A stretch of 63,929 nt of DNA, from NCBI GenBank assembly GCA_947626495.1, contig CANQSJ010000010.1:1-63929 (forward strand). Reading direction: 5' to 3'. The notes under the pieces are model-generated. The model did not search any database, had not been told where the DNA came from, and was given only the letters and a program-made list of their open reading frames with translations. Made by a program: the position numbers and the translations under genes. This document shows positions 1-63,929 of this stretch, one piece after another; positions within the stretch are counted from its first letter, which is position 1, and each line of letters begins with the position of its first letter. The DNA is from an uncultured Oscillospiraceae bacterium (GTDB lineage Bacteria > Bacillota > Clostridia > Oscillospirales > Oscillospiraceae).

Positions 1-755
1 ATGCGGCTCTGCTGGCCGGCGCCCACGCCGATGGCCTGGCCGTCCTTCACGTAGCAGACGGAGTTGGACTGGGTGTATTTGAGGGTGATGAGGGCCACGG
101 TCATGTCGATGACCGCCTCGGGGGGCAGGGTCTTGTTTTTCGTCACGATGTTGGAGAAGGCCTCCGCCGTGACCTTATAGTCGTTGCGGCCCTGCTGGAA
201 GGTGACGCCGTACACGTCCTTGCGCTCCACCGGCGCGGGGACGTAGGCGGGATCGATCTCCACCACGTTATAGTTGCCCTTTTTCTTGGTCTTGAGAATG
301 GCCAGGGCCTCGTCGGTGTAGCCGGGGGCGATGATGCCGTCGGAGACCTCGTCCTTCAGATACCGGGCGGTGGCCTCGTCGCAGACCTCGGAAAGCGCCG
401 CCCAGTCGCCGTAGGAGCTCATCCGGTCCGCGCCACGGGCGCGGATGTAGGCGCAGGCGATGGGGCTCAGCTCCGCCGCCGGGTCCACGAAGTAGATCTT
501 CTTGTCCACGTCGGACAGGGGCTTGCCCACGGCGGCTCCCGCCGGGGACACGTGCTTGAAGCTGGCGGCGGCGGGCAGGCCGGTGGCCTCGGAAAGCTCC
601 TTCACCAGCTGCCAGGAGTTGAAGGCGTCCAGAAAATTGATATAGCCCGGCTTGCCGTTGAGCACCTTGATGGGCAGCTCGCCCCCGTCCGCCATGAAGA
701 TGCAGGAGGGCTTCTGGTTGGGGTTGCAGCCGTATTTCAGTTCCAGTTCTTTCAT
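1..755 (-). CDS. Stand-alone AICAR formyltransferase (5' part; cut by window edge)
   Basis: Transfers a formyl group from 10-formyl-THF to AICAR, giving FAICAR, the ninth step of IMP synthesis in the cytosol. About 251 residues are visible and the gene runs off the left edge. The N-terminus begins [17 protein letters not shown], the start of the AICAR transformylase half of PurH, with no MGS-type IMP cyclohydrolase domain in front of it. A segment reading [15 protein letters not shown] is the conserved core around the catalytic Lys-His pair, and [22 protein letters not shown] is the folate/AICAR-site motif. The ATG at 753-755 follows a GGGAGAGG ribosome site. It lies 13 bp downstream of a separate PurO-type IMP cyclohydrolase gene, so the two activities of bifunctional PurH are carried by two genes here. 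Last visible gene of the purE operon. Confidence 0.9.
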
Positions 756-768
756 GTTCCTCTCCCTC

Positions 769-1473
769 TCAGTCGGTGTGTTTGTTGACGATCACCGTGT
801 CCCGCTCGCCGGTGGCGAGGTCGATGTAAGAGACATACAGGGACACCTTGTTGTCCTCGTTCAGCGCCGCCCAGACCTGGTCCGCCAGGGCCTTGGCGTT
901 GGGGGCGTCGAAGGTCACAGCGGCAGGCTCGCCCTGGTAGGAGGGCAGCGGCTCGCCGTCCGCGGCGTAGGTGTGGATGATGTGGCCCATACCTGCCAGG
1001 GGCTTGTCGTATTCATAGAAATACCGGCAGCAGCAGGCCGGGTCCCCGTCCAGGCTCTTCAGGATGGACAGCTTATAGCTGCCGTCCGGGCTCACCAGCC
1101 CGGAGATGCGGGGGGTCCAGTTGGGGCCATCCGGCTCGAAGGTCCGGGTGCGCAGGGCGTCGGCGAAGGTCTGCCCCGCCAGCAGGGCGTCCCGGACGGT
1201 GTCGGTCTGGTCCCCGTTGGTGACCACGGTGCCCCGGCCGGCGGCGCGCACCGGGTGGTAGATGATGAGGCTGGGGTCCACCATCTTGGCCGGGTCGTGG
1301 GCCTGGGTGCAGATGCCGTCCTCTGTCTCGACGAACACCCGGTTGCGGCTGTTGACGCTGCGGCCCATGATGAAGTAGACGATGACGGCCTTCTTGCCGT
1401 CGGCGCTGCGGCCCAGGGCGATGCCCCGGCCGGGATAGGTGCGCTCGCGCAGATACGCTGTCAGATCAGTCAT
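769..1473 (-). CDS. PurO-like IMP cyclohydrolase
   Basis: Predicted to close FAICAR to IMP, the last step of de novo purine synthesis. The 234-residue protein is of the archaeal PurO-like (IMP_cyclohyd) family and is unrelated in fold to the N-terminal domain of PurH. Recognisable parts are [11 protein letters not shown] near residue 10, [18 protein letters not shown] near residue 30, and the central [10 protein letters not shown]. The ATG at 1471-1473 has an AGGAGGAAAGAGC ribosome site and overlaps the end of purN by 8 bp, so coupled translation is likely. An in-frame upstream extension into purN has no ribosome site. Position between purN and the stand-alone AICAR formyltransferase supports the assignment. 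The family call is from sequence memory, not a search. Confidence 0.85.
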
Positions 1474-2083
1474 GCTCTTTCCTCCTGGCAATGTCCGCGG
1501 CGACCATCTCCGCCGCCTGGGGCAGGATGATCCACTCCGCCTGTTCCATGACCCGCCGCTGCAGGATCTCCGGCGTGTCGCCTTCCTCCACCAGGACGGG
1601 CTTCTGGGCGATGATACGCCCCCCGTCCGGTATCTCGTTGACAAAATGCACCGTGGCGCCGGTGACCTTCACGCCCCGCGCCAGGGCCGCCTCGTGGACC
1701 TTCAGACCATAATAGCCCTTGCCGCAGAAGGAGGGGATCAGAGCCGGATGGACGTTCAGAATGCGCTCCGGGAACCGGTCGGTGAAATTCTTGCTCAAAA
1801 TGCTCATGAACCCCGCCAGCACGATCATCTCCGCGCCGGCCTCGTCCAACGCCCTCAGTATGGCCGCCTCGAATGCCTCCTGGCCGCCCAGTTCTTTTCG
1901 GGAGCAGACCACGCTGGGCACCCCGGCCTTCTCCGCCCGGGTGAGGGCATAGGCCCCCGGCTGGCTGGATACCACCAGCACGATCTGGCCGCTGTGTAGT
2001 TTCCCCGCCGCCTGGGCGTCCAGCAGCGCCTGCAGATTGGTGCCGCCGCCGGAGACGAACACGGCGATGCGCGTCTTCGTCAT
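1466..2083 (-). CDS. purN: Phosphoribosylglycinamide formyltransferase PurN
   Basis: Formylates GAR with 10-formyl-THF (step 3 of purine synthesis). The 205-residue protein has the usual length. It opens with RIAVFVSGGGTNLQALLDA, the nucleotide-binding Gly-rich loop. The catalytic Asn-x-His is present in ERILNVHPALIPSF (about residues 110-120), and the catalytic Asp lies in VNEIPDGGRI near residue 153. The start overlaps the purM stop by 4 bp (ATGA) and the gene overlaps the downstream IMP cyclohydrolase start by 8 bp, as expected for a translationally coupled operon. Confidence 0.96.
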   Translation of the reverse strand: MTKTRIAVFVSGGGTNLQALLDAQAAGKLHSGQIVLVVSSQPGAYALTRAEKAGVPSVVCSRKELGGQEAFEAAILRALDEAGAEMIVLAGFMSILSKNFTDRFPERILNVHPALIPSFCGKGYYGLKVHEAALARGVKVTGATVHFVNEIPDGGRIIAQKPVLVEEGDTPEILQRRVMEQAEWIILPQAAEMVAADIARRKEHD

Positions 2084-3123
2084 ACCAGCTGCACCCTCTC
2101 TCCGCCAGAGACGACGGTGCCAAGCACGTAGGCGTCCACGCCCTGCGCATGCAGCACATCCAGCGCCCGGTCCGCCTCCTCCGGGGCAACCGTCACGGTC
2201 ATGCCCACGCCCATGTTGAAGGTGTTGAACATGTCCCGCTCCGGGATGGCGCCGGCCTTCTGGATGAGACCGAAGATGGGCGGAGTCTTCACCGCCCGCT
2301 TTTCAATCTGGGCGGCGAGGCCCTCCGGGATGCTCCGGGGGATGTTCTCAAAAAAGCCTCCGCCGGTGATGTGGCTGACGCCCTTCACGGTCACGGCCTC
2401 CATCAGAGCCAGCACGGGCTTTACGTAGATGCAGGTGGGCGCCAGCAGCGCCTCGCCCAGGGTCATGCCCAGCTCGTCATAGTGCTCGTCCAGCGCCTGG
2501 GGATGGTCGTCCAGGCCGAACACCTTCCGCACCAGGGAGAAACCGTTGGAGTGCACCCCGCTGGAGGGCAGCGCCAGCAGCACATCCCCGGCCCGCATGG
2601 AAGAATTATCCAATATTTTGCTCTTGTCCACGATCCCCACGGTGAAGCCCGCCAGATCGTAGTCGTCCGGGTCCATGACGCCGGGGTGCTCGGCGGTTTC
2701 GCCGCCCACCAGGGCGCAGCCGGCCTGCACGCAGCCCTCCGCCACGCCGGCGACGATGGCGGCGATGCGCTCGGGAACGTTTTTGCCGCAGGCGATATAG
2801 TCCAGGAAAAGGAGGGGTTTGGCCCCGGCGCACACCACGTCGTTGACGCACATGGCCACGCAGTCGATGCCGATGGTGTCGTGCTTGTCCAGGTACTGGG
2901 CGATGCGCAGCTTGGTGCCCACCCCGTCGGTGCCGGAGATGAGCACCGGGTGCTCCATCCCGGCCAGGTCCGGCTCAAAGAGCCCGCCGAACCCTCCGAT
3001 ACCGCCCAGCACCCCGGGGATATTGGTCCGGGCGATGTGGCCTTTCATCAGTTCCACCGCCTTATATCCGGCGGTGATGTCCACGCCGGCGGCGGCGTAG
3101 GACGCGGAATGGCTGTTTTCCAT
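2080..3123 (-). CDS. purM: Phosphoribosylformylglycinamidine cyclo-ligase PurM (AIR synthetase)
   Basis: ATP-dependent ring closure of FGAM to AIR. About 347 residues, the family norm. The motif HPVLISGTDGVGTKLRIA, the AIR synthetase signature, lies in the N-terminal domain, and the GGGFFENIPRSIP motif is in the C-terminal domain. The ATG at 3121-3123 is chosen because GGAGGAAAGCAA sits at good spacing; an in-frame ATG seven codons upstream lacks such a site. The stop overlaps the purN start (ATGA). No purL/purQ is present in the window, so FGAM synthetase must be encoded elsewhere. Confidence 0.95.
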   Translation of the reverse strand: MENSHSASYAAAGVDITAGYKAVELMKGHIARTNIPGVLGGIGGFGGLFEPDLAGMEHPVLISGTDGVGTKLRIAQYLDKHDTIGIDCVAMCVNDVVCAGAKPLLFLDYIACGKNVPERIAAIVAGVAEGCVQAGCALVGGETAEHPGVMDPDDYDLAGFTVGIVDKSKILDNSSMRAGDVLLALPSSGVHSNGFSLVRKVFGLDDHPQALDEHYDELGMTLGEALLAPTCIYVKPVLALMEAVTVKGVSHITGGGFFENIPRSIPEGLAAQIEKRAVKTPPIFGLIQKAGAIPERDMFNTFNMGVGMTVTVAPEEADRALDVLHAQGVDAYVLGTVVSGGERVQLV

Positions 3124-3140
3124 TTGCTTTCCTCCGGATC

Positions 3141-4610
3141 TCACAGCTGTTTGCCGCGGGCCGACTGGCTCAGCGGCCGGGAGAAGAACTCCTCCATCGT
3201 CTTTTCAGGCGGCGCCACCGGGTAGTTGCCGGTAAAGCAGCCCACACAGTAGCCGCACTTGCTCTCCGGCGTCAGGCTCTTCACCTGCTCCACGCTCAAA
3301 AAGCCCAGCGTATCGGAGCCCACCAGAGCGTTGATCTCCTCCACGGTGTGACCGGTGGCCACCAGCTGCTTTTCATCCGGGATATCGGTCCCGAAATAGC
3401 AGGGGTGGGCGAACGGCGGCGCGGAGATGCGGTAATGTACCTCCGCCGCGCCCGCGTCCCGCAGCAGCTTGATGGTGCGGGCGCTGGTGGTGCCCCGGAC
3501 GATGGAGTCGTCCACCAGAATCACCCGCTTGCCCGCCACGGTGGCGGGTACGGCGTTGAGCTTGATGCGCACGGTGCTCTCCCGCAGGGCCTGATCGTTC
3601 TGGATGAAGGTACGGCCGATGTACTTGTTTTTGATGAAGCCGACGCCGTAAGGGATGCCGCTCTCCAGCGAATAGCCCAGGGCGGCGTCCAGGCCCGAAT
3701 CCGGCGCGCCGATGACCACGTCCGCGTCCACCGGGTGGCTCTGAGCCAAAAAGCGGCCGGCCTGCCGGCGCGCCTCGTGGACGCAGGTGCCCTCGATCAC
3801 GCTGTCCGGCCGGGCAAAATAGATGTACTCAAACACGCACATGGTGTGGGGCGCCTGCCCGCACATCGCCGGGATGCTGCGCAGGCCCTGCCGGTTGACC
3901 ACCACCACCTCGCCGGGGAGGATGTCGCGGATCAGCTTTGCGCCCACGGCGTCCAGCGCGCAGGACTCCGAGGCGAAGGCATATCCGGCGCCGTCGGGCA
4001 GCGAGCCGACGCACAGCGGTCGGAATCCGTGGGGGTCCCGGGCGGCGATGAGCTTGGTGGCGCTCATGATGACCAGGCTGTACGCGCCCTCCAGCTGCTT
4101 CATGGTCTCGCACACCGCGTCCTCGATGCTGGGGGTCTTCAGCCGGTTGCGTGTCAAAAGGTAGGCGATGACCTCGCTGTCCGAGGTGCCGTGGAAGATG
4201 CAGCCGTCCATCTCCAGGTCGTGGCGCAGCTGGTAGGCGTTGGTCAGATTGCCGTTGTGGCACAGCGCCATGCCGCCCTTGCAGTGGTGCACGATCATCG
4301 GCTGTGCGTTGGAGCGGGTGCACTGCCCGGCCGTGGCATAGCGCACGTGGCCCGACGCCATCTTGGCGCCCTGGGGCAGATTGCGCAGCACCTCGGGGGT
4401 AAACACCTCGCCGGCCAGGCCCAAGTCCCGGTAGCCGGAGAGCACGCCGTCCACATTCAGGGCGATGCCGCAGCTCTCCTGGCCGCGGTGCTGCAGGGCG
4501 TACAGCGCGCTGTACACCGCCGAGACCATGTCAGTGCGGCCGGTGGAATCATAGATGCCGAACACGCCGCACTCCTCGTGGAGAGCGCGGGCGCAAAAAC
4601 CGTTGTCCAT
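3141..4610 (-). CDS. purF: Amidophosphoribosyltransferase PurF (4Fe-4S type)
   Basis: First committed step of purine synthesis: PRPP plus glutamine gives phosphoribosylamine. 489 residues. The class II glutaminase nucleophile is Cys14 in HEECGVFG, implying that a 13-residue propeptide is removed. The PRPP-binding motif RVILVDDSIVRGTT lies near residue 360. Cysteines equivalent to the Bacillus 4Fe-4S ligands are present: one before VFEYIYFARPDS, one in PPFAHPCYFG, and the C-terminal KCGYCVGC cluster. This marks the oxygen-labile Bacillus/Clostridium form. The ribosome site is modest (GAGGAC). The gene is 17 bp upstream of purM in the same operon. Confidence 0.96.
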   Translation of the reverse strand: MDNGFCARALHEECGVFGIYDSTGRTDMVSAVYSALYALQHRGQESCGIALNVDGVLSGYRDLGLAGEVFTPEVLRNLPQGAKMASGHVRYATAGQCTRSNAQPMIVHHCKGGMALCHNGNLTNAYQLRHDLEMDGCIFHGTSDSEVIAYLLTRNRLKTPSIEDAVCETMKQLEGAYSLVIMSATKLIAARDPHGFRPLCVGSLPDGAGYAFASESCALDAVGAKLIRDILPGEVVVVNRQGLRSIPAMCGQAPHTMCVFEYIYFARPDSVIEGTCVHEARRQAGRFLAQSHPVDADVVIGAPDSGLDAALGYSLESGIPYGVGFIKNKYIGRTFIQNDQALRESTVRIKLNAVPATVAGKRVILVDDSIVRGTTSARTIKLLRDAGAAEVHYRISAPPFAHPCYFGTDIPDEKQLVATGHTVEEINALVGSDTLGFLSVEQVKSLTPESKCGYCVGCFTGNYPVAPPEKTMEEFFSRPLSQSARGKQL

Positions 4611-4631
4611 AGAAAGTCCTCGCTTTTGTCC

Positions 4632-5339
4632 TCAGCCCAAAATGCGCTTCATCATCTCGGCGTAGGCATCTTCCACCCCGCCCAGGTCCCGGCGGAAGCG
4701 GTCCTTGTCCAGCTTCTCGTGGGTGGTGCTGTCCCAGAACCGGCAGGTGTCGGGGCTGATCTCATCGGCCAGCACCAGCTTGCCGTCGGAGGTCTTGCCG
4801 AACTCCAGCTTGAAGTCCACCAGATCCACGTTCACCGCCTTGAAGAAGGCCTTGAGCACGTCGTTGACCTTGAAGGCCATGGCCTTGATGGTGTCCAGCT
4901 CCTCCTTGGTGCACAGCTTCAGGGCCAGGGCATGGGAATCGTTGATCAGCGGATCGCCCAGCTCGTCGTTTTTGTAGGAGGTCTCGAAGGTGGGCTCGTC
5001 AAACACGATCCCCTCCTCCACGCCGTAGCGCTTGGCAAAGCTGCCGGCGGAGATGTTGCGGATGATGACCTCCAGGGGCACGATGGACACCTTGCGCACC
5101 ACCGTCTCCCGGTCGCTGAGCTCCTCCACGAAGTGGGTGGGCACGCCCTCGGCCTCCAGCCGCTGCATCAGATAGTTGGTGACCCGGTTGTTGATGGCGC
5201 CCTTGCCGGCAATCTGGCCCTTTTTCAGGCCGTTGAAGGCGGTGGCGTCGTCCTTGTAAGAGACGATCACCAGATCGGGGTCATCGGTGGCGTAGACCTT
5301 CTTGGCCTTGCCCTCGTAAAGCTGCTCTCGTTTTTCCAT
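4632..5339 (-). CDS. purC: SAICAR synthetase PurC
   Basis: Joins CAIR and aspartate with ATP to give SAICAR. 235 residues, typical bacterial size. Starts with [17 protein letters not shown], the nucleotide-binding N-terminus. The signature [20 protein letters not shown] is near residue 90 and [13 protein letters not shown] lies in the C-terminal half. The ATG at 5337-5339 is preceded by GGGAGGTATCGTC. Between purE (30 bp gap) and purF (21 bp gap) in the operon. Confidence 0.96.
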
Positions 5340-5369
5340 GACGATACCTCCCAGAAAGTGGTGTGATTT

Positions 5370-5867
5370 TCAGATGTTGTTGAACCGCGCCTCGGCGGCG
5401 GCGTTTTTCGCCAGAACCTTCTCCGTCTCGGCGGCGCGGTAATCGTCCAGCTTCCGCGCCAGCGTCTCGTCCGACAGGGCCAGGATCTCGACGGAAAGCA
5501 GGGCGGCGTTGACGGCTCCGTCTATCGCAACGGTGGCAACCGGGATGCCGGAGGGCATCTGCACCGTGGACAGAAGAGCGTCAACGCCGTCTAAACTTTT
5601 GGACTTTAAAGGGATGCCTACGACAGGCAAAGTGGTGTTGGCCGCGATCGCGCCGGCCAGGTGCGCCGCCATGCCGGCGGCGGCGATGATCACGCCGAAA
5701 TCCCTCTCCCGGGCGCATCGGGCGAACTGGCGCGCCTCGTCCGGCGTACGGTGGGCGGAGAAAATGTGTACCTCGAAGGGCACGGCGAACTCCGCCAGCT
5801 TGGCGGCCGCCTTCTCCGCCACGGGCAGGTCGCTGTCGCTGCCCATGATGATGGCTACTTTCTTCAT
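5370..5867 (-). CDS. purE: N5-CAIR mutase PurE, first gene of the purine operon
   Basis: Rearranges N5-CAIR to CAIR. 165 residues. Contains IIMGSDSDLPV (residues 6-16), IFSAHRTPDEA with the catalytic His near 39, and the AAGMAAHLAG loop, all class I PurE features. PurK, the usual partner, is not in the window; if it is absent from the genome, PurE would depend on non-enzymatic carboxylation or act directly on AIR. The ribosome site (AAGGAAG, about 5875-5881) lies only about 10 bp from a hairpin that overlaps the 3' end of the upstream ZTP riboswitch. purE expression, and through it the whole operon, is therefore probably ZTP-controlled. Confidence 0.95.
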   Translation of the reverse strand: MKKVAIIMGSDSDLPVAEKAAAKLAEFAVPFEVHIFSAHRTPDEARQFARCARERDFGVIIAAAGMAAHLAGAIAANTTLPVVGIPLKSKSLDGVDALLSTVQMPSGIPVATVAIDGAVNAALLSVEILALSDETLARKLDDYRAAETEKVLAKNAAAEARFNNI

Positions 5868-5891
5868 AAATGCACTTCCTTAAAGCAATTT

Positions 5892-5926
5892 GAGCAGCCC
5901 TGATCATTTTCAAACAGGAGCTGCCC
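5892..5926 (-). promoter_or_regulatory. Expression-platform hairpin of the ZTP riboswitch
   Basis: GGGCAGCTCCTG (5915-5926) can pair with CAGGGCTGCTC (5892-5902) around a 12-nt loop with one bulge. Its 5' arm shares bases with the CTGGGCA segment the riboswitch needs for its ligand-bound pseudoknot, so the two structures are mutually exclusive. The 3' flank is AAATTGCTTTAAGG, a poor U-tract that runs into the purE ribosome site. Whether control is by termination or by translation cannot be decided by eye. Confidence 0.65.
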
Positions 5927-6000
5927 AGACGGTCGGCAAATACGATGAGATTGGCTCCCCCGCGTACCTCGCGTTCCGTCAGTCGCCAACTCATGGGTGT
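5918..6000 (-). ncRNA. ZTP (pfl) riboswitch upstream of purE
   Basis: On the minus strand the leader shows the pfl/ZTP architecture. An outer helix pairs GAGTTGGC (about 5983-5993) with GCCAATCTC. Inside is the conserved GACTGACGGAA, a short CGCG-AGGTA-CGCG helix and GGGGGAGCC. After a linker comes the signature GCCGACCGTCTGGGCA (5922-5937), which forms the pseudoknot around the Z nucleotide. ZTP/ZMP accumulates when 10-formyl-THF is short, and known members activate purine and folate genes. Placement directly ahead of purE fits. Family recognition is from the consensus; a covariance-model score was not computed. Confidence 0.92.
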
Positions 6001-6015
6001 ATCATTGTTGGGAAT

Positions 6016-6045
6016 ATTATAACAAAGGGGCAAATGGAAAGTCAA
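6016..6045 (-). promoter_or_regulatory. Sigma-A promoter of the purine operon
   Basis: TTGACT (6040-6045) and TATAAT (6016-6021) are separated by 18 bp on the minus strand. Transcription would start around 6009, just ahead of the riboswitch aptamer. The 5868-6255 gene-free stretch otherwise holds the riboswitch and, toward its right end, the leader of the rightward Na/Pi gene, including a weak -10 candidate near 6185-6200. Confidence 0.85.
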
Positions 6046-6255
6046 TTATTCCCGTCTCCAGCAGAAAGACATTTTTCCACTAAGTTTCTGGTAATTTTTA
6101 GCTATTCTTACCAGTGTGTCCCCGCCTGTGCCGCAGAAACGAAAAGATTTGATACGAAATTTTAACTTGTGGTCCTTTTCCTTGTGATATAAGATAAAAT
6201 TAGGAGTATATGGGCGTTCGTCCATACACGGTTTTTCGCTGGGAGAAAAGGGAAA

Positions 6256-8070
6256 ATGGATGTATTTTATAAGATCGTAGCCATCCTGGGCGGACTGAGC
6301 ATGTTCCTGTACGGCATGCGCGTCATGGGCGACGGGCTGAAGAGCTGTTCCGGCGGGGCCATGAAGGCGGCCCTGGCCAAGGTCACCAGCCGCCCCGCTC
6401 TGGGCTTTCTGCTGGGCACGCTGGTCACCTGCATGATCCAGAGTTCCACCGCCGCCATCGTGCTGACGGTGGGCCTGGTGGGCGCGGGATTTCTCACCTT
6501 CCGCCAGTCCATCGGCATCGTGCTGGGGGCCAACGTGGGCACCGCCATCACCGCCCAGATCATCCGCCTGATGGACCTGCAGGCCGGCAGCACCAGCATA
6601 CTGTACCTTTTCAACGCGGACAACCTGGCCCCCCTCGCGCTGATCATCGGCATGGTGCTGTTGATGTTCGTGGCCAAGAGCACCGCCAAAAACGCGGGCA
6701 CCATCGCCGTGGGCTTCGGCATCCTGTTCATGGGGCTGATCTTCATGAGCGACGCGGTCAGCTCTCTGGGCGACCGGCTCAGCGGCCTACTCACCGCCTT
6801 TGAGGACAACTACATTCTGGGCTTCCTCTCCGGCGCGCTGGTCACCGGCGTCATCCAGAGTTCCTCCGCCGTGATCGGCATCCTCCAGTCCATCGCCAGT
6901 TCCGTGGGCGTGCGCTTTTGCGGCGTGTTCGCCGTGATCATCGGCGTGAACATCGGCGACTGCCTGACCACCTTCCTGGTCTGTCGCATCGGCGCCAAGC
7001 CGGAGCAGATCCGCACGGTCGTGGTGCATGTGATCTACAACATCTGCGCCGCGATCCTCATCGCCCTGGCCATGACGGCGCTGCGCACGGCGGGCGTGCT
7101 GACGGACGGGTTCTGGTACACCTCGCTGGACTCCGGCGGCGTGGCCAACATCCACGGCCTGTTCCGGCTGGTGCCGGCGGTGCTGCTGCTGCCCATGAGC
7201 GGCGTGTTCGCCCGGCTGGCGGAAAAGCTGGTGCCGGACAAGCCGCTGGATGCGGAGGATCAGGACATCCTGACGAATCTGCGGGAGCTGGACAGCCATC
7301 TGCTCACCAACCCGACCCTGGCCCTGGACCAGTCCGCCCACCTCATCGGCCACATGGCGGACGTGTCCCTGCACAATTATGACGCCGCCTTCCAGCAGAT
7401 CTTTGAATACGACCCGAAGCGCACCGAGCGCGTCAACCAGCGGGAGGAGCTGCTGGACCGGATGGCCGACGCGGCCAACCAGTATATCGTCAGCCTCTCC
7501 CCCTACGTGACCCGGGCCGCAGACAACCGGGACCAGAACTTCCAGATCAAGGCCCTCACCTGCTTCGAGCGCATCGGCGACCTGGCCCAGAACATCCTCC
7601 ACGACCAGCAGCGGTTCCTCCAGGCGGGCAAATCCCTCTCCCCCGCCGCCCAGGAGGATCTGCGGGGCACCATGGCCGCGGTGCGGGACATCCTGGCCCT
7701 GACGGTGGACGTGTTCAAATCCGACGATCTGGACCGCGCCCGGACGGTGGAGCCCCTGGAGGAGGTCATCGACGACATCATCGAGGCGATGCGGAGCCGG
7801 CATGTGGACCGGCTGACCCGGGGCGCCTGCGACGTATACATGGGCATCCAGTACGAGAACATCCTCCAGAACCTGGAGCGCGTCAGCGACCAGTGCTCCG
7901 ATCTGGCGGTGTATATGCTGGGGCGGGACGATCTGTCCATCTCCGGCCAGGAGCACCAATACCTGCACGAGCTGCACCACTCCGGCAACCAGACGTACAA
8001 CCGGCTGTTCCGGGACAACTACCGCAAATACGCCGGCACCCTGCATCTGGACGACGCGGACAAGGGCTGA
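6256..8070 (+). CDS. Na+/phosphate cotransporter family protein with C-terminal PhoU domain
   Basis: Predicted inner-membrane Na-dependent phosphate transporter of the NptA/YjbB family. 604 residues. The N-terminal half (1-310) has about eight membrane segments and two inverted copies of the Q-S-S motif, MIQSSTAAIVL at residue 61 and VIQSSSAVIGIL at 200, which mark the substrate site. Residues about 340-580 are soluble and helical and resemble PhoU, with a conserved ERIGDLAQNI-type segment and a second RVSDQCSDLAVY copy. The ATG follows GGGAGAAAAGGGAAA. The gene stands alone, with a hairpin just downstream. Direction of phosphate movement cannot be told from sequence. Confidence 0.9.
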   Translation: MDVFYKIVAILGGLSMFLYGMRVMGDGLKSCSGGAMKAALAKVTSRPALGFLLGTLVTCMIQSSTAAIVLTVGLVGAGFLTFRQSIGIVLGANVGTAITAQIIRLMDLQAGSTSILYLFNADNLAPLALIIGMVLLMFVAKSTAKNAGTIAVGFGILFMGLIFMSDAVSSLGDRLSGLLTAFEDNYILGFLSGALVTGVIQSSSAVIGILQSIASSVGVRFCGVFAVIIGVNIGDCLTTFLVCRIGAKPEQIRTVVVHVIYNICAAILIALAMTALRTAGVLTDGFWYTSLDSGGVANIHGLFRLVPAVLLLPMSGVFARLAEKLVPDKPLDAEDQDILTNLRELDSHLLTNPTLALDQSAHLIGHMADVSLHNYDAAFQQIFEYDPKRTERVNQREELLDRMADAANQYIVSLSPYVTRAADNRDQNFQIKALTCFERIGDLAQNILHDQQRFLQAGKSLSPAAQEDLRGTMAAVRDILALTVDVFKSDDLDRARTVEPLEEVIDDIIEAMRSRHVDRLTRGACDVYMGIQYENILQNLERVSDQCSDLAVYMLGRDDLSISGQEHQYLHELHHSGNQTYNRLFRDNYRKYAGTLHLDDADKG

Positions 8071-8094
8071 GCGGCCCCTTCCCAGAGATCAACA

Positions 8095-8140
8095 GACGCC
8101 CCGGGACGGTCGGAGGACCGTTCCGGGGCGTCTTCGCGCT
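8095..8140 (+). terminator. Terminator after the Na/Pi cotransporter gene
   Basis: GACGCCCCGGGACGGTC (8095-8111) pairs with its near-perfect complement at 8116-8132 across a GGAG loop, with a pyrimidine-rich tail (TTCGCGCTCTTTC). The stem is very strong, but the U-tract is interrupted. It sits between the convergent transporter and thioesterase genes and may serve both. Confidence 0.7.
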
Positions 8141-8163
8141 CTTTCGGATATGCAAACCCATCG

Positions 8164-8898
8164 TCACGCCCGCAGCCGCAGGACCATCTGCACGGCGGCA
8201 GTGCCGTCGGGCTTTTGCACCAGCAGATGCCAGCCCTCCCCGTCCCGGCGGCGGTAGACGGTCAGCTCCTCCCCCTCCCGGCAGGCGGCGCTGTAGGCGA
8301 TCTCCACCTCGGCGATGTCCATGGCCGCCAGCTCGGCGACGGAGAACGTGCCCATGAGCATGCGCACATAAGCCACGTTGTTCATGTGCCGCCCGGTGTC
8401 GATGTCCCGGGAGCCCACGGTGTAACAGGCGACGAGATTGTCCGGCTCCGGCTGCTCCTTGAACCGGGTGAAGGGCCCTTCGCACACCCGCTCCGGCCGG
8501 GGCACCAGATCCACCGGGTAGCCGAAGGCGCTGGTCTTCAGCAGCCGGCCGTCGTCGATGTTCTGGGCCGCCCACTCCGTGCGTCCCTCCGCCAGCGTCT
8601 CGCCGTTCATGGTCAGGCTGTAAAACCGGTCGCACTTGACCGACCCCGGCTTGCCCGGCCAGGTCCTGACCGTCACCCGGTCCATGAGCCCCGGCACCTT
8701 GTAGATGCGGATCCTCGTGCGCACCGCCAGCCAAAAGGCCCGGTGGGCCAGCATCTGCTCATAGCCCACGTCCATGTACGCCGCCTGCTCCGCCGCCAGA
8801 TCCATGAACAGATCGAAAAGCCCCGCGACCTTCAGCTTTCCCGCATAGTCCAGCTTGCTGCTCAGCAGCACTTCCTCTTTTTCCAGAAAGTTTTCCAT
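8164..8898 (-). CDS. Acyl-ACP thioesterase
   Basis: Predicted to release fatty acids from acyl carrier protein. 244 residues with two hot-dog domains, as in the FatA/FatB-like bacterial family. The N-terminal domain carries FWLAVRTRIRIYKVPGLMD. The second domain has SRDIDTGRHMNNVAYVRM (about 165-182), the Asn/His region of the catalytic hot-dog fold. The ATG at 8896-8898 follows AGGAGGGGAC. A TTG six codons upstream would destroy this site and is rejected. Convergent with the Na/Pi gene; separated from nrdG by a terminator. Confidence 0.88.
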   Translation of the reverse strand: MENFLEKEEVLLSSKLDYAGKLKVAGLFDLFMDLAAEQAAYMDVGYEQMLAHRAFWLAVRTRIRIYKVPGLMDRVTVRTWPGKPGSVKCDRFYSLTMNGETLAEGRTEWAAQNIDDGRLLKTSAFGYPVDLVPRPERVCEGPFTRFKEQPEPDNLVACYTVGSRDIDTGRHMNNVAYVRMLMGTFSVAELAAMDIAEVEIAYSAACREGEELTVYRRRDGEGWHLLVQKPDGTAAVQMVLRLRA

Positions 8899-8919
8899 GT
8901 CCCCTCCTATAAACAAGCG

Positions 8920-8943
8920 CCGGCTCCCCTTGCAGGGAGCCGG
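8920..8943 (-). terminator. Terminator of the nrdD-nrdG operon
   Basis: CCGGCTCCC (8935-8943) and GGGAGCCGG (8920-8928) form a 9-bp stem on the minus strand, followed by CGCTTGTTTATA. It follows nrdG and precedes the thioesterase gene. Confidence 0.7.
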
Positions 8944-8959
8944 ACAACAGATGTTCTTC

Positions 8960-9481
8960 TCAGTCGTCCCAGAGGACGATCCGGCCCTGCCGGCGGGTCT
9001 CGTTCATATCGATGAGCCGCTGGTTGGTGGAGCCCCGGAACCGCAGCCCCACCTCGTGCTTTGCCTCCACAAAGGGCCCGTCCACCAGCACGTCCACCAT
9101 TCCCAGCAGCTCGTCTGTGGCCTCGCAGCGGGGGTGGCTGCCCTCCCGCAGCAGGTCCTCATAGACGAACCCCGTGAAGGCCCAGACGGTCTTTTTCGGA
9201 TACCGCTCCCGCACCCGGCGGAGAAACGGCACCAGCGAGCGCTGGTTGTCCGGCTCGAAGGGGTCGCCTCCCAGCAGCGTCAGGCCGTTGATGAAGCTGG
9301 GGGACAGCATTTCCAGCAGCTTCTCCTCCGTCTCGGCGGTGAAGGGCTGGCCGTAGTGGAAGTCCCATGTCTCCGGCTGGAAACAGCCGGGGCACCGGTT
9401 GGTGCAGCCGGACACGAACAGTGTCACCCGCACGCCGATGCCGTTGGCTATGTCGCAGTTTTTGATCTCGCCGTAATACAT
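8960..9481 (-). CDS. nrdG: Anaerobic ribonucleotide reductase activating protein NrdG
   Basis: Radical SAM enzyme that installs the glycyl radical on NrdD. 173 residues. The 4Fe-4S motif CX3CX2C is Cys26-Thr-Asn-Arg-Cys30-Pro-Gly-Cys33, and LLGGDPFEPDNQ near residue 95 is the SAM-binding GGE-like region. It lies 11 bp downstream of nrdD in the same operon, so it shares the nrdD promoter and NrdR control. Confidence 0.95.
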   Translation of the reverse strand: MYYGEIKNCDIANGIGVRVTLFVSGCTNRCPGCFQPETWDFHYGQPFTAETEEKLLEMLSPSFINGLTLLGGDPFEPDNQRSLVPFLRRVRERYPKKTVWAFTGFVYEDLLREGSHPRCEATDELLGMVDVLVDGPFVEAKHEVGLRFRGSTNQRLIDMNETRRQGRIVLWDD

Positions 9482-9492
9482 CCGTCAGACTC

Positions 9493-11691
9493 TTACAGGT
9501 GCAGGACCCGGTCCTTGATCTCCTGGGTGCGGCCCTGGTTCCAGAACTGGGTTCCGATGTAGCCGCAGGTCCGCCGGGCCACGTTCATCTTGTCCTGATC
9601 GGTGTTGCCGCAGCGGGGGCAGCGCCAGATCAGCTTGCCGTCGTCCTCCACGATCTCGATCTCCCCGTCCCAGCCGCACACCTGGCAGTAGTCGCTCTTG
9701 GTGTTCAGCTCGGCGTAGATGATGTTGTCGTAGATGAACTTCATCACCTGCAGCACGGCCTCCAGGTTGTTCTGCATGTCCGGCACCTCCACATAGCTGA
9801 TGGCGCCGCCGGGGGACAGATGCTGGAACTGGGCCTCAAACTTCAGCTTGGTGAACGCGTCGATCTGCTCGGTGACGTGCACGTGGTAGGAGTTGGTGAT
9901 GTAGCCCTTGTCGTTGATGCCGGGGACGATGCCGAAGCGCTTCTGCAGGCACTTGGCGAACTTGTAGGTGGTGCTCTCCAGGGGCGTGCCGTACAGGGAG
10001 TAGTCGATGTCCTCGGCCGTCTTCCACTGCTTGCACTTGTCGTTCATCTTCTGCATGATCTCCAGGGCGAAGGGCGTGGCGGAGGGATCGGTGTGGCTCT
10101 TGCCGGTCATGTACTTGACGCACTCGTAAAGGCCCGCGTAGCCCAGGGAGATGGTGGAGTATCCGCCGTAGAGCAGCTTGTCGATGGGCTCGCCCTTCTG
10201 CAGCCGCGCCAGGGCGCCGTACTGCCAGAGGATGGGGGCCGCGTCGGAGAGGGTGCCCTTCAGCCGATCGTGGCGGCAGCGCAGGGCCCGGTGGCACAGC
10301 TCCAGCCGCTCCTCAAAGATCTTCCAGAACTTCTCCAGATTGCCGCCGGAGGAGAGGGCCACGTCGGGCAGGTTGATGGTGACCACGCCCTGGTTGAACC
10401 GGCCGTAATACTTGTGCTTGCCCGGCTCGTAGTTGCCGGCGTTGGCGATGTTGCCCACGCCCGCGTCGGTGAACCGGTCCGGGGTCAGGAAACTGCGGCA
10501 GCCCATGCAGGTGTACACGTCGCCCTTCAGCTCCAGCATCTTCTTCTCGGAGATGTAGTCGGGCACCATCCGCTTGGCGGTGCACTTGGCCGCCAGCTTG
10601 GTCAGGTACCAGTAGGGGGTGCCCTCCTCCACGTTGTCCTCCTCCAGCACGTAGATGAGCTTGGGGAACGCGGGGGTGACCCAGATGCCCTGCTCGTTCT
10701 TCACGCCCTCGTAGCGCTGCAGCAGGGTCTCCTCGATGATGATGGCCAGATCCTTCTTCTCCTGCTCGCTCTTGGCCTCGTTCAGGTACATGAACACGGT
10801 GACAAAGGGGGCCTGTCCGTTGGTGGTGAGCAGCGTCACCACCTGGTACTGGATGGTCTGCACGCCCCGGCGGATCTCCTCCCGCAGGCGCTTCTCCACG
10901 ATCTGGTCCACCTGCTCGGCGGTGGGCACCACGCCCAGCGTGCTGATCTCGTCCCGGACGATGGAGCGGATCTTCTCCCGGCTGACCTGGACGAAGGGCG
11001 CCAGATGGGCCAGGGAGATGGACTGGCCGCCGTACTGGTTGGAGGCCACCTGGGCCACGATCTGGGTGGCGATGTTGCAGGCAGTGGCGAAGGAGTGGGG
11101 CCGCTCGATGAGGGTGTCGGTGATGACGGTGCCGTTTTGCAGCATGTCCTCCAGGTTCACCAGGTCGCAGTTGTGCATGTGCTGGGCGTAGTAGTCGGTG
11201 TCGTGGAAGTGGATGATGCCCTCCTCGTGGGCCTGCACGATGTCCTGGGGCAGCAGCAGACGGGCGGTGATGTCCCGGCTGACCTCGCCGGCCATGTAGT
11301 CCCGCTGGGTGGAGTTGACCACCGGGTTCTTGTTGGAGTTCTCCTGCTTGGCCTCCTCGTTGTTGCACTCGATGAGGGTCAGGATCTTGTCGTCGGTGGT
11401 GTTGGACTGACGCACCAGGCTCCGGGTGTAGCGGTAGGTGATGTACCGCTTGGCCACCTCGTAGGCGCCGTGGGCCATGATCTGCTCCTCCACCATGTCC
11501 TGGATCTCCTCCACGGAGGGGGAGCGCCCCAGCTCCACGCAGCTCTTCTCCACGGAGTCAGCGATCCGATGGATCTGGGTGGTGGTCATGCGCAGATCCT
11601 CATCCACCACGTCGTTGGCCTTGGTGATGGCGTTGATGATCTTGGTGATGTCAAAGGAGACCTCAGAGCCGTTTCTCTTGATAATCTTCAT
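9493..11691 (-). CDS. nrdD: Anaerobic ribonucleoside-triphosphate reductase NrdD
   Basis: Reduces ribonucleoside triphosphates to dNTPs without oxygen. 732 residues. The N-terminal ATP-cone (residues about 1-90; MKIIKRNGSEVSFDITKI) senses dATP/ATP. The core barrel carries the active-site Cys region CMGCRSFLTPD. Near the C-terminus are two zinc Cys pairs (CQVCGWDG and CPRCGN), followed by the glycyl-radical loop RTCGYIGTQFWNQG. The ATG at 11689-11691 follows GAGAGGCGGAAC. An in-frame upstream start 13 codons earlier has no ribosome site. The nrdD-nrdG order is typical. Confidence 0.97.
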   Translation of the reverse strand: MKIIKRNGSEVSFDITKIINAITKANDVVDEDLRMTTTQIHRIADSVEKSCVELGRSPSVEEIQDMVEEQIMAHGAYEVAKRYITYRYTRSLVRQSNTTDDKILTLIECNNEEAKQENSNKNPVVNSTQRDYMAGEVSRDITARLLLPQDIVQAHEEGIIHFHDTDYYAQHMHNCDLVNLEDMLQNGTVITDTLIERPHSFATACNIATQIVAQVASNQYGGQSISLAHLAPFVQVSREKIRSIVRDEISTLGVVPTAEQVDQIVEKRLREEIRRGVQTIQYQVVTLLTTNGQAPFVTVFMYLNEAKSEQEKKDLAIIIEETLLQRYEGVKNEQGIWVTPAFPKLIYVLEEDNVEEGTPYWYLTKLAAKCTAKRMVPDYISEKKMLELKGDVYTCMGCRSFLTPDRFTDAGVGNIANAGNYEPGKHKYYGRFNQGVVTINLPDVALSSGGNLEKFWKIFEERLELCHRALRCRHDRLKGTLSDAAPILWQYGALARLQKGEPIDKLLYGGYSTISLGYAGLYECVKYMTGKSHTDPSATPFALEIMQKMNDKCKQWKTAEDIDYSLYGTPLESTTYKFAKCLQKRFGIVPGINDKGYITNSYHVHVTEQIDAFTKLKFEAQFQHLSPGGAISYVEVPDMQNNLEAVLQVMKFIYDNIIYAELNTKSDYCQVCGWDGEIEIVEDDGKLIWRCPRCGNTDQDKMNVARRTCGYIGTQFWNQGRTQEIKDRVLHL

Positions 11692-11773
11692 GTTGTTCCG
11701 CCTCTCTTTTCTGGTAACTCTATATCCCACCCACCCGGTCGTGCCGGGCGGTTACATAACGTCGCTGAATGCT

Positions 11774-11802
11774 ATACTAGCACAACATCTTGTGCCTGTC
11801 AA
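11774..11802 (-). promoter_or_regulatory. nrdD promoter
   Basis: TTGACA (11797-11802) and TAGTAT (11774-11779) with exactly 17 bp between them on the minus strand. The spacer coincides with a palindrome that fits an NrdR box. Confidence 0.85.
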
Positions 11803-11827
11803 TAGCTTTCCTTTCAATATTTTGTTG
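11780..11827 (-). promoter_or_regulatory. Tandem NrdR boxes in the nrdD promoter
   Basis: Proximal box 11780-11795, minus strand GCACAAGATGTTGTGC, matches the NrdR consensus (ACACWATATATWGTGT-like) in its CACAA...TTGTG arms. Distal box 11812-11827, CAACAAAATATTGAAA, matches the central part. The boxes are 16 bp apart, the phasing usual for NrdR pairs, and the proximal one fills the -35/-10 spacer, so binding would block RNA polymerase. Confidence 0.82.
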
Positions 11828-11852
11828 CCATGAAAAATCCCGCAATCCCTTG

Positions 11853-11869
11853 GAAATCCCGGGGATTTC
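11853..11869. repeat. Palindrome in the nrdD upstream region
   Basis: GAAATCCC-G-GGGATTTC, two 8-bp arms around one base, about 50 bp upstream of the nrdD -35. The 11692-12008 gene-free stretch holds this site, the nrdD promoter with its NrdR boxes, and the terminator of the symporter gene; nothing else was seen there. Confidence 0.6.
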
Positions 11870-11959
11870 GCAATTTTGCCTAAATGATATGAGTATCGGG
11901 GGCCAGAGAGGGCGGAAAAATTTTTTCGCGGGACCTCCATTTGCGGACACAACAGAAGC

Positions 11960-11986
11960 GGCCGCGCCGCAAAATGCGGCGCGGCC
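11960..11986 (-). terminator. Terminator of the dicarboxylate/amino acid symporter gene
   Basis: On the minus strand GGCCGCGCCGC (11976-11986) pairs perfectly with GCGGCGCGGCC (11960-11970) across ATTTT, followed by GCTTCTGTTGTG. Eleven G-C-rich pairs. Confidence 0.75.
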
Positions 11987-12008
11987 GGAGAATGGCGAAG
12001 GGATATGC

Positions 12009-13274
12009 TCAGGCGGATTTTTCGCCGCTGAGCCTCTTCTGCAGCCAGTCCTTGCCGTCCACGAAGCGGCTGACGATGTAGCTGACCACATAGTCGCCGG
12101 CGGCGTTGATCATGGTCGCCGGGGGATCCACCAGGTTGCCGATGGCCACCAGGATGGGGAACGCCATGCTCATCTGCTCGGGGAAGAAGATGGAGCAGAT
12201 GATGTACTCGCCGATGTACCCGCCGCCGGGCACGCCGCTCATGCCCACGGAGCTGAGCACGGCCACCAGCACCACGGGGATCAGCATGCCGAAGCCCATG
12301 TCCTTGCCGAACACGCCCAGCACGAAGGCAATCTTCAGCACGCAGGAGAAGCAGGAGCCGTCCATGTGCATGGTGGCGCCCAGGGGCAGCACCATGTCGG
12401 ACACGTCCTTGGAGATGCCCGTGTCGGCCGCCTCCTCCATGTTGGTGGGGATGGTGGCCACGCTGGAGCAGGTGCCCAGGGACACCACCGCGGGCTTGGT
12501 GATATGGCGGAACATGACCTTCACCGCGCCCTTGCCGCCGCCGAACCGGGCGAACAGGGGCCAGGCCGTGAAGATGTAAACGAAGCACAGGGGGTAATAC
12601 AGGATCAGCGCCCGGCCGTAGCTGGCGGTGATCTGGGGACCGTAGGAGGCCACCAGGTCCGCGAAGATGGCGAAGAAGGCGATGGGGGCGTAATAGGTGA
12701 CGATCTTGACGAACTTCAGCATCACGTTGGTCAGATCCTCCAGAAACTTGCCCACCACGGTCTCCTTGCCGCCGTTCAGGTTCACTGCGAAGCCGAAGAG
12801 GATGGAGAACACGATCAGCGGCAGCATGGCCCGGCGGCTGAGCAGGCCCACAAAGTCCTCCGCCGTGAAGAAGTTCACGATCATGGTGGAGAAGCTGGCG
12901 TACTCGCCCATCTCCTCCTCCGGGATCTCCTGCCATGCGCTCAGCACCGGCGGGAACAGCTTCACCAGCACGAACATGATCACCGCGGCGATGGCGCCGG
13001 TGACCACGAAGGTGGCGATGGTGACGCCCATGATCTTCCCCGCCCGCTTGCGGCTGCCCATGTTGGCCACCGCGCCGGCGATGGAAGCGAACACCAGGGG
13101 CACCACGATGCAGAACATCATGTTGATGAACACGGTGCCAAGGGGCTTGAGCACCGTAGCGCCGCCGGAGGCGTCCGTCACGGGCCAGATCCAGCCCACA
13201 ATCGCGCCCGCGATCATGGCCGCCAGCATCAGGGCCATAAACCGATAATTCTTTGCAACTGCTTTCTTGTCCAT
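12009..13274 (-). CDS. Dicarboxylate/amino acid:cation symporter (DAACS/GltP-type)
   Basis: Predicted inner-membrane Na+/H+-coupled carrier for glutamate, aspartate or C4-dicarboxylates. 421 residues with about eight membrane segments and two re-entrant hairpins. The first hairpin region reads SLGTCSSVATIPTN (the Ser-rich motif, near residue 285). MHMDGSCF is the equivalent of the MDG motif, and NLVDPPATMINAAGD near residue 390 is the substrate-coordinating stretch. The ATG at 13272-13274 follows GGAGGTCAGGT. It is transcribed divergently from an AraC-family gene that probably regulates it. The exact substrate is unknown. Confidence 0.9.
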   Translation of the reverse strand: MDKKAVAKNYRFMALMLAAMIAGAIVGWIWPVTDASGGATVLKPLGTVFINMMFCIVVPLVFASIAGAVANMGSRKRAGKIMGVTIATFVVTGAIAAVIMFVLVKLFPPVLSAWQEIPEEEMGEYASFSTMIVNFFTAEDFVGLLSRRAMLPLIVFSILFGFAVNLNGGKETVVGKFLEDLTNVMLKFVKIVTYYAPIAFFAIFADLVASYGPQITASYGRALILYYPLCFVYIFTAWPLFARFGGGKGAVKVMFRHITKPAVVSLGTCSSVATIPTNMEEAADTGISKDVSDMVLPLGATMHMDGSCFSCVLKIAFVLGVFGKDMGFGMLIPVVLVAVLSSVGMSGVPGGGYIGEYIICSIFFPEQMSMAFPILVAIGNLVDPPATMINAAGDYVVSYIVSRFVDGKDWLQKRLSGEKSA

Positions 13275-13389
13275 ACCTGACCTCCAAAAATTCCTTTCCC
13301 GGTGCTCCGCGCCGGGTCCGCCGGCCACGCCAGGCCGCCATCGGGACTCCCCTCCCGATCCGCCGGCCACCGCTGCACAGGTCTTTCAC

Positions 13390-13395
13390 ATTATA
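13390..13395 (-). promoter_or_regulatory. -10 element of the symporter gene
   Basis: A perfect TATAAT on the minus strand, 116 bp ahead of the start codon, with no good -35 at 17 bp (TGTTAA at 13413-13418). This would suit an activator-dependent promoter; the palindrome at 13409-13422 overlaps the -35 position. Confidence 0.6.
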
Positions 13396-13408
13396 GTGGC
13401 ATGCATTT

Positions 13409-13422
13409 GCAATTAACATTGC
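13409..13422. promoter_or_regulatory. Candidate AraC-type operator between divergent genes
   Basis: GCAAT-TAAC-ATTGC, a perfect 5-bp inverted repeat with a 4-bp centre. It overlaps the weak -35 of the symporter gene and lies 10 bp ahead of the -35 of the AraC gene. Position makes it the most likely binding site; this is inference. Confidence 0.5.
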
Positions 13423-13431
13423 GAGAAATGC

Positions 13432-13460
13432 TTGAAAGATTGAAAAAAATGCTGTATTAT
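13432..13460 (+). promoter_or_regulatory. Promoter of the AraC-family gene
   Basis: TTGAAA (13432-13437) and TATTAT (13455-13460) with a 17-bp spacer, ending 29 bp before the ATG. Confidence 0.75.
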
Positions 13461-13489
13461 GTTACCAACTCGGGAAAAGGAGGCGCGCC

Positions 13490-14323
13490 ATGACCGCCAG
13501 CTACAGCCAGGAGGGCTATCTGAAGGAGGATTACCGGCTGTTCCATCTGCGGGACACCGCCGGCCAGGAGCGGGATTTTCACTTCCACACCTTCGACAAG
13601 ATGGTGATCCTTCTGGACGGCCGGGTGGACTACATGGTGGACCGGGCCACCTACGTGCTGCAGCCCTGGGACATCCTGCTGGTGAGCCACCACACCATCC
13701 ACAAAGCCCTCATCGACGTGTCCAAGCCCTACGAGCGGGTAATCCTGTACCTGGACCGGCAGTATGCCGAGCGAGCCATGCCCGGGTCCGGGCTGATGGA
13801 GTGCTTCGACGCGGCGGACAAGCGGGGGCAGTGTCTGCTCAAGCCGGGACCGGAGGAGATCGCCCTGCTGCGGGAGCTTCTGGCCCGCCTGGAGGCCGCC
13901 ATGGCCGACCGCGATTTCGGCGCGCAGGCCCTGCGGGACACCCTGGTGATGCAACTGCTCATCGCGGTGAACCGCCTGTCACCCGCCGTGAGCCCTCAGG
14001 ACGCAGCCCCCTCCCCCTACGACGGCAAGATCGCCGACACCCTGTCCTACATAAACGAAAATCTGTCAGGGCCCCTGACGGTAGAGGCCCTGGCAGAGCG
14101 GGTATATCTGAGCAAATATCACTTTATGCGGCTTTTCAAGGCCCAGACCGGCACCACGGTCCACGCCTATGTGCGTCAGCGGCGGCTGCTCTACGCCGCC
14201 CACCTGATCCGCAACGGGGTCGGCGTGAACAAGGCCGCCGCGGACAGCGGCTTCGAGGAGTATTCCACCTTTTTCCGGGCCTTTCGGGAGTGCTTCGGCG
14301 TCAGTCCGGGGCAGCTGAAGTAA
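13490..14323 (+). CDS. AraC-family transcriptional regulator
   Basis: 277 residues. The N-terminal half (about 20-150) is a cupin-like ligand domain with DFHFHTFDKMVILLDG and a PWDILLVSHHTIHKA segment, the arrangement of AraC-type effector domains with a His-rich fold. The C-terminal 100 residues contain two helix-turn-helix motifs: LTVEALAERVYLSKYHFMRL, then the second ending GFEEYSTFFRAFRECFGVSPGQ, the classic AraC signature. AAGGAGGCGCGCC precedes the ATG. Divergent from a DAACS symporter, its likely target. The effector is unknown. Confidence 0.92.
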   Translation: MTASYSQEGYLKEDYRLFHLRDTAGQERDFHFHTFDKMVILLDGRVDYMVDRATYVLQPWDILLVSHHTIHKALIDVSKPYERVILYLDRQYAERAMPGSGLMECFDAADKRGQCLLKPGPEEIALLRELLARLEAAMADRDFGAQALRDTLVMQLLIAVNRLSPAVSPQDAAPSPYDGKIADTLSYINENLSGPLTVEALAERVYLSKYHFMRLFKAQTGTTVHAYVRQRRLLYAAHLIRNGVGVNKAAADSGFEEYSTFFRAFRECFGVSPGQLK

Positions 14324-14364
14324 AATATACTGCATACTGCTCCGAAGAAAAATGAATATCGCGG

Positions 14365-15021
14365 TTATTTTTCCAGGTCCTTCCCAGCGTAAAACAGGTT
14401 ATACGGATAAACATCCGGCGCGGGTTGCATAAACGCCAACATCTCCCCGGTCTCCGGGTGGGCAAAACGCAGTGTATGCGACCACAATGCAATGGCGCAT
14501 TCATCCCCCTGCAGGCCGTATTTTCTGTCCCCGACCAGAGGCAGGCCCCGGCTGGCGAACTGGCAGCGGATCTGGTGGGTCCGGCCGGTGAGCAGCCGCA
14601 CGCGCTCCAGACTCATCCCCTCCCGGGTCTCCACGGTCTCATATTCCAGCGCCGCCGGCCGGGCGTCCCTGCCGGGACCGGCCGCCGTGACGGTGCGGTG
14701 GGAGACGGCGTCCCGGACGAGATAGTCCTCCATCCTGCCCCGCTCCGGCTCCGGCCGGCCGTGGACCACCGCCAGATATTCCTTGCAAAACGTCCCCTCC
14801 CGGATCTGGCGGCTCAGCTCCGAGGCCGCCCGCCGGGACCGGGCCAGCACCATCAGACCCCCCACGGGGCGGTCCAGCCGGTGGACCGTGCGAACGCAGC
14901 CGTTTTCGTCGCCCAGCGCCTGCCGCACCATATCGGGCAGACCGCCGGGCTCGTCGGTGGACAGCACCCCTGCTGGCTTGACCACCACCGCGATTCGTTT
15001 GTCCAGATACACGAACTGCAT
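14365..15021 (-). CDS. RluA-family pseudouridine synthase
   Basis: Predicted to convert uridine to pseudouridine in rRNA or tRNA. 218 residues, with the synthase domain only and no N-terminal S4 domain. The catalytic Asp is in the RTVHRLDRPVGGLM motif (about residues 44-57), the RluA family signature. LLTGRTHQIRCQFASRGLPLVGDRKYG near 140-165 is the second conserved block. The target nucleotide cannot be inferred. Convergent with the AraC gene and divergent from secG. Confidence 0.9.
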   Translation of the reverse strand: MQFVYLDKRIAVVVKPAGVLSTDEPGGLPDMVRQALGDENGCVRTVHRLDRPVGGLMVLARSRRAASELSRQIREGTFCKEYLAVVHGRPEPERGRMEDYLVRDAVSHRTVTAAGPGRDARPAALEYETVETREGMSLERVRLLTGRTHQIRCQFASRGLPLVGDRKYGLQGDECAIALWSHTLRFAHPETGEMLAFMQPAPDVYPYNLFYAGKDLEK

Positions 15022-15111
15022 GACGCGTCCCCCCTGCTATTGCTATACATTTAAATATATTGCATACACCTGCGGCTTCCTCTTCCCACGGCAAAAAACG
15101 CGAAAAAACTC

Positions 15112-15140
15112 TTGATTTCACCGGACAGGTATGTTATAGT
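15112..15140 (+). promoter_or_regulatory. secG promoter
   Basis: TTGATT (15112-15117) and TATAGT (15135-15140) with a 17-bp spacer; the secG ATG is 33 bp further on. Confidence 0.8.
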
Positions 15141-15173
15141 AATTGAGCGAATTTTGATAAAAGGTGAATTGCT

Positions 15174-15401
15174 ATGACCATTGCCATTTCTATACTGCAT
15201 CTGATCGCCTGCCTGTTTCTGATCGTCGTGATCCTGTTCCAGAGCGGAAAGCGCTCCGGTCTGTCCGGCGCCATTGCCGGCGGTGCGGATACCTTTATGA
15301 CCAAGACCAAGGCCAAGACCTGGGACGCCAAGCTGGCGAAGATGACCAAGTGGGTCGCGCTGGTGTTCGTCCTGCTGACCCTGGTGCTGAACTTTATCTG
15401 A
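15174..15401 (+). CDS. secG: Preprotein translocase subunit SecG
   Basis: Small membrane partner of SecYE. 75 residues with two transmembrane helices (about 3-22 and 54-74) joined by a Gly-rich, basic loop containing LFQSGKRSGLSGAIAGGADTF, the SecG signature. AAAGGTGA lies at good distance from the ATG. It is a single-gene unit with its own promoter and a strong terminator. The rnr-smpB genes that often follow secG in Firmicutes are not here. Confidence 0.93.
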   Translation: MTIAISILHLIACLFLIVVILFQSGKRSGLSGAIAGGADTFMTKTKAKTWDAKLAKMTKWVALVFVLLTLVLNFI

Positions 15402-15423
15402 TCTGGCGAATACCGAATAAGTG

Positions 15424-15454
15424 CAGCGCCGCTCGTGGAGCGGCGCTGTTTTTT
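15424..15454 (+). terminator. secG terminator
   Basis: CAGCGCCGCTC-GTG-GAGCGGCGCTG (15424-15448), an 11-bp perfect stem followed by six T. Confidence 0.92.
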
Positions 15455-15463
15455 GCTGCCTTC

Positions 15464-16507
15464 TCACGCGGTGGCCGGCTCCAGCAGCGTCAGGGTCTTT
15501 CTGTCCGCGTCCAGCCGGCAGCTTATCCCATAGGGCAGCACGCCGATGGGCTCCGCGTGGCCGAAGTTGACGTTATACAATATAGGAAGCTCCGGGTGAT
15601 GCGCCTCCCGGCCCACGACGCGTCTGTAAACTTCCTTATACGGCTCATATTTGCCGCGCCGGGCGGGCTTGCCCACGATGATGCCCTTGATCACGTCGAA
15701 CAGCCCCTGAGCGGCCAGATTTCTGAGATACCACGTCAGATAGTCCGGGCTGATGTCATCCTCACTGGTCTCCAGGAACATGATCTTTCCCATCCACTGT
15801 TCTTTTGTGGGCCATATCTCCGTGCCCACTACCATGGGGAACACGTCCACACAGCCGCCCAGCAGCGGCCCCTTCGCCACGCCGGCGCCCTGTATGACCT
15901 CGTAGCCTACCGTCTCAGGATGGTACTGCTTGAGCCGGTGCATGTTCTCCGGCTTCCACCAGATCTTCTCGTCCTCGTCGTCGTACCAGTAAGGCGCGGA
16001 GGGGATGTTCAGGGTAGGCTTGGGCGCAAAGAGCGTGTCCCTTATCATGGCGGCGGTGTAGTCGTTGATCTTGCCATACTCGGCAAAATTGGTCATGACG
16101 CTTGCCCCGTAATAGGAGATAAGCCCGGCCTTATAGCACATCAGGTGGTTGGCGGTGGTGTCGGAAAAGCCGGTGAATACCTTGGGATTATCCCGGATGA
16201 CGTCAAAGTCGATGTAGGGCAGCAGCCGGATGGTGTCGTCCCCGCCGATGGCGTTGAAAATGGCCTTGACGGACCTGTCCCGGAAGGCGTCCATCATGTC
16301 CGCTGCCCGTGCCTCCGGGTGGTCATAAAGATAGTCCCGGCCCTTCAGGGCGTTGGGCATGACGGCCACATGGAGGCCATAGTCCCGTTCCAGCCGCTCC
16401 CGGGCGATGTCCAGCTTGTGGATGGCCCACGGCTCTCCCAATGTCCCGGCGGACAGACTGACAACGGCGACCGTGTCGCCCTGCTCCAGATGTCTTGGCT
16501 TGATCAT
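15464..16507 (-). CDS. S66-family peptidase (LD-carboxypeptidase/MccF-like)
   Basis: Serine peptidase of the family that includes LdcA (cell-wall tetrapeptide trimming) and MccF (microcin C cleavage). 347 residues. The nucleophile Ser is in KVFTGFSDTTANHL (about residue 115), the Glu in KIMFLETSEDD near 245, and the His in YNVNFGHAEPIG near 315, giving the Ser-Glu-His triad in order. No signal peptide, so it is cytoplasmic. Last gene of the recR-led leftward run, 7 bp after gpsA. Substrate cannot be decided between wall peptides and peptide-nucleotide conjugates. Confidence 0.85.
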   Translation of the reverse strand: MIKPRHLEQGDTVAVVSLSAGTLGEPWAIHKLDIARERLERDYGLHVAVMPNALKGRDYLYDHPEARAADMMDAFRDRSVKAIFNAIGGDDTIRLLPYIDFDVIRDNPKVFTGFSDTTANHLMCYKAGLISYYGASVMTNFAEYGKINDYTAAMIRDTLFAPKPTLNIPSAPYWYDDEDEKIWWKPENMHRLKQYHPETVGYEVIQGAGVAKGPLLGGCVDVFPMVVGTEIWPTKEQWMGKIMFLETSEDDISPDYLTWYLRNLAAQGLFDVIKGIIVGKPARRGKYEPYKEVYRRVVGREAHHPELPILYNVNFGHAEPIGVLPYGISCRLDADRKTLTLLEPATA

Positions 16508-16514
16508 GCTGTCG

Positions 16515-17531
16515 TCAGGACCTGCCGGACATGTCCCAGCCGTAGTCGAACTCGCTGCGCCGATCCCGGCCCATCAGGGCGCGGACCGTCTCCTCCGGAT
16601 CGCCGTCCTCATAGAGGATGCCGTACACGCTCCGGCAGATGGGCAGTTCCACCCCCAGCTTCTCCCCCAGGGAACGGACGCTGGCGGCGGCGTAATAGCC
16701 CTCCACCACCGCGCCGACCTCCCGCAGGGCCTGCTCCACCGGGGCGCCCCGGCCGATGAGAAGGCCGGCCTGCCGGTTCCGGGAGTGGGCGGACAGGCAG
16801 GTGACGATCATATCCCCCATGCCCGCCAGGCCCGAACAGGTGCTCCGCTGGCCACCGGCCCGCTGACACAGCACCGCCAGCTCCGCCATGGCCCGGGTCA
16901 TATACAGCGCCTTGGCGTTGTCCCCCAGGACCAGGCCGTCCACCACGCCGCAGCCGATGGCGACGACGTTCTTCACCGCGCCGCACAGCTCCACGCCCAC
17001 CACGTCCCGGTTCACATAGACCCGGAACATGTCGTTCATAAAGATCCCCTGCACCAGCTCCGCCACCGCCTGGTCCTCCGCGGCGGCCACACAGCCGGTG
17101 GCCATCCGCCGGGATACCTCCTCGGCGTGGGAGGGGCCGGACAGCACCGCCACCGGGCATGTCCCCTGCAGCGCGGCGTCCAGGATCTGGCTCATGCGCA
17201 GATCCGTGCCCGCCTCGATGCCCTTGGTGGCGGACACCACCAGCGTGCCGGGGCGGATATGGGGCGCGGCGGTCTCCGCCACGCTCCGCAGCACCTTGGA
17301 CGGCGGGGCAAAGAGCACCATCTCCGCCCTCTCCGCGCCCGCAGGGTCCCCCGTGACCGCCAGCTGCTTCGGCAGCCGCACCCCGGGGAGGGCCGGGTTC
17401 TTGCCGGTCCGGGCCATGGCCGCGGCCTTGGCCGGATCATGGGACCACAGCGTGACGGTGTGGCCGTTGCCCACCAGCAGCATGGCCAGGGCCGTTCCCC
17501 AGGCGCCGCTGCCAAACACGAATATGTTCAT
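16515..17531 (-). CDS. gpsA: Glycerol-3-phosphate dehydrogenase [NAD(P)+] GpsA
   Basis: Makes sn-glycerol-3-phosphate from DHAP for phospholipid synthesis. 338 residues. The N-terminal Rossmann motif is NIFVFGSGAWGTALAMLL. KGIEAGTDLRMSQ, VLSGPSHAEEV and GAVKNVVAIGCGVVDGL with the catalytic Lys (about 185) follow in the expected order. GPS-H-A-E-E is the family signature. Sits between the ArsC-like and S66 genes with gaps of 7-13 bp. Confidence 0.96.
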   Translation of the reverse strand: MNIFVFGSGAWGTALAMLLVGNGHTVTLWSHDPAKAAAMARTGKNPALPGVRLPKQLAVTGDPAGAERAEMVLFAPPSKVLRSVAETAAPHIRPGTLVVSATKGIEAGTDLRMSQILDAALQGTCPVAVLSGPSHAEEVSRRMATGCVAAAEDQAVAELVQGIFMNDMFRVYVNRDVVGVELCGAVKNVVAIGCGVVDGLVLGDNAKALYMTRAMAELAVLCQRAGGQRSTCSGLAGMGDMIVTCLSAHSRNRQAGLLIGRGAPVEQALREVGAVVEGYYAAASVRSLGEKLGVELPICRSVYGILYEDGDPEETVRALMGRDRRSEFDYGWDMSGRS

Positions 17532-17544
17532 TCTATGTATCCCT

Positions 17545-17862
17545 CTATTCCCACGTCTTCCACACGTCCGGGCAGTAGCCCACGGTGGCCTGCCTGCCGT
17601 TGCGGACGATGGGCGTTTTCAGCAGCTCCGGACACTGGAACAGCTTCTCCAGCTTGTCCTCGTCGTAGGCCAGATAGCCGACCTCCGGCGCGTCGCTCAT
17701 GGCGGTCAGCCCCACCGCGTTTTTCACCGCCGTCAACTCTCCGCGGCTCATGCCGTAGCGGAGGATGTCCACGTACTGGAACTTCACCCTCCGCTCCTTG
17801 AAATACCGCTGGGCCTTTTTCGTGTCGAAGCACTTGTTTTTGCCGAAAATCTGGATGTTCAT
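17545..17862 (-). CDS. ArsC/Spx-family thioredoxin-fold protein
   Basis: 105 residues. Starts NIQIFGKNKCFDTKKAQRYF, with a single N-terminal Cys (Cys10) where Spx has CxxC, then the VKFQYVDILRYGMSRGEL and LLKTPIVRNGRQATVGY segments common to the ArsC/Spx (glutaredoxin-like) family. The pattern fits the small arsenate-reductase-like proteins of Firmicutes, whose function is mostly unknown. Genuine arsenate reduction is not supported by the context, which is a housekeeping run between RNase J and gpsA. The start is 2 bp after the RNase J stop. Confidence 0.8.
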   Translation of the reverse strand: MNIQIFGKNKCFDTKKAQRYFKERRVKFQYVDILRYGMSRGELTAVKNAVGLTAMSDAPEVGYLAYDEDKLEKLFQCPELLKTPIVRNGRQATVGYCPDVWKTWE

Positions 17863-17863
17863 C

Positions 17864-19525
17864 TCACACTTCCATGATGACCGGCAGGATCATGGGGCTG
17901 CGGCGGGTGACTTTATACAGATACCCGCTCAGATTGCCCCGGACCCGGCTCTTGATGTCGGCCCAGTCGGTGATCCGGGCCCGCTCGCAGGATTCGATGG
18001 ACTCATACACCACCCGGCGCATGTCCTCCATGAGCTGGGGGTTGTCCTTGACGTACACAAAACCCCGGGTGATGATCTCCGGCTCGGAGATCATGGACCC
18101 GTCCTGGCCGGACATGGTCATGACCACCACCAGCATCCCGTCCTGGGCCAGATGCTGCCGGTCCCGCAGGACCACGTTCTCCACGCCCTCCTCGGTGGCG
18201 CCGTCCACCAGCACCCGGCCGGAGGGCACCGTGCCCGCCTTGTGGATGCGCTTGGAGGTGATCTCCACCACCTCGCCCACCCCGGCGATGAGCACGTTGG
18301 AGGGCTTCACGCCCATCTCCTTGGCCAGATCCCCGTGGCGGCACAGCATCCGGTGCTCCCCGTGGACGGGGATGAAATACTGGGGTCGGGTCAGGGCCAG
18401 CATGGTCTTCTGCTCCTGCTGGCAGGCGTGGCCGGACACGTGGATGTCGATGCTCCGGTCGTAGATGACCTCCGCGCCCTTATAGAAGAGCTCGTCGATG
18501 ACCTTGGTGATGGTGCGCTCGTTGCCGGGGATGGCGGAGGCGGAGATGATGACCCGGTCCCCCGCGCTGATCCGCACCTGCCGGTGCTCGGAAAAGGCCA
18601 TCCGGTACAGCGCGGACATGTTCTCCCCCTGGCTGCCGGTGGTCATGATCACCACCCGGGAGGCGGGGAGGGAATTGATATGGTTCATATCCACCAGCAC
18701 GTCCTTGGGCACGGTCAGATAGCCCTCCTCCGTGGCCAGGCGGATCACGTTCTCCATGCTCCGGCCGGTGACGCCCACCTTGCGCTTATACCGGGCGGCG
18801 CAGTCGATGATCTGCTGGATGCGGTGGACGTTGGAGGCGAAGGTGGTGACGATGATGCGCTTGTCGCAGCCCCGGAACAGGTTCTCCAGGCTCTCCCCCA
18901 CGTGCCGCTCGGACTCGGAATAGCCCGGCCGCTCCACGTTGGTGGAGTCGCTCAAGAGCGCCAGCACACCCTCCCGGCCCAGCTCCGCGAACCGGTGGAA
19001 GTCGAACACGCCCCCCTCGATGGGCGTCAGATCGATCTTGAAGTCGCCGGTGTGGATCACCGTGCCCGCCGGGGACTTGATGGCCAGGGCCACGCTGTCG
19101 GCGATGGAGTGGTTCACGTGGATGAACTCACATTCAAAGTTGCTGCCCACCTTGAAGCAGTCCCCCGCCGAGTGGGTGACGATCTCCACCTTGTCCGCCA
19201 GGCCGTGCTCCTCCAGCTTCAGACGCACCAGTCCCGCCGTCAGACGGGTGGCGTAAATGGGACAGCTGATTCGGCTCATCACATAGGGCACCGCCCCGAT
19301 GTGGTCCTCATGGCCGTGGGTGAGCACCATGCCCCGGACCCGTTCCTTGTTCTGTACGAGATAGGTGATGTCCGGGATGACCACGTCGATGCCGTACATG
19401 TCCTCGTCGGGAAAGCCCATGCCGCAGTCCACCACCAGGATGTCCTTGCCGTACTCGTAAACATACAGGTTCTTGCCGATCTCATCCAGACCGCCAAGAG
19501 CCACGATCTTCAGTTTTTGTGCCAT
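17864..19525 (-). CDS. rnj: Ribonuclease J
   Basis: Metallo-beta-lactamase/beta-CASP ribonuclease with 5'-3' exo- and endonuclease activity, central to mRNA turnover and rRNA maturation. 553 residues. The metal site includes His70-Gly-His72-Glu-Asp74-His75. The DFKIDLTP segment and the beta-CASP NIPxGSQGE-like stretch (MTTGSQGENMSAL) follow, and the HVSGHACQQEQ motif is near residue 370. HGEHRML and a C-terminal domain to 553 complete the family pattern. Only one RNase J is visible here, so J1 versus J2 cannot be told. AAGGAG lies about 14 bp from the ATG. 99 bp downstream of recR. Confidence 0.95.
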   Translation of the reverse strand: MAQKLKIVALGGLDEIGKNLYVYEYGKDILVVDCGMGFPDEDMYGIDVVIPDITYLVQNKERVRGMVLTHGHEDHIGAVPYVMSRISCPIYATRLTAGLVRLKLEEHGLADKVEIVTHSAGDCFKVGSNFECEFIHVNHSIADSVALAIKSPAGTVIHTGDFKIDLTPIEGGVFDFHRFAELGREGVLALLSDSTNVERPGYSESERHVGESLENLFRGCDKRIIVTTFASNVHRIQQIIDCAARYKRKVGVTGRSMENVIRLATEEGYLTVPKDVLVDMNHINSLPASRVVIMTTGSQGENMSALYRMAFSEHRQVRISAGDRVIISASAIPGNERTITKVIDELFYKGAEVIYDRSIDIHVSGHACQQEQKTMLALTRPQYFIPVHGEHRMLCRHGDLAKEMGVKPSNVLIAGVGEVVEITSKRIHKAGTVPSGRVLVDGATEEGVENVVLRDRQHLAQDGMLVVVMTMSGQDGSMISEPEIITRGFVYVKDNPQLMEDMRRVVYESIESCERARITDWADIKSRVRGNLSGYLYKVTRRSPMILPVIMEV

Positions 19526-19624
19526 TGACAGTGATTAACTCCTTACTATATGTATCGCTTTCCGGGCCGTGCCTCGCCCGGTTACATCATACCCGGTTCA
19601 GGGAAAAATATTCCGCCCCGGTCC

Positions 19625-20224
19625 TCACATTTCCCGCCGTCCCTCCAGGGCACGGACCAGAGTGGCGTCGTCGGTGAACTCCAGGTTGGAGCCCACGGGG
19701 ATGCCGTAGGCAAGCCGGGTCACCCGCACGTCGAAGGGCTTTAAAAGCCGGGCGATATACATGGCCGTGGCATCCCCCTCCGTGTCCGGGTTGGTGGCCA
19801 TGATGACCTCCTTCACGTCGCCGTCGGCCACCCGCTTGACCAGCTCCGAGATACGGATGTCGTCGGGGCCGATGTGGCTCATGGGGCTGAGCACCCCGTG
19901 GAGCACGTGGTACACGCCGTTGTACTCCCGGCTGCGCTCCAGACTGGCCACGTCCCGGGCCTCCGCCACCACGCAGATGACGGACCTGTCCCGGCGCTCG
20001 TCGGCGCACACGGCGCAGATCTCGCCGTCCGTCAGATTCTGGCACACCGGGCAGGTGTGCACGGTCCGCCGGGCCCGGAGGATGGTCTCGGCGAAGGCCT
20101 CCGCCTCCCCCTCCGGCAGGGCCAGCACGTGAAAGGCCAGTCGCTGGGCGCTCTTGCGTCCGATCCCCGGCAGGGCCGCGAAGCGGTCGATCAGTTCCTC
20201 AAATGACGCGGGAAAAAATGCCAT
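19625..20224 (-). CDS. recR: Recombination protein RecR
   Basis: Works with RecO/RecF to load RecA at gaps. 199 residues. N-terminal helix-hairpin-helix (ALPGIGRKSAQRLAFHVL), then the zinc finger with two Cys pairs (TCPVCQNLTDGEICAVC, about residues 55-72), then the TOPRIM domain (ICVVAEARDVASLERS and NPDTEGDATAMYI). AAGGTGAGAAGAAC precedes the ATG. recR usually follows dnaX-ybaB; here it heads a run with rnj, gpsA and others, and neither dnaX nor ybaB is adjacent. Confidence 0.96.
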   Translation of the reverse strand: MAFFPASFEELIDRFAALPGIGRKSAQRLAFHVLALPEGEAEAFAETILRARRTVHTCPVCQNLTDGEICAVCADERRDRSVICVVAEARDVASLERSREYNGVYHVLHGVLSPMSHIGPDDIRISELVKRVADGDVKEVIMATNPDTEGDATAMYIARLLKPFDVRVTRLAYGIPVGSNLEFTDDATLVRALEGRREM

Positions 20225-20317
20225 GTTCTTCTCACCTTATCATCGGCCGGCCGTTGTCACTCTCCGCCGCCGGCGCATAATATATCACAGCCGCGCCGCG
20301 CGCGACCGGGCTTTTAT

Positions 20318-20391
20318 ATACAGGGGGCGGAACGGCGGGACCGCCCGCCCCCGGCGCTTTCCCGGCGGCCAGCGCCGCAGCGGGAGGACCA
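20318..20391. repeat. Two very GC-rich inverted repeats in the recR-xpaC gap
   Basis: GGGGGCGG pairs with CCGCCCCC (about 20325-20355), and directly after it CGGCGCT pairs with AGCGCCG (about 20355-20382). They lie between divergent genes, well upstream of both starts. Possible leader structures or barrier hairpins; no T-tract and no recognised RNA family. Confidence 0.4.
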
Positions 20392-20442
20392 TGCCGATCC
20401 AGGATAAGTATACCAGCCCGGAGCAAAACTGGCAAGTAGACC

Positions 20443-20471
20443 TTGACGTTATTGTCAGTTTATCATAAAAT
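20443..20471 (+). promoter_or_regulatory. Promoter of the XpaC-TelA cluster
   Basis: TTGACG (20443-20448) and TAAAAT (20466-20471) with a 17-bp spacer, 31 bp before the first ATG. Confidence 0.8.
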
Positions 20472-20502
20472 ATATGTATCCATTTCGCAGGGGGCTTGGT
20501 TT

Positions 20503-21177
20503 ATGCGTCCAGTCAAGCGCAAGTCCGCTCTTCCCGTGTATATCGCCGCCGGGGTATTCGCCGTATATGCCCTGGTGGCGCCGCTGTACACTATGTGGCA
20601 CTTTCTCGTGGCCGCGCTGGTGACGGCGGCGGCATGGCTGGCGGCGGACAAGCTCATCAAGCCCACGGTGGAATACGTCCCCGAGCCGGAAGAGCCCGCC
20701 CAGCCCCGGACCCCCGCCGATGAGATCATGGCCCAGGCCGCCGTCGCCCGCAGGGAGATGGACCGGCTGGCCGCCTCCATCGGCGACGGCCCCGTCAGGG
20801 CGAAGATCGCCCGGCTCGCCGACCTCAGCGACGCCATCGCCAGGGACGCCGGGGACGACCCCGCCGACATCCCGCAAATCCAGAAATTCCAGAGCTACTT
20901 CCTCCCCTCTACCATCCGGCTGCTCAACGCCTACGACCGGATGGCCAGTCTGGGGGCGGAGGGGGACAACATCACCTCGTCCAAGGAGCGGATCCTGCAG
21001 ATGCTGGACACGGAGGCGGAGGCCTTCCAAAAGCAGCTGGACGCCCTGTATAAGAACGACGCCATGGATCTGGACGCGGACATCCAGGTGATGGAAAATC
21101 TCCTGACCCGGGAGGGTCTGGTGGACGGCGACGGTCTGGAGGAACTGCTGCGCAAGGCCCGGGACGGCGCCAAATAA
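20503..21177 (+). CDS. XpaC-family (5-bromo-4-chloroindolyl phosphate hydrolysis) membrane protein
   Basis: 224 residues. Two N-terminal hydrophobic helices (about residues 10-50) are followed by a soluble, helical, acidic region, EIMAQAAVARREMDRLAASI to the C-terminus, matching the XpaC family named for a Bacillus phenotype and usually found next to TelA. The ATG at 20503-20505 follows GCAGGGGG; an upstream in-frame ATG overlaps the promoter and is rejected. Biochemical role unknown. First gene of a four-gene rightward cluster (XpaC, TelA, LemA-like, TPM). Confidence 0.8.
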   Translation: MRPVKRKSALPVYIAAGVFAVYALVAPLYTMWHFLVAALVTAAAWLAADKLIKPTVEYVPEPEEPAQPRTPADEIMAQAAVARREMDRLAASIGDGPVRAKIARLADLSDAIARDAGDDPADIPQIQKFQSYFLPSTIRLLNAYDRMASLGAEGDNITSSKERILQMLDTEAEAFQKQLDALYKNDAMDLDADIQVMENLLTREGLVDGDGLEELLRKARDGAK

Positions 21178-21223
21178 TCATCGTACAACCGCAAGAGAAT
21201 AATAAAGGGAAAGGAACCACATC

Positions 21224-22393
21224 ATGGCCGACGAAAAAAAGTATGAGATCAATCTCACTCTGGACCCCTCCCCCGCGACGCCCGCCGCTCCCACCGCCGC
21301 GGCCGCGGCGGTCCAGCCCGCCGCCCAGCAGGCCCAGCCGGAGGCGCCGGTGGAAAAGCTGGACATCAGCGTCCTCGCCCCGGCGGAGCAGGCCGCCGTG
21401 CGGGAATTTGCCAAGAAGATCGACGTGACCGACTCCGCCCAGGTGCTCAGCTACGGCTCCGCCGCCCAGAAGAACATCGCCGATTTCTCCGCCCAGGCGC
21501 TGGAGAAGGTCCGCACCAAGGATCTGGGCGAGGCCGGGGATATGCTGGCCGACCTGGTGGCCCAGCTCAACGGTCTCAACGACGTCAACGAGCAGCCCAA
21601 GGGCCTGAAGGGCCTGTTCCACAGGGCCTCCAAGAGCATCAGCGACCTCAAGACCAAGTACGACAAGGCCGAGGTAAACGTAGACCGGATCTCCTCCGCT
21701 CTGGATCAGCACTGGATCACCCTGAACAAGGACATCGTCACCATGGACAACATGTACGAGATGAACCAGGCCTATTTCAAGGAACTGACCATGTACATCC
21801 TGGCCGGCAAGCTGAAGCTGGAGGAGCTGCGGAACACGGAGCTGCCCGCCATGCTGAAAAAGGCGGAGCAGTCCGGTCTTCCCGAGGACGCCCAGGCCGC
21901 CAACGACTTCGCCAACCTGATCGGCCGGTTCGAGAAAAAGATCCACGATCTGGAGCTGACAAGGATGATCTCCATCCAGATGGGTCCCCAGATCCGCATG
22001 ATCCAGAACAACGACTCCCTCATGGCCGAGAAGATCCAGACCGCCATCGTCAACACCATCCCCCTGTGGAAGAGCCAGATGGTGCTGGCCATGAGCATGT
22101 ATCACTCCCAGCAGGCCATGGAGGCCACCCACAGCGTCAGCGAGGTGACCAACGAGCTTTTGAAGAAGAACGCCGCCGCCCTGCACACCGGCTCCGTGGG
22201 CGTGGCCCAGGAGGCCGAGCGGGGCATCGTGGATCTGGAGACCCTGCAGCAGACCAACCAGGAGCTGATCAACACCCTGGAGGATGTGCGCAAGATCCAG
22301 GTGGACGGCCGCGCCCGCCGGGCCCAGGCCGAGGTGGAACTGGGCCGCATCGAGGGCGAGCTGAAGCAGAATCTGTTGGAGATCCGCGGCTGA
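21224..22393 (+). CDS. TelA-family toxic anion resistance protein
   Basis: 389 residues. A disordered Ala/Pro-rich N-terminus (1-45) precedes a long alpha-helical body typical of TelA/KlaA-family proteins. The body includes VNVDRISSALDQHWITLNKDI, IGRFEKKIHDLELTRMISIQ and a conserved MGPQIRMIQNNDSLMAEKI stretch. No membrane segments, so it is cytoplasmic. Members are linked to tellurite and antimicrobial resistance, but the mechanism is not settled. The ATG follows AAAGGGAAAGG. 46 bp after XpaC; this pairing is the normal genomic context of the family. Confidence 0.9.
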   Translation: MADEKKYEINLTLDPSPATPAAPTAAAAAVQPAAQQAQPEAPVEKLDISVLAPAEQAAVREFAKKIDVTDSAQVLSYGSAAQKNIADFSAQALEKVRTKDLGEAGDMLADLVAQLNGLNDVNEQPKGLKGLFHRASKSISDLKTKYDKAEVNVDRISSALDQHWITLNKDIVTMDNMYEMNQAYFKELTMYILAGKLKLEELRNTELPAMLKKAEQSGLPEDAQAANDFANLIGRFEKKIHDLELTRMISIQMGPQIRMIQNNDSLMAEKIQTAIVNTIPLWKSQMVLAMSMYHSQQAMEATHSVSEVTNELLKKNAAALHTGSVGVAQEAERGIVDLETLQQTNQELINTLEDVRKIQVDGRARRAQAEVELGRIEGELKQNLLEIRG

Positions 22394-22414
22394 TCCGCCG
22401 GCGGGGACTTTGGG

Positions 22415-22984
22415 ATGAGCATTTTGAAAAAACGCCCGGTGGCCATCGCCCTGTTCGTGCTGACGGTGGTGGTATTCACCCTCATCGGCAGCCACCGGAG
22501 CCTGACGAGAGCCTGCCAAAAAGCGGAGGAGGCCTTCTTCGACCGCTCGCAGCTGCATGTCGAGGGGTATTATACCTGCCCCGGCGACCAGCTGGAGACC
22601 AGCGTGAAGCTGGCCGGCCGGCTGCTGTCGGTCATCGGCTCCGAGGGCGAATGGGCGGAGAGTTACGAGGCCCTCCGCGCCGCCCGGCTGGAGCTGGATG
22701 CCGCCCTGGACGAACGGGATATCCCCGCCATCGGCGCGGCCAACCAGGCCCTTGCGGAGGCCGTCGCGGATGTGGAGGCCGTCAAGACCTCCGGCGCGTC
22801 CCTGCCCGCCAGCCACGACGACTACGACCAGATCATCGCCGACTTTGACGGCGCCCAGGCGGTGCTGGCCGATCCGGCCTACAACGATCACATTCTCGCC
22901 TTCCGGGAGGAGGTCCTGTCCCCCTTCCCCGCCAACATCCTCTGGCGCCTCACTCTTGTAAAGACGCCGGAGACCTTCCCCTGA
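22415..22984 (+). CDS. LemA-like membrane-anchored protein
   Basis: 189 residues. One N-terminal transmembrane helix (about 8-27) precedes a helical extracytoplasmic domain. DQLETSVKLAGRLLSVIG, SYEALRAARLELDAAL and the C-terminal YNDHILAFREEVLSPFPANI resemble the LemA family (YN...V..FP motif), although the sequence is divergent. Its partner downstream carries a TPM domain, and LemA plus TPM is a common neighbour pair. 21 bp after telA, 10 bp before the TPM gene. Function unknown. Confidence 0.65.
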   Translation: MSILKKRPVAIALFVLTVVVFTLIGSHRSLTRACQKAEEAFFDRSQLHVEGYYTCPGDQLETSVKLAGRLLSVIGSEGEWAESYEALRAARLELDAALDERDIPAIGAANQALAEAVADVEAVKTSGASLPASHDDYDQIIADFDGAQAVLADPAYNDHILAFREEVLSPFPANILWRLTLVKTPETFP

Positions 22985-22994
22985 GGTGACAACC

Positions 22995-23978
22995 ATGAAA
23001 GCATTGCGGACAGTTCTCGCCTTTCTGCTGGCAGCGGCGCTGCTCACCGTCCCGGCCCTGGCCATCGACCTGGAGGCCGGCACCGGCAGCGAGTTTTACT
23101 GCCGGGACGCGGCTGGCGTGCTCTCCTCCGAGACAGAGCAGCTGCTGACGGCGTATAACGACGTGCTGGAAAACCAGTGCGACGGGGCCCAGCTGGTGGT
23201 GGCCACGGTGAACTATCTCTCCCAGGACGCGGACCTGGCCGCCGCGGAGCTGATGAGCGACTGGGGCGTGGGCAGCGCCAGCCAGTCCAACGGCATGCTC
23301 CTGCTGCTGGTAGCCGGCGAATACCGGGGTTGGCTCACGGTGGGCGACGGCCTGGACGAGGTCTTTGACGACGATACGGCGTCGCTGTACCTGGACCGGT
23401 ATTTCTGGGACGATGTGGACGCGGACCGGTTCGACGAGGCGGTCCAGACTCTGGCGGAAAACCTCTACGACTGGTATCTGGACTACTACGGCGTGTCCGA
23501 CTATGAGCAGCAAGCGCCTTCCCCCTCCGGCGGCAGCGGCATCGTCGCGGTGTTCGCGGTCATCTTCCTGCTTCTCATCTTCATCGTCCTCATCTGGGTC
23601 ATCGGCGCGGCCAGCCGCTTCACCCGGATGCGCTCCTGGGGTTATACAGGCGGATTCTTCCCCATTTTCTGGTTCGGCGGCGGGCGGCGCTACCGCAGCT
23701 ACCGGGACCAGTTCCGGCCGCCCCCTCCCCCCGGGCCCGGTCCCGGCGGTCCTGCCGGTTTCGGCGGACCCGGCGGCTTTATGGGCGGCGGCTTCCCCGG
23801 GCCGCGGCAAAACTCCTCTTTCTCCCGGCCACGGGGCAGCGGCTTTGGCGGCAGGCCCGGCGGCGGCGCAGGCCGCTCCGGCGGCTTTGGAGGCGGCAGC
23901 CGCGGCGGCTTCGGGGGCGGTACCCGGGGCGGCGGCTTCGGCGGCCACTCCGGCGGAGGCGGCGCCGGCAGACGGTAA
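22995..23978 (+). CDS. TPM-domain (YgcG-type) protein with Gly/Arg-rich tail
   Basis: 327 residues. Signal peptide (cleavage likely after LTVPALA, about residue 23). TPM domain about 30-150 (FYCRDAAGVLSSETEQLLTAYN to RFDEAVQTLAENLYDW). Transmembrane helix about 175-198 (IVAVFAVIFLLLIFIVLIWV). A low-complexity tail of about 110 residues follows, very rich in Gly, Arg, Phe and Pro (repeats of GGFGGG type). The tail would face the cytoplasm. The ATG at 22995 is preferred over the GTG at 22986 because GAGGTGAC then serves as the ribosome site. TPM proteins act in envelope stress and photosystem repair elsewhere; the role here is unknown. Confidence 0.85.
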   Translation: MKALRTVLAFLLAAALLTVPALAIDLEAGTGSEFYCRDAAGVLSSETEQLLTAYNDVLENQCDGAQLVVATVNYLSQDADLAAAELMSDWGVGSASQSNGMLLLLVAGEYRGWLTVGDGLDEVFDDDTASLYLDRYFWDDVDADRFDEAVQTLAENLYDWYLDYYGVSDYEQQAPSPSGGSGIVAVFAVIFLLLIFIVLIWVIGAASRFTRMRSWGYTGGFFPIFWFGGGRRYRSYRDQFRPPPPPGPGPGGPAGFGGPGGFMGGGFPGPRQNSSFSRPRGSGFGGRPGGGAGRSGGFGGGSRGGFGGGTRGGGFGGHSGGGGAGRR

Positions 23979-23987
23979 ACCGACAAA

Positions 23988-24019
23988 AAGCGGACAGTTT
24001 TCACTGTCCGCTTATTTTT
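23988..24019 (+). terminator. Terminator of the XpaC-TelA cluster
   Basis: AAGCGGACAGT-TTTC-ACTGTCCGCTT followed by ATTTTTT. An 11-bp perfect stem with U-tract, between the convergent TPM and J-domain genes. Confidence 0.93.
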
Positions 24020-24034
24020 TGTCTGCGTTTCCGC

Positions 24035-24358
24035 TCATCCGCCGAACAGGATGTCCAATAGCAGCCGCACCAGGAAAAAAGTCACCACCGCGGCCAGGAT
24101 CGCCCCAACCACCAATGGCTTTGGCCTGTCGGGCGTCTGCGGCGGGGGCGCCGTCCGGTGAGCGGCCGCATCCCGCTCGTCCCGGCGCATGGCCTTGATG
24201 TCCCCGTAGGCCTGGTTGATGCGGCCCATCCGCTCCGCGGCGGCGGCATCCTCCGGGTGCAGATCCGGATGGTGGCGCTTCGCCATCCGCTTATAGGCCC
24301 GGGAGATCTCCTGGTCCGAGGCACGGGGCGATACCCCCAACTCCCTGTATGGGTTCAT
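24035..24358 (-). CDS. Membrane-anchored J-domain protein
   Basis: 107 residues. Residues 1-62 form a J domain: NPYRELGVSPRASDQEISRAYKRMAKRHHPDLHPED, with the HPD tripeptide needed to stimulate DnaK. A short Pro-rich linker leads to one C-terminal transmembrane helix (about 84-104). It would recruit DnaK to the inner face of the membrane. The ATG overlaps the stop of the upstream zinc-ribbon gene by 4 bp (ATGA), so the two are translationally coupled and probably work together. Much shorter than DnaJ; no Gly/Phe or zinc domain. Confidence 0.9.
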   Translation of the reverse strand: MNPYRELGVSPRASDQEISRAYKRMAKRHHPDLHPEDAAAAERMGRINQAYGDIKAMRRDERDAAAHRTAPPPQTPDRPKPLVVGAILAAVVTFFLVRLLLDILFGG

Positions 24359-24771
24359 GTGCGGCGCTTAAAACGGTTGCCGCACTTGCGGCAGGTCAGC
24401 TCCAGAACGCCCTTTCCCCGGGGCACCCGCAGCAGCGCGTGGCAGGAGGGGCACCGGAAGAATTTATAGTCCTTGCGCTGGGTCCAGCGGTCCCGCACGG
24501 ACCGGCACCACAGCAGGAATTTCCGGTGGTGCTGATAGTACTTGGCATTCTCCTGCTGGCGCTTGACGGTATTCCGGGAGAAGATACGGAAAACGCACAG
24601 CAGCAGCACCATCCACTCCAGCGCCAGAAACAGTTCCGACAGCACCGATATCCGGGAAAACAGCGTGGACAGCGTCATCAGCACGACCGACACAACGAGC
24701 AGGAACACCCCGAGAACGTCTATCCCGTTGCGGCCGTACATGAACTGAGACAGCTTTTGCCTGAAATTCAT
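24355..24771 (-). CDS. Membrane protein with C-terminal zinc ribbon
   Basis: 138 residues. Two hydrophobic helices (about 18-60) are followed by a basic region and a C-terminal zinc ribbon with two Cys pairs, RCPSCHALLRVPRGKGVLELTCRKCGNRF (about 104-132; zinc-ribbon style CxxC...CxxC). The ATG at 24769-24771 follows AAAGGTGATCGT; a longer upstream frame has no ribosome site. Coupled to the J-domain gene. Family not recognised beyond the fold. The Cys pairs could bind zinc and engage unfolded protein or RNA; this is inference. Confidence 0.7.
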   Translation of the reverse strand: MNFRQKLSQFMYGRNGIDVLGVFLLVVSVVLMTLSTLFSRISVLSELFLALEWMVLLLCVFRIFSRNTVKRQQENAKYYQHHRKFLLWCRSVRDRWTQRKDYKFFRCPSCHALLRVPRGKGVLELTCRKCGNRFKRRT

Positions 24772-24873
24772 ACGATCACCTTTCAGTGATGATTTCTTTT
24801 TTATTAAGGATACTACGGCTGTGCCGCATTGTGTTGAACAAACTGTAAATATTCCGCCGGAAGTGGATAAACC

Positions 24874-24953
24874 GTTGAAAGTTTCCATAACCAAATTACA
24901 TCTTGTAATTCATCAACAGTGACAAAATCGCAGACCAATCCCATTTGTAATTG
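24874..24953. repeat. TTGTAATT repeats upstream of the acidic secreted protein gene
   Basis: AATTAC-ATCTT-GTAATT (about 24894-24910) is an inverted repeat, and a further TTGTAATT occurs about 40 bp on, just ahead of the -35 candidate. Candidate operator for the 25038 gene. A likely promoter is TTGCAT, 17 bp, TAATAT at about 24950-24978. Confidence 0.45.
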
Positions 24954-25037
24954 CATTAGACCGGATTCTATTATAATATTATTCTGTAGCGTATCCTGAT
25001 CGGACCCGTCGCCGATCCGCTGGAAAGGGGAAAGATC

Positions 25038-27638
25038 ATGAAAAATACAGCGAAGATCCTGTCTCTGATCATCGTTTTGAGCATGCTTCTGAGCATGAGC
25101 GTATATGCCACGCCCGACCCGGATGTCTCCCAGGGCTCCTCCACCGACGCGGTGGTCGTGCCCGGGGACGATGACGCCTCTGAGGAGGATGCCGACGCGG
25201 AGCCGGAGGCCGATCCCGTCCGGGAGGACTCCGGCGAGGCCCCCGAAGACGAGGATGCCCCCCAGGAGGAGGCGCCCGCCCCCCAGGAGAGCGGGGACGC
25301 GCCCATCTCCCTGCCGGGGCTGGACACCCTGCCCGCCGGCGAACTCATCCAGGCGGACAGTCTCCCTCCCTCTGAGTACGCCGGTCTCACCGGCTACGCC
25401 GGCCGGGACGACACGGGCGCCATCTATGTGGGCCAGGATGTGACCGGCCAGGAGGAGATCGGTCTGAACGAGACCGTCACCGGCGAGGGCTATACCGCCG
25501 TTTACGTCCACGGTCAGGGCTCGGAAGCCGCCGTCAGCGGCACGCTGGTCGTCTCCGACCAGGGCCAGGGGGAGAACGCCAACGACTTCTCCGGCCAGGG
25601 CGCCGCTCTCGTGGCCCATGATGGGGCGAGGCTGGCTCTCACCGGCGCCGCCGTCGGCGTGATCGGCCTGGGCCGCGCCGGCCTGGTGGTGAGCGAGGGC
25701 TCTGTGGCTGCCGTCACGGACTCCCAGCTGTCCGTTCTGGGCGGCGATCCCCTCACCGGCGCCTATGAGGGCTATGTCAGTTCCACCGACCGCTCCGCCA
25801 TGCTCTCTCCCCCCTGGGGTCTGGGCGTCTCCGGCGGCGCTCGGGGCATCTGTCTGGTGGGCCAGTCTCCCGCGCTGAACCTGGTCCGCACCGCCCTCAC
25901 TGTCGGCGGCTGGGGTGGCGTCTCCACGGACGCCTCCGGCGACAGCTCCGTCACCAGCGTGGACAGTACCATCCGCGTCCTCCCCGCCGGCGAGGGCGGC
26001 CTGGACTCCGGCTGGGCCATCCTGGGCTGGGCGAAGGGCGAGTACGGTTCCGGCTACGGCACCGCCTATACCGGCGGCGCCGATCAGTACCACTACGGCC
26101 TGCAGATCAGCGGCGCGACCTACGGCGCCGTACTCAACGGGGCCAATACCGCCTACTACGGCTCCTCCGCCGGCAGCATCCCCCTGTACGACGGCGACGG
26201 CGAGCTCGTTGACACCGTCCAGGGCCAGGGTCAGCCCACGGTCATCCGCAGCGTGTTCGGCTTCCTGATGGCCGGCGACGTGGCCGACGGCGTCTATGTG
26301 GACGACGAGAGCTGGATCAAGACCGCCTCCGCCACCGTGCTCTATAAGGACGGCAACGGCGGGTTCTTCTTCAACAACGCCGATCTGGACCCGGACAGCG
26401 GCGTGCTGGTCCAGATGATGGACAACGACGATGACGGCCGGATCGGCATGCCCTCCGATGACAGCCAGGTCTATTCCGACAGCAAGCTCGGCATCGCTCC
26501 CGGCTTCCCCGGCATCGCCTATCCTCTGGCGGACAGCGGGTCCGCGCCTGGGGAAATGCCTGTCGCCGGGGAGGCCGCTCCCGAAGAGGAAGCTGCTCCT
26601 GAAGACGAAGAATCCCCCGCGGACGAAGCCGTGCCGGAAGACGAAGCTGCGCCTGAGGAGGATGCCGTGCCCGAGGACGAAACTGCACCTGAAGAGGATG
26701 CTGTGTCCGAAGACGGCGGCCCCCAGCGGCTGAACGTGTTCTTCACCAACGGCGTATACAAGGGCGACCTTTACAACGGCACCGGCTATTACGGCCAGAG
26801 CGGCGACGTGCTGGCGGTCACCGTGGGCAGCGGCGCGCTGCTCAACGGCGACATGGATCTGGCCTCCACCGTGAAGGCCATCCCCTACAGCGACCGGGCC
26901 ATGGAGGCCGTCGCCGCCTGCGGAGACGCTGTGGGCTACGTGCTGCTGAACGGCATGGGCGAACCCACCTCCGGCAACGAGGGCGACGCCGCTTACATCC
27001 AGTTCACCGACTACACTGCGGCCCAGTACTACCTGCAGGGGCAGGTGCAGAACAAATTCTTCTACAACGGCTCCGCCGCCATCGACGTGACGGTGGAGGC
27101 CGGCGGCGTCTGGGTCGTCGGCAACGCCTCTCTCATCACCAGCCTCACCGTCGAGGAGGGCGGCGTGGTCTACGGCCGGATCGTGGACAACGGGGACGGC
27201 TCCATGATCCTCTATCCCGCCGCCGTCCCGCTGGAGAGCGGCGTGTACGGCCAGCCGGTCCAGGGGGATCTGGAGATCGACGCCCCCGATCCGGGCCAGC
27301 TGGACGAGGAGGCCCCTGTCCCGGAGGAGGGCGAGGACAGCGCCGACCCGGAGGAACCCCCTGCGCCCGAAGAGGCGGCGCCTGAGGAGGATGCGACGCC
27401 TGAGGAGGAGCCCGCGCCTGAAGACGAAACCACTCCCGAAGATGCACCTGCGCCCGAGGAGGAGCCCGCGCCCGAGGATGTGGACACCGACGCCGCCACG
27501 GAGGCGGCCACCGCGATCATCAGCCAGGCCGTCGTCACCGACCACATAGTGCGGCGCCTGTCGGCCCGCGCGGCCGTGGAGGCAGATTATCTGAAGCTGG
27601 CGGGCCTGGCCACGCTCGTCGCGTTGCGGCACCTTTGA
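25038..27638 (+). CDS. Large secreted protein with beta-helix-like body and three acidic Pro/Glu tracts
   Basis: 866 residues. Signal peptide with cleavage after SMSVYA (residue 24). Three low-complexity tracts of Glu, Asp, Pro and Ala repeats (PEED/APED/PEEE units) lie at about 38-90, 510-562 and 755-822. Between them are Gly/Val/Ser-rich stretches with the rhythm of a right-handed beta-helix (GYTAVYVHG, AALVAHDGARLALTG, AGLVVSEGSVAAVTDS). The last 35 residues are a basic, helical segment, not an LPXTG sorting signal. No enzyme motif was recognised. The protein would be extremely acidic. GGAAAGGGGAAAG lies ahead of the ATG. Role unknown; adhesin-like or cation-binding surface protein are guesses. 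Confidence 0.8.
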   Translation: MKNTAKILSLIIVLSMLLSMSVYATPDPDVSQGSSTDAVVVPGDDDASEEDADAEPEADPVREDSGEAPEDEDAPQEEAPAPQESGDAPISLPGLDTLPAGELIQADSLPPSEYAGLTGYAGRDDTGAIYVGQDVTGQEEIGLNETVTGEGYTAVYVHGQGSEAAVSGTLVVSDQGQGENANDFSGQGAALVAHDGARLALTGAAVGVIGLGRAGLVVSEGSVAAVTDSQLSVLGGDPLTGAYEGYVSSTDRSAMLSPPWGLGVSGGARGICLVGQSPALNLVRTALTVGGWGGVSTDASGDSSVTSVDSTIRVLPAGEGGLDSGWAILGWAKGEYGSGYGTAYTGGADQYHYGLQISGATYGAVLNGANTAYYGSSAGSIPLYDGDGELVDTVQGQGQPTVIRSVFGFLMAGDVADGVYVDDESWIKTASATVLYKDGNGGFFFNNADLDPDSGVLVQMMDNDDDGRIGMPSDDSQVYSDSKLGIAPGFPGIAYPLADSGSAPGEMPVAGEAAPEEEAAPEDEESPADEAVPEDEAAPEEDAVPEDETAPEEDAVSEDGGPQRLNVFFTNGVYKGDLYNGTGYYGQSGDVLAVTVGSGALLNGDMDLASTVKAIPYSDRAMEAVAACGDAVGYVLLNGMGEPTSGNEGDAAYIQFTDYTAAQYYLQGQVQNKFFYNGSAAIDVTVEAGGVWVVGNASLITSLTVEEGGVVYGRIVDNGDGSMILYPAAVPLESGVYGQPVQGDLEIDAPDPGQLDEEAPVPEEGEDSADPEEPPAPEEAAPEEDATPEEEPAPEDETTPEDAPAPEEEPAPEDVDTDAATEAATAIISQAVVTDHIVRRLSARAAVEADYLKLAGLATLVALRHL

Positions 27639-27650
27639 TGTCCCCTCTCA

Positions 27651-27681
27651 CGCCGGGGAGTCCGCTCCCCGGCGGTTTTTT
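27651..27681 (+). terminator. Terminator of the acidic secreted protein gene
   Basis: CGCCGGGGAG-TCCG-CTCCCCGGCG followed by GTTTTTT. A 10-bp perfect stem. Confidence 0.93.
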
Positions 27682-27710
27682 GAAAAGCGGTTTTTCCCGG
27701 AGGGAAACCC

Positions 27711-27739
27711 TTGACATTTGATGCCAACTGCGATATAAT
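27711..27739 (+). promoter_or_regulatory. Perfect consensus promoter of the tRNA cluster
   Basis: TTGACA (27711-27716) and TATAAT (27734-27739), both perfect, with a 17-bp spacer; the first tRNA starts 14 bp later. The strongest promoter by eye in the window. Confidence 0.93.
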
Positions 27740-27752
27740 GACCAAGCTGTTT

Positions 27753-27829
27753 GGCGGCGTAGCTCAGTTGGCTAGAGCATGCGGTTCATACCCGCAGTGT
27801 CACCGGTTCGAATCCAGTCGCCGCTACCA
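27753..27829 (+). tRNA. tRNA-Met (CAT), elongator type
   Basis: The cloverleaf folds by eye. The acceptor GGCGGCG pairs with CGCCGCT (first pair G-U), the anticodon stem is TGCGG/CCGCA with loop TTCATAC, and CCA is encoded at 27827-27829. The body resembles elongator tRNA-Met of Bacillus rather than the initiator. The T-stem ACCGG/CCAGT has a C-A mismatch at the third pair. A tRNA-Ile read through a lysidine-modified CAT cannot be fully excluded. Confidence 0.93.
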
Positions 27830-27867
27830 TAGCGGGAGAGGCTTCCGCCTCTCCCGGAAAAGAAGAT

Positions 27868-27944
27868 GGAGGCTTAGCTCAGCAGGTTAGAGCGCATGCT
27901 TCACACGCATGAGGTCGCGCGTTCGAGTCGCGCAGTCTCCACCA
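27868..27944 (+). tRNA. tRNA-Val (CAC)
   Basis: Acceptor GGAGGCT/AGTCTCC, anticodon stem CATGC/GCATG with loop TTCACAC, T-stem GCGCG/CGCGC. CCA is encoded. Reads GTG, a frequent Val codon in this GC-rich genome. Confidence 0.95.
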
Positions 27945-27951
27945 TTTTTTT

Positions 27952-28026
27952 GGCCCGTTGGTCAAGTGGTTAAGACACCGCCCTTTCACGGCGGTAACAT
28001 GGGTTCGAGTCCCGTACGGGTCACCA
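27952..28026 (+). tRNA. tRNA-Glu (TTC)
   Basis: Acceptor GGCCCGT/ACGGGTC, anticodon stem CCGCC/GGCGG with loop CTTTCAC, T-stem ATGGG/CCCGT. CCA is encoded. Third gene of the cluster, 7 bp after tRNA-Val. Confidence 0.95.
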
Positions 28027-28048
28027 CGGCGGAGCTCGGCTCCCCGGA

Positions 28049-28085
28049 AATAAGCCTGACGTGAGAGCGCCGGGCTTATTTTTTT
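28049..28085 (+). terminator. Terminator of the tRNA cluster
   Basis: AATAAGCC (28049-28056) pairs with GGCTTATT (28073-28080), with further G-C pairs in the loop and a run of T after. Confidence 0.85.
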
Positions 28086-28115
28086 GCAGCTTTGCCTGGC
28101 CGCCTTCCACGTCGC

Positions 28116-28144
28116 TTGTCAAGCCGCACCGTCCATGGTATACT
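28116..28144 (+). promoter_or_regulatory. Promoter of the K+ channel gene
   Basis: TTGTCA (28116-28121) and TATACT (28139-28144) with a 17-bp spacer, 64 bp before the ATG. Confidence 0.75.
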
Positions 28145-28208
28145 GGTTTTTACGTTCAAGTACATATCGGATGGACGCGGAACGCTGCAAAGGAAAGAAT
28201 GATTCGAG

Positions 28209-28913
28209 ATGCGCAAGCGGATATTTGAGATCATAGAGGTCGCCAACGAGGACGATAAGGCCAGCAGGGTCTACGACCTGTGCATGATGTGCCTCATCAC
28301 CGCCAGCCTTGTCCCTCTGGCGTTCAAGGAGACGAACCGGGTCTTCTCCGCCATCAATATTGTCGCCACGGCGTGCTTTCTGCTGGACTACGCCGTGCGG
28401 CTCATGACCGCCGATATGAAGCTGAAGCGGGGCACCGCCTCGTTCTTCCTCTACCCCCTCACCCCCATGGCGATCATCGACCTGCTGGCGATCCTGCCGG
28501 TGTTCACCTCCCTGTTTCCCGGTCTGCGGCTGGTCAAGCTGCTCCGCCTGTTTCGCACCTTCCGCGTGTTCCGCTCGTTCAAAATGTTCCGGTATGCCAA
28601 GAGCGTGCAGATTATCGCGGCGGTCATAAAGGCCCAGCGGGGGCCGCTTCTGGCCGTGTGCTCCCTGGCTGTGGGATATGTGCTGATCTCCGCGCTGATC
28701 ATCTTCAACGTGGAGCCCGATACGTTCGCCGATTTCTTTGAGGCCGTCTACTGGGCCACCGTGAGCCTCACCACGATCGGATACGGCGACATCTGCCCGG
28801 TGACCGCCGCCGGAAGGATCGTAACGATGATATCCTCCATCGTGGGCATCGCGATCGTCGCCCTCCCCGCCGGCATCATAACGGCCGGGTATATGGAGCA
28901 GATCAAAAAATAA
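28209..28913 (+). CDS. Voltage-gated potassium channel (6-TM ion transporter family)
   Basis: 234 residues. Six membrane segments. S4 carries regularly spaced positive charges in RLVKLLRLFRTFRVFRSFK (about residues 102-120). The pore helix and filter WATVSLTTIGYGD (about 184-196) end in the canonical T-I-G-Y-G-D selectivity filter. S6 is MISSIVGIAIVALPAGIITAG. Short tails, no ligand-binding domain, so a minimal Kv-type channel. Probably tetrameric in the inner membrane. It ends against a strong bidirectional hairpin that separates it from the convergent LysR gene. Confidence 0.94.
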   Translation: MRKRIFEIIEVANEDDKASRVYDLCMMCLITASLVPLAFKETNRVFSAINIVATACFLLDYAVRLMTADMKLKRGTASFFLYPLTPMAIIDLLAILPVFTSLFPGLRLVKLLRLFRTFRVFRSFKMFRYAKSVQIIAAVIKAQRGPLLAVCSLAVGYVLISALIIFNVEPDTFADFFEAVYWATVSLTTIGYGDICPVTAAGRIVTMISSIVGIAIVALPAGIITAGYMEQIKK

Positions 28914-28949
28914 GGCCCGCCCGTCCTTTGGCGGACCCTGCAATGAACA

Positions 28950-28984
28950 GCGCAGCGCCCGGACAGAATGTCCGGGCGCTGCGC
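28950..28984. terminator. Bidirectional terminator between K+ channel and LysR genes
   Basis: GCGCAGCGCCCGGACA (28950-28965) pairs perfectly with its complement at 28969-28984 across GAA. 16 G-C-rich pairs with a short GTTTCC tail on the plus side. Confidence 0.8.
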
Positions 28985-28997
28985 GTTTCCCGATATT

Positions 28998-29864
28998 TTA
29001 TACGGCCTCGTCCCCCAGCAGATGGTGGACGAACTTGGACACCGCGATGGAGCCCTGCTCCTTTTTCATCCAGGCCACCCCCAGCTGGCGGTAATAGGCC
29101 GGCTCGATGGGGCAGCCGTACAGCTCGTAGGGCGTACGCTGAAGCACCAGCTCCGGCAGCAGCGTCACCCCCAGGCCGCTCTCCACCATGCTCATAACGG
29201 TGTAATCGTCCTTCACGGTATACTGGCGCTTGGGCCGGATGTCCGCGTCGGAAAAGATCTTTTCCACGATCTGGCTGTACCCGGACTCCAGCAGGACGAA
29301 CGTCTCCTCCCGCAGATCCTCCAGACTGACGCTCCGCCCCGCCAGACGGTGGCTCGCCGGCAAGACGATTTCCATCCGGTCCTTCAGCAGCTCCCGGAAC
29401 ACGAACTCGTCCCCCTCCGGCTTCGTCATGAAGCCCACATCCACCATGCCGCTGCGCAGCCACTCGCAGATCTGCACCACGTCTCCCTGCAGCAGCTCGA
29501 ACCCGATGTTGGGATACTTCTCCCGGAAGTCCTTCAGATGGGGCGGCAGCCACTGGCAGGAGAGGCTGGTGAAAATGCCGATGCGGATCAGACCCGCGTT
29601 CATGTTCTGCAGCTCCAGACTCCGCTCGAACACGTTCCGCTCCCCCACCACGATCTGGCGCATGCTGGGCAGCAGATATTCCCCCTCCGCCGTCAGGCGT
29701 ACGCCGCTCTTGCTCCGGGCCAGGAGCGTCACCCCCAGGTCCGTCTCCAGCGCCCGCACCAGCTGGCTCACCGCCGACTGGGTGCAGCCGAAGAAGGCCG
29801 CCGTCCGGGTCAGGCTCTTCGTCTCCACGATCTTCAGGAAAACTTCGTATCTGGATGTTTTCAT
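28998..29864 (-). CDS. LysR-family transcriptional regulator
   Basis: 288 residues. N-terminal winged helix-turn-helix (YEVFLKIVETKSLTRTAAFFGCTQSAVSQLVRALE, residues 5-40), followed by the periplasmic-binding-protein-like effector domain (about 90-288). The ATG at 29862-29864 follows GAGGTGTGCG; an in-frame ATG four codons earlier has no site. The neighbour across the intergenic space is a coat gene pair transcribed away from it, but a regulatory link is not evident. Effector unknown. Confidence 0.92.
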   Translation of the reverse strand: MKTSRYEVFLKIVETKSLTRTAAFFGCTQSAVSQLVRALETDLGVTLLARSKSGVRLTAEGEYLLPSMRQIVVGERNVFERSLELQNMNAGLIRIGIFTSLSCQWLPPHLKDFREKYPNIGFELLQGDVVQICEWLRSGMVDVGFMTKPEGDEFVFRELLKDRMEIVLPASHRLAGRSVSLEDLREETFVLLESGYSQIVEKIFSDADIRPKRQYTVKDDYTVMSMVESGLGVTLLPELVLQRTPYELYGCPIEPAYYRQLGVAWMKKEQGSIAVSKFVHHLLGDEAV

Positions 29865-29921
29865 CGCACACCTCATAAGACACGCTAATTCTCAAATTCA
29901 AAATCGCTTACTATATGCTCT

Positions 29922-29950
29922 ATTATATACTTTCGAAATTGATCGGACAA
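29922..29950 (-). promoter_or_regulatory. Promoter of the LysR gene
   Basis: TTGTCC (29945-29950) and TATAAT (29922-29927) on the minus strand with a 17-bp spacer. Confidence 0.75.
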
Positions 29951-30037
29951 GACTTTTCTTTCCGCCAGGCAAAATTTTTTCGCGGCCGCTCATAGTCCGC
30001 CCCTTTGGGGAAATACTTTCTATGAGGTGATCTTAAT

Positions 30038-30211
30038 ATGACAACGAAAGAACTGCTCTACGTGGACGACGCCCTCTCCCACGCCATGTTTCTGGTGACG
30101 CAGTGCCAGGACGCGGCCAACACTCTGAAGGACGCCAGTCTCAAGCTCCAGGCCCAGCAGATGGCCGACCGCCACCGCCAGGTCTACAAGAAATTCTACG
30201 ACCTCGTGTAA
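30038..30211 (+). CDS. Small helical protein, probable CotF-type coat partner
   Basis: 57 residues beginning MTTKELLYVDDALSHAMFL. Almost wholly alpha-helical with Gln, Ala and Lys, and it resembles the first half of CotF-like coat proteins, which occur as short paired genes in Clostridia. Ribosome site GAGGTGATCTTAAT precedes the ATG. The next gene begins 11 bp after its stop with its own AAGGAGAGAC, so the two form an operon. Sporulation-linked expression is inferred from the neighbour; no clear sporulation-sigma promoter was found in 29951-30037. Confidence 0.7.
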   Translation: MTTKELLYVDDALSHAMFLVTQCQDAANTLKDASLKLQAQQMADRHRQVYKKFYDLV

Positions 30212-30222
30212 GGAGAGACAAA

Positions 30223-30471
30223 ATGGACGACAAATGCATCATGGAGAACCTTCTCCTCACCACCAAGGGCGTCATTGACCTGTATATGCACGGCGCCATC
30301 GAATCCAGCACCGCCAACATCCACCAGGCCTTCTCCAGCGCCTTTGACGACACCCTGTCCATGCAGGACAACATCTACAAGCAGATGAGCGCCAAGGGCT
30401 GGTACCAGATGGACAACGCCCCCCAACAGCAGGTCCAGCAGACCAAGCAGAAGTACAATCCCACCTGCTGA
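30223..30471 (+). CDS. CotF-family spore coat protein
   Basis: 82 residues: MDDKCIMENLLLTTKGVIDL, then YMHGAIESSTANIHQAF, DDTLSMQDNIYKQMSAKGWY and a Gln-rich tail ending in NPTC. This pattern (ferritin-like helix, GWY near the end, Gln-rich C-terminus) is the CotF-like coat protein family of spore formers. The ATG at 30223 has AAGGAGAGACAAA upstream; a longer upstream frame overlaps the previous gene and is rejected. Direct evidence that the organism sporulates or recently did. Confidence 0.88.
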   Translation: MDDKCIMENLLLTTKGVIDLYMHGAIESSTANIHQAFSSAFDDTLSMQDNIYKQMSAKGWYQMDNAPQQQVQQTKQKYNPTC

Positions 30472-30501
30472 CACCCATTCCATTGGGCCTTCTGCACGCA
30501 A

Positions 30502-30528
30502 AACGCCCCGTCCGACGGACGGGGCGTT
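30502..30528. terminator. Terminator between coat and hydrolase genes
   Basis: AACGCCCCGTCC-GAC-GGACGGGGCGTT, a 12-bp perfect stem with a CCCATTT tail on the plus side and TTTGCGTGC on the minus side. Convergent genes may share it. Confidence 0.82.
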
Positions 30529-30533
30529 CCCAT

Positions 30534-31328
30534 TTACCCGTGGCGCAGAAAAGCCAGCACCCGGTCGTTGAAATCCCGGGCCTCCTCGTAGGCGGAGTGG
30601 CCCAGGTCCTCGTACAGATAGATCCCGCACCCCAGTTTTTCCGCGATCTCCACCGAGGCCTCGCCGGTGAGCACCTTGTCCCGCCGCCCGCCGATGACAA
30701 AGGCGGGGCAGCGGATCTCCCCCAGCCGGTCGTACGCCTCGCAGGTGAGGCAGGACCGGGTGAGTACGGACAGCCGGTACAGATCGTCGGGCCGGCCGAC
30801 CCGGGAAACGGCCGGAAGCAGCCGGCCGAAGCGCCGCAGATATTCCGGCGAGTACATCTTCTCCATCACGTCCGCCACCAGGCCGTCGTAGTCGTCCGCC
30901 TCCGCCAGCGCCGACCACCGGCCCACCACCTGCCGGAGGGTATCGTTGGCCCGGGCAGCGGTCACCGCCAGCACCAGCTTTTCCACCAGCTCCGGCCGGT
31001 CCAGCGCCAGGTACATGGCGGCCATGCCCCCCTGGGACACGCCGAACACCGCCGCGCTCCCGATCCCCAGCGCATCCATCCCCGCCGCCGTATCCGCGGC
31101 GATGTCCCGGACGGAATAGCCCTCCCGGACCGGGTCCCGCCGGTCGAAAATATACACTGTGTAATCATCGGCAAAGCGCTTGTATGTATGCGCCAAGGCG
31201 TAGCCTGTCTCCCGCAGGCGGTGCAGGTTCAGCCCCGGAATCATCACCAGGGCCCGGTCTCCCCCGCCGAAACGAATCGCGTCCATGGCGGCCTCCCCCA
31301 GGGGCACCGTGAAGGACTCCACCTCCAT
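30534..31328 (-). CDS. Alpha/beta hydrolase
   Basis: 264 residues. Oxyanion region GGGDRALVMIPGLNLHRLR (about 20-38). Nucleophile elbow GVSQGGMAAMYLAL (Ser near 97). Acid residue near FVIGGRRDKVLTGEAS (Asp) and C-terminal His in YEDLGHSAYEEARDF, giving the Ser-Asp-His triad. No signal peptide. The start overlaps the proA stop by one base, so it is translated with proA-proB, although no metabolic link to proline is obvious. Substrate unknown. Confidence 0.88.
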   Translation of the reverse strand: MEVESFTVPLGEAAMDAIRFGGGDRALVMIPGLNLHRLRETGYALAHTYKRFADDYTVYIFDRRDPVREGYSVRDIAADTAAGMDALGIGSAAVFGVSQGGMAAMYLALDRPELVEKLVLAVTAARANDTLRQVVGRWSALAEADDYDGLVADVMEKMYSPEYLRRFGRLLPAVSRVGRPDDLYRLSVLTRSCLTCEAYDRLGEIRCPAFVIGGRRDKVLTGEASVEIAEKLGCGIYLYEDLGHSAYEEARDFNDRVLAFLRHG

Positions 31329-32584
31329 TACCGGATCTGGCCGTCGCCGCGGATGATGTATTTGTAGGAGCAGAGCTCCTCCAGGCCCATGGGGCCCCGG
31401 GCGTGGAGCTTTTGGGTGGAGATGCCCATCTCGCAGCCCAGACCGAACTCGCCCCCGTCGGTGAACCGGGTGGAGGCGTTCACGTACACCGCCGCGCTGT
31501 CCACGCTTCGGGTGAAAAGCGCCGCGGCGTCGCCGTCCTCGGTGATGATGGCGTCGGAATGGCCGGTGGAGTGGGCGGCGATGTGGGCGATGGCAGCGTT
31601 CACGTCCTTCACCACGGCCACCGCCAGGATGTAGTCGAGAAACTCCGTGTCAAAATCCCGCTCCCCCGCCGGCACGCCGGGAATGAGGGCTGCCGCTTTT
31701 TCGTCCAGCCGGAGTTGGACGGGCGGCTTGCCTGCGGCGGCCCGGTCGTCCACCAGCCGCCTTTTCAGCCGGGGCAGGAACCGCTCCGCCACGGCCTCGT
31801 GGACCAGCAGGACCTCCTCGGCGTTGCACACGCTGGGCCGGCTGGTCTTGGCGTTCTCCACAATGGCCAGGGCCTTGTCCAGATCCGCCGCGGCGTCCAC
31901 ATACACATGGCAGATGCCGGTCCCCGTCTGGATGCAGGGCACGGTGGCGTTCTCCACGCAGGCCCGGATCAGACCTGCGCCGCCCCGGGGGATCAGCAGA
32001 TCCACCAGACCGCTGGCGCTCATCAGCTCCCGGGCGCTGTCCCGGGAGATATCCTGCACCAGGCTCACCGACTCCTCCGGCAGTCCCGCCTGCCGGAGCC
32101 CGGCCCGCAGGGCCCGCACGATGGCGTTGCAGCTGCGCCAGGACTCCTTGCCGCACCGGAGCACGCACACGTTCCCGCTCATCACCGCCAGCGCCGCCGC
32201 GTCGGCGGTCACATTGGGCCGGCTCTCGTAGATGATGGCCACCACGCCCAGGGGCACGCTGACCCGCTGGATGACCAGCCCGTTGGGCCGCTCCACATGG
32301 CGCAGAACCTTCCCCACCGGGTCCGGCAGAGCGGCCGCCTGACAGACCCCCTCCGCCATGGCCCGCACCCGGCCGGCGTCCAGGGCCAGCCTGTCCAGCA
32401 TCACATCCGGCATGACCCCCCGGGCCGCCTGCATGTCCTGCTCGTTGGCCGCGAGGATATTGTCCATATCCGCCAGTACGCTGTCGGCCATCAGGCGCAG
32501 CGCCTGCGCTTTTTTCTCCGCGCCGGCCGTCGCCAGCGCCGCCTTGGCGGTCTGGGCCGCCAGCAAAATCTCATGGGTCGTCAT
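31328..32584 (-). CDS. proA: Gamma-glutamyl phosphate reductase ProA
   Basis: Reduces gamma-glutamyl phosphate to glutamate semialdehyde with NADPH (proline synthesis, step 2). 418 residues, aldehyde dehydrogenase fold. [16 protein letters not shown] near residue 130 and [10 protein letters not shown] are family motifs. The catalytic Cys is in [18 protein letters not shown] (about 240). The ATG follows AATAAGGACC. 9 bp downstream of proB. Confidence 0.96.
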
Positions 32585-32593
32585 GGTCCTTAT

Positions 32594-33388
32594 TCAATCC
32601 TCCCCGTTCCGGCCGGCCGGGCATGCCCGAAAGCTCGTGCCGATCATATTCCCACCGTCCAGGATGCTGTACAGATTCTCCGGATTGCTGCCGTTGGCGA
32701 TCACCATGTCGATGCCCGCCGCCATGGTCATTTTCGCCGCGCTCAGCTTGGTCTTCATGCCGCCCACGGAGAGCCCGCTGCCCGCCTGGTCCGCCATGGC
32801 CTCCAACTCCGGGGTGACCCCGCCCTCCACCGTCTCGATGAGCCGGGCGTTCGGGTCCTTGTGGGGGTCGGCGGAATAGAGCCCGTCGATGTCGCTGAGC
32901 AGCACCACCAGATCCGCCCGGATGGCGCAGCCCACGATGGCCGCCAGGGTGTCGTTGTCCCCCACGGCGATCTCCTCGGTGGAGACGGTGTCGTTCTCGT
33001 TGATGATGGGCAGCACGCCCATCTCCAGCAGCCGGCTCATGGTGTTCACAAAGTGCTCCCGGCGAGCGGCGTTGTCCACGTCGCTGCCTGTGAGCAGCAC
33101 CTGGGCCACCGTGTGGTTATACTCGGAAAACAGCTTGTCGTAGGTGTACATCAACTCGCACTGCCCCACGGCGGCGGCCGCCTGCTTGCCCGGCATATCC
33201 GCCGGACGCCGGTCCAGCCCCAGCTTCCCCACGCCCATGGCGATGGCGCCGGAGGACACCAGCACGATCCTGTGCCCCGCGTTTTTCAGATCGCTGAGCA
33301 CCTTCACCAGCTTTTCCATGTGCCGGATGTTCAGATTTCCCGTGGGATAGGTGATGTTGGAGGTGCCGAGCTTGATTACAACAGTCAT
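32594..33388 (-). CDS. proB: Glutamate 5-kinase ProB (short form without PUA domain)
   Basis: Phosphorylates glutamate, the first and feedback-controlled step of proline synthesis. 264 residues, the amino acid kinase domain only. VVIKLGTSNITYPTGNLN at the N-terminus and VSSGAIAMGVGKLG near residue 50 are the substrate loops, and INENDTVSTEEIAVGDNDTLAA near 135 is the core motif. The C-terminal PUA domain of the E. coli enzyme is missing, as in many Clostridia. First gene of proB-proA-hydrolase. Confidence 0.95.
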   Translation of the reverse strand: MTVVIKLGTSNITYPTGNLNIRHMEKLVKVLSDLKNAGHRIVLVSSGAIAMGVGKLGLDRRPADMPGKQAAAAVGQCELMYTYDKLFSEYNHTVAQVLLTGSDVDNAARREHFVNTMSRLLEMGVLPIINENDTVSTEEIAVGDNDTLAAIVGCAIRADLVVLLSDIDGLYSADPHKDPNARLIETVEGGVTPELEAMADQAGSGLSVGGMKTKLSAAKMTMAAGIDMVIANGSNPENLYSILDGGNMIGTSFRACPAGRNGED

Positions 33389-33430
33389 ATCGTCTGTCCC
33401 GCCTTTATGTCAACGGTTTGGGCGGCATTC

Positions 33431-33461
33431 GTCAAATTGACCGCAGGCCGCTCGTTTGACA
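33431..33461. repeat. Repeated TTGAC/GTCAA motifs in the proB leader
   Basis: GTCAA-A-TTGAC (33431-33441) is a perfect palindrome. TTTGAC (33455-33460) and GTCAACGG (33409-33416) repeat the same pentamer in the 75-nt leader between promoter and proB. Possible regulator site; no family recognised. Confidence 0.4.
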
Positions 33462-33462
33462 C

Positions 33463-33491
33463 AGTATAGCACGATAGCGCCCCATGCGCAA
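33463..33491 (-). promoter_or_regulatory. proB promoter
   Basis: TTGCGC (33486-33491) and TATACT (33463-33468) on the minus strand with a 17-bp spacer, 15 bp past the terminator of the upstream LytM gene. Confidence 0.7.
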
Positions 33492-33505
33492 TGAAAAATA
33501 GGAAA

Positions 33506-33529
33506 AAGCGGCGGGTGCCCCCGCCGCTT
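33506..33529 (-). terminator. Terminator of the SpoIIQ-like gene
   Basis: AAGCGGCGGG-GGCA-CCCGCCGCTT followed by TTTCC on the minus strand; the flanking A and T runs on both sides make it look bidirectional. Confidence 0.88.
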
Positions 33530-33546
33530 TTTTCCTTTGTTTTTTC

Positions 33547-34320
33547 TCACTCTGCCCCGTCTTCCGGCAGATAACCCATGGGATCGGTGCTCAATCCGTC
33601 CTTCGTCATGGCAAAGTGGAGGTGGCTGACCTGGTTGACCTCCCCCAGCGCCGTGGTCCCCACAGAGCCGATGACCTGGCCCATGGTGACCACCTGGCCC
33701 ACGCCCACCGGGGGCTCCGCCGCCAGATTGGCGTAGATGGAGTGGGTACCGTTGCCGTGGTCGATCTCCACGGTGGTGCCCAGCAGATCGTCGCTGGACA
33801 CATCCACCACCGTGCCGCCTGCCGCCGCCAGGACCTGTTCGCCCTGGGCGCAGGCCACGTCGATGCCGTCATGGGTGCGCCAGTCGGCCATGGTGCTGTC
33901 GTACAGCAGCCGATCGATGGAATAGGGCACCTGCACGGAGCCCCGCACCGGCCAGACATAGCTGGTCACGGTCTCGGAGAACACCGCCTGCGCCGGCGCT
34001 TCCTCCTGCCGGGAGGCGTCCTCCTCCGACCCATTCTCCGCCGAGGCGTCCTCCGTCCCGTCGCCGGTATCGGCGGGCGCCGCGCTCTCCTGCTCCGGAT
34101 CGGTGCGCATCGCCTCGTCCGCCGGGATCATGGTGACGAACGCGCCGGACACGTCCACCACCGGTTCCTCTGCCATCACGTCTTCTACATTAGTCCCCGC
34201 GTCGGTGAGCATGATCCAAAGGGAGATGCCGATCACCGCCGCGCACAGGAAAAGGACTATGTAGAAGCCCTTTCCCCCCATGGACCCGGCTCTGGCGCCG
34301 GACCCCTGCTTGTTTTCCAT
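33547..34320 (-). CDS. Membrane-anchored LytM (M23) protein, SpoIIQ-like
   Basis: 257 residues. Cytoplasmic N-terminus of about 18 residues, one transmembrane helix (about 19-39), a disordered acidic linker (60-115), then an M23/LytM domain (about 125-250). Metal residues appear intact: His150 and Asp154 in THDGID, and His233/His235 in HLHF. In clostridial SpoIIQ the LytM domain keeps these residues, unlike Bacillus. Topology, size and an apparent sigma-F-type promoter directly upstream argue for SpoIIQ, the forespore partner of SpoIIIAH. Against this, other single-TM M23 peptidases share the layout and no other engulfment gene is adjacent. GGAGGGTCAAAACAA precedes the ATG. Confidence 0.7.
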   Translation of the reverse strand: MENKQGSGARAGSMGGKGFYIVLFLCAAVIGISLWIMLTDAGTNVEDVMAEEPVVDVSGAFVTMIPADEAMRTDPEQESAAPADTGDGTEDASAENGSEEDASRQEEAPAQAVFSETVTSYVWPVRGSVQVPYSIDRLLYDSTMADWRTHDGIDVACAQGEQVLAAAGGTVVDVSSDDLLGTTVEIDHGNGTHSIYANLAAEPPVGVGQVVTMGQVIGSVGTTALGEVNQVSHLHFAMTKDGLSTDPMGYLPEDGAE

Positions 34321-34333
34321 TTGTTTTGACCCT

Positions 34334-34385
34334 CCAAAAAAATTGGTGTTTCCGAAGGCTATTGTTGCCTTGGAAACACCAATTT
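34334..34385 (-). terminator. eno terminator
   Basis: On the minus strand AATTGGTGTTTCC (34372-34384) and its complement (34341-34353) enclose a further AAGGC/GCCTT stem, and a run of seven T follows immediately. It ends the trmL-pgk-tpiA-gpmI-eno operon. Confidence 0.92.
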
Positions 34386-34389
34386 ATAC
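34360..34389 (-). promoter_or_regulatory. Sigma-F-like promoter inside the eno terminator
   Basis: GTATA (34385-34389), 15 bp, then GGCAACAATA (34360-34369) on the minus strand. This matches every fixed position of the sigma-F consensus GYATA...GGNNANAHTR. The -10 lies in the loop of the eno terminator, so RNA starting about 7 bases later contains only the 3' arm and would not terminate. It points at the SpoIIQ-like gene. Confidence 0.65.
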
Positions 34390-34414
34390 AGGTTTTGGGG
34401 TCAGCGCGGACTTT

Positions 34415-37251
<2,837 letters not shown>

Positions 37252-37259
<8 letters not shown>

Positions 37260-38019
37260 TGGCCGCACCGATGATGTCCGCGAATTCCGGCTTCAGGCTG
37301 GCGCCGCCGATGAGGCCGCCGTCGATGTCGGGCTGAGAGAGCAGCTCGGCGGCGTTTTTGCCGTTCATGCTGCCGCCGTAAAGGATCTGCACGCCCTTGG
37401 CCAGCTCCTCCCCGTACAGGCCCGCCAGCACGCCGCGGATGTAGCCGCAGACCTCCTGGGCCTGGGCCGCGGTGGCGGTACGGCCGGTGCCGATGGCCCA
37501 GATGGGCTCATAGGCGATGACGACCTTCTTCATCTCCTCGGCGGACACGCCCGCGAGGCCGCCCTTGATCTGACTCTCCACGAAGGACAGGGTCACGCCC
37601 GCGTCCCGCTGCTCCAGGCTCTCGCCGCAGCACATGATGGGGGTGATGCCCGCGCCCAGAAGGGCCTTCAGCTTCTCGTTCACCAGCTGGTCGCTCTCGG
37701 CGTGATAGGCCCGGCGCTCGCTGTGGCCGATGATGCAGTAGTCCACGCCCAGATCCGCCAGCATGGCCGCGGAGACCTCGCCGGTGTAGGCGCCCTTGTC
37801 ATGGGCGGACACGTCCTGGGCGCCCACCTTCACCTGGCTGCCGGCCAGGGCCGCCTTCACGGCGGGGATCAGGGGGAAGGGCACGCACAGCGCGCTGGAC
37901 ACGCCCTCGCTCAGCTTCGCGCCCGGCTCCAGGCCCTGCCAATAGGCGGGGACCTGGGAGGCCAGCATATTCATTTTCCAGTTGCCCGCGATGAGGGCAT
38001 TGCGGTATTTCTTATCCAT
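37252..38019 (-). CDS. tpiA: Triosephosphate isomerase
   Basis: Interconverts DHAP and glyceraldehyde-3-phosphate. 255 residues. NWKMN near residue 15 has the catalytic Lys, IIGHSERR near 97 the catalytic His, and VIAYEPIWAIGTGRTAT near 170 the catalytic Glu and loop 6. GGSMNGKNAAEL is the phosphate site. AAGGAGATCTTCC lies ahead of the ATG. 11 bp after pgk. Confidence 0.98.
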
Positions 38020-38030
38020 GGAAGATCTCC

Positions 38031-39308
38031 TTATGCGTCCTCAAGGGCGACCACGCCGGGCAGAGCCTTGCCCTCCAGGAATTCCAGGGAGGCGCCGCCG
38101 CCGGTGGAGATGTGGGTGATCTTGTCGGCGAAGCCCAGCTGCTCCACAGCCGCCGCGCTGTCGCCGCCGCCGATGATGCTCACGGCGCCGGAGCCGGCCA
38201 CGGCACGGGCCACGGCGCGGGTGCCCTCGGCGAACTTATCGAACTCGAACACGCCCATGGGGCCGTTCCACACGATGGTGCCGGCGCCCTTGACGGCGGC
38301 GGCGAACGCCTCGCGGGTCTTCTCGCCGATGTCCAGGCCCTGCCAGCCGGCGGGGATGGAATCGGAGGGAACGGTCTTGCTCTCCGCATCGGCGGAGAAT
38401 TCCTTGGCCACCACGGTGTCCTCGGGCAGCAGCAGCTCCACGCCCTTGGCCTTGGCGTCGGCGATCATCTGCTTGGCGAAATCGACCTTGTCCTCCTCCA
38501 GGAGGCTGTCGCCCACCTCATGGCCCTGGGCCTTGATGAAGGTGTAGGCCATGCCGCCGCCGATGATGATCTTGTCGGCCTTGGTCAGCAGATTCTCGAT
38601 GACGGGGATCTTGTCGGAGACCTTGGCGCCGCCCAGGATGGCCACAAAGGGACGGGCGGGATCTTCCAGCGCCTTGCCCATGATGGACAGCTCCTTGCCG
38701 ATCAGGAAGCCGGACACGGCGGGCAGATAATCAGCCACGCCGACGGTGGAGGCATGGGCGCGGTGCACGGTGCCGAAGGCGTCGGACACATACAGGCCAC
38801 CCTCGCCGGCCAGACCGGCCAGCGCCTTGGCGGTAGCGGGATCGTTCTTGGTCTCGCCCTTTTCAAAACGGGTGTTCTGCAGCAGCATGATCTGGCCGGG
38901 CTGGAGAGCGGCGGCCTTGGCCTGGGCGTCGGGGCCCACTACGTCATCGGCCAGGACGACCGGCTTGCCCAGCAGCTGGCTGAGGCGCTCGGCCACCGGC
39001 TCCATACGCAGCGCGTCCAGGGACTTCTTCCACTTCGCCTCGGTGAGCTCGGCAGGGTCCTTGCCCTTTTCAGCCTGCTTCTTTGCCCACTTCTCAAAGT
39101 TGGGCTCAGGCTTGCCAAGATGGGAGCAGGCGATGACGGCGGCGCCGTTATCCAGCAGATACTGGATGGTGGGAAGAGCGGCGCGGATGCGCTTGTCGTC
39201 CTTGATCTCGCCGGTCTTCTTGTCCTGCGGGACGTTGAAGTCGCAGCGCAGAAGGACCTTCTTGCCCTTCACGTCCACCTGGGTCACGGTTTTCTTGTTG
39301 TAGTTCAT
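38031..39308 (-). CDS. pgk: Phosphoglycerate kinase
   Basis: Transfers phosphate from 1,3-bisphosphoglycerate to ADP. 425 residues, about 30 longer than usual. The extra length is a Lys/Glu-rich insert after ACSHLGKP (about residues 66-95). [12 protein letters not shown] near the start is the signature, and the C-terminal domain has [16 protein letters not shown] and [14 protein letters not shown]. gapA, which usually precedes pgk in Clostridia, is absent; trmL is upstream instead. Confidence 0.97.
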
Positions 39309-39344
39309 TGCCTATTTCCTCCATTATAAATGGTTTTTAACGGT

Positions 39345-39833
39345 TCATTCCCCCACGGCCATAATCCCCCGGTCCAACAGCCCGGGAAATCCCTGCTGGC
39401 GCAGGGCCTCGTAGAGGATGATGGAAGCGGAGCTGGCCAGATTGAGGCTGCGCGCCCGGGCCTTCATGGGGATCCGCAGGCACCGGTCCCGGTAGCGCTC
39501 CATCAACTCCTCCGGCAGACCGGAGGTCTCCCGGCCGAACAGCAGCGCCGCGTCCGGGCCGAAGGACGCCTGGGCATAGCTCCGGGGCGCCTTGGTGGAC
39601 AGCAGCCAGAGATGTTCGTCCCCGTTCTCCGCCAGGTACGCATCCAGGTTCTCGTATACATGCACGTCCACCAGATGCCAGTAGTCCAGCCCCGCCCGCT
39701 TCACGGCGGCATCCGAGATGTCGAAGCCCAGGGGCTTAATCAGGTGCAGACTGGCGCCGGTGGCGGCGCAGGTCCGGGCGATGGCGCCCGTATTCTGGGG
39801 GATCTCCGGGGCGTAGAGAACGATGCTGTTCAT
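39345..39833 (-). CDS. trmL: tRNA (cytidine(34)-2'-O)-methyltransferase TrmL
   Basis: SPOUT-fold methyltransferase that modifies the wobble base of leucine tRNAs. 162 residues. NSIVLYAPEIPQNTGAIART at the N-terminus, LLFGRETSGLPEELM near 95, and the SAM trefoil knot IPMKARARSLNLASSASIILYEAL near 125-150. The ATG at 39831-39833 follows GGAGACGCCCCCT. A TTG five codons upstream would overlap that site. Heads the operon that continues into pgk (36 bp). Confidence 0.93.
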   Translation of the reverse strand: MNSIVLYAPEIPQNTGAIARTCAATGASLHLIKPLGFDISDAAVKRAGLDYWHLVDVHVYENLDAYLAENGDEHLWLLSTKAPRSYAQASFGPDAALLFGRETSGLPEELMERYRDRCLRIPMKARARSLNLASSASIILYEALRQQGFPGLLDRGIMAVGE

Positions 39834-39917
39834 AGGGGGCGTCTCCAAAAAACGGCTGCGGCGCGTGCCGGAAAATGGCGCAACAGCGCTATTTTTCCAC
39901 TATCATTAACCTTTCAT

Positions 39918-39945
39918 ATTATATACCATCGCGGCTTTTTTTCAA
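39918..39945 (-). promoter_or_regulatory. Promoter of trmL-pgk-tpiA-gpmI-eno
   Basis: TTGAAA (39940-39945) and TATAAT (39918-39923) on the minus strand with a 16-bp spacer. Confidence 0.78.
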
Positions 39946-39974
39946 GGGTGACTTTCTGTCCTCGCGCATTTCTG

Positions 39975-40003
39975 TTGAAAATGTTGCAAAAAACCATTAT
40001 AAT
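39975..40003 (+). promoter_or_regulatory. Promoter of the glycosyltransferase gene
   Basis: TTGAAA (39975-39980) and TATAAT (39998-40003) with a 17-bp spacer, 18 bp before the ATG. Divergent from the trmL promoter about 30 bp away. Confidence 0.85.
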
Positions 40004-40021
40004 GACCCGGAGGTGAGGAAA

Positions 40022-40774
40022 ATGCCAACATTATATATTATTGTCCCCTGCTACAACGAGTCCGAATGCCTGCCCCGGACGGCCCCTGTATTCCGCCGGG
40101 AGCTGGAGGAGCTGACCGCCGCCGGTCTCGCCTCGCCGGCCAGCCGGATCCTTCTCGTGGACGACGGCTCCGCCGACGGCACCTGGGAGATCATCCGCTC
40201 CCTGCACGAGGGAGATCCCGCCTTTTCCGGTCTGCGTCTGTATCCCAACCGGGGCCACCAGAACGCGGTGATGGCCGGGCTCATGGAGGCCCGGGAGCGG
40301 ACGGACGTGACCATCAGCATCGACGCGGATCTGCAGGACGACATCTCCGCCATGGGAGAGATGATGAAAAAACACGCCGAGGGCTTTCCCATCGTCTGCG
40401 GCGTCCGCTCCAGCCGGGAGACCGACACCTTCCTCAAGCGCTTCACCGCCCAGAGTTATTACGCGCTGATGAACCTGTTCGGGGCCAGGCTCGTCTACAA
40501 CCACGCCGACTACCGGCTCATGGACCGCGCCGCTTTGGACAAGCTGGCCCTGTACCACGAGGAGGACCCCTTCCTCCGGGGCCTCGCCACCCGGCTGGGG
40601 CTTCCCATCGCCACGGTGGAGTATGCCCGCGCCCCGCGGGTGGCGGGAGAGAGCAAATATACCCTGAAAAAAATGCTGAAACTGGCCATCCGGGGCTTCA
40701 CCTGCGGCCGCTGTAAGCCCCAGGACACCCCCAGACCGGCCGACCCCCACATCGCAGAGCGGCTTTTTTCGTGA
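40022..40774 (+). CDS. Family 2 glycosyltransferase
   Basis: 250 residues. GT-A fold: LYIIVPCYNESECLPRT at the N-terminus, ILLVDDGSADGTWEII (about 43-58), and the DXD-type ISIDADLQDDISAM near residue 100. Similar to polyprenol-phosphate glycosyltransferases (DPM1/GtrB type) but without their two C-terminal membrane helices. Acceptor unknown. GGAGGTGAGGAAA lies ahead of the ATG. Single-gene unit with its own promoter and terminator. Confidence 0.88.
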   Translation: MPTLYIIVPCYNESECLPRTAPVFRRELEELTAAGLASPASRILLVDDGSADGTWEIIRSLHEGDPAFSGLRLYPNRGHQNAVMAGLMEARERTDVTISIDADLQDDISAMGEMMKKHAEGFPIVCGVRSSRETDTFLKRFTAQSYYALMNLFGARLVYNHADYRLMDRAALDKLALYHEEDPFLRGLATRLGLPIATVEYARAPRVAGESKYTLKKMLKLAIRGFTCGRCKPQDTPRPADPHIAERLFS

Positions 40775-40782
40775 ATATTTAT

Positions 40783-40812
40783 CCCCTTTCCCTCGGGAAA
40801 GGGGTTTTCTTT
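40783..40812 (+). terminator. Terminator of the glycosyltransferase gene
   Basis: CCCCTTTCCC-TC-GGGAAAGGGG followed by TTTTCTTTT. Confidence 0.92.
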
Positions 40813-40839
40813 TGTATAGGTTGCAAGAAAATGCAGCCT

Positions 40840-40859
40840 TATTCACTTTTTAGTGAATA
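40840..40859. promoter_or_regulatory. Palindromic operator upstream of the amino acid ABC operon
   Basis: TATTCACT-TTTT-AGTGAATA, two perfect 8-bp arms. It ends 5 bp upstream of the -35 of the ABC operon. A further TTATTCA half-site overlaps the -35/spacer (40868-40874). Confidence 0.6.
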
Positions 40860-40864
40860 TCCTA

Positions 40865-40893
40865 TTGTTTATTCATCTCAGCCGGATTATAAT
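40865..40893 (+). promoter_or_regulatory. Promoter of the polar amino acid ABC operon
   Basis: TTGTTT (40865-40870) and TATAAT (40888-40893) with a 17-bp spacer, 66 bp before the ATG. Confidence 0.75.
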
Positions 40894-40959
40894 CCAGCCA
40901 TCAACCAAACCTGGTTACATAAAACAGCAACGACAAAATGGAAGGATGGAACTGATACA

Positions 40960-41862
40960 ATGAAGAAACTTCTTGCAATGCTTTTGGCCCTTGCCATGAT
41001 CCTGAGCCAGGCCGCCTGCGGCGGCTCCGGAAGCAGCGCCGAAACCCAGTCCGAACCCACCGAGGCCCCTGTGGAGACCGAGCCCGAGGTTGAGCCCGAA
41101 GCTGAGCCGGAAGAGGAACCCGAGACCGAACCGGAAGCCGAGGCAGCCGGGTACACCACCGTCGAGGAAGGCAAGCTCATCATGAGCACCAACGCCGCCT
41201 TCCCTCCCTATGAGATGGTCGCCGACGGCGAGGGCGTCTACAACGGCTTCGAGGGCATCGACGTGGAGATCGCCGTGGCTCTGGCCGACAAGCTGGGCCT
41301 GGAGCTGGTCATCGACGACATGGACTTCGACTCCGCTCTGGTGGCCGTGCAGAACGGCAAGAGCGACATGGTCCTGGCCGGCCTGACCTACAAGGAAGAG
41401 CGTGACAAGGTCATGGACTTCTCCACCAGCTACGCCACCGGCCAGCAGGTGGTCATCGTCCCCGACGGCTCCGACATCGAGACCATGGACGACCTGGCCA
41501 ACGATAAGATGATCGGCGTCCAGCGCGGCACCACCGGTGAGATGTACGCCGCCGACACCCCCGAGAACGGCGGCTACGGCGAGGATCACGTCCTGGCCTA
41601 TGACAACGGCGCTCTGGCTGTCCAGGCCATGCTCAACGGCCAGGTGGACGCGGTCATCATCGACAACGGCCCCGCCCAGGAGTACGTCAAGTCCAACGCC
41701 GGTCTGCATCTGCTGGAGGGCGACTGGGTGCTGGAGAACTACTGCCTGGCCGTGGACGAGGGCAACACCGGTCTGCTGGAGGCCCTCAACAGCGCTCTTG
41801 AGGAAATGATCGCCGACGGCACCGTTCAGGCCATCATCGACAAGTACATCGCCGCCGAGTAA
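40960..41862 (+). CDS. Polar amino acid ABC transporter substrate-binding lipoprotein
   Basis: 300 residues. Lipoprotein signal with lipobox SQAAC (Cys20), then an acidic Glu/Pro linker (22-60) and an SBP family 3 domain (about 65-300). Motifs include AAFPPYEMVADGEGVYNGFEGIDVEIA, ALVAVQNGKSDMVLAGLT and MIGVQRGTTGEMYA. The binding loops suggest an amino acid but not which one. The start at 40960 is followed at once by the signal peptide; upstream in-frame ATGs are within the promoter region. Followed by a hairpin, then permease and ATPase. Confidence 0.93.
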   Translation: MKKLLAMLLALAMILSQAACGGSGSSAETQSEPTEAPVETEPEVEPEAEPEEEPETEPEAEAAGYTTVEEGKLIMSTNAAFPPYEMVADGEGVYNGFEGIDVEIAVALADKLGLELVIDDMDFDSALVAVQNGKSDMVLAGLTYKEERDKVMDFSTSYATGQQVVIVPDGSDIETMDDLANDKMIGVQRGTTGEMYAADTPENGGYGEDHVLAYDNGALAVQAMLNGQVDAVIIDNGPAQEYVKSNAGLHLLEGDWVLENYCLAVDEGNTGLLEALNSALEEMIADGTVQAIIDKYIAAE

Positions 41863-41882
41863 TAATACCCGGCCTGAGGAGA

Positions 41883-41905
41883 GGGGCGGTCCCGCCGACC
41901 GCCCC
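41883..41905 (+). terminator. Intra-operon hairpin after the binding-protein gene
   Basis: GGGGCGGTC-CCGCC-GACCGCCCC followed by CCTTTCC. It probably attenuates or stabilises so that the binding protein is made in excess over permease and ATPase. Confidence 0.65.
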
Positions 41906-41937
41906 CCTTTCCATATAACTAAGAGAGGGGAAATAGC

Positions 41938-42705
41938 ATGAACGTAGACCTGCTCTACGAGACCCTGTCCCAGATCCCCCTGGAGGATCTGAACTTCTGG
42001 CAGAGCCTGTTCACGAAATTCTACCGGGCCTGGTTTTTGGAGGACCGGTGGCTGAAGTATTTTGAGGGCCTGCTCACCACCATCGAGGTCACCGTGATCG
42101 CCCTGATCATCGGCGTGGTGCTGGGCGTGCTGGTGGCCATGGCCCGTGTGGCCCACGACCAGCGCCGCCCCGGCACCCACAACCCCGTCCTGTCCGCCAT
42201 CAATTTCGTCTGCAAGATATACGTCACCGTCATCCGGGGCACCCCCATGATGGTACAGCTGATGATCATGGGCTTCGTCATCTTCGCCTCCAGCCGGAAC
42301 TTCACCCTGGTAGGCGCGCTGGGCCTGGGCATCAACTCCGGCGCCTATGTGTCCGAGATCATCCGGGGCGGGCTGATGAGCCTGGACCCGGGCCAGTCGG
42401 AGGCGGGCCGCTCCCTGGGTCTGAGCTACATCCAGACCATGCGGTTCATCGTCATCCCCCAGGCCTTCAAGGCCATCCTCCCCTCCCTGGGCAATGAGTT
42501 CATCGTGCTTTTGAAGGATACCTCCCTCATCAGCGTCATCGCCGGTAAGGAGATCGTCTACGCGGCCCGGTCCATCGGCGCCAAGACGTACGAGTACATG
42601 TTCCCCTATGTCATCACCGCCATCATGTACCTGATCCTGGTGATGATCTTCTCCTGGCTGCAGAGCATACTGGAAAGGAGGCTGCGCGAAAGTGATAGAC
42701 GTTAA
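41938..42705 (+). CDS. Polar amino acid ABC transporter permease
   Basis: 255 residues. About five membrane helices. The EAA-like loop reads [25 protein letters not shown] (about 160-185), the ATPase coupling site. [23 protein letters not shown] is the first domain helix of the HisM/GlnP type. GAGAGGGGAAATAGC precedes the ATG. Overlaps the ATPase gene by 14 bp. One permease gene only, so the channel is probably a homodimer. Confidence 0.94.
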
Positions 42706-43414
42706 GGGCCTGAAAAAAGCCTTTGGGGACCACGTGGTCCTCAAGGACATCACCGAGCACATCTATCCCGGCGAGAAGGTGGTCGTCATCGGCCCCTCCG
42801 GCTCCGGCAAGAGCACCTTCCTGCGCTGCCTGAACCTGCTGGAGACCCCCACCGCCGGCACCATCACCTTCAAGGGCACGGACATCACCGACCCCAAGAG
42901 CGACATCAACAAGTACCGCCAGAAGATGGGCATGGTGTTCCAGCACTTCAACCTGTTCCCCCACATGACCATCATGAAGAACCTGACCCTGGCCCCCACG
43001 AAGCTTTTGAAAAAATCCAAGGCCGAGGCCGAGGAAAAGGCCATGGAGCTGCTGGGCCGGGTGGGTCTGGCGGACCGGGCCGGGTCCTATCCCAACCAGC
43101 TGTCCGGCGGCCAGAAGCAGCGCGTGGCCATCGTGCGGGCGCTGTGCATGGAGCCGGAGGTCATGCTCTTCGACGAGCCCACCTCCGCCCTGGACCCGGA
43201 GATGGTGGGCGAGGTGCTGGACGTGATGAAGCAGCTTGCCAACGACGGCATGACCATGGTGGTGGTCACCCACGAGATGGGCTTTGCCAAGGAGGTGGGC
43301 GACCGGGTGCTGTTCATGGAGGACGGCATCATCATGGAGCAGAACACCCCCACGGAGTTCTTCGACCACCCCCAGACCGAGCGGGCGCAGAGCTTCCTGG
43401 CAAAAGTGCTGTGA
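42692..43414 (+). CDS. Polar amino acid ABC transporter ATPase
   Basis: 240 residues, GTG start at 42692 with GGAAAGGAGG upstream. Walker [10 protein letters not shown] (about 35-43), Q-loop [15 protein letters not shown] signature LSGGQKQRV, Walker [13 protein letters not shown], and switch His in [12 protein letters not shown]. GlnQ/HisP subfamily. Third gene of the operon. Confidence 0.96.
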
Positions 43415-43427
43415 CGGACCTCTCTCC

Positions 43428-43458
43428 CCGGGCTTCGGCCCGGAGTTCTCCTATTTTT
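43428..43458 (+). terminator. Terminator of the polar amino acid ABC operon
   Basis: CCGGGC-TTCG-GCCCGG, a tetraloop hairpin, then AGTTCTCCTATTTTT. Confidence 0.7.
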
Positions 43459-43574
43459 GCGGCCGCGCCGCGGGACGCGCCGGATCCCTCTATTTCTTTA
43501 TCGTTTTTGTGCACGAAAAAGAAAAATGCATTTCCGTCATTGTACACAGTTTTTACAAACATGTTTTTGGCACA

Positions 43575-43603
43575 TTGACATTTTCCGCCGAACACACTAT
43601 TAT
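43575..43603 (+). promoter_or_regulatory. Promoter of the branched-chain amino acid ABC operon
   Basis: TTGACA (43575-43580) and TATTAT (43598-43603) with a 17-bp spacer, 71 bp before the ATG. Confidence 0.88.
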
Positions 43604-43674
43604 CTAAAATAAGCATTTGTTTTCTGCCGGGCGGGGCCCGGTCTGAATAGACTTTATGGAAAGAGGTACAAAAA

Positions 43675-44835
43675 ATGAAACGCACCACCATGAAAAAGCT
43701 GATCGCCCTCGCCCTTGCCTCGATCATGCTGGTGGCTCTGTGCTCCTGCGGCGGAAGCGGCAGCAGTTCCGAGTCTACCGCCTTCAAGATCGGCGGCACC
43801 GGCCCTCTGACCGGCGACGCGGCTATTTACGGCAACGCGGCCATGAATGGCGCCCAGATCGCCGTGGACGAGATCAACGCCCAGGGCGGCATCCAGTTTG
43901 AGCTGAAGTACGAGGACGACGCCCACGACGCCGAGAAGGCCGTCAACGCCTACAACGCCCTGAAGGACTGGGGCATGCAGCTGAGCCTGGGCTCCGTCAC
44001 CTCCGCTCCGGCCAACGCCACCTCCGCGGAGGGCTTCGCCGACCGGATCTTCTCCCTGACCCCCTCCGCCTCCGCCCCCACCGTCATCGAGGGCAAGGAC
44101 AACATGTTTCAGATGTGCTTCCTGGACTATCCCACCCAGGGCGGCGCTTCCGCGCAGTACATCTCTGACATGCAGCTGGGCGAAAAGATCGGCATCATCT
44201 GGAAGAACGACGAGGACTACTCCACCGGTCTGCGCAACTCCTTTGTGGACAAGGCCGAGGAGCTGGGTCTGACGATCGTGGCCGAGTCCACCTTCACCGA
44301 GGACAACAACGACTTCAGCGTGCAGCTGACCGAGATGCAGAACGCCGGCGCCGACCTGGTGTTCCTGCCCATGTACTATCAGCCCGCCTCCCTGATCTTC
44401 GCTCAGGCCAACGCCATGGGCTACGCCCCCAAGTGGTTCGGCGTGGACGGCATGGACGGCATCCTGACCATGGAGGGCTTTGATCCCACCCTGGCCGAGG
44501 GTGTCATGCTGCTGACCCCCTTCAACGCCGACTCCACCGACGAGGCCACCCAGGCCTTCGTGGCCAAGTATCAGGAGCTCTACAACGAGATCCCCAACCA
44601 GTTCGCCGCTGATGCTTACGACTGCATCTACGCCTACAAGCAGGCCCTGGAGGCCGCCGGCGCCACCCCCGACATGAGCGCCGAGGAGCTGAACGACCTG
44701 ATGATCCAGCAGTTCACCTCCATGACCTTCGACGGTCTGACCGGCACCGGCATGACCTGGGACGCCACCGGCGCGGTGAGCAAGAGCGCCCACGGCATGG
44801 TGATCCAGGACGGCGCATACGTGGGTCTTGACTGA
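43675..44835 (+). CDS. Branched-chain amino acid ABC transporter substrate-binding lipoprotein
   Basis: 386 residues. Lipoprotein signal with modified Cys probably Cys25 (LCSC). LivJ-type periplasmic-binding fold: FKIGGTGPLTGDAAIYGNAAMNGAQIAVDEIN, LGSVTSAPANATS, FLPMYYQPASLIFAQA and DAYDCIYAYKQALEAAGA. AGAGG lies 8 bp from the ATG. Followed by a hairpin and livH. The ligand could be Leu/Ile/Val or a related hydrophobic compound. Confidence 0.93.
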   Translation: MKRTTMKKLIALALASIMLVALCSCGGSGSSSESTAFKIGGTGPLTGDAAIYGNAAMNGAQIAVDEINAQGGIQFELKYEDDAHDAEKAVNAYNALKDWGMQLSLGSVTSAPANATSAEGFADRIFSLTPSASAPTVIEGKDNMFQMCFLDYPTQGGASAQYISDMQLGEKIGIIWKNDEDYSTGLRNSFVDKAEELGLTIVAESTFTEDNNDFSVQLTEMQNAGADLVFLPMYYQPASLIFAQANAMGYAPKWFGVDGMDGILTMEGFDPTLAEGVMLLTPFNADSTDEATQAFVAKYQELYNEIPNQFAADAYDCIYAYKQALEAAGATPDMSAEELNDLMIQQFTSMTFDGLTGTGMTWDATGAVSKSAHGMVIQDGAYVGLD

Positions 44836-44859
44836 TCCTGCCTGATTTTCCGGCAACGG

Positions 44860-44905
44860 GGCCGGAGCAGATGCTTTGATGCGCCTGCTCCGGCCTTTCG
44901 GGATT
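44860..44905 (+). terminator. Hairpin between binding protein and livH
   Basis: GGCCGGAGCAG (44860-44870) and CTGCTCCGGCC (44885-44895), 11 perfect pairs, then TTTCGGGATTTTCC. Likely partial terminator giving more binding protein than permease. Confidence 0.7.
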
Positions 44906-44954
44906 TTCCCGTCTCTCCCCTACCCTGTGATCTGACGAAAGGGGGCTCTCCCTC

Positions 44955-45836
44955 GTGACATTTCTCAACTATCTGCTCAGCGGCATCAGCCTGGGCAGCA
45001 TCTACGCCATCATCGCCCTGGGCTACACCATGGTTTACGGCATTGCCAAAATGCTGAACTTCGCCCACGGCGACGTGATCATGGTGGGCGCGTATATATG
45101 CTTTTTCGCCGTGAGCCGCTTTGCCCTGCCGCCGCTGGTGGGCGTGCTGGCCGCCATGGCGGTGTGCACCGTACTGGGCATTCTGGTGGAGCGGCTGGCC
45201 TATAAGCCTCTGCGGGCGGCCCCCTCCCTGGCGGTGCTGATCACGGCCATCGGCGTTAGCTACTTTTTGCAAAACGGCGCGCAGCTGCTGTGGACGCCCA
45301 ACCCCAAGGTGTTCTCCTCCGTGGTGGGCACCGGCAGACTGGCTCTCTTCGGCGGTCAGCTTACCGTCTCGTATGTGACCATCACCACCATCGTGTCCTG
45401 CATCGTCATCATGGTCGCCCTGACGCTGTTCACGGGCAACACGAAGATGGGCAAGGCCATGCGGGCCTGCTCCGAGGATAAGGGCGCGGCCCAGCTGATG
45501 GGCATCAACGTCAACTCCACCATCTCCGTCACCTTCGCCATCGGCTCCGGCCTGGCGGCCATCGCAGGCGTGCTGCTGTGCTCCGCCTATCCCAACCTGG
45601 TGCCCACCACCGGCTCCATGCCCGGCATCAAGGCCTTCACCGCCGCGGTGTTCGGCGGCATCGGCTCCATCCCGGGCGCGTTCCTGGGCGGGCTGCTGCT
45701 GGGGGTTATCGAGATCTTTGCCAAGGCCTATATCTCCACCCAGCTGTCCGACGCCGTGGTGTTCGCCGTGCTGATCGTGGTGCTGCTGGTAAAGCCCACC
45801 GGGCTGCTGGGCAAGCAGATCAGGGAGAAAGTCTGA
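44955..45836 (+). CDS. livH: Branched-chain amino acid ABC permease LivH
   Basis: 293 residues, GTG start at 44955. About eight membrane helices. FLNYLLSGISLGSIYAIIALGYTMVYGIAKMLNFAHGD is the family N-terminus, and MRACSEDKGAAQLMGINV the coupling loop near residue 160. KAFTAAVFGGIGSIPGAFLGG is near 220. AAAGGGGGC lies some 11 bp from the start. Confidence 0.94.
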   Translation: MTFLNYLLSGISLGSIYAIIALGYTMVYGIAKMLNFAHGDVIMVGAYICFFAVSRFALPPLVGVLAAMAVCTVLGILVERLAYKPLRAAPSLAVLITAIGVSYFLQNGAQLLWTPNPKVFSSVVGTGRLALFGGQLTVSYVTITTIVSCIVIMVALTLFTGNTKMGKAMRACSEDKGAAQLMGINVNSTISVTFAIGSGLAAIAGVLLCSAYPNLVPTTGSMPGIKAFTAAVFGGIGSIPGAFLGGLLLGVIEIFAKAYISTQLSDAVVFAVLIVVLLVKPTGLLGKQIREKV

Positions 45837-45845
45837 GGTGCGGAC

Positions 45846-46937
45846 ATGAAGAAAAAAACGCTGAATCGAAACACCCGCAAGAACTTCGCCACCTATGGGC
45901 TGGTCATCGCGGCCTACGCCGTGCTGCAGACCATGACCGTCACCGGCTCCATCACCTCCTCTCTGAAGGGCATGCTGGTGCCCATCTGCGCCTACGTGGT
46001 CATGGCCGTGAGCCTGAACCTGACGGTGGGCGTGCTGGGCGAGCTGAGCCTGGGCCACGCGGGCTTCATGAGCGTGGGCGCCTTCACCGGCGTCACCGCG
46101 GCCATGGCCCTGCAGAACGCCATTCCCTCCCCCGCCCTGCGCCTGCTCATCGGCATGGCGGTGGGCGCGGTCTTCGCCGCCGTCGCCGGCGTGCTCATCG
46201 GCATCCCGGTGCTGCGGCTCAAAGGCGACTATCTGGCCATCGTGACCCTGGCCTTCGGCGAGATCATCAAGAGCATCATCAACAACCTCTACGTGGGCGT
46301 GGATGAAAACGGTCTGCAGCTGAGCCTGCTGACCAACAAACTGGCGCTGGCCGAGGGCGGCAAGATCATCATCAACGGCCCCATGGGGATCACTACCATC
46401 GAAAAGATCTCCACCTTTACCGCCGGCTTCCTGCTGGTAATGCTCACGCTGTTCATCGTGTTCAACCTGGTCAACAGCCGCTCCGGCCGGGCCATCATGG
46501 CCATCCGGGACAACCGCATCGCCGCCGAGAGCGTGGGCGTCAACATCGTCAAGTACCGGCTCATGGCCTTCGTGACCTCCGCGGCCATGGCCGGCGCGGC
46601 CGGCACCCTGTTCGCCATGAACTACTCCACCATCATCGCCAACAAGTTCGACTTCAACACCTCCATTCTGGTACTGGTGTTCGTGGTCCTGGGCGGTCTG
46701 GGCAACATGCTGGGCTCCATCATCGCCGCCGCGGCGCTGACCATCCTGCCGGAAGCCCTGCGCCAGTTTGCCGACTACCGCATGCTGATCTATGCCATCG
46801 TGCTGATCCTGGTGATGCTCATCACCAACAACCCCGTTTTGAAGGGCTATCTGGATATTATCAAGGGCAAGCTGACGGGCCGCGCAAAGAAGCCCGCCGG
46901 TCCGACCCCGGAAGGAGGCGCTGAAAATGGCAAATAA
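45846..46937 (+). CDS. livM: Branched-chain amino acid ABC permease LivM
   Basis: 363 residues, about ten membrane helices. LTVGVLGELSLGHAGFMSVGAFTG near 60 is the conserved N-terminal block. IMAIRDNRIAAESVGVNIVKYRL near 218 is the ATPase coupling loop, and FVVLGGLGNMLGSIIAAAALT near 280 completes the LivM pattern. Overlaps livG by 11 bp. Confidence 0.94.
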   Translation: MKKKTLNRNTRKNFATYGLVIAAYAVLQTMTVTGSITSSLKGMLVPICAYVVMAVSLNLTVGVLGELSLGHAGFMSVGAFTGVTAAMALQNAIPSPALRLLIGMAVGAVFAAVAGVLIGIPVLRLKGDYLAIVTLAFGEIIKSIINNLYVGVDENGLQLSLLTNKLALAEGGKIIINGPMGITTIEKISTFTAGFLLVMLTLFIVFNLVNSRSGRAIMAIRDNRIAAESVGVNIVKYRLMAFVTSAAMAGAAGTLFAMNYSTIIANKFDFNTSILVLVFVVLGGLGNMLGSIIAAAALTILPEALRQFADYRMLIYAIVLILVMLITNNPVLKGYLDIIKGKLTGRAKKPAGPTPEGGAENGK

Positions 46938-47766
46938 GGTCAAGCTGGTGCCTGTCCCCAGCCGCAGCGTCATCCCCGAGCGGGACATCGACAAGACCCC
47001 CATTCTGGAGACCCACCATCTGGGCATCGACTTCGGCGGTCTGGTGGCGGTGGATGACTTCACCCTCACCATCGGCCGCACGGAGATTGCCGGGCTCATC
47101 GGCCCCAACGGCGCGGGCAAGACCACGGTGTTCAACCTGCTCACCAACGTCTACCAGCCCACCCGGGGCTCCATCCTCCTGGACGGCCGGGAGACCCGGG
47201 GCCTCAAGACCAGCCAGGTGTGCAAGCTGGGCATCGCCCGCACCTTCCAGAACATCCGCCTGTTCTCCAACATGACGGTGATGGAGAACATCCTGGTGGG
47301 GCTGCACGACGAGATGAGCTACAACGCCCTGACCGGTATTCTGCGCCTGCCCTCCTTCTACCGCAGCGAGCGCATCGCCCGGGAGCGGGCCATGGAGCTT
47401 CTGAGCATCTTCAATATGGAGAGCATGGCCGACAGCCAGGCCGGCTCCCTCCCCTATGGCGCCCAGCGCCGGCTGGAGATCCTCCGGGCCCTGGCCACCA
47501 ACCCCAGTCTGCTGCTGCTGGACGAGCCGGCCGCCGGCATGAACCCCTCCGAGACCGAGGAGCTGATGGAGAACATCCGCCGCATCCGGGATATGTTCCA
47601 GATCGCGGTGCTGCTCATCGAGCACGACATGAACCTGGTCATGGGCATCTGCGAGGGCATTTGCGTGCTCAACTACGGCAAGGTCATCGCCAAGGGCGAC
47701 CCGGACCAGATCAAGAACGATCCCGTGGTCATCGAGGCGTACCTGGGCAAGAAGGGGGCGAAGTGA
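46927..47766 (+). CDS. livG: Branched-chain amino acid ABC ATPase LivG
   Basis: 279 residues. Walker A GPNGAGKTT near residue 60, the LivG-type Q-loop region ARTFQNIRLFSNMTVMEN, the degenerate signature LPYGAQRRLEI, Walker B LLLLDEPAAGMN, and LIEHDMNLVMGI with the switch His. Longer N-terminus than usual (about 20 residues before ILETHHLGIDFGG). Confidence 0.95.
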   Translation: MANKVKLVPVPSRSVIPERDIDKTPILETHHLGIDFGGLVAVDDFTLTIGRTEIAGLIGPNGAGKTTVFNLLTNVYQPTRGSILLDGRETRGLKTSQVCKLGIARTFQNIRLFSNMTVMENILVGLHDEMSYNALTGILRLPSFYRSERIARERAMELLSIFNMESMADSQAGSLPYGAQRRLEILRALATNPSLLLLDEPAAGMNPSETEELMENIRRIRDMFQIAVLLIEHDMNLVMGICEGICVLNYGKVIAKGDPDQIKNDPVVIEAYLGKKGAK

Positions 47767-47767
47767 A

Positions 47768-48472
47768 ATGATGCTGACCGTTGAGAACATCCACGTCTAT
47801 TACGGCGCCATCCACGCCATCAAGGGCATCTCCTTTGACGTGAACGAGGGCGAGGTGGTGGCGCTGATCGGCGCCAACGGCGCGGGCAAGTCCACCACCC
47901 TGCAGACCGTCTCCGGCATCATGCATCCCCGCTCCGGCAAGATCACCTTCCTGGGCGAGGATATCACCCACACCGACGGCTACAAGCTGCCCGCCAAGGG
48001 CCTGGCCCAGGTCCCCGAGGGCCGGCGCATCTTCCTGCAGATGACGGTGATGGAGAATCTGGAGATGGGCGCTTATGTCCAAAAGGGAAAGGTGCCGGAG
48101 GCGGACTTTGAGAACGTGTTCTCCCACTTCCCCCGGCTGAAGGAGCGCCGCAGCCAGATCGCCGGCACCCTCTCCGGCGGCGAGCAGCAGATGCTGGCCA
48201 TGGGCCGGGCGCTGATGAGCCACCCCAAGCTTCTCATGCTGGATGAGCCCTCCATGGGCCTGGCGCCCATTCTGGTGGAGGAGATCTTCAACATCATCCA
48301 AGAGTTCCACGCCTCCGGCACCACCATCCTGCTGGTGGAGCAGAACGCGGAGATGGCCCTGCAGATCGCCGACCGGGCCTACGTGCTGGAATCGGGGTCC
48401 ATCGCCCTGTCCGGCACCGGCGCAGAGCTGGCCCAGAGCGACGAGATCAAAAAAGCGTATCTGGGCGGCTGA
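47768..48472 (+). CDS. livF: Branched-chain amino acid ABC ATPase LivF
   Basis: 234 residues. Walker A GANGAGKST, VPEGRRIFLQMTVMENLEMG (LivF-type Q-loop region), signature LSGGEQQML, Walker B LLMLDEPSMGLAP, and LLVEQNAEMAL, with the switch His replaced by Gln as is normal in LivF. Two in-frame ATGs (47768 and 47771) are equally possible. Last gene of the operon. Confidence 0.95.
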   Translation: MMLTVENIHVYYGAIHAIKGISFDVNEGEVVALIGANGAGKSTTLQTVSGIMHPRSGKITFLGEDITHTDGYKLPAKGLAQVPEGRRIFLQMTVMENLEMGAYVQKGKVPEADFENVFSHFPRLKERRSQIAGTLSGGEQQMLAMGRALMSHPKLLMLDEPSMGLAPILVEEIFNIIQEFHASGTTILLVEQNAEMALQIADRAYVLESGSIALSGTGAELAQSDEIKKAYLGG

Positions 48473-48526
48473 CCGCCCGGGGCTTCACACCGGTCCGGGA
48501 TACAACCGCCACAGACAAAAAAACAA

Positions 48527-48557
48527 CCGCCGCGCTTTGAGCGCGGCGGCCTTTTTA
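48527..48557 (+). terminator. Terminator of the branched-chain amino acid operon
   Basis: CCGCCGCGCT-TTG-AGCGCGGCGG then CCTTTTTAT. On the minus strand the same stem is followed by TTGTTTTTTTG, so it also fits the convergent esterase gene. Confidence 0.9.
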
Positions 48558-48564
48558 TATTCTC

Positions 48565-49305
48565 TTATATGGGCAGATGGGAGAAGAAATAGGGCAGCTG
48601 CTTCTTCCACCAGGGCCAGTCGTGGCACACGTCCCCTCCCCAGTAATCGGCCCACACGGGCACGCCCTTCCCGCGCAGGATGGACTCCAGCCGGCGCTCA
48701 TGGGCCAGCATCTCCCAGTCCCACGCTCCCTGCCCCGCGCACAGGATGATGTTGCTCTGCCGGTACAGATCCAGCCAGGGGTGGTCGTCGGGCATATTGG
48801 GGATAAACTGCAGGGGCGAGTTGGCGTAGGTCAGATCGTCGTGGTAGTCGCCGAAGAAGAAGTCCGCGTCGAACAGGCCGCTCAGGGAGATCACCGTGTC
48901 GAACAGATCCGGCCGCCGGAAAAAGAAATTGGCCGCGTGCAGCGCGCCCATGCTGCAGCCGGTGGTCATGGCCTTGCGATCGTCGCAGCCCAGCTCATAG
49001 CACCGGGGCAGCAGCTCGTCCGTCACGTAGGCAAACCACCGCTCCTGCTGCTCCATCCGCCAGCGGGGGTCGCCCCCGGCGTTGGACCAGGTCTCGCCGT
49101 CGATGGCGTCCACGCCCACGACCATCACCCGGCCCTCCTCCACCCAGGGGGCCACCGTATCCACCATGCCATAGCTGGCAAAGTCAAAAAACCGGCCGTC
49201 CTGGGGCGGGAACGCCAGGCAGAGCTTGCCTCCGTGGCCATAGACCTCAAACTCCATATCCCGGCCCAGGTTATGGCTGTACTCCTTAAAATAACGCACT
49301 TGCAT
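48565..49305 (-). CDS. Esterase family (alpha/beta hydrolase) protein
   Basis: 246 residues, putative esterase (esterase D/Fes-like) fold. Nucleophile elbow TTGCSMGALHAANF (Ser near 123), acid residue in the VWADYWGGDVCHDWPWW region, and His in CHDWPWW near the C-terminus. Begins MQVRYFKEYSHNLGRDMEFEVYG. AGGAG lies about 12 bp from the ATG, a long spacing. No signal peptide. Followed upstream by an ATP-grasp gene 22 bp away; the pair is probably one unit. Substrate unknown. Confidence 0.82.
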   Translation of the reverse strand: MQVRYFKEYSHNLGRDMEFEVYGHGGKLCLAFPPQDGRFFDFASYGMVDTVAPWVEEGRVMVVGVDAIDGETWSNAGGDPRWRMEQQERWFAYVTDELLPRCYELGCDDRKAMTTGCSMGALHAANFFFRRPDLFDTVISLSGLFDADFFFGDYHDDLTYANSPLQFIPNMPDDHPWLDLYRQSNIILCAGQGAWDWEMLAHERRLESILRGKGVPVWADYWGGDVCHDWPWWKKQLPYFFSHLPI

Positions 49306-49327
49306 CGGTGAAAATGGCTCCTCTCTG

Positions 49328-50518
49328 TCAGGCCCGCTCCCCAACGAAGCGGATGAATTCTTTCGCCGCGGCCTCGTCGGCGGCGTGGATGGTGTACATC
49401 TGGTTGCCCATGGCGTCCGAGAGGGCGTCCGGCATCCGCTCACACATGGCCATCTGGGGACCGTATTTCTCCAGGATCTCCTCGTGGCTGTGGCGGTAAT
49501 GGCTGGCGTCCCGGCGGCTGGCGTAGGCGCAGTAGTGGTCCTGGCCGCTGGGGAGCAGCCGGCGCTCATCGAAGGCGACCATGTCCGCCCAGATCTGATA
49601 GACGTCGGTGCTGTGGGCAAAGTTGATCATATCCGGGGTGTAGCCCCCCGCCGGGCGCATGTTCACTTCCAGGCCCACGAAATCCCCGATCTCGCCCAGA
49701 CCGGGCTTGGCCTTCGTCAGCTCGAAGAACTCCAGATGGATGAACCGGCTGGCGGCGCCGAAGGCCTTGGCCGTGCGCCGACCCCGCTCCGCCAGAGCCT
49801 GGGGCACCGTGTCGGCCACGTAGTAGGCCAGATCCCCCTGCTCGTTGACGATGTCGGCGATGGAGGGCGGGAAGATGCCGGTGGACTCGATCAGCGGCTC
49901 GCAGCGGCTGTCCATGATGGCGTCGTAGGAGCGGATGGCGCCCCAGACGAACTCCTCCATCACGTACTCCACCGGGGGCTTTTCGGCGAAAAACCGCTCC
50001 AGGTCGGCGTCGTTTTCCAGCTTCCAGGTGTGGGAGGCCCCCACCCCGTTGTCCGGCTTGACGATCACCGGCCAGCCCACCTGGTCGATGAACGCCCGGG
50101 CGGCGTCGATGTCGGTGACCCGGTGGCAGCGAGCGGTGGGCACCTGCGCCTCGGCGTAATAGGTCTTCATGCCGGATTTGCTCTTGAAGGCCGCCACACC
50201 CACGCTGTCCACGCCGGTGGTGATGTGAAAGTCCGTGCGCAGACGGGCATCCTGCTCCAGCCAGTACTCGTTGTTGGACTCCAGCCAGTCGATCTTGCCG
50301 TACCGGTAAGAGAAATAGGCCACGGCCCGGAACACCTGGTCATAGTCCTCCAAGGTGTCCACCTTGTAGTACTCCGTCAGGGCCTCCCGCAGGCCTGGCT
50401 CCAGCTCCTCGTAGGGGCAGTCCCCCACCCCAAGGACGGTCACGCCGTTTTTCCGGAGCCTGTCGCAAAAGTTCCAGTATGTACGGGGAAAGTTGGGCGA
50501 GATAAAAATGAAATTCAC
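49328..50518 (-). CDS. ATP-grasp domain ligase
   Basis: 396 residues, GTG start with AGGAGTTATACC ahead. Rossmann-like N-terminal domain (FIFISPNFPRTYWNFCDRLRKNGVTVLGVG), then the ATP-grasp fold: WPVIVKPDNGVGASHTWKL with the ATP Lys near 150, YVMEEFVWGAIRSYDAIMD, and VGLEVNMRPAGGYTPDM with the metal Glu/Asn near 290. The pattern fits carboxylate-amine ligases such as the PurK/carbamoyl-phosphate superfamily. The neighbouring esterase and VOC gene suggest a small amide-bond pathway, but no product can be named. Confidence 0.85.
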   Translation of the reverse strand: MNFIFISPNFPRTYWNFCDRLRKNGVTVLGVGDCPYEELEPGLREALTEYYKVDTLEDYDQVFRAVAYFSYRYGKIDWLESNNEYWLEQDARLRTDFHITTGVDSVGVAAFKSKSGMKTYYAEAQVPTARCHRVTDIDAARAFIDQVGWPVIVKPDNGVGASHTWKLENDADLERFFAEKPPVEYVMEEFVWGAIRSYDAIMDSRCEPLIESTGIFPPSIADIVNEQGDLAYYVADTVPQALAERGRRTAKAFGAASRFIHLEFFELTKAKPGLGEIGDFVGLEVNMRPAGGYTPDMINFAHSTDVYQIWADMVAFDERRLLPSGQDHYCAYASRRDASHYRHSHEEILEKYGPQMAMCERMPDALSDAMGNQMYTIHAADEAAAKEFIRFVGERA

Positions 50519-50545
50519 GGTATAACTCCTCTCTTTCCTCCCGGT

Positions 50546-50917
50546 TTATTTGCGCACCGGGACGATCTCAATCCAATAGCCGTCCGGGTCCTCGATGAAA
50601 TAGACCCCCATGGACGTGTTCTCAAAGCACACGCAGCCCATGGCCTTGTGCTTTGCATACAGCGCGTCGAAGTCCTCCGCGCGGAAGGCCAGGTGGAACT
50701 CCCCCTCCCCCAGGTTGTAGGGCTCCTTGCGGCCGGCCATCCAGGTCAGCTCCAGCTGAAAGGGGCTGGCCGCCTCGTCCTGGAGGAACACCAGCTTGAA
50801 GGAGCCGTCCTCCGCCGTCTTCTCCCGGGCGGGCGTCAGGTTCAACGCCTGCTTATAGAAGGCCAGGCTCCTGTCCAGGTCCAGAACGTTGAAATTGAAG
50901 TGATTGAACGTTGTCAT
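50546..50917 (-). CDS. VOC family (glyoxalase I-like) metalloprotein
   Basis: 123 residues with two beta-alpha-beta-beta-beta modules. NHFNFNVLDLDRSLAFYKQAL at the N-terminus has the first metal His, FHLAFRAEDFDALYAKHKAMG the second module, and EDPDGYWIEIVPV the final metal Glu. Closest to lactoylglutathione-lyase-like GloA; the true reaction is uncertain in an organism without glutathione evidence. AAGGAGATAAACC precedes the ATG. Confidence 0.88.
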   Translation of the reverse strand: MTTFNHFNFNVLDLDRSLAFYKQALNLTPAREKTAEDGSFKLVFLQDEAASPFQLELTWMAGRKEPYNLGEGEFHLAFRAEDFDALYAKHKAMGCVCFENTSMGVYFIEDPDGYWIEIVPVRK

Positions 50918-50938
50918 GGTTTATCTCCTTATCCGCGC

Positions 50939-52201
50939 TCAGCGCGCCTTTTTGTCGATCCATTCCGCGCGGGTCTTGGAGTAGACGATCTTCTGCTCGC
51001 TGTAAAGACCGAAATACCCGCTTAACATGTAGCTCACCGCGCAAGCCAGCGCATACAGGATCACAGCCTGGCCGCCGAACAGCTCATAGCTGAGGAGCAT
51101 GGAGGTGATGGGGCAGTTGGTGGCTCCGCAGAACACCGCCGCCATACCCAGCGCCCCGGAGAAGGCGTGGGGCAGGCCCAGAAGCGGCCCGACCCACGTG
51201 CCGAAGGCACAGCCCACGCACAGCGCCGGCACGATCTCCCCGCCCCGGAAGCCCGCTCCCAGGGTCAGAGCGGTAAAGAGAATCTTGAGCAGGAACGCGT
51301 ACCAGATGGTCTGCCCGCCCAGCAGCTTCCGGATCAGCTCGTCGCCTGCGCCGCTGTAGAGCCGGCCGTCCTTCATCACCAGCAGCAGCGCCAGCACCAG
51401 CGCCCCGCCCACGGCCGCCCGGAGCACAGCGTTGGGGATATACTTCTCATAGAGCTTGTGGGACGTGTGCATGGCGGCGCAGAACCCCACCGACACCAGC
51501 GCGCACAGTGCACCCAGCGCCACGGTCTGGGCCATGGACGCCCCGGTGAGGGCCGGAGCCTGGCCGGCGGCGTAGCCCACCAGCCCGTGCAGCCCCAGAG
51601 CCTGGGCCAGCAAAAAACCGCTCACAGACGCCACCAGGCAGGGCACGATGGCGATGTAGTACATGACCCCTACGCTCACCACCTCCATGGCGAACACCGC
51701 CGCGGTGATGGGCGTGCCGAACAGCGCGGAAAAGGCCGCCGCCATGCCGCACATCACCATCACCCGCTCGTCCTTCTCGTCCAGGCGCAGCAGCTTGCCC
51801 GCCCAGGCGGCCATGGACCCGCCCAGCTGCAGCGCCGCGCCCTCCCGGCCGGCGGAGCCGCCCGCCAGGTGGGTGAGCACCGTGCTGAGGAAGATCAGCG
51901 GCGCCATCCGCAGGGGCATGGGCTTCGCCTCCCGCACGGCCACCAGCACCAGGTTGGTCCCCCGGTCATGCTCCATGCCGCACAGCTTGTATATCAGCGC
52001 GATGGCAGCGCCCACCGCCGGCAGCAGCCAGATGACCCGGGGGAACATCCCCCGCAGGGCCGTCACCGTTCCGATGCACCAGTGAAAGGCCACCGCGGCG
52101 GCGCCTACGGCCAGGCCTGTGACACAGGCCAGGATCACCCATTTCAAAAATGCGACTGCGCCTGTCGCCGCGGCGCGAAGACTCTCTTTCAGCGGTTGCA
52201 C
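50939..52201 (-). CDS. ClC-family chloride channel/transporter
   Basis: 420 residues, about ten membrane helices. GSAGREGAALQLGG near 115 holds the gating Glu (canonical GREGP, with Pro replaced by Ala). FSALFGTPITAAVFAMEVV near 160 and GAGFRGGEIVPALCVGCAFG near 325 correspond to the second and third ion-pathway motifs. GTG start at 52199-52201 with GAGAGGTGAAGG upstream. A much longer open frame extends further upstream but crosses the repeat cluster and a promoter and is rejected. No CBS domains. Confidence 0.88.
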   Translation of the reverse strand: MQPLKESLRAAATGAVAFLKWVILACVTGLAVGAAAVAFHWCIGTVTALRGMFPRVIWLLPAVGAAIALIYKLCGMEHDRGTNLVLVAVREAKPMPLRMAPLIFLSTVLTHLAGGSAGREGAALQLGGSMAAWAGKLLRLDEKDERVMVMCGMAAAFSALFGTPITAAVFAMEVVSVGVMYYIAIVPCLVASVSGFLLAQALGLHGLVGYAAGQAPALTGASMAQTVALGALCALVSVGFCAAMHTSHKLYEKYIPNAVLRAAVGGALVLALLLVMKDGRLYSGAGDELIRKLLGGQTIWYAFLLKILFTALTLGAGFRGGEIVPALCVGCAFGTWVGPLLGLPHAFSGALGMAAVFCGATNCPITSMLLSYELFGGQAVILYALACAVSYMLSGYFGLYSEQKIVYSKTRAEWIDKKAR

Positions 52202-52229
52202 ACCCTTCACCTCTCGTCCCTGCCGCACG

Positions 52230-52257
52230 AATCCGGAATCCAGAATCCGGAATCCAG
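52230..52257. repeat. 14-bp tandem duplication
   Basis: AATCCGGAATCCAG occurs twice in direct tandem, 52230-52243 and 52244-52257, between the ClC start and its proximal promoter-like repeat. Confidence 0.9.
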
Positions 52258-52261
52258 TATA
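52256..52261 (-). promoter_or_regulatory. Proximal promoter-like element of the ClC gene
   Basis: A TATACT -10 (52256-52261, minus strand) is embedded in the first copy of a 34-bp repeat. The aligned second copy has a better -10. The -35 here (AAATGC) is poor. Confidence 0.45.
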
Positions 52262-52370
52262 CCATGTCGCGCGGTTCTGGCATTTGCCAGGAGCGCGACC
52301 GGTATTCGCTGGTATAATAGCGACTTCGGCGCTATTATACCATGTCGCACAGTCCTGGCGCAAGCCAAGG
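52258..52370. repeat. Repeat and hairpin cluster upstream of ClC
   Basis: Copy A 52258-52291 and copy B 52336-52370 share TATACCATGTCGC, GT, CTGGC and GCCA in register (consensus ends with CTGGC-N4-GCCA). Copy A with the following 15 bp folds into a 17-bp hairpin (52259-52305). Between the copies 52310-52342 is a perfect inverted repeat with 13-bp arms (TGGTATAATAGCG/CGCTATTATACCA). Confidence 0.88.
52334..52363 (-). promoter_or_regulatory. Distal ClC promoter
   Basis: TTGCGC (52358-52363) and TATAAT (52334-52339) on the minus strand, 18-bp spacer, inside repeat copy B. Its -10 is within one arm of the perfect 13-bp inverted repeat. Confidence 0.65.
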
Positions 52371-52405
52371 GATCTCGCCCAAAAACCGCGCCGTCCCGCC
52401 GTCAG

Positions 52406-52435
52406 TTGACGAATCGGCACGCACTGGTGTATAAT
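52406..52435 (+). promoter_or_regulatory. Promoter of the E2-like gene
   Basis: TTGACG (52406-52411) and TATAAT (52430-52435) with an 18-bp spacer. Confidence 0.8.
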
Positions 52436-52483
52436 TGGTTGAACCGGCCCGTCCGGTCCAGACTCCACCACAGGAGGAACACC

Positions 52484-53368
52484 ATGCCTGATCGTTACGC
52501 CCGCCGGCGCCTGACCGACCGCAAGGACGGCCGGCGGCTGCGCACCATATCGCCGCTGTTCCAGCTGTCGCCCTTCACCGTGCTGGACCCCAGCGACGGC
52601 ACCAACAGCTTCACCGACACCGTGGATCTGGCCGCCGTGGAGGCATGGCTCCGGGCCCGGCGCCGGGAGGGCGACGAGAGCATGTCGCTGCTGCACGTGG
52701 TCATCGCCGCCTATGTGCGCACGCTGGCTCTGCGCCCGGCCATGAACCGGTTCGTATCCGGCCGGTTCATCTACGCCCGGGACAACATCGACATCGTCCT
52801 GTCCTCCGGCGGCAGCGGTACCGCGGACGCCTCCGGCATGAGCTTCACCGTCCGCTTCCAGCCCACCGACACGGTCTATGACGTGTACCGGAAGATCAAC
52901 GCCCGGCTGGACAACCTGCGGGCGGATCAGTCCGCCGACCGGCTGGAGCGCATGGCGGCCACGCTGGTGAAGACCCCTCGGTTCATCCTCCGCTTCGCCA
53001 TCGGCGTTCTGCGGTGGCTGGACTTCCACGGGTGGCTGTCCGCCTCGCTCACGGAGAAGAGTCCCTATCACGGCTCCGCCTTCATCTCCGACGAGGGAGC
53101 CTTCCATCTGCCCCCCGTCCGCCGCAGTCTGAACCGGCTGGGCGGCCTGCCGGTGTATCTGTCCCTGGGCCGGGTCCGCACCGTCACCGAACTGGACAAG
53201 ACCGGCCGCCCGGCGGAGAAAAAGGTCCTGGACTATACCGCCAGCTACGACAGCCGCATCGCCGACAGCGCCTACATAGGCTCCGCCTTCCGGTACTTCC
53301 GGTACTATCTGGCCAATCCCGAGACGCTGGAGACGGCCCCGGACCGGGTCAACGACGACGCGCTTTAA
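52484..53368 (+). CDS. Orphan 2-oxoacid dehydrogenase E2-like acyltransferase domain protein
   Basis: 294 residues resembling the catalytic (chloramphenicol acetyltransferase-like) domain of E2 enzymes, with no lipoyl or peripheral-subunit-binding domain. SLLHVVIAAYVRTLALRPAMNRFV (about 65-90) matches the E2 core. The C-terminal position where E2 has D-H-R-x-x-D-G reads D-S-R-I-A-D-S (near residue 262), so the catalytic His is missing. Possibly a non-catalytic or repurposed fold. AGGAGGAACACC lies ahead of the ATG. No E1/E3 genes nearby. Confidence 0.75.
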   Translation: MPDRYARRRLTDRKDGRRLRTISPLFQLSPFTVLDPSDGTNSFTDTVDLAAVEAWLRARRREGDESMSLLHVVIAAYVRTLALRPAMNRFVSGRFIYARDNIDIVLSSGGSGTADASGMSFTVRFQPTDTVYDVYRKINARLDNLRADQSADRLERMAATLVKTPRFILRFAIGVLRWLDFHGWLSASLTEKSPYHGSAFISDEGAFHLPPVRRSLNRLGGLPVYLSLGRVRTVTELDKTGRPAEKKVLDYTASYDSRIADSAYIGSAFRYFRYYLANPETLETAPDRVNDDAL

Positions 53369-53390
53369 TCGATTCTATCCGCCAGACGGC

Positions 53391-53420
53391 GTGACCGACC
53401 GGTCACGCCGTCATTTTCTT
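53391..53420. terminator. Terminator between the E2-like gene and the ABC ATPase gene
   Basis: GGCGTGACCG-ACC-GGTCACGCC followed by GTCATTTTCTTTTC on the plus strand. Good 9-bp stem; the convergent ABC operon ends on its other side. Confidence 0.8.
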
Positions 53421-53423
53421 TTC

Positions 53424-54239
53424 TCAGGCCAGCAGCACGCTGTCGTTGGTGATGGAACTGCCGGACAGCTCCGCGAATTTGTCCAGCAGGTCCTTGATGG
53501 TCAGGCGCTTTTTCTCCTCGCCGGCCACGTCGAGGATGATCCGCCCCTCGTTCATCATGATGAGCCGGTTGCCGTGGGCAATGGCGTCCTTCATGTTGTG
53601 GGTGACCATAAAGGCGGTCAGATGGCTCTCCCGGATGATCGACTCGGTGGTATTCAGCACCTTCTCCGCAGTCTTGGGGTCCAGAGCGGCGGTGTGCTCG
53701 TCCAGGAGCAGCAGCTTGGGCTTTTTCAGCGTGGCCATCAGCAGCGTCAGCGCCTGGCGCTGGCCGCCGGACAGCAGCCCCACCTTGGCGGTCATGCGGT
53801 CCTCCAGCCCCAGGTCCAGCGTGCGGAGCATCTCCCGGAACTGGTCCTTTTCCTTTTGGGTGATCCCTTGGCGCAGCCCCCGGCGCTGTCCCCGGCGCAG
53901 GGCCAGCGCCAGGTTCTCCTGGATCTCCATGGTGGCGGCGGTGCCGGTCATGGGGTCCTGGAACACCCGGCCCAGATACCGGGCCCGCTTGTATTCCGGC
54001 AGGCCGGTCACGTCCTCCCCGTCGATGAAGATCTTCCCCGCGTCCACCGGCCACACGCCGGCGATGGCGTTCAGGGCCGTGGACTTGCCCGCGCCGTTGG
54101 AGCCGATGACGGTGACGAAGTCCCCATCCGCCAGGGTGAGCTCCAGGCCGTTCAGGGCCCGCTTCTCATTCACCGTGCCGGGATTGAAGGTCTTATAGAC
54201 ACCCTTGACCTCCAGCATATTCTTGACAGCTTCAGGCAT
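53424..54239 (-). CDS. ABC transporter ATPase (TrpZ-type)
   Basis: 271 residues. Walker A GSNGAGKST near 40, LGRVFQDPMTGTAATMEI (Q-loop), LLSGGQRQALTLLMATLK (signature), Walker B LLLLDEHTAALDP, and switch His in MVTHNMKDAIAHG. The Walker B Glu is followed by His-Thr, the hallmark of the YtlC/TrpZ-like subgroup working with the permease below. GGAGGTCAAGACCG precedes the ATG. Overlaps the permease gene by 8 bp. Confidence 0.92.
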   Translation of the reverse strand: MPEAVKNMLEVKGVYKTFNPGTVNEKRALNGLELTLADGDFVTVIGSNGAGKSTALNAIAGVWPVDAGKIFIDGEDVTGLPEYKRARYLGRVFQDPMTGTAATMEIQENLALALRRGQRRGLRQGITQKEKDQFREMLRTLDLGLEDRMTAKVGLLSGGQRQALTLLMATLKKPKLLLLDEHTAALDPKTAEKVLNTTESIIRESHLTAFMVTHNMKDAIAHGNRLIMMNEGRIILDVAGEEKKRLTIKDLLDKFAELSGSSITNDSVLLA

Positions 54240-55176
54240 CGGTCTTGACCTCCTTTTTGGCTTTGGTGAAAAACTTCTCCTTCCAGTTGGGCACGGTGAG
54301 GAACACCGCCACCACCAGGGCCGTGAGAAGCTTCAGGTCCGTGGACTCCAGGCCCAGCCGCAGCACCAGGGTGATCACCGCGTAATAGATGATGGCGCCG
54401 ATGACGGAGGCCAGCAGCTTCAGGGCGAAGTTACGGAACACCTTGTCCAGCAGCACCTCGCCGATGATGACGGCGGCCAGGCCGATGACAATGGCGCCCC
54501 GGCCCATGTCGATGGTAACGCTGCCGGAATACTGGGCCAGCAGGGCTCCGGACATGGCCACCATGCCGTTGGACACCACCAGGCCCAGCACCTTGTTTTT
54601 ATCAGTGTTGATGCCCTGGGCCCGGCTCATGTTCTGGTTGGCGCCGGTGGCCCGGATGGAGCAGCCCAACTCCGTGCCGAAGAACCAGTACAGCAGCCCG
54701 ATGGCCGCCGCCACGATGATGGCCAGCAGCAGGATGGGATTGCGCAGCGACAGCTCCCGCACGAACCGGGACGACACCAGCAGGGGATTTCTGTCCACGC
54801 TCAGGGCCAGGGTGGCCTTAGTCTTAGCGGTGTCGCCAATGGCCATGATGCGCAGGTTCAGGGAGTAAAGGGCCAGCTGGGTCAGGATGCCCGACAGGAT
54901 GGCCGGGATGCCGCAGGCGGTGTGGAGCAGCCCCGTTACCAGTCCCGCCAGCATGCCGGCAAGGATGGCGGCGAGCATCGCCACCCAGGGATTGACGCCC
55001 ATGACGATCAGCACCCCGCACACCGCGCCGCCGGTAGCCAGGGAACCGTCCACCGTCAGGTCAGCCACATCCAGGATCTTATAGGTCAGATATACGCCGA
55101 TGGCCATCAGGCCCCAGGCGAGACCCTGCCCGCAAGCGCCGGGCAGAGAGTTCACAAACGACAGCAGCACGTTCAT
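54232..55176 (-). CDS. ABC transporter permease (TrpY-type)
   Basis: 314 residues, about nine membrane helices. LAWGLMAIGVYLTYKILDVADLTVDGS and GTELGCSIRATGANQNMSRAQGINTD (about 185-210, the coupling loop) match the permease of tryptophan/BmpA-like uptake systems, close in layout to LivH. The ATG at 55174-55176 with GGAGG upstream; a TTG start ten codons earlier is rejected. Confidence 0.9.
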   Translation of the reverse strand: MNVLLSFVNSLPGACGQGLAWGLMAIGVYLTYKILDVADLTVDGSLATGGAVCGVLIVMGVNPWVAMLAAILAGMLAGLVTGLLHTACGIPAILSGILTQLALYSLNLRIMAIGDTAKTKATLALSVDRNPLLVSSRFVRELSLRNPILLLAIIVAAAIGLLYWFFGTELGCSIRATGANQNMSRAQGINTDKNKVLGLVVSNGMVAMSGALLAQYSGSVTIDMGRGAIVIGLAAVIIGEVLLDKVFRNFALKLLASVIGAIIYYAVITLVLRLGLESTDLKLLTALVVAVFLTVPNWKEKFFTKAKKEVKTDA

Positions 55177-55211
55177 GGCGGGGTTTCCTCCGTTCAACTC
55201 AAACAAAAGGG

Positions 55212-55217
55212 ATTATA
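55212..55217 (-). promoter_or_regulatory. -10-like element before the permease gene
   Basis: TATAAT on the minus strand, 3 bp after the T-run of the binding-protein terminator. No good -35 (TTTCAT at 17 bp). Possible internal promoter for permease and ATPase. Confidence 0.45.
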
Positions 55218-55226
55218 GCAAAAAAC

Positions 55227-55252
55227 AGAGGGAAATGAAAGCATTTCCCTCT
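55227..55252 (-). terminator. Terminator after the ABC binding-protein gene
   Basis: AGAGGGAAATG-CTTT-CATTTCCCTCT on the minus strand followed by GTTTTTTG. A second hairpin (GCTTCGTCCAG/CTGGGCGAAGC, about 55265-55296) precedes it. Strong, yet inside what should be one operon. Confidence 0.88.
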
Positions 55253-55310
55253 TCTTTTTCAGCTGCTTCGCCCAGCCCAATGGACTGGACGAAGCGTCCA
55301 TAGTGAGATA

Positions 55311-56294
55311 TCACTCGGCCTCCAGGGGAATGTAGTCCTCGGGGACGGTAATGCCCAGCGCCTCGCAGTTGGCGGCGTTGTAGAGCTTATCCAGGGTGGT
55401 GTCAAAGCCAACGGCGGTCTCCTCGATCTTGGCAGCGCCGGTCAGGATCTGCGCGGCCATCTGGCCGGTGATCTGGCCCAGCTCATAGTAGCTGATGGAC
55501 AGGGTCGCCACGCCGCAGCCCTGGCAGATGCCGGACTCGCCGGCCACTACGGGCACCTTGGCGGGCAGCACCACGTCCGCGATGGTGGAGGTGTTGTTGG
55601 CAGCGGTGTTGTCGGTGGGGATGTAGATCACGTCGGAGTTATCGCAGGCGGTCTGGGTCACGGCCTGCAGGTCGTTCACGTCGTTAAAGGCGTAGGGCGT
55701 GCAGGTGTAGCCCATTTCCTGCAGGTAGCCCTGGATGGTCTCGATCTGATAGACGGAGTTGGGCTCGGCGGAGCAGTACAGCAGTCCCACGTTCTGCGCG
55801 TCGGGGAACAGCTCCTGGATCATAGCGGCCTGCTGGTCCAGCGGGGCCAGGTCGGAGGTGCCGGACACGTTGCCGCCCAGGACCTTGTCCTCGGTGGTGT
55901 CCAGCTCCAGCGCCACGCCGTAGTTGGTGACGGCGGTGCCCAGGATGGGGATATCGGCGGTGGCAGAAGCCGCGGCCTGCACGGCCGGGGTGGCGTTGGC
56001 CAGGATCAGGTCCACATGGTTGGCCACGAAGCCGTCCACGATGGTGGTGCAGTTGGTGGCCTCGCCGCCGGCGTTCTGCTCGTCGAAGGTGACGGCGTCG
56101 CCCAGCGCCTCGGTCAGGGCGTCCTTAAAGCCCTGGGTGGCCTGGTCCAGCGCGGGATGGGGCGCCAGCTGGCAGATGCCAACGGTATAGGTGTCGCTGC
56201 CGGCCGCGGGCTCCTCCGCGTTGCCGGAGCCGCCGCAGGCGGTCAGCGCCAGGATCATGAGCAGCGCGAGCAGCAAAGCAAGCGTCTTTTTCAT
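55311..56294 (-). CDS. ABC transporter substrate-binding lipoprotein (TrpX-type)
   Basis: 327 residues. Lipoprotein signal with lipobox ALTAC (Cys20). TYTVGICQLAPHPALDQATQGFKDALTE, then TIVDGFVANHVDLILANATPAVQAAASAT and DVIYIPTDNTAANNTSTIADV, are the DUF534/TrpX pattern. That family imports tryptophan in some streptococci and other compounds elsewhere. The ATG at 56292-56294 follows AAAGGA; an in-frame ATG eight codons up lacks a site. tyrS lies upstream on the same strand, which hints at an aromatic amino acid. Confidence 0.88.
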   Translation of the reverse strand: MKKTLALLLALLMILALTACGGSGNAEEPAAGSDTYTVGICQLAPHPALDQATQGFKDALTEALGDAVTFDEQNAGGEATNCTTIVDGFVANHVDLILANATPAVQAAASATADIPILGTAVTNYGVALELDTTEDKVLGGNVSGTSDLAPLDQQAAMIQELFPDAQNVGLLYCSAEPNSVYQIETIQGYLQEMGYTCTPYAFNDVNDLQAVTQTACDNSDVIYIPTDNTAANNTSTIADVVLPAKVPVVAGESGICQGCGVATLSISYYELGQITGQMAAQILTGAAKIEETAVGFDTTLDKLYNAANCEALGITVPEDYIPLEAE

Positions 56295-56357
56295 TTTGTC
56301 ATTTCCTTTCAGTTTCATGATTTAAGGCTTTGCACAAGCAAATTCATTCCGTCACCT

Positions 56358-56386
56358 ATACTATTACTTAAAATAACTGGTGTCAA
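56358..56386 (-). promoter_or_regulatory. Promoter of the TrpXYZ-type operon
   Basis: TTGACA (56381-56386) and TAGTAT (56358-56363) on the minus strand with a 17-bp spacer. The -35 is in the 3' arm of the tyrS terminator. Confidence 0.85.
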
Positions 56387-56422
56387 TGCGCAGTTCCTCC
56401 AAAAACCGCGCATCGACACCAG
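56377..56422 (-). terminator. tyrS terminator
   Basis: Arms 56404-56422 (CTGGTGTCGATGCGCGGTT) and 56377-56395 pair over 19 positions with two G-U type differences, around an 8-base loop, then TTATTTTAAG on the minus strand. Confidence 0.85.
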
Positions 56423-56464
56423 ATCCATTAAGGCATTATCCCTGTCCATCAGACAGGCTTATCA

Positions 56465-57691
56465 TTACTTTAAGACTACCTTCCGATAGCTCTTCTTCCC
56501 CCGGCGGAGCAGCACGCCGGCACGGAGCTTTTCCGCCGGCACGGACAGGAACAGATCGGTGACCTTCTCCCCGTCCAGGGTCACGCCCCCCTGGGCGATG
56601 TTCTGCCGGGCCTCGGAGTTGGACTTCACCAGTCCCGCCTTCACCAGCAGGCTCTTGATGTCCGCTCCGCCGTCGGTGAGGTCCGCCTCGGTGATCTCCG
56701 TCACCGGCATCTCCTCCCCGGACCCGGCGCCGAACAGCGCTTTCGCCGCCGCCTGGGCCTTGTCGGCCTCGGCCTGGCCGTGGACCATCTTCGTCAGCTC
56801 GTAGGCCAGGATCTCCTTGGCCTGGTTGATCTGCTGATCCTTCCAGTGGTCCATCTCCTGGATCTGCTCCAGGGGCAGGAAGGTGAGCATGCGGATGCAC
56901 TTCATCACGTCCGCGTCGCCCACGTTGCGCCAGTACTGATAGAAATCGTAGGGCGGGGTCTTGTTGGGGTCCAGCCACACAGCGTTGCCGGCGGTCTTGC
57001 CCATCTTCATGCCGTTGGAGTCGGTGAGCAGACTCACCGTCATGGCGTAGGCGTCCTTGCCCAGCTTCCGGCGGATCAGCTCCGTTCCCCCCAGCATGTT
57101 GCTCCACTGGTCGTTGCCGCCGAACTGCATGTTGCAGCCCAGGGTCTGGAACATGTGGTAGAAGTCGTAGGACTGCATGATCATGTAATTGAACTCCAGG
57201 AAGCTGAGGCCCTTCTCCATGCGCTGCTTATAGCACTCGGCCCGGAGCATGTTGTTCACGGAAAAGCAGGCGCCCACCTCCCGCAGCAGATCCACGTAAT
57301 TCAGGTCCAGCAGCCAGTCGGCGTTGTTGACCATCATGGCCTGGCCGGGGCCCTCGCCGAAGTCGATGAATTTCTCCATCTGCCGCTTGAAGCACTCGGC
57401 GTTGTGGTCGATGGCCTCCTTGGTGAGCATCTTTCGCATGTCGGAGCGGCCGGAGGGGTCGCCGATCATGGTGGTGCCGCCGCCAATGAGGGCGATGGGC
57501 TTGTTGCCGGCCTGCTGCAGCCGCTTCATGAACGTGAGCGTCACGAAGTGGCCGGCGGTGAGACTGTCCGCCGTGCAGTCGAAGCCGATATAAAAGGTAG
57601 CCTTGCCCGCGTTGATCAGGTCCTTGATCTTGTCCTCGTCCGTCACCTGGGCGATGAGCCCGCGGGCGGTCAGTTCGTCATACAGAGTCAT
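56465..57691 (-). CDS. tyrS: Tyrosyl-tRNA synthetase
   Basis: Charges tRNA-Tyr. 408 residues. Class I fold: YIGFDCTADSLTAGHFVTL holds the HIGH-type motif, GGNDQWSNM near 190 is the Tyr site, KMGKT is the KMSKS-type motif near 230, and an S4 domain closes the protein (about 345-408). The ATG at 57689-57691 has GAGGAGAGAAG upstream; the ATG six codons earlier has no site. It overlaps recN by 14 bp. No T-box leader is visible because the gene is read through from recN. Confidence 0.96.
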   Translation of the reverse strand: MTLYDELTARGLIAQVTDEDKIKDLINAGKATFYIGFDCTADSLTAGHFVTLTFMKRLQQAGNKPIALIGGGTTMIGDPSGRSDMRKMLTKEAIDHNAECFKRQMEKFIDFGEGPGQAMMVNNADWLLDLNYVDLLREVGACFSVNNMLRAECYKQRMEKGLSFLEFNYMIMQSYDFYHMFQTLGCNMQFGGNDQWSNMLGGTELIRRKLGKDAYAMTVSLLTDSNGMKMGKTAGNAVWLDPNKTPPYDFYQYWRNVGDADVMKCIRMLTFLPLEQIQEMDHWKDQQINQAKEILAYELTKMVHGQAEADKAQAAAKALFGAGSGEEMPVTEITEADLTDGGADIKSLLVKAGLVKSNSEARQNIAQGGVTLDGEKVTDLFLSVPAEKLRAGVLLRRGKKSYRKVVLK

Positions 57692-59393
57692 GTTTCTTCT
57701 CTCCTCCATGCTGTTTTTCTTTCCAAGCGTCCGCCGCGGCCAGCTGCTCCTCGGCGGAGGCGGTGGTGGTGTCGGTGATGTTGTCGCCGCCGGTGAGCCG
57801 GGCGATCTCCCGGCGCCGTCCGGTCCGGTCCAGCTCCGTCACGGTGGTATAGGTCCGGCCGTTTTTCTCCGTCTTCTCAATGAGATACTGGCTGTCGGCC
57901 ATGGCGGCGATCTGCGCAAGGTGGCTGACGCACAGCACCTGCCGCTGCATGCCGGTGAGGGCCAGCTTCTCCCCCACCCGGCTGGCGGCCACGCCGGACA
58001 CGCCGGTGTCGATCTCGTCGAACACCGCCGTGGGCACCGGGTCGTTCTGGCCGAACACGGTCTTCAGCGCCAGCATGATGCGGCTCAACTCGCCGCCGGA
58101 GGCGATCTTGGAGATGCGGCCCGGCGTCTCGCCGGCGTTGGCGCTCATGAGAAAGCGCACCTCGTCCGCCCCCTTGGGGCCGAAGCCCGGCTTTCCGGTC
58201 ATGGGCGCGATGTCCGTCACGAACCGGACGGAGGGCATGCTCAGCTCCTTCAGCTCCCGCTCCACCCGTTCCGCCAGGCTCTTCCCGGCCTGCCGGCGGG
58301 TACGCGTCAGCTTTTCCGCCGCGGCCAGGCAGTCCTTTTTCAGCGCCTCGCGCTTTTGGGTGAGCTTTTCCAGCGCCTCGTCGCCGTATTCGATCTCCGC
58401 CAGGCGCGCGGCCGACTCCTCATAAAGGGCGATGAGCGCCGCCTCATCCACGGCAGAGAATTTCTTCTCCAGCCGCCGCAGCTGGGCCAGCCGTCCCTCC
58501 ACCCGGTCAAACTCCTCCGGGGAAAAATCCAGGCTGTCCCACACGTCCCGGACCCGCTCCGCCGCGTCCTGCAGCAGCGCCACCGCCTCGGAGAGGGTGT
58601 CGTCCGCCGCCGCCAGATCGGCGCTCCAGCCCCGGGCCCGGCTGAGCCAGCCTCTCGCCTGGCCGGCCAGCTCCACCGCGGAGCCCTCGTCCCCATACAG
58701 GGCCGTGAACGCCCCCTCGGCGGCCTCCCGCAGCTTCTCGCCGTTGCGCAGCAGCGCCGAACGCTCGGTGAGCTCCGCCTCCTCGCCGGCCTTCAGCTGG
58801 GCTTTCTCCAGCTCCTGCACCAGGTATTCCAGGCTCTCCGCCAGCCGCCGGCGGGTCTCGTCGTCCAGGGAGAGGCGCTCTATCTCCCGCTCGTTGGCCA
58901 TATAGGCGCCGTAGGCGGCCTGATAGGCGGCCAGCGCCGGACCGTTCTGAGCGAAGGCGTCCAGATATGCCAGGTGCCGGCTCTCGTCCAGCAGCTGCCG
59001 GCCGTCGTTCTGGCCGTGGATGTCCACCAGCAGCGACCCCAGCGCGCGCAGCTGCGCCACCGTCACGGGCACGCCGTTGACCCGGCAGGAGCCCTTTCCG
59101 TCGGCGGACACGGTCCGCTGCACGATCAAACTGCCGTCCTCCGGCTCCACGCCGTTTTCCGCGCACCAGTCCGCGGCGGCGTCCGCGTCGAACACGGCGG
59201 CGGCCAGCGCCCGATCCGCGCCGGAGCGCACCAGCTCCCGGCTGGTCCGGCCCCCGATGACGGCGTACAGCGCGTCGATGACGATGGATTTGCCCGCGCC
59301 GGTCTCGCCGGTCAGCACATTCAGTCCCTCCCGGAACTGGACGTCGGAGCGCTCCACCACCGCGATATTTTCGATGTGGAGACTTCTCAGCAT
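57678..59393 (-). CDS. recN: DNA repair protein RecN
   Basis: SMC-like ATPase of double-strand-break repair. 571 residues. Walker A GETGAGKSI near residue 30, long coiled coil about 160-360, signature ASGGELSRIMLALK near 430, and Walker B AVFDEIDTGVSG near 460. Member of the dxs-tlyA-nadK-argR-recN run common in Clostridia. Confidence 0.96.
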   Translation of the reverse strand: MLRSLHIENIAVVERSDVQFREGLNVLTGETGAGKSIVIDALYAVIGGRTSRELVRSGADRALAAAVFDADAAADWCAENGVEPEDGSLIVQRTVSADGKGSCRVNGVPVTVAQLRALGSLLVDIHGQNDGRQLLDESRHLAYLDAFAQNGPALAAYQAAYGAYMANEREIERLSLDDETRRRLAESLEYLVQELEKAQLKAGEEAELTERSALLRNGEKLREAAEGAFTALYGDEGSAVELAGQARGWLSRARGWSADLAAADDTLSEAVALLQDAAERVRDVWDSLDFSPEEFDRVEGRLAQLRRLEKKFSAVDEAALIALYEESAARLAEIEYGDEALEKLTQKREALKKDCLAAAEKLTRTRRQAGKSLAERVERELKELSMPSVRFVTDIAPMTGKPGFGPKGADEVRFLMSANAGETPGRISKIASGGELSRIMLALKTVFGQNDPVPTAVFDEIDTGVSGVAASRVGEKLALTGMQRQVLCVSHLAQIAAMADSQYLIEKTEKNGRTYTTVTELDRTGRRREIARLTGGDNITDTTTASAEEQLAAADAWKEKQHGGEKKHDSV

Positions 59394-59399
59394 CGGCGT

Positions 59400-59855
59400 T
59401 TACCTCTTGTAAGCCCGGCGCAGCTGGGCGCACAGGCGCTCCGCCGCGGCGGCGTTGCGCATGACGATGATGCCCGTATCGTCGCCGGCCACGGAGCCCA
59501 GCACCGCGTCCTCGCCCATGGCGTCCACCGCGCCGCACACGGCGCTGGCCAGCCCCGGCATGGTGCGCACCACCACGGTGTGCAGGGCGTGGTCAAAGCT
59601 GATGCAGCCCTCCCGGAAGATCTCCTCCATCCGGCGGGCAGCCTCGCTGGACTCGTCCTGATCTGCCTGGACGTAGCGGTACCGGCCGCTGGGGCCGATC
59701 TCCTTCACCAGCCGCAGCTCCTTAATATCCCGGGATACGGTGGCCTGGGTGCTCTTCACGCCCCGGGCCAAAAGTGCCTCCAGCATCTGGCCCTGGGTCT
59801 CGATGTCCTCCTGAGCAATGATGTCCAGGATCACGCTCTGTCTCGACGTCTTCAT
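59400..59855 (-). CDS. argR: Arginine repressor ArgR
   Basis: 151 residues. Winged helix-turn-helix N-terminus (SRQSVILDIIAQEDIETQGQ to STQATVSRDIKELRL), then the C-terminal oligomerisation and Arg-binding domain (VLGSVAGDDTGIIVMRNAAAAE). In this operon context it also resembles AhrC, which sits between nadK and recN in Firmicutes. Overlaps nadK by 4 bp. Confidence 0.95.
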   Translation of the reverse strand: MKTSRQSVILDIIAQEDIETQGQMLEALLARGVKSTQATVSRDIKELRLVKEIGPSGRYRYVQADQDESSEAARRMEEIFREGCISFDHALHTVVVRTMPGLASAVCGAVDAMGEDAVLGSVAGDDTGIIVMRNAAAAERLCAQLRRAYKR

Positions 59856-60709
59856 GCTCTCTCCCCCAATTTTTCAAATGCCGTTTCATAAAAGCTCTTG
59901 GTGCCCAGATGGGCCACCAGCAGCCTGTACCTGGATTTTGTGACCGCGACCTCGTCCCCGTCGTAAAGGTCCGTCAGCCCCCGGCCGTCCACGCTCAGCA
60001 CGCACCGGCGCCCCTCGCTCACGTCCTCGGGCACGACGGACACCGTCCTCTCCGGCTTGAGCACAAAGCTCCGGGCGGCCAGTATATGGGCGCAGATGGG
60101 CGTGAGGATGATCCCCTCCGCGTCCGGCTCCACCAGCGGCCCGCCCGCCGCCATGGAATAGGCCGTGGAGCCTGTGGGCGTGGACACAATCACCCCGTCC
60201 CCGGAAAAGGCCAGGATCCGCTTGCCGTCGCCCAGGGCGGTGAGACGCACGTTCTGCACGATGCCGGATATCACCGCGTCGTTCAGGGCCGTGTCCATGA
60301 ACACCTTTTGCCCGCCGCGCCAGACGGCCACGTCCAGCATCATCCGGGGCACCGGCTCGAACTCCCCCGCGGCGGCCTGCCGCAGCAGATCCACATTGTC
60401 CCGGTCCAGCTCCGTGAGAAACCCTGTGTGGCCCAGATTCACTCCCACCAGGGGCACGTTGTGGTGCATCAGCTGGGGCGCGATGCGCAGGATGGTGCCG
60501 TCGCCCCCCAGGGTGACCAGCAGATCCGCCCGGGGCAGCGCCTGGTCCAGCGCCACGGTCTCAAAGGGAGGCGGGTCCCACCGCTCCCCGCACACGGGGC
60601 ATACGGCTACCTCGTGGCCGTCCCGCTCCAGCATGGCCTTCACCGCCGCCGTCACGGCGAAGCCGGCGTCCCGCTGGACGTTGGGACACAGCGTGACCAG
60701 TCTGTTCAT
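59852..60709 (-). CDS. nadK: NAD kinase
   Basis: Makes NADP from NAD. 285 residues. [29 protein letters not shown] holds the GGDGT motif (about 68-72). [17 protein letters not shown] has the NE/D motif, and [19 protein letters not shown] near 175 is the family signature. Overlaps tlyA by 4 bp. Confidence 0.97.
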
Positions 60710-61521
60710 GTCGTCTCTCCTCTCCCGCCGTCCAGGGCCTGATGGGACGAGCGCACCACCCCGGCGCAGTCCGCCGGCACGCTCTGCCCGCCCAGCCCCA
60801 GCCAGGCAAGATACTCGATATTCCCCTCCGGGCCCCGCACCGGGGAAAAGGTCAGTCCCCGCAGGGAAAAGCCCATCTGCTCCGCCGCGGCCAGAGTGTC
60901 CTCCAGCACCTGCCGGTGGACCTCCGGGTCCCGGACCACGCCTTTTTTGCCCACCTTTTCCCGGCCGGCCTCAAACTGGGGCTTGATGAGGCAGATCACC
61001 TGTCCGGCCGGCTTCAGAAGCGTCTTCACCGCCGGCAGCACCAGCCGCAGGGAGATGAAGGACATATCCATCACTGCCAGATCCATCCCCTCCGGGAACA
61101 TCTCCGGCGTCAGGTTCCGGGCGTTGGTGCGCTCCATGACGGTGACCCGCTCATCGCTGCGCAGGCTCCAGGCCAGCTGCCCATAGCCCACGTCCACGGC
61201 ATACACCCGCCGGGCGCCCCGTTGCAGCAGGCAGTCGGTGAAGCCGCCGGTGGAGGCGCCGCAGTCCACGCACACCAGCCCCGCCGGGTCCACGGCAAAG
61301 GTGTCCAGGGCCTTTTCCAGCTTCAGTCCGCCCCGGCTGACGTAGGCCAGCTTCTCTCCTTTTACCGTCACGTCCGCCCCGTCGGCCACCGGCGCGCCGG
61401 GTTTGGTCTGCCTCTCGCCGTTGACGTACACGCTCCCGGCCATGATGAGCGCCTTGGCCTTTTCCCGGCTCTCTGCCAGGCCCAGGTCGTATACCCGCTG
61501 ATCAAGCCTGCTCTTCCCCAT
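60706..61521 (-). CDS. tlyA: TlyA-family rRNA (cytidine-2'-O)-methyltransferase
   Basis: 271 residues. N-terminal S4 RNA-binding domain ([31 protein letters not shown]), linker [16 protein letters not shown], then an FtsJ-like SAM domain ([31 protein letters not shown], near 85). The [25 protein letters not shown] block is near 185. Methylates 16S/23S rRNA in relatives. Overlaps dxs by 20 bp. Confidence 0.93.
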
Positions 61522-63358
61522 GCAGCATCTCCCAGGCGGTCCTCATCAGAGAACCGTTGTCCAGTCCCATCTTTTCCCGCAGCTTCCAGGGCTCTCCGTG
61601 CTCCAGGATGCCGTCGCCCAAATTCGCCAGCCGGGCCTCCCGCAGGGCGATGCCCGCCTGCTCTGCCGCGGCCAAAAGCCGCTCGCCTATGCATCCGGCG
61701 GCGCAGGCCTCCTCCGCCACCAGCAGCGCCCCGGTCCGGCGCACCGATTCCAGCACCGCCTCCGTGTCCAGCGGCGCGAGCACGTTCAGCTTGATGACGT
61801 CGGGACTGATATCTCTGCTCCGCAGCATCCGGGCCGCCATCATGGCCTCGTTGATCTCCGTGCCGTAGGACACGATGGTGATATCGTCGCCGTGGAAATA
61901 TACCGTCTCGGCCGGCTCCCCGGAAGTATCGCCCAAAAAGCCGCCCTCTCCGCCCCGGGGATAGCGCACCGCCACAGGCCCCGTATCCTCCAGCACCGCC
62001 TTTCGCAGCATGGTCCGCAGCTCCGCGAAGCTGGCGGGGGCGTAGATCTTCATCCCCGGCACGGTGGAAAGATAGGCCACGTCGAAGCTGCCCTGATGGG
62101 TCACTCCGTCCCGGCCCACGATTCCCGCCCGGTCCACGGCGAATACCACGTGCAGGCCCATGAGGGCCACGTCGTGGATCAGCATGTCGTAGCCCCGCTG
62201 CAGAAACGTGGAGTACACCGCAAACACAGGCTTCATCCCCCGGGCGGCCATGCCTGCGGCCATGGCGCAGGCGTGCTCCTCGGCGATGCCCACGTCGAAA
62301 AAGCGGTCGGGATAGGTCTTTTGAAAGTCAATGAGGCCGGTGCCCTCCTTCATGGCGGCGGTGATGGCCACCACCGTGGGGTCCTCTCCGGCCAGCTCCG
62401 TCAGCGTCCGGCCGAACACAGAGGAGAAATCCTCCCCCGTGGGCCGGGGCTCCCCGCTGTCCGGATCGAAGGCCCCCACCCCGTGGAAGCTCTCCGGCGA
62501 CCGCTCCGCCGGGCCGTAGCCCCGGCCCTTCTGGGTGATCACGTGCACCAGCACCGGCGCCCGGTATTCCTTGGCCCAGCGGACGGCGTTCTCCACCTTC
62601 CGGATATCGTGGCCATTGATGGGGCCGATGTACTCATAGCCGAAGTCGTCGAAGATGTTGTCCGGGATGAGCCGCTCCTTCAGCCACTGCTTGGCCCGGG
62701 CCAGGACGCGGCTCAGCCCCGGGATATGGGGCATGATGGTCTGGCGATACCACTTTTTGAAGCGGATGTACTCCACCCGGGTGCGCATCCGGCCCAGCAT
62801 CGCCGCCAGACCGCCCACGCTCTCGTTGATGCTCATGCCGTTGTCGTTGAGCACCACCACCAGCGGCTCGCCGCTGCGCCCCGCGTCGGAGAGCGCCTCC
62901 AGGGCCATGCCGCCGTTGAGGGCGCCGTCCCCGATCAGGGCGACCACGTCATAGTCCTCCCCCAGCGCGGTGCGGGCCCGGGCCATGCCCAGCGCCACGG
63001 ACACCGAGTCGGAGGCGTGGCCGGCGATGAAGGCGTCATGGACGCTCTCGTCAGGCCGGGGAAACCCGGCCAGGCCGCCCAGATCCCGGAAATCGGTGAA
63101 ATCCTGCCGGCCAGTGAGCAGCTTATGGGTATAGCACTGGTGGCCCACGTCGAACACCAGCCGGTCCCGGCCGGTGTCATAGACCCGGTGCAGCGCCACC
63201 GTCAGCTCCACCGCCCCCAGATTGGAGGCCAGGTGTCCCCCGTGCACCGCCAGTTCGGATACCAGCTTCTCTCTGATCTCCCGGCACAGCTCATCCAGCG
63301 CCTCGGCTGGGAGGGCCTTCACATCGGCGGGAGAGTGTATGTTATCCAACAAACTCAT
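61502..63358 (-). CDS. dxs: 1-deoxy-D-xylulose-5-phosphate synthase
   Basis: First enzyme of the non-mevalonate isoprenoid pathway; condenses pyruvate and glyceraldehyde-3-phosphate with TPP. 618 residues. [18 protein letters not shown] near 70, TPP motif [19 protein letters not shown] near 145, [15 protein letters not shown] near 365 (catalytic Glu), and [17 protein letters not shown] near 420. The ATG at 63356-63358 has GGAG five bases away; an in-frame start eight codons up is unsupported. First gene of the dxs-tlyA-nadK-argR-recN-tyrS run. Confidence 0.97.
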
Positions 63359-63402
63359 TTTGACTCCAAAAACTGCGCTCATTCATTCTCGCAAGTCCTT
63401 AT

Positions 63403-63431
63403 ATGATAGCAAAATACACCTTGATTTTCAA
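63403..63431 (-). promoter_or_regulatory. dxs promoter
   Basis: TTGAAA (63426-63431) and TATCAT (63403-63408) on the minus strand, 17-bp spacer. The -35 is within the terminator of the wall-binding gene. Confidence 0.75.
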
Positions 63432-63439
63432 GGTGTATT
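63413..63439 (-). terminator. Terminator of the wall-binding protein gene
   Basis: AATACACCTTGA-AAA-TCAAGGTGTATT, a 12-bp perfect stem on the minus strand, then TTGCTATCA. Low-GC stem with a weak U-tract. Confidence 0.72.
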
Positions 63440-63481
63440 CTGCATATTTTCAAAAACTGATGAATAAAGTTTCAGACCCGC

Positions 63482-63929
63482 TCAGCTCCGGAGCGCCCCG
63501 TAGGCGCCGTCGTGGGACTCGTTGAAATAGTACCGGGTCCCGTCGATCTGCTGCCAGCCCACGAGCATCGCGCCGGTGTCGTCCAGATAGAACCGGTTCT
63601 TCCCGTCCCGGAGCCAGCCGGTGTGCATGGCGCCGCCGGCGGAGGCGTTGAAGTAGTAATAGACGCCGTCCAGCTTCACCCAGCCCGTCTTCATGGCCCC
63701 GTAGGTGCCGTCGTGCTTCTCGTTGAGATAATAGGTCTTGCCCTCAACCTGGCGCAGGCCCGCCGCCTGGCGGCCGTCCGCGTCCTGATAATACCATGTC
63801 TTCCCATCCAGCACCCAGTCCGACGTCACCATGGCGCCGCCGGCGGAGGCGCTGAAGTAGTAATAGACGCCGTCCAGCTTCACCCAGCCCGTCTTCATGG
63901 CCCCGTAGGTGCCGTCGTGCTTCTCGTTG
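63482..63929 (-). CDS. Cell-wall/choline-binding repeat protein (C-terminal part; cut by window edge)
   Basis: The last 149 residues are visible; the N-terminus lies beyond the window. It is built of about six 20-residue repeats of the CW-binding/glucan-binding type (GWVKLDGVYYYFNASAGGAM, TGWLRDGKNRFYLDDTGAM, GWQQIDGTRYYFNES). Such repeats hold surface enzymes to teichoic acid choline or glucans. The catalytic domain, if any, is off the edge. A 204-bp DNA period is visible. Ends 124 bp upstream of dxs. Confidence 0.85.
   Translation of the reverse strand, partial: NEKHDGTYGAMKTGWVKLDGVYYYFSASAGGAMVTSDWVLDGKTWYYQDADGRQAAGLRQVEGKTYYLNEKHDGTYGAMKTGWVKLDGVYYYFNASAGGAMHTGWLRDGKNRFYLDDTGAMLVGWQQIDGTRYYFNESHDGAYGALRS
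63627..63929 (-). repeat. 204-bp-period DNA repeat in the wall-binding gene
   Basis: 63627-63725 and 63831-63929 are identical except for one base (T/C in the GGAGGCGYTG stretch) over 99 bp, offset 204 bp (68 codons). The second copy is cut by the window edge, so more copies may follow. Recent duplication or gene conversion is likely. Confidence 0.9.

Follow-up and report, generated by a model that had tools for sequence, protein, structure and literature searches.

The gap between an enolase gene and a SpoIIQ-like gene in the window, i.e., the whole analysed stretch of 63,929 nt from an uncultured Oscillospiraceae bacterium (contig CANQSJ010000010.1, assembly GCA_947626495.1), carries a putative sigma-F promoter nested in a hairpin. 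We consider it probable, with fairly high confidence, that this element serves as the spoIIQ control region and that the hairpin sorts RNAs by their origin. The observed basis of this reading is the sequence itself, its conservation, the covariation in relatives, the placement of the helix around the -10 and an association with the orientation of the gene upstream.

From the sequence we infer sigma-F use, the start site, termination and a translation block at the locus. The promoter spacer and the -10 would supply the 5' arm and the loop of the hairpin. RNA read through from eno (or from gpmI in some relatives) would have both arms, fold and end at the T-run just 5' of the spoIIQ Shine-Dalgarno, and read-through RNA that escaped the T-run would have this Shine-Dalgarno largely paired. 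RNA made by sigma-F from about 34353 would start in the 3' arm, form no hairpin and be translated. Such sorting by origin would confine SpoIIQ to the forespore despite the housekeeping gene upstream.

For the early forespore genes of Clostridia at large (spoIIQ and spoIIR), the chances appear even that they tend to a design rule, with the sigma-F start inside a hairpin and only the RNA begun in the forespore being expressed. The form would follow the neighbour: a terminator form behind glycolytic genes and a Shine-Dalgarno form behind the mother-cell gene spoIID.

The element and the gene downstream

We used the sigma-F consensus as given in the original prediction (GYATA, a spacer of 15, GGNNANAHTR). 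The claimed agreement with every fixed base proved exact: in the window, GTATA is followed after a 15-nt spacer by GGCAACAATA (34389-34360; Table 1). The -10 had been placed in the hairpin loop, which is correct for its last seven bases, while its first three, GGC, belong to the stem. The start had been proposed to lie past the loop, and the position derived from the promoter geometry, 34353, indeed falls within the 3' arm (34340-34359). The 5' arm shares bases with the end of the -35, the spacer and the start of the -10. RNA from the predicted +1 starts at GGAAACACC and lacks the 5' arm; thus, as far as the predicted start is concerned, initiation would occur between the hairpin arms.

Table 1. 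Features of the element and the adjacent genes (positions of the whole stretch)
Feature	Position	Strand	Basis
sigma-F-like -35, GTATA	34385..34389	-	sequence; GYATA in 27/30 genus loci, GAATA in 3/30
sigma-F-like -10, GGCAACAATA	34360..34369	-	sequence; column identity 0.98 in 19 sequences
Hairpin 5' arm	34367..34385	-	fold; covariation in relatives
Hairpin loop, AACAATA	34360..34366	-	fold
Predicted transcription start, +1	34353	-	inferred from promoter geometry, 7 nt past the -10
Hairpin 3' arm: inner GCCTT, bulged C, outer GGAAACACCAATTT	34340..34359	-	fold; column identity 0.94
T7 tail (T-run)	34336..34342	-	sequence; T form in 26/26 folded genus loci
Shine-Dalgarno of the SpoIIQ-like gene, GGAGGG	34330..34335	-	sequence
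SpoIIQ-like gene, 257 aa, ATG at 34320	33547..34320	-	Pfam Peptidase_M23; reciprocal best match
Enolase gene (eno), co-directional, upstream	34415..35707	-	Pfam Enolase_N and Enolase_C

The stem has 19 bp with one bulged C and lies in the 94 nt that separate the eno stop from the ATG of the SpoIIQ-like gene. The folding energy of the region was -33.3 kcal/mol compared to a mean of -14.4 for shuffled sequences (z -6.9), and none of the 200 shuffles was equally stable. A stable stem followed by a T-run, here 19 bp and T7, is the arrangement of an intrinsic terminator, and the T7 tail is predicted to make the hairpin terminator-like in read-through RNA. A simple terminator scan overlooked this hairpin because of its loop limit of 8 and because it permitted no bulges. 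Searches in Rfam returned two matches with E of about 0.8, far under the gathering scores.

Because the T-run is downstream of the predicted start, the hairpin is unable to protect the promoter against passing polymerase and could only sort RNAs. The Shine-Dalgarno was predicted to be unpaired at 0.27 in the read-through RNA compared to 0.53 in the RNA from the predicted start. Since this gain is modest, termination would be the likelier main effect at the window locus, ahead of a translation block.

Were the promoter real and read by sigma-G, or by sigma-F and sigma-G together, the gene would not be an early forespore gene. In C. difficile, sigma-F and sigma-G have closely similar consensus elements. 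According to the excerpts of PMC3789822, those of sigma-F are distinguished by a conserved G on the upstream side of the -10 and those of sigma-G by an A on its downstream side. By this rule, which is that of C. difficile, the window promoter is on the sigma-F side, with GG upstream of the -10 and G next downstream. The same excerpts have C. difficile spoIIQ on the sigma-F list; its sigma-F promoter has been identified and its expression depends on sigF. Sigma-G control of the window gene appears very improbable. The sigma-F promoter of C. difficile spoIIQ has a predicted counterpart in the window; a hairpin is not mentioned for C. difficile spoIIQ in these excerpts (PMC3789822).

Rarity of the motif was considered as evidence and rejected, the genome-wide counts being the same as in the reversed control. 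GYATA-N15-GGNNANANTR had two sites in the 2.14-Mb assembly and two for the control; a looser form had six and six, and two of its six sites precede spoIIQ and spoIIR. The case rests instead on where the motif lies and on its conservation.

The downstream gene had been described as coding for a single-TM LytM protein with intact metal residues, as in SpoIIQ, and this description held. Pfam Peptidase_M23 matched residues 149-247 of the 257-aa protein, and one hydrophobic segment was seen by eye near the N-terminus (about residues 17-38), which together give the combination of one TM and a LytM/M23 domain expected for SpoIIQ. Among 18 relatives, H233 and H235 did not vary and H150 and D154 hardly did; we take these four to be the metal-binding residues of the M23 domain. 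The best NCBIfam model was the SpoIIQ model NF053738, with 67.4 bits against an equivalog cut-off of 250; therefore, the gene is not filed under that model. A profile of the 18 relatives matched the B. subtilis SpoIIQ chains 3uz0 and 3tuf with E of about 2e-22, a search in which other M23 peptidases scored alike.

Relatives from other families were found directly after a spoIID-like ORF at 33 of the 120 loci with an upstream call, the spoIID-like ORFs being recognised by a motif taken to mark spoIID. Reciprocal best matching was run for one such gene (L047): searched back against the genome of the window (G000), it had the window gene as the best match (E 3e-26), followed by a match at 2e-8. 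We regard the window gene as the genome's best SpoIIQ candidate and a likely SpoIIQ-like orthologue. In the same genome, a sigF candidate follows spoIIAA/AB-like ORFs; it scored 249 bits against a cut-off of 321, with sigF as its best NCBIfam match. The spoIIR, spoIIIAH, gpr and spoIVA of this genome all scored above their cut-offs.

Conservation of the element and its upstream neighbours

The same-genus set had 35 genomes, including that of the window, and 30 of them gave a usable locus. The original prediction had proposed to look in relatives for the -35 and -10 bases together with the hairpin, and both were kept: the sigma-F pattern matched at 27 of the 30 loci (the -35 reads GAATA in L027, L028 and L029), and all 30 showed the inverted repeat. 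In an alignment of 19 sequences, the mean column identity was 0.54 for the adjoining upstream flank, compared to 0.94 for the -35, 0.98 for the -10, 0.90 for the spacer and 0.94 for the 3' arm. Judged by these alignments, conservation of the element exceeds chance.

Covariation within the genus was weak, with changes on both sides at 2 of 19 pairs, a value reached by 62 of 500 shuffles. Such nearly invariant arms would also be expected if the inverted repeat were a DNA operator, overlapping the promoter, of a dimeric regulator. An operator would keep its letters, however, and we observed that the arm letters change pairwise in related genera and are unrelated among some other loci that have the layout. 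In seven relatives with a T-run (L032, L117, L126, L131, L138, L143 and L145), picked for one common register, with T forms in other registers left uncounted, the promoter and the geometry were kept and the arms were altered. Here, 103 of 112 cells were paired and compensatory changes occurred at 14 of 16 pairs, compared to 39-66 cells and 1-7 pairs in slid registers. The operator reading is thus extremely unlikely.

The hairpin had been called the eno terminator. A terminator-like hairpin does follow eno; as eno's own terminator it did not stand. The gene upstream of spoIIQ in the 30 same-genus loci was eno in 22, gpmI in 7 and without assignment in one, and the element was present in all of them whatever the neighbour, including the seven behind gpmI. 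Because it accompanies spoIIQ even where gpmI replaces eno, the element belongs to the downstream gene.

This bears on the simplest alternative, a plain terminator of the upstream gene that overlaps the promoter because the 94-nt gap is short, the overlap having no function of its own. Hairpins did accompany upstream genes of the same direction, which is what ordinary terminators would do: outside the genus, where a direction call was obtained for 94 of 150 loci, z<=-2 was found in 40 of the 63 loci where the upstream gene was co-directional compared to 4 of the 31 where it was opposite. The longest ORF proved unusable as a guide to direction in GC-rich genomes that carry long antisense ORFs. 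Conservation scoring, used in its place, assigned a direction at 120 of 176 loci, with the caveat that 7 of 26 genus loci were called opposite; six of these were miscalled, eno or gpmI being actually co-directional (L007, L011, L017, L019, L020, L026), and the seventh was L024.

We also scanned for terminators with a strict procedure that allowed one mismatch and no bulge. Among 18 eno-adjacent loci from other genera, six had a separate, ordinary terminator directly before the spoIIQ -35 and no merged element (L101, L107, L121, L123, L147, L157), three had a merged one and none had both, and the separate ones fit a plain terminator. By eye, four further loci were merged (L131, L138, L143, L145) and one further was separate (L100). 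The same scan of 19 genus eno loci gave 14 with the merged form only, two with both and three with neither.

Other counts speak against the plain terminator, as does the persistence of the element when the upstream gene differs. The helices are centred on the -10, and merged terminators occurred at the random pseudo-starts of only 1 of 273 background genes. Behind spoIID, separate terminators were found at 0 and a merged one at 1 of 33 loci, yet z<=-2 was reached in 19 of the 33. Overall, we consider a plain terminator unlikely.

Pairing over predicted starts in Clostridia

Upstream regions were read for 210 spoIIQ, 66 of 69 spoIIR, 31 gpr and 29 of 30 spoIVA genes, and 64 of the spoIIR regions were kept. 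Removal of duplicates, of regions with less than 110 nt upstream and of regions with N reduced the 210 spoIIQ regions to 184, and in 176 of these the promoter score was at least 9. In each region the best sigma-F-like site was picked blind to structure, the start was placed 7 nt after it, and the pairing across this start was tested against sequences with a shuffled 5' side. The background consisted of 273 genes from these contigs, read at matched pseudo-starts.

Pairing with z<=-3 was found in 69 of 176 spoIIQ regions (52/105 in the genus and order set, 17/71 in the class set) and in 15 of 49 spoIIR regions (14/29 and 1/20, respectively), compared to 6 of 273 in the background. None of the 17 gpr regions with a sigma-F-like site reached this level, and 2 of 31 did when the score limit was dropped. 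For spoIVA, which has no sigma-F site of its own, a sigma-F-like score of at least 9 was seen in 1 of 29 regions, and z<=-3 in 5 of 29 at best sites that are meaningless. Since 107 of the 176 spoIIQ regions fall short of z<=-3, the design is not general.

With the spoIIQ proteins clustered at 60% identity, the median z was <=-3 in 31 of 106 clusters, and cross-start pairing of -10 kcal/mol or below occurred in 42 of 106 compared to 32 of 273 background genes. At 50% identity these counts were 11 and 14 of 45 clusters. The sampled genomes are related to one another, and P values for such comparisons are therefore too small. Helix coverage peaked at -15 to -5 in the spoIIQ clusters and in spoIIR; in gpr there was a dip at these positions.

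Two forms of the layout were distinguished: the T form has a T-run between the 3' arm and the Shine-Dalgarno, whereas the S form has the Shine-Dalgarno within its 3' arm. The T form was found in 26 of 26 folded genus loci, 17 of 108 clusters, 3 of 49 spoIIR, 2 of 17 gpr and 2 of 273 background regions. Pairing of the Shine-Dalgarno with bases before the start, at a probability of at least 0.5, was predicted in 25 of 26 genus loci, 69 of 106 clusters, 24 of 44 spoIIR, 3 of 17 gpr and 100 of 273 background regions. A cruder count of the S form, by helices that hold the Shine-Dalgarno, was mildly raised (44/108 clusters vs. 85/273). The Shine-Dalgarno gained at least 0.3 in unpaired probability in the short RNA in 51 of 152 spoIIQ regions compared to 57 of 244 background ones; in L110, L119 and L126 it was still paired in the short RNA. 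Beyond the genus, the 3' arm often appears to carry the Shine-Dalgarno and not a T-run.

Among nine same-genus spoIIR regions, z<=-3 was found in four and z<=-2 in six. In L333 (G000:C22:1465-3400) and L334-L340 the -10 lies between the arms of a hairpin, e.g., ATCACCG..CGGTGAT, with the Shine-Dalgarno within the 3' arm; the gene's own RNA would be almost leaderless. The original prediction had presented a single element that both insulates and starts one gene. Uniqueness to one locus did not survive, related layouts occurring at same-genus spoIIR and at spoIIQ of other Clostridia, often with the Shine-Dalgarno occluded; the logic of insulating and starting is supported from sequence.

Known systems and other observations in the genome

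The principle that RNA lacking the 5' arm escapes a hairpin is already known from B. subtilis sigG and T4 gene e. The excerpts of PMC5942855, which cite Masuda 1988 and Sun 1991, describe for B. subtilis sigG (spoIIIG) a large hairpin proposed to block translation of RNA read through from the spoIIG operon, which cannot form in the RNA from the gene's own sigma-F/sigma-G promoter. For the window, too, the hairpin is predicted to form in the read-through RNA only. The differences are that sigG is another gene, that in these excerpts only translation is blocked and only one gene is concerned, whereas the window hairpin ends in a T-run and the layout occurs at spoIIQ and spoIIR over many genomes.

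For phage T4 gene e and I-TevI, the excerpts of PMC3014915 and PMC2988022 report that folding of the long early RNAs conceals the ribosome site, while RNAs from a late promoter beside the gene, without the 5' part, are translated. A similar escape of a short RNA without the 5' arm is predicted for the window. In contrast to the window, these excerpts concern phage late promoters, have no terminator form and describe effects measured experimentally.

The spread over spoIIQ and spoIIR and the terminator form look new. A literature search by title and abstract, with most subscription papers outside its scope, found no report of a start-in-hairpin design at spoIIQ or spoIIR. If the sorting reading is true, it would explain how a forespore-only gene can stand behind a strong housekeeping gene or the mother-cell spoIID with compartment control kept. 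It would also mean that placing a start inside a terminator can sort transcripts by origin, and it would provide a structural mark for sigma-F genes in uncultured spore formers. If the design rule is true, cell identity would undergo a second check, at the RNA level, via transcript origin.

Several other features of the genome could be of interest. A second sigma-F-like site, GCATA-N15-GGTTAGACTG, precedes an ORF in L347 (G000:C29:16327-16356, minus strand), where the spacer pairs with GGCGCCGGCGTT, located right after GGGGAGG. In the window, positions 33501-33534 form a strong two-sided terminator-like hairpin between the ends of the spoIIQ-like gene, which are free of convergence, and the ATG (33388) of a gene that we take to be proB-like.

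In L352 (G000:C13:5800-24800), an element of about 15.9 kb seems to interrupt sigG near model position 91-94; the N-part lies at 17547-17942 and the C-part at 1109-1609, both on the minus strand. The element has a large serine recombinase adjoining the sigG N-part, as well as a DNA methylase, a type III restriction-like protein and a SIR2-like protein, and a 9-nt word, GGTGCCGAT, is common to both edges. Among the matches listed for the genus, the sigG C-part started at 90/91 in at least 10 of 35 genomes, and sigG was contiguous in at least 17. The interruption looks like a recurrent skin-like element in the genus.
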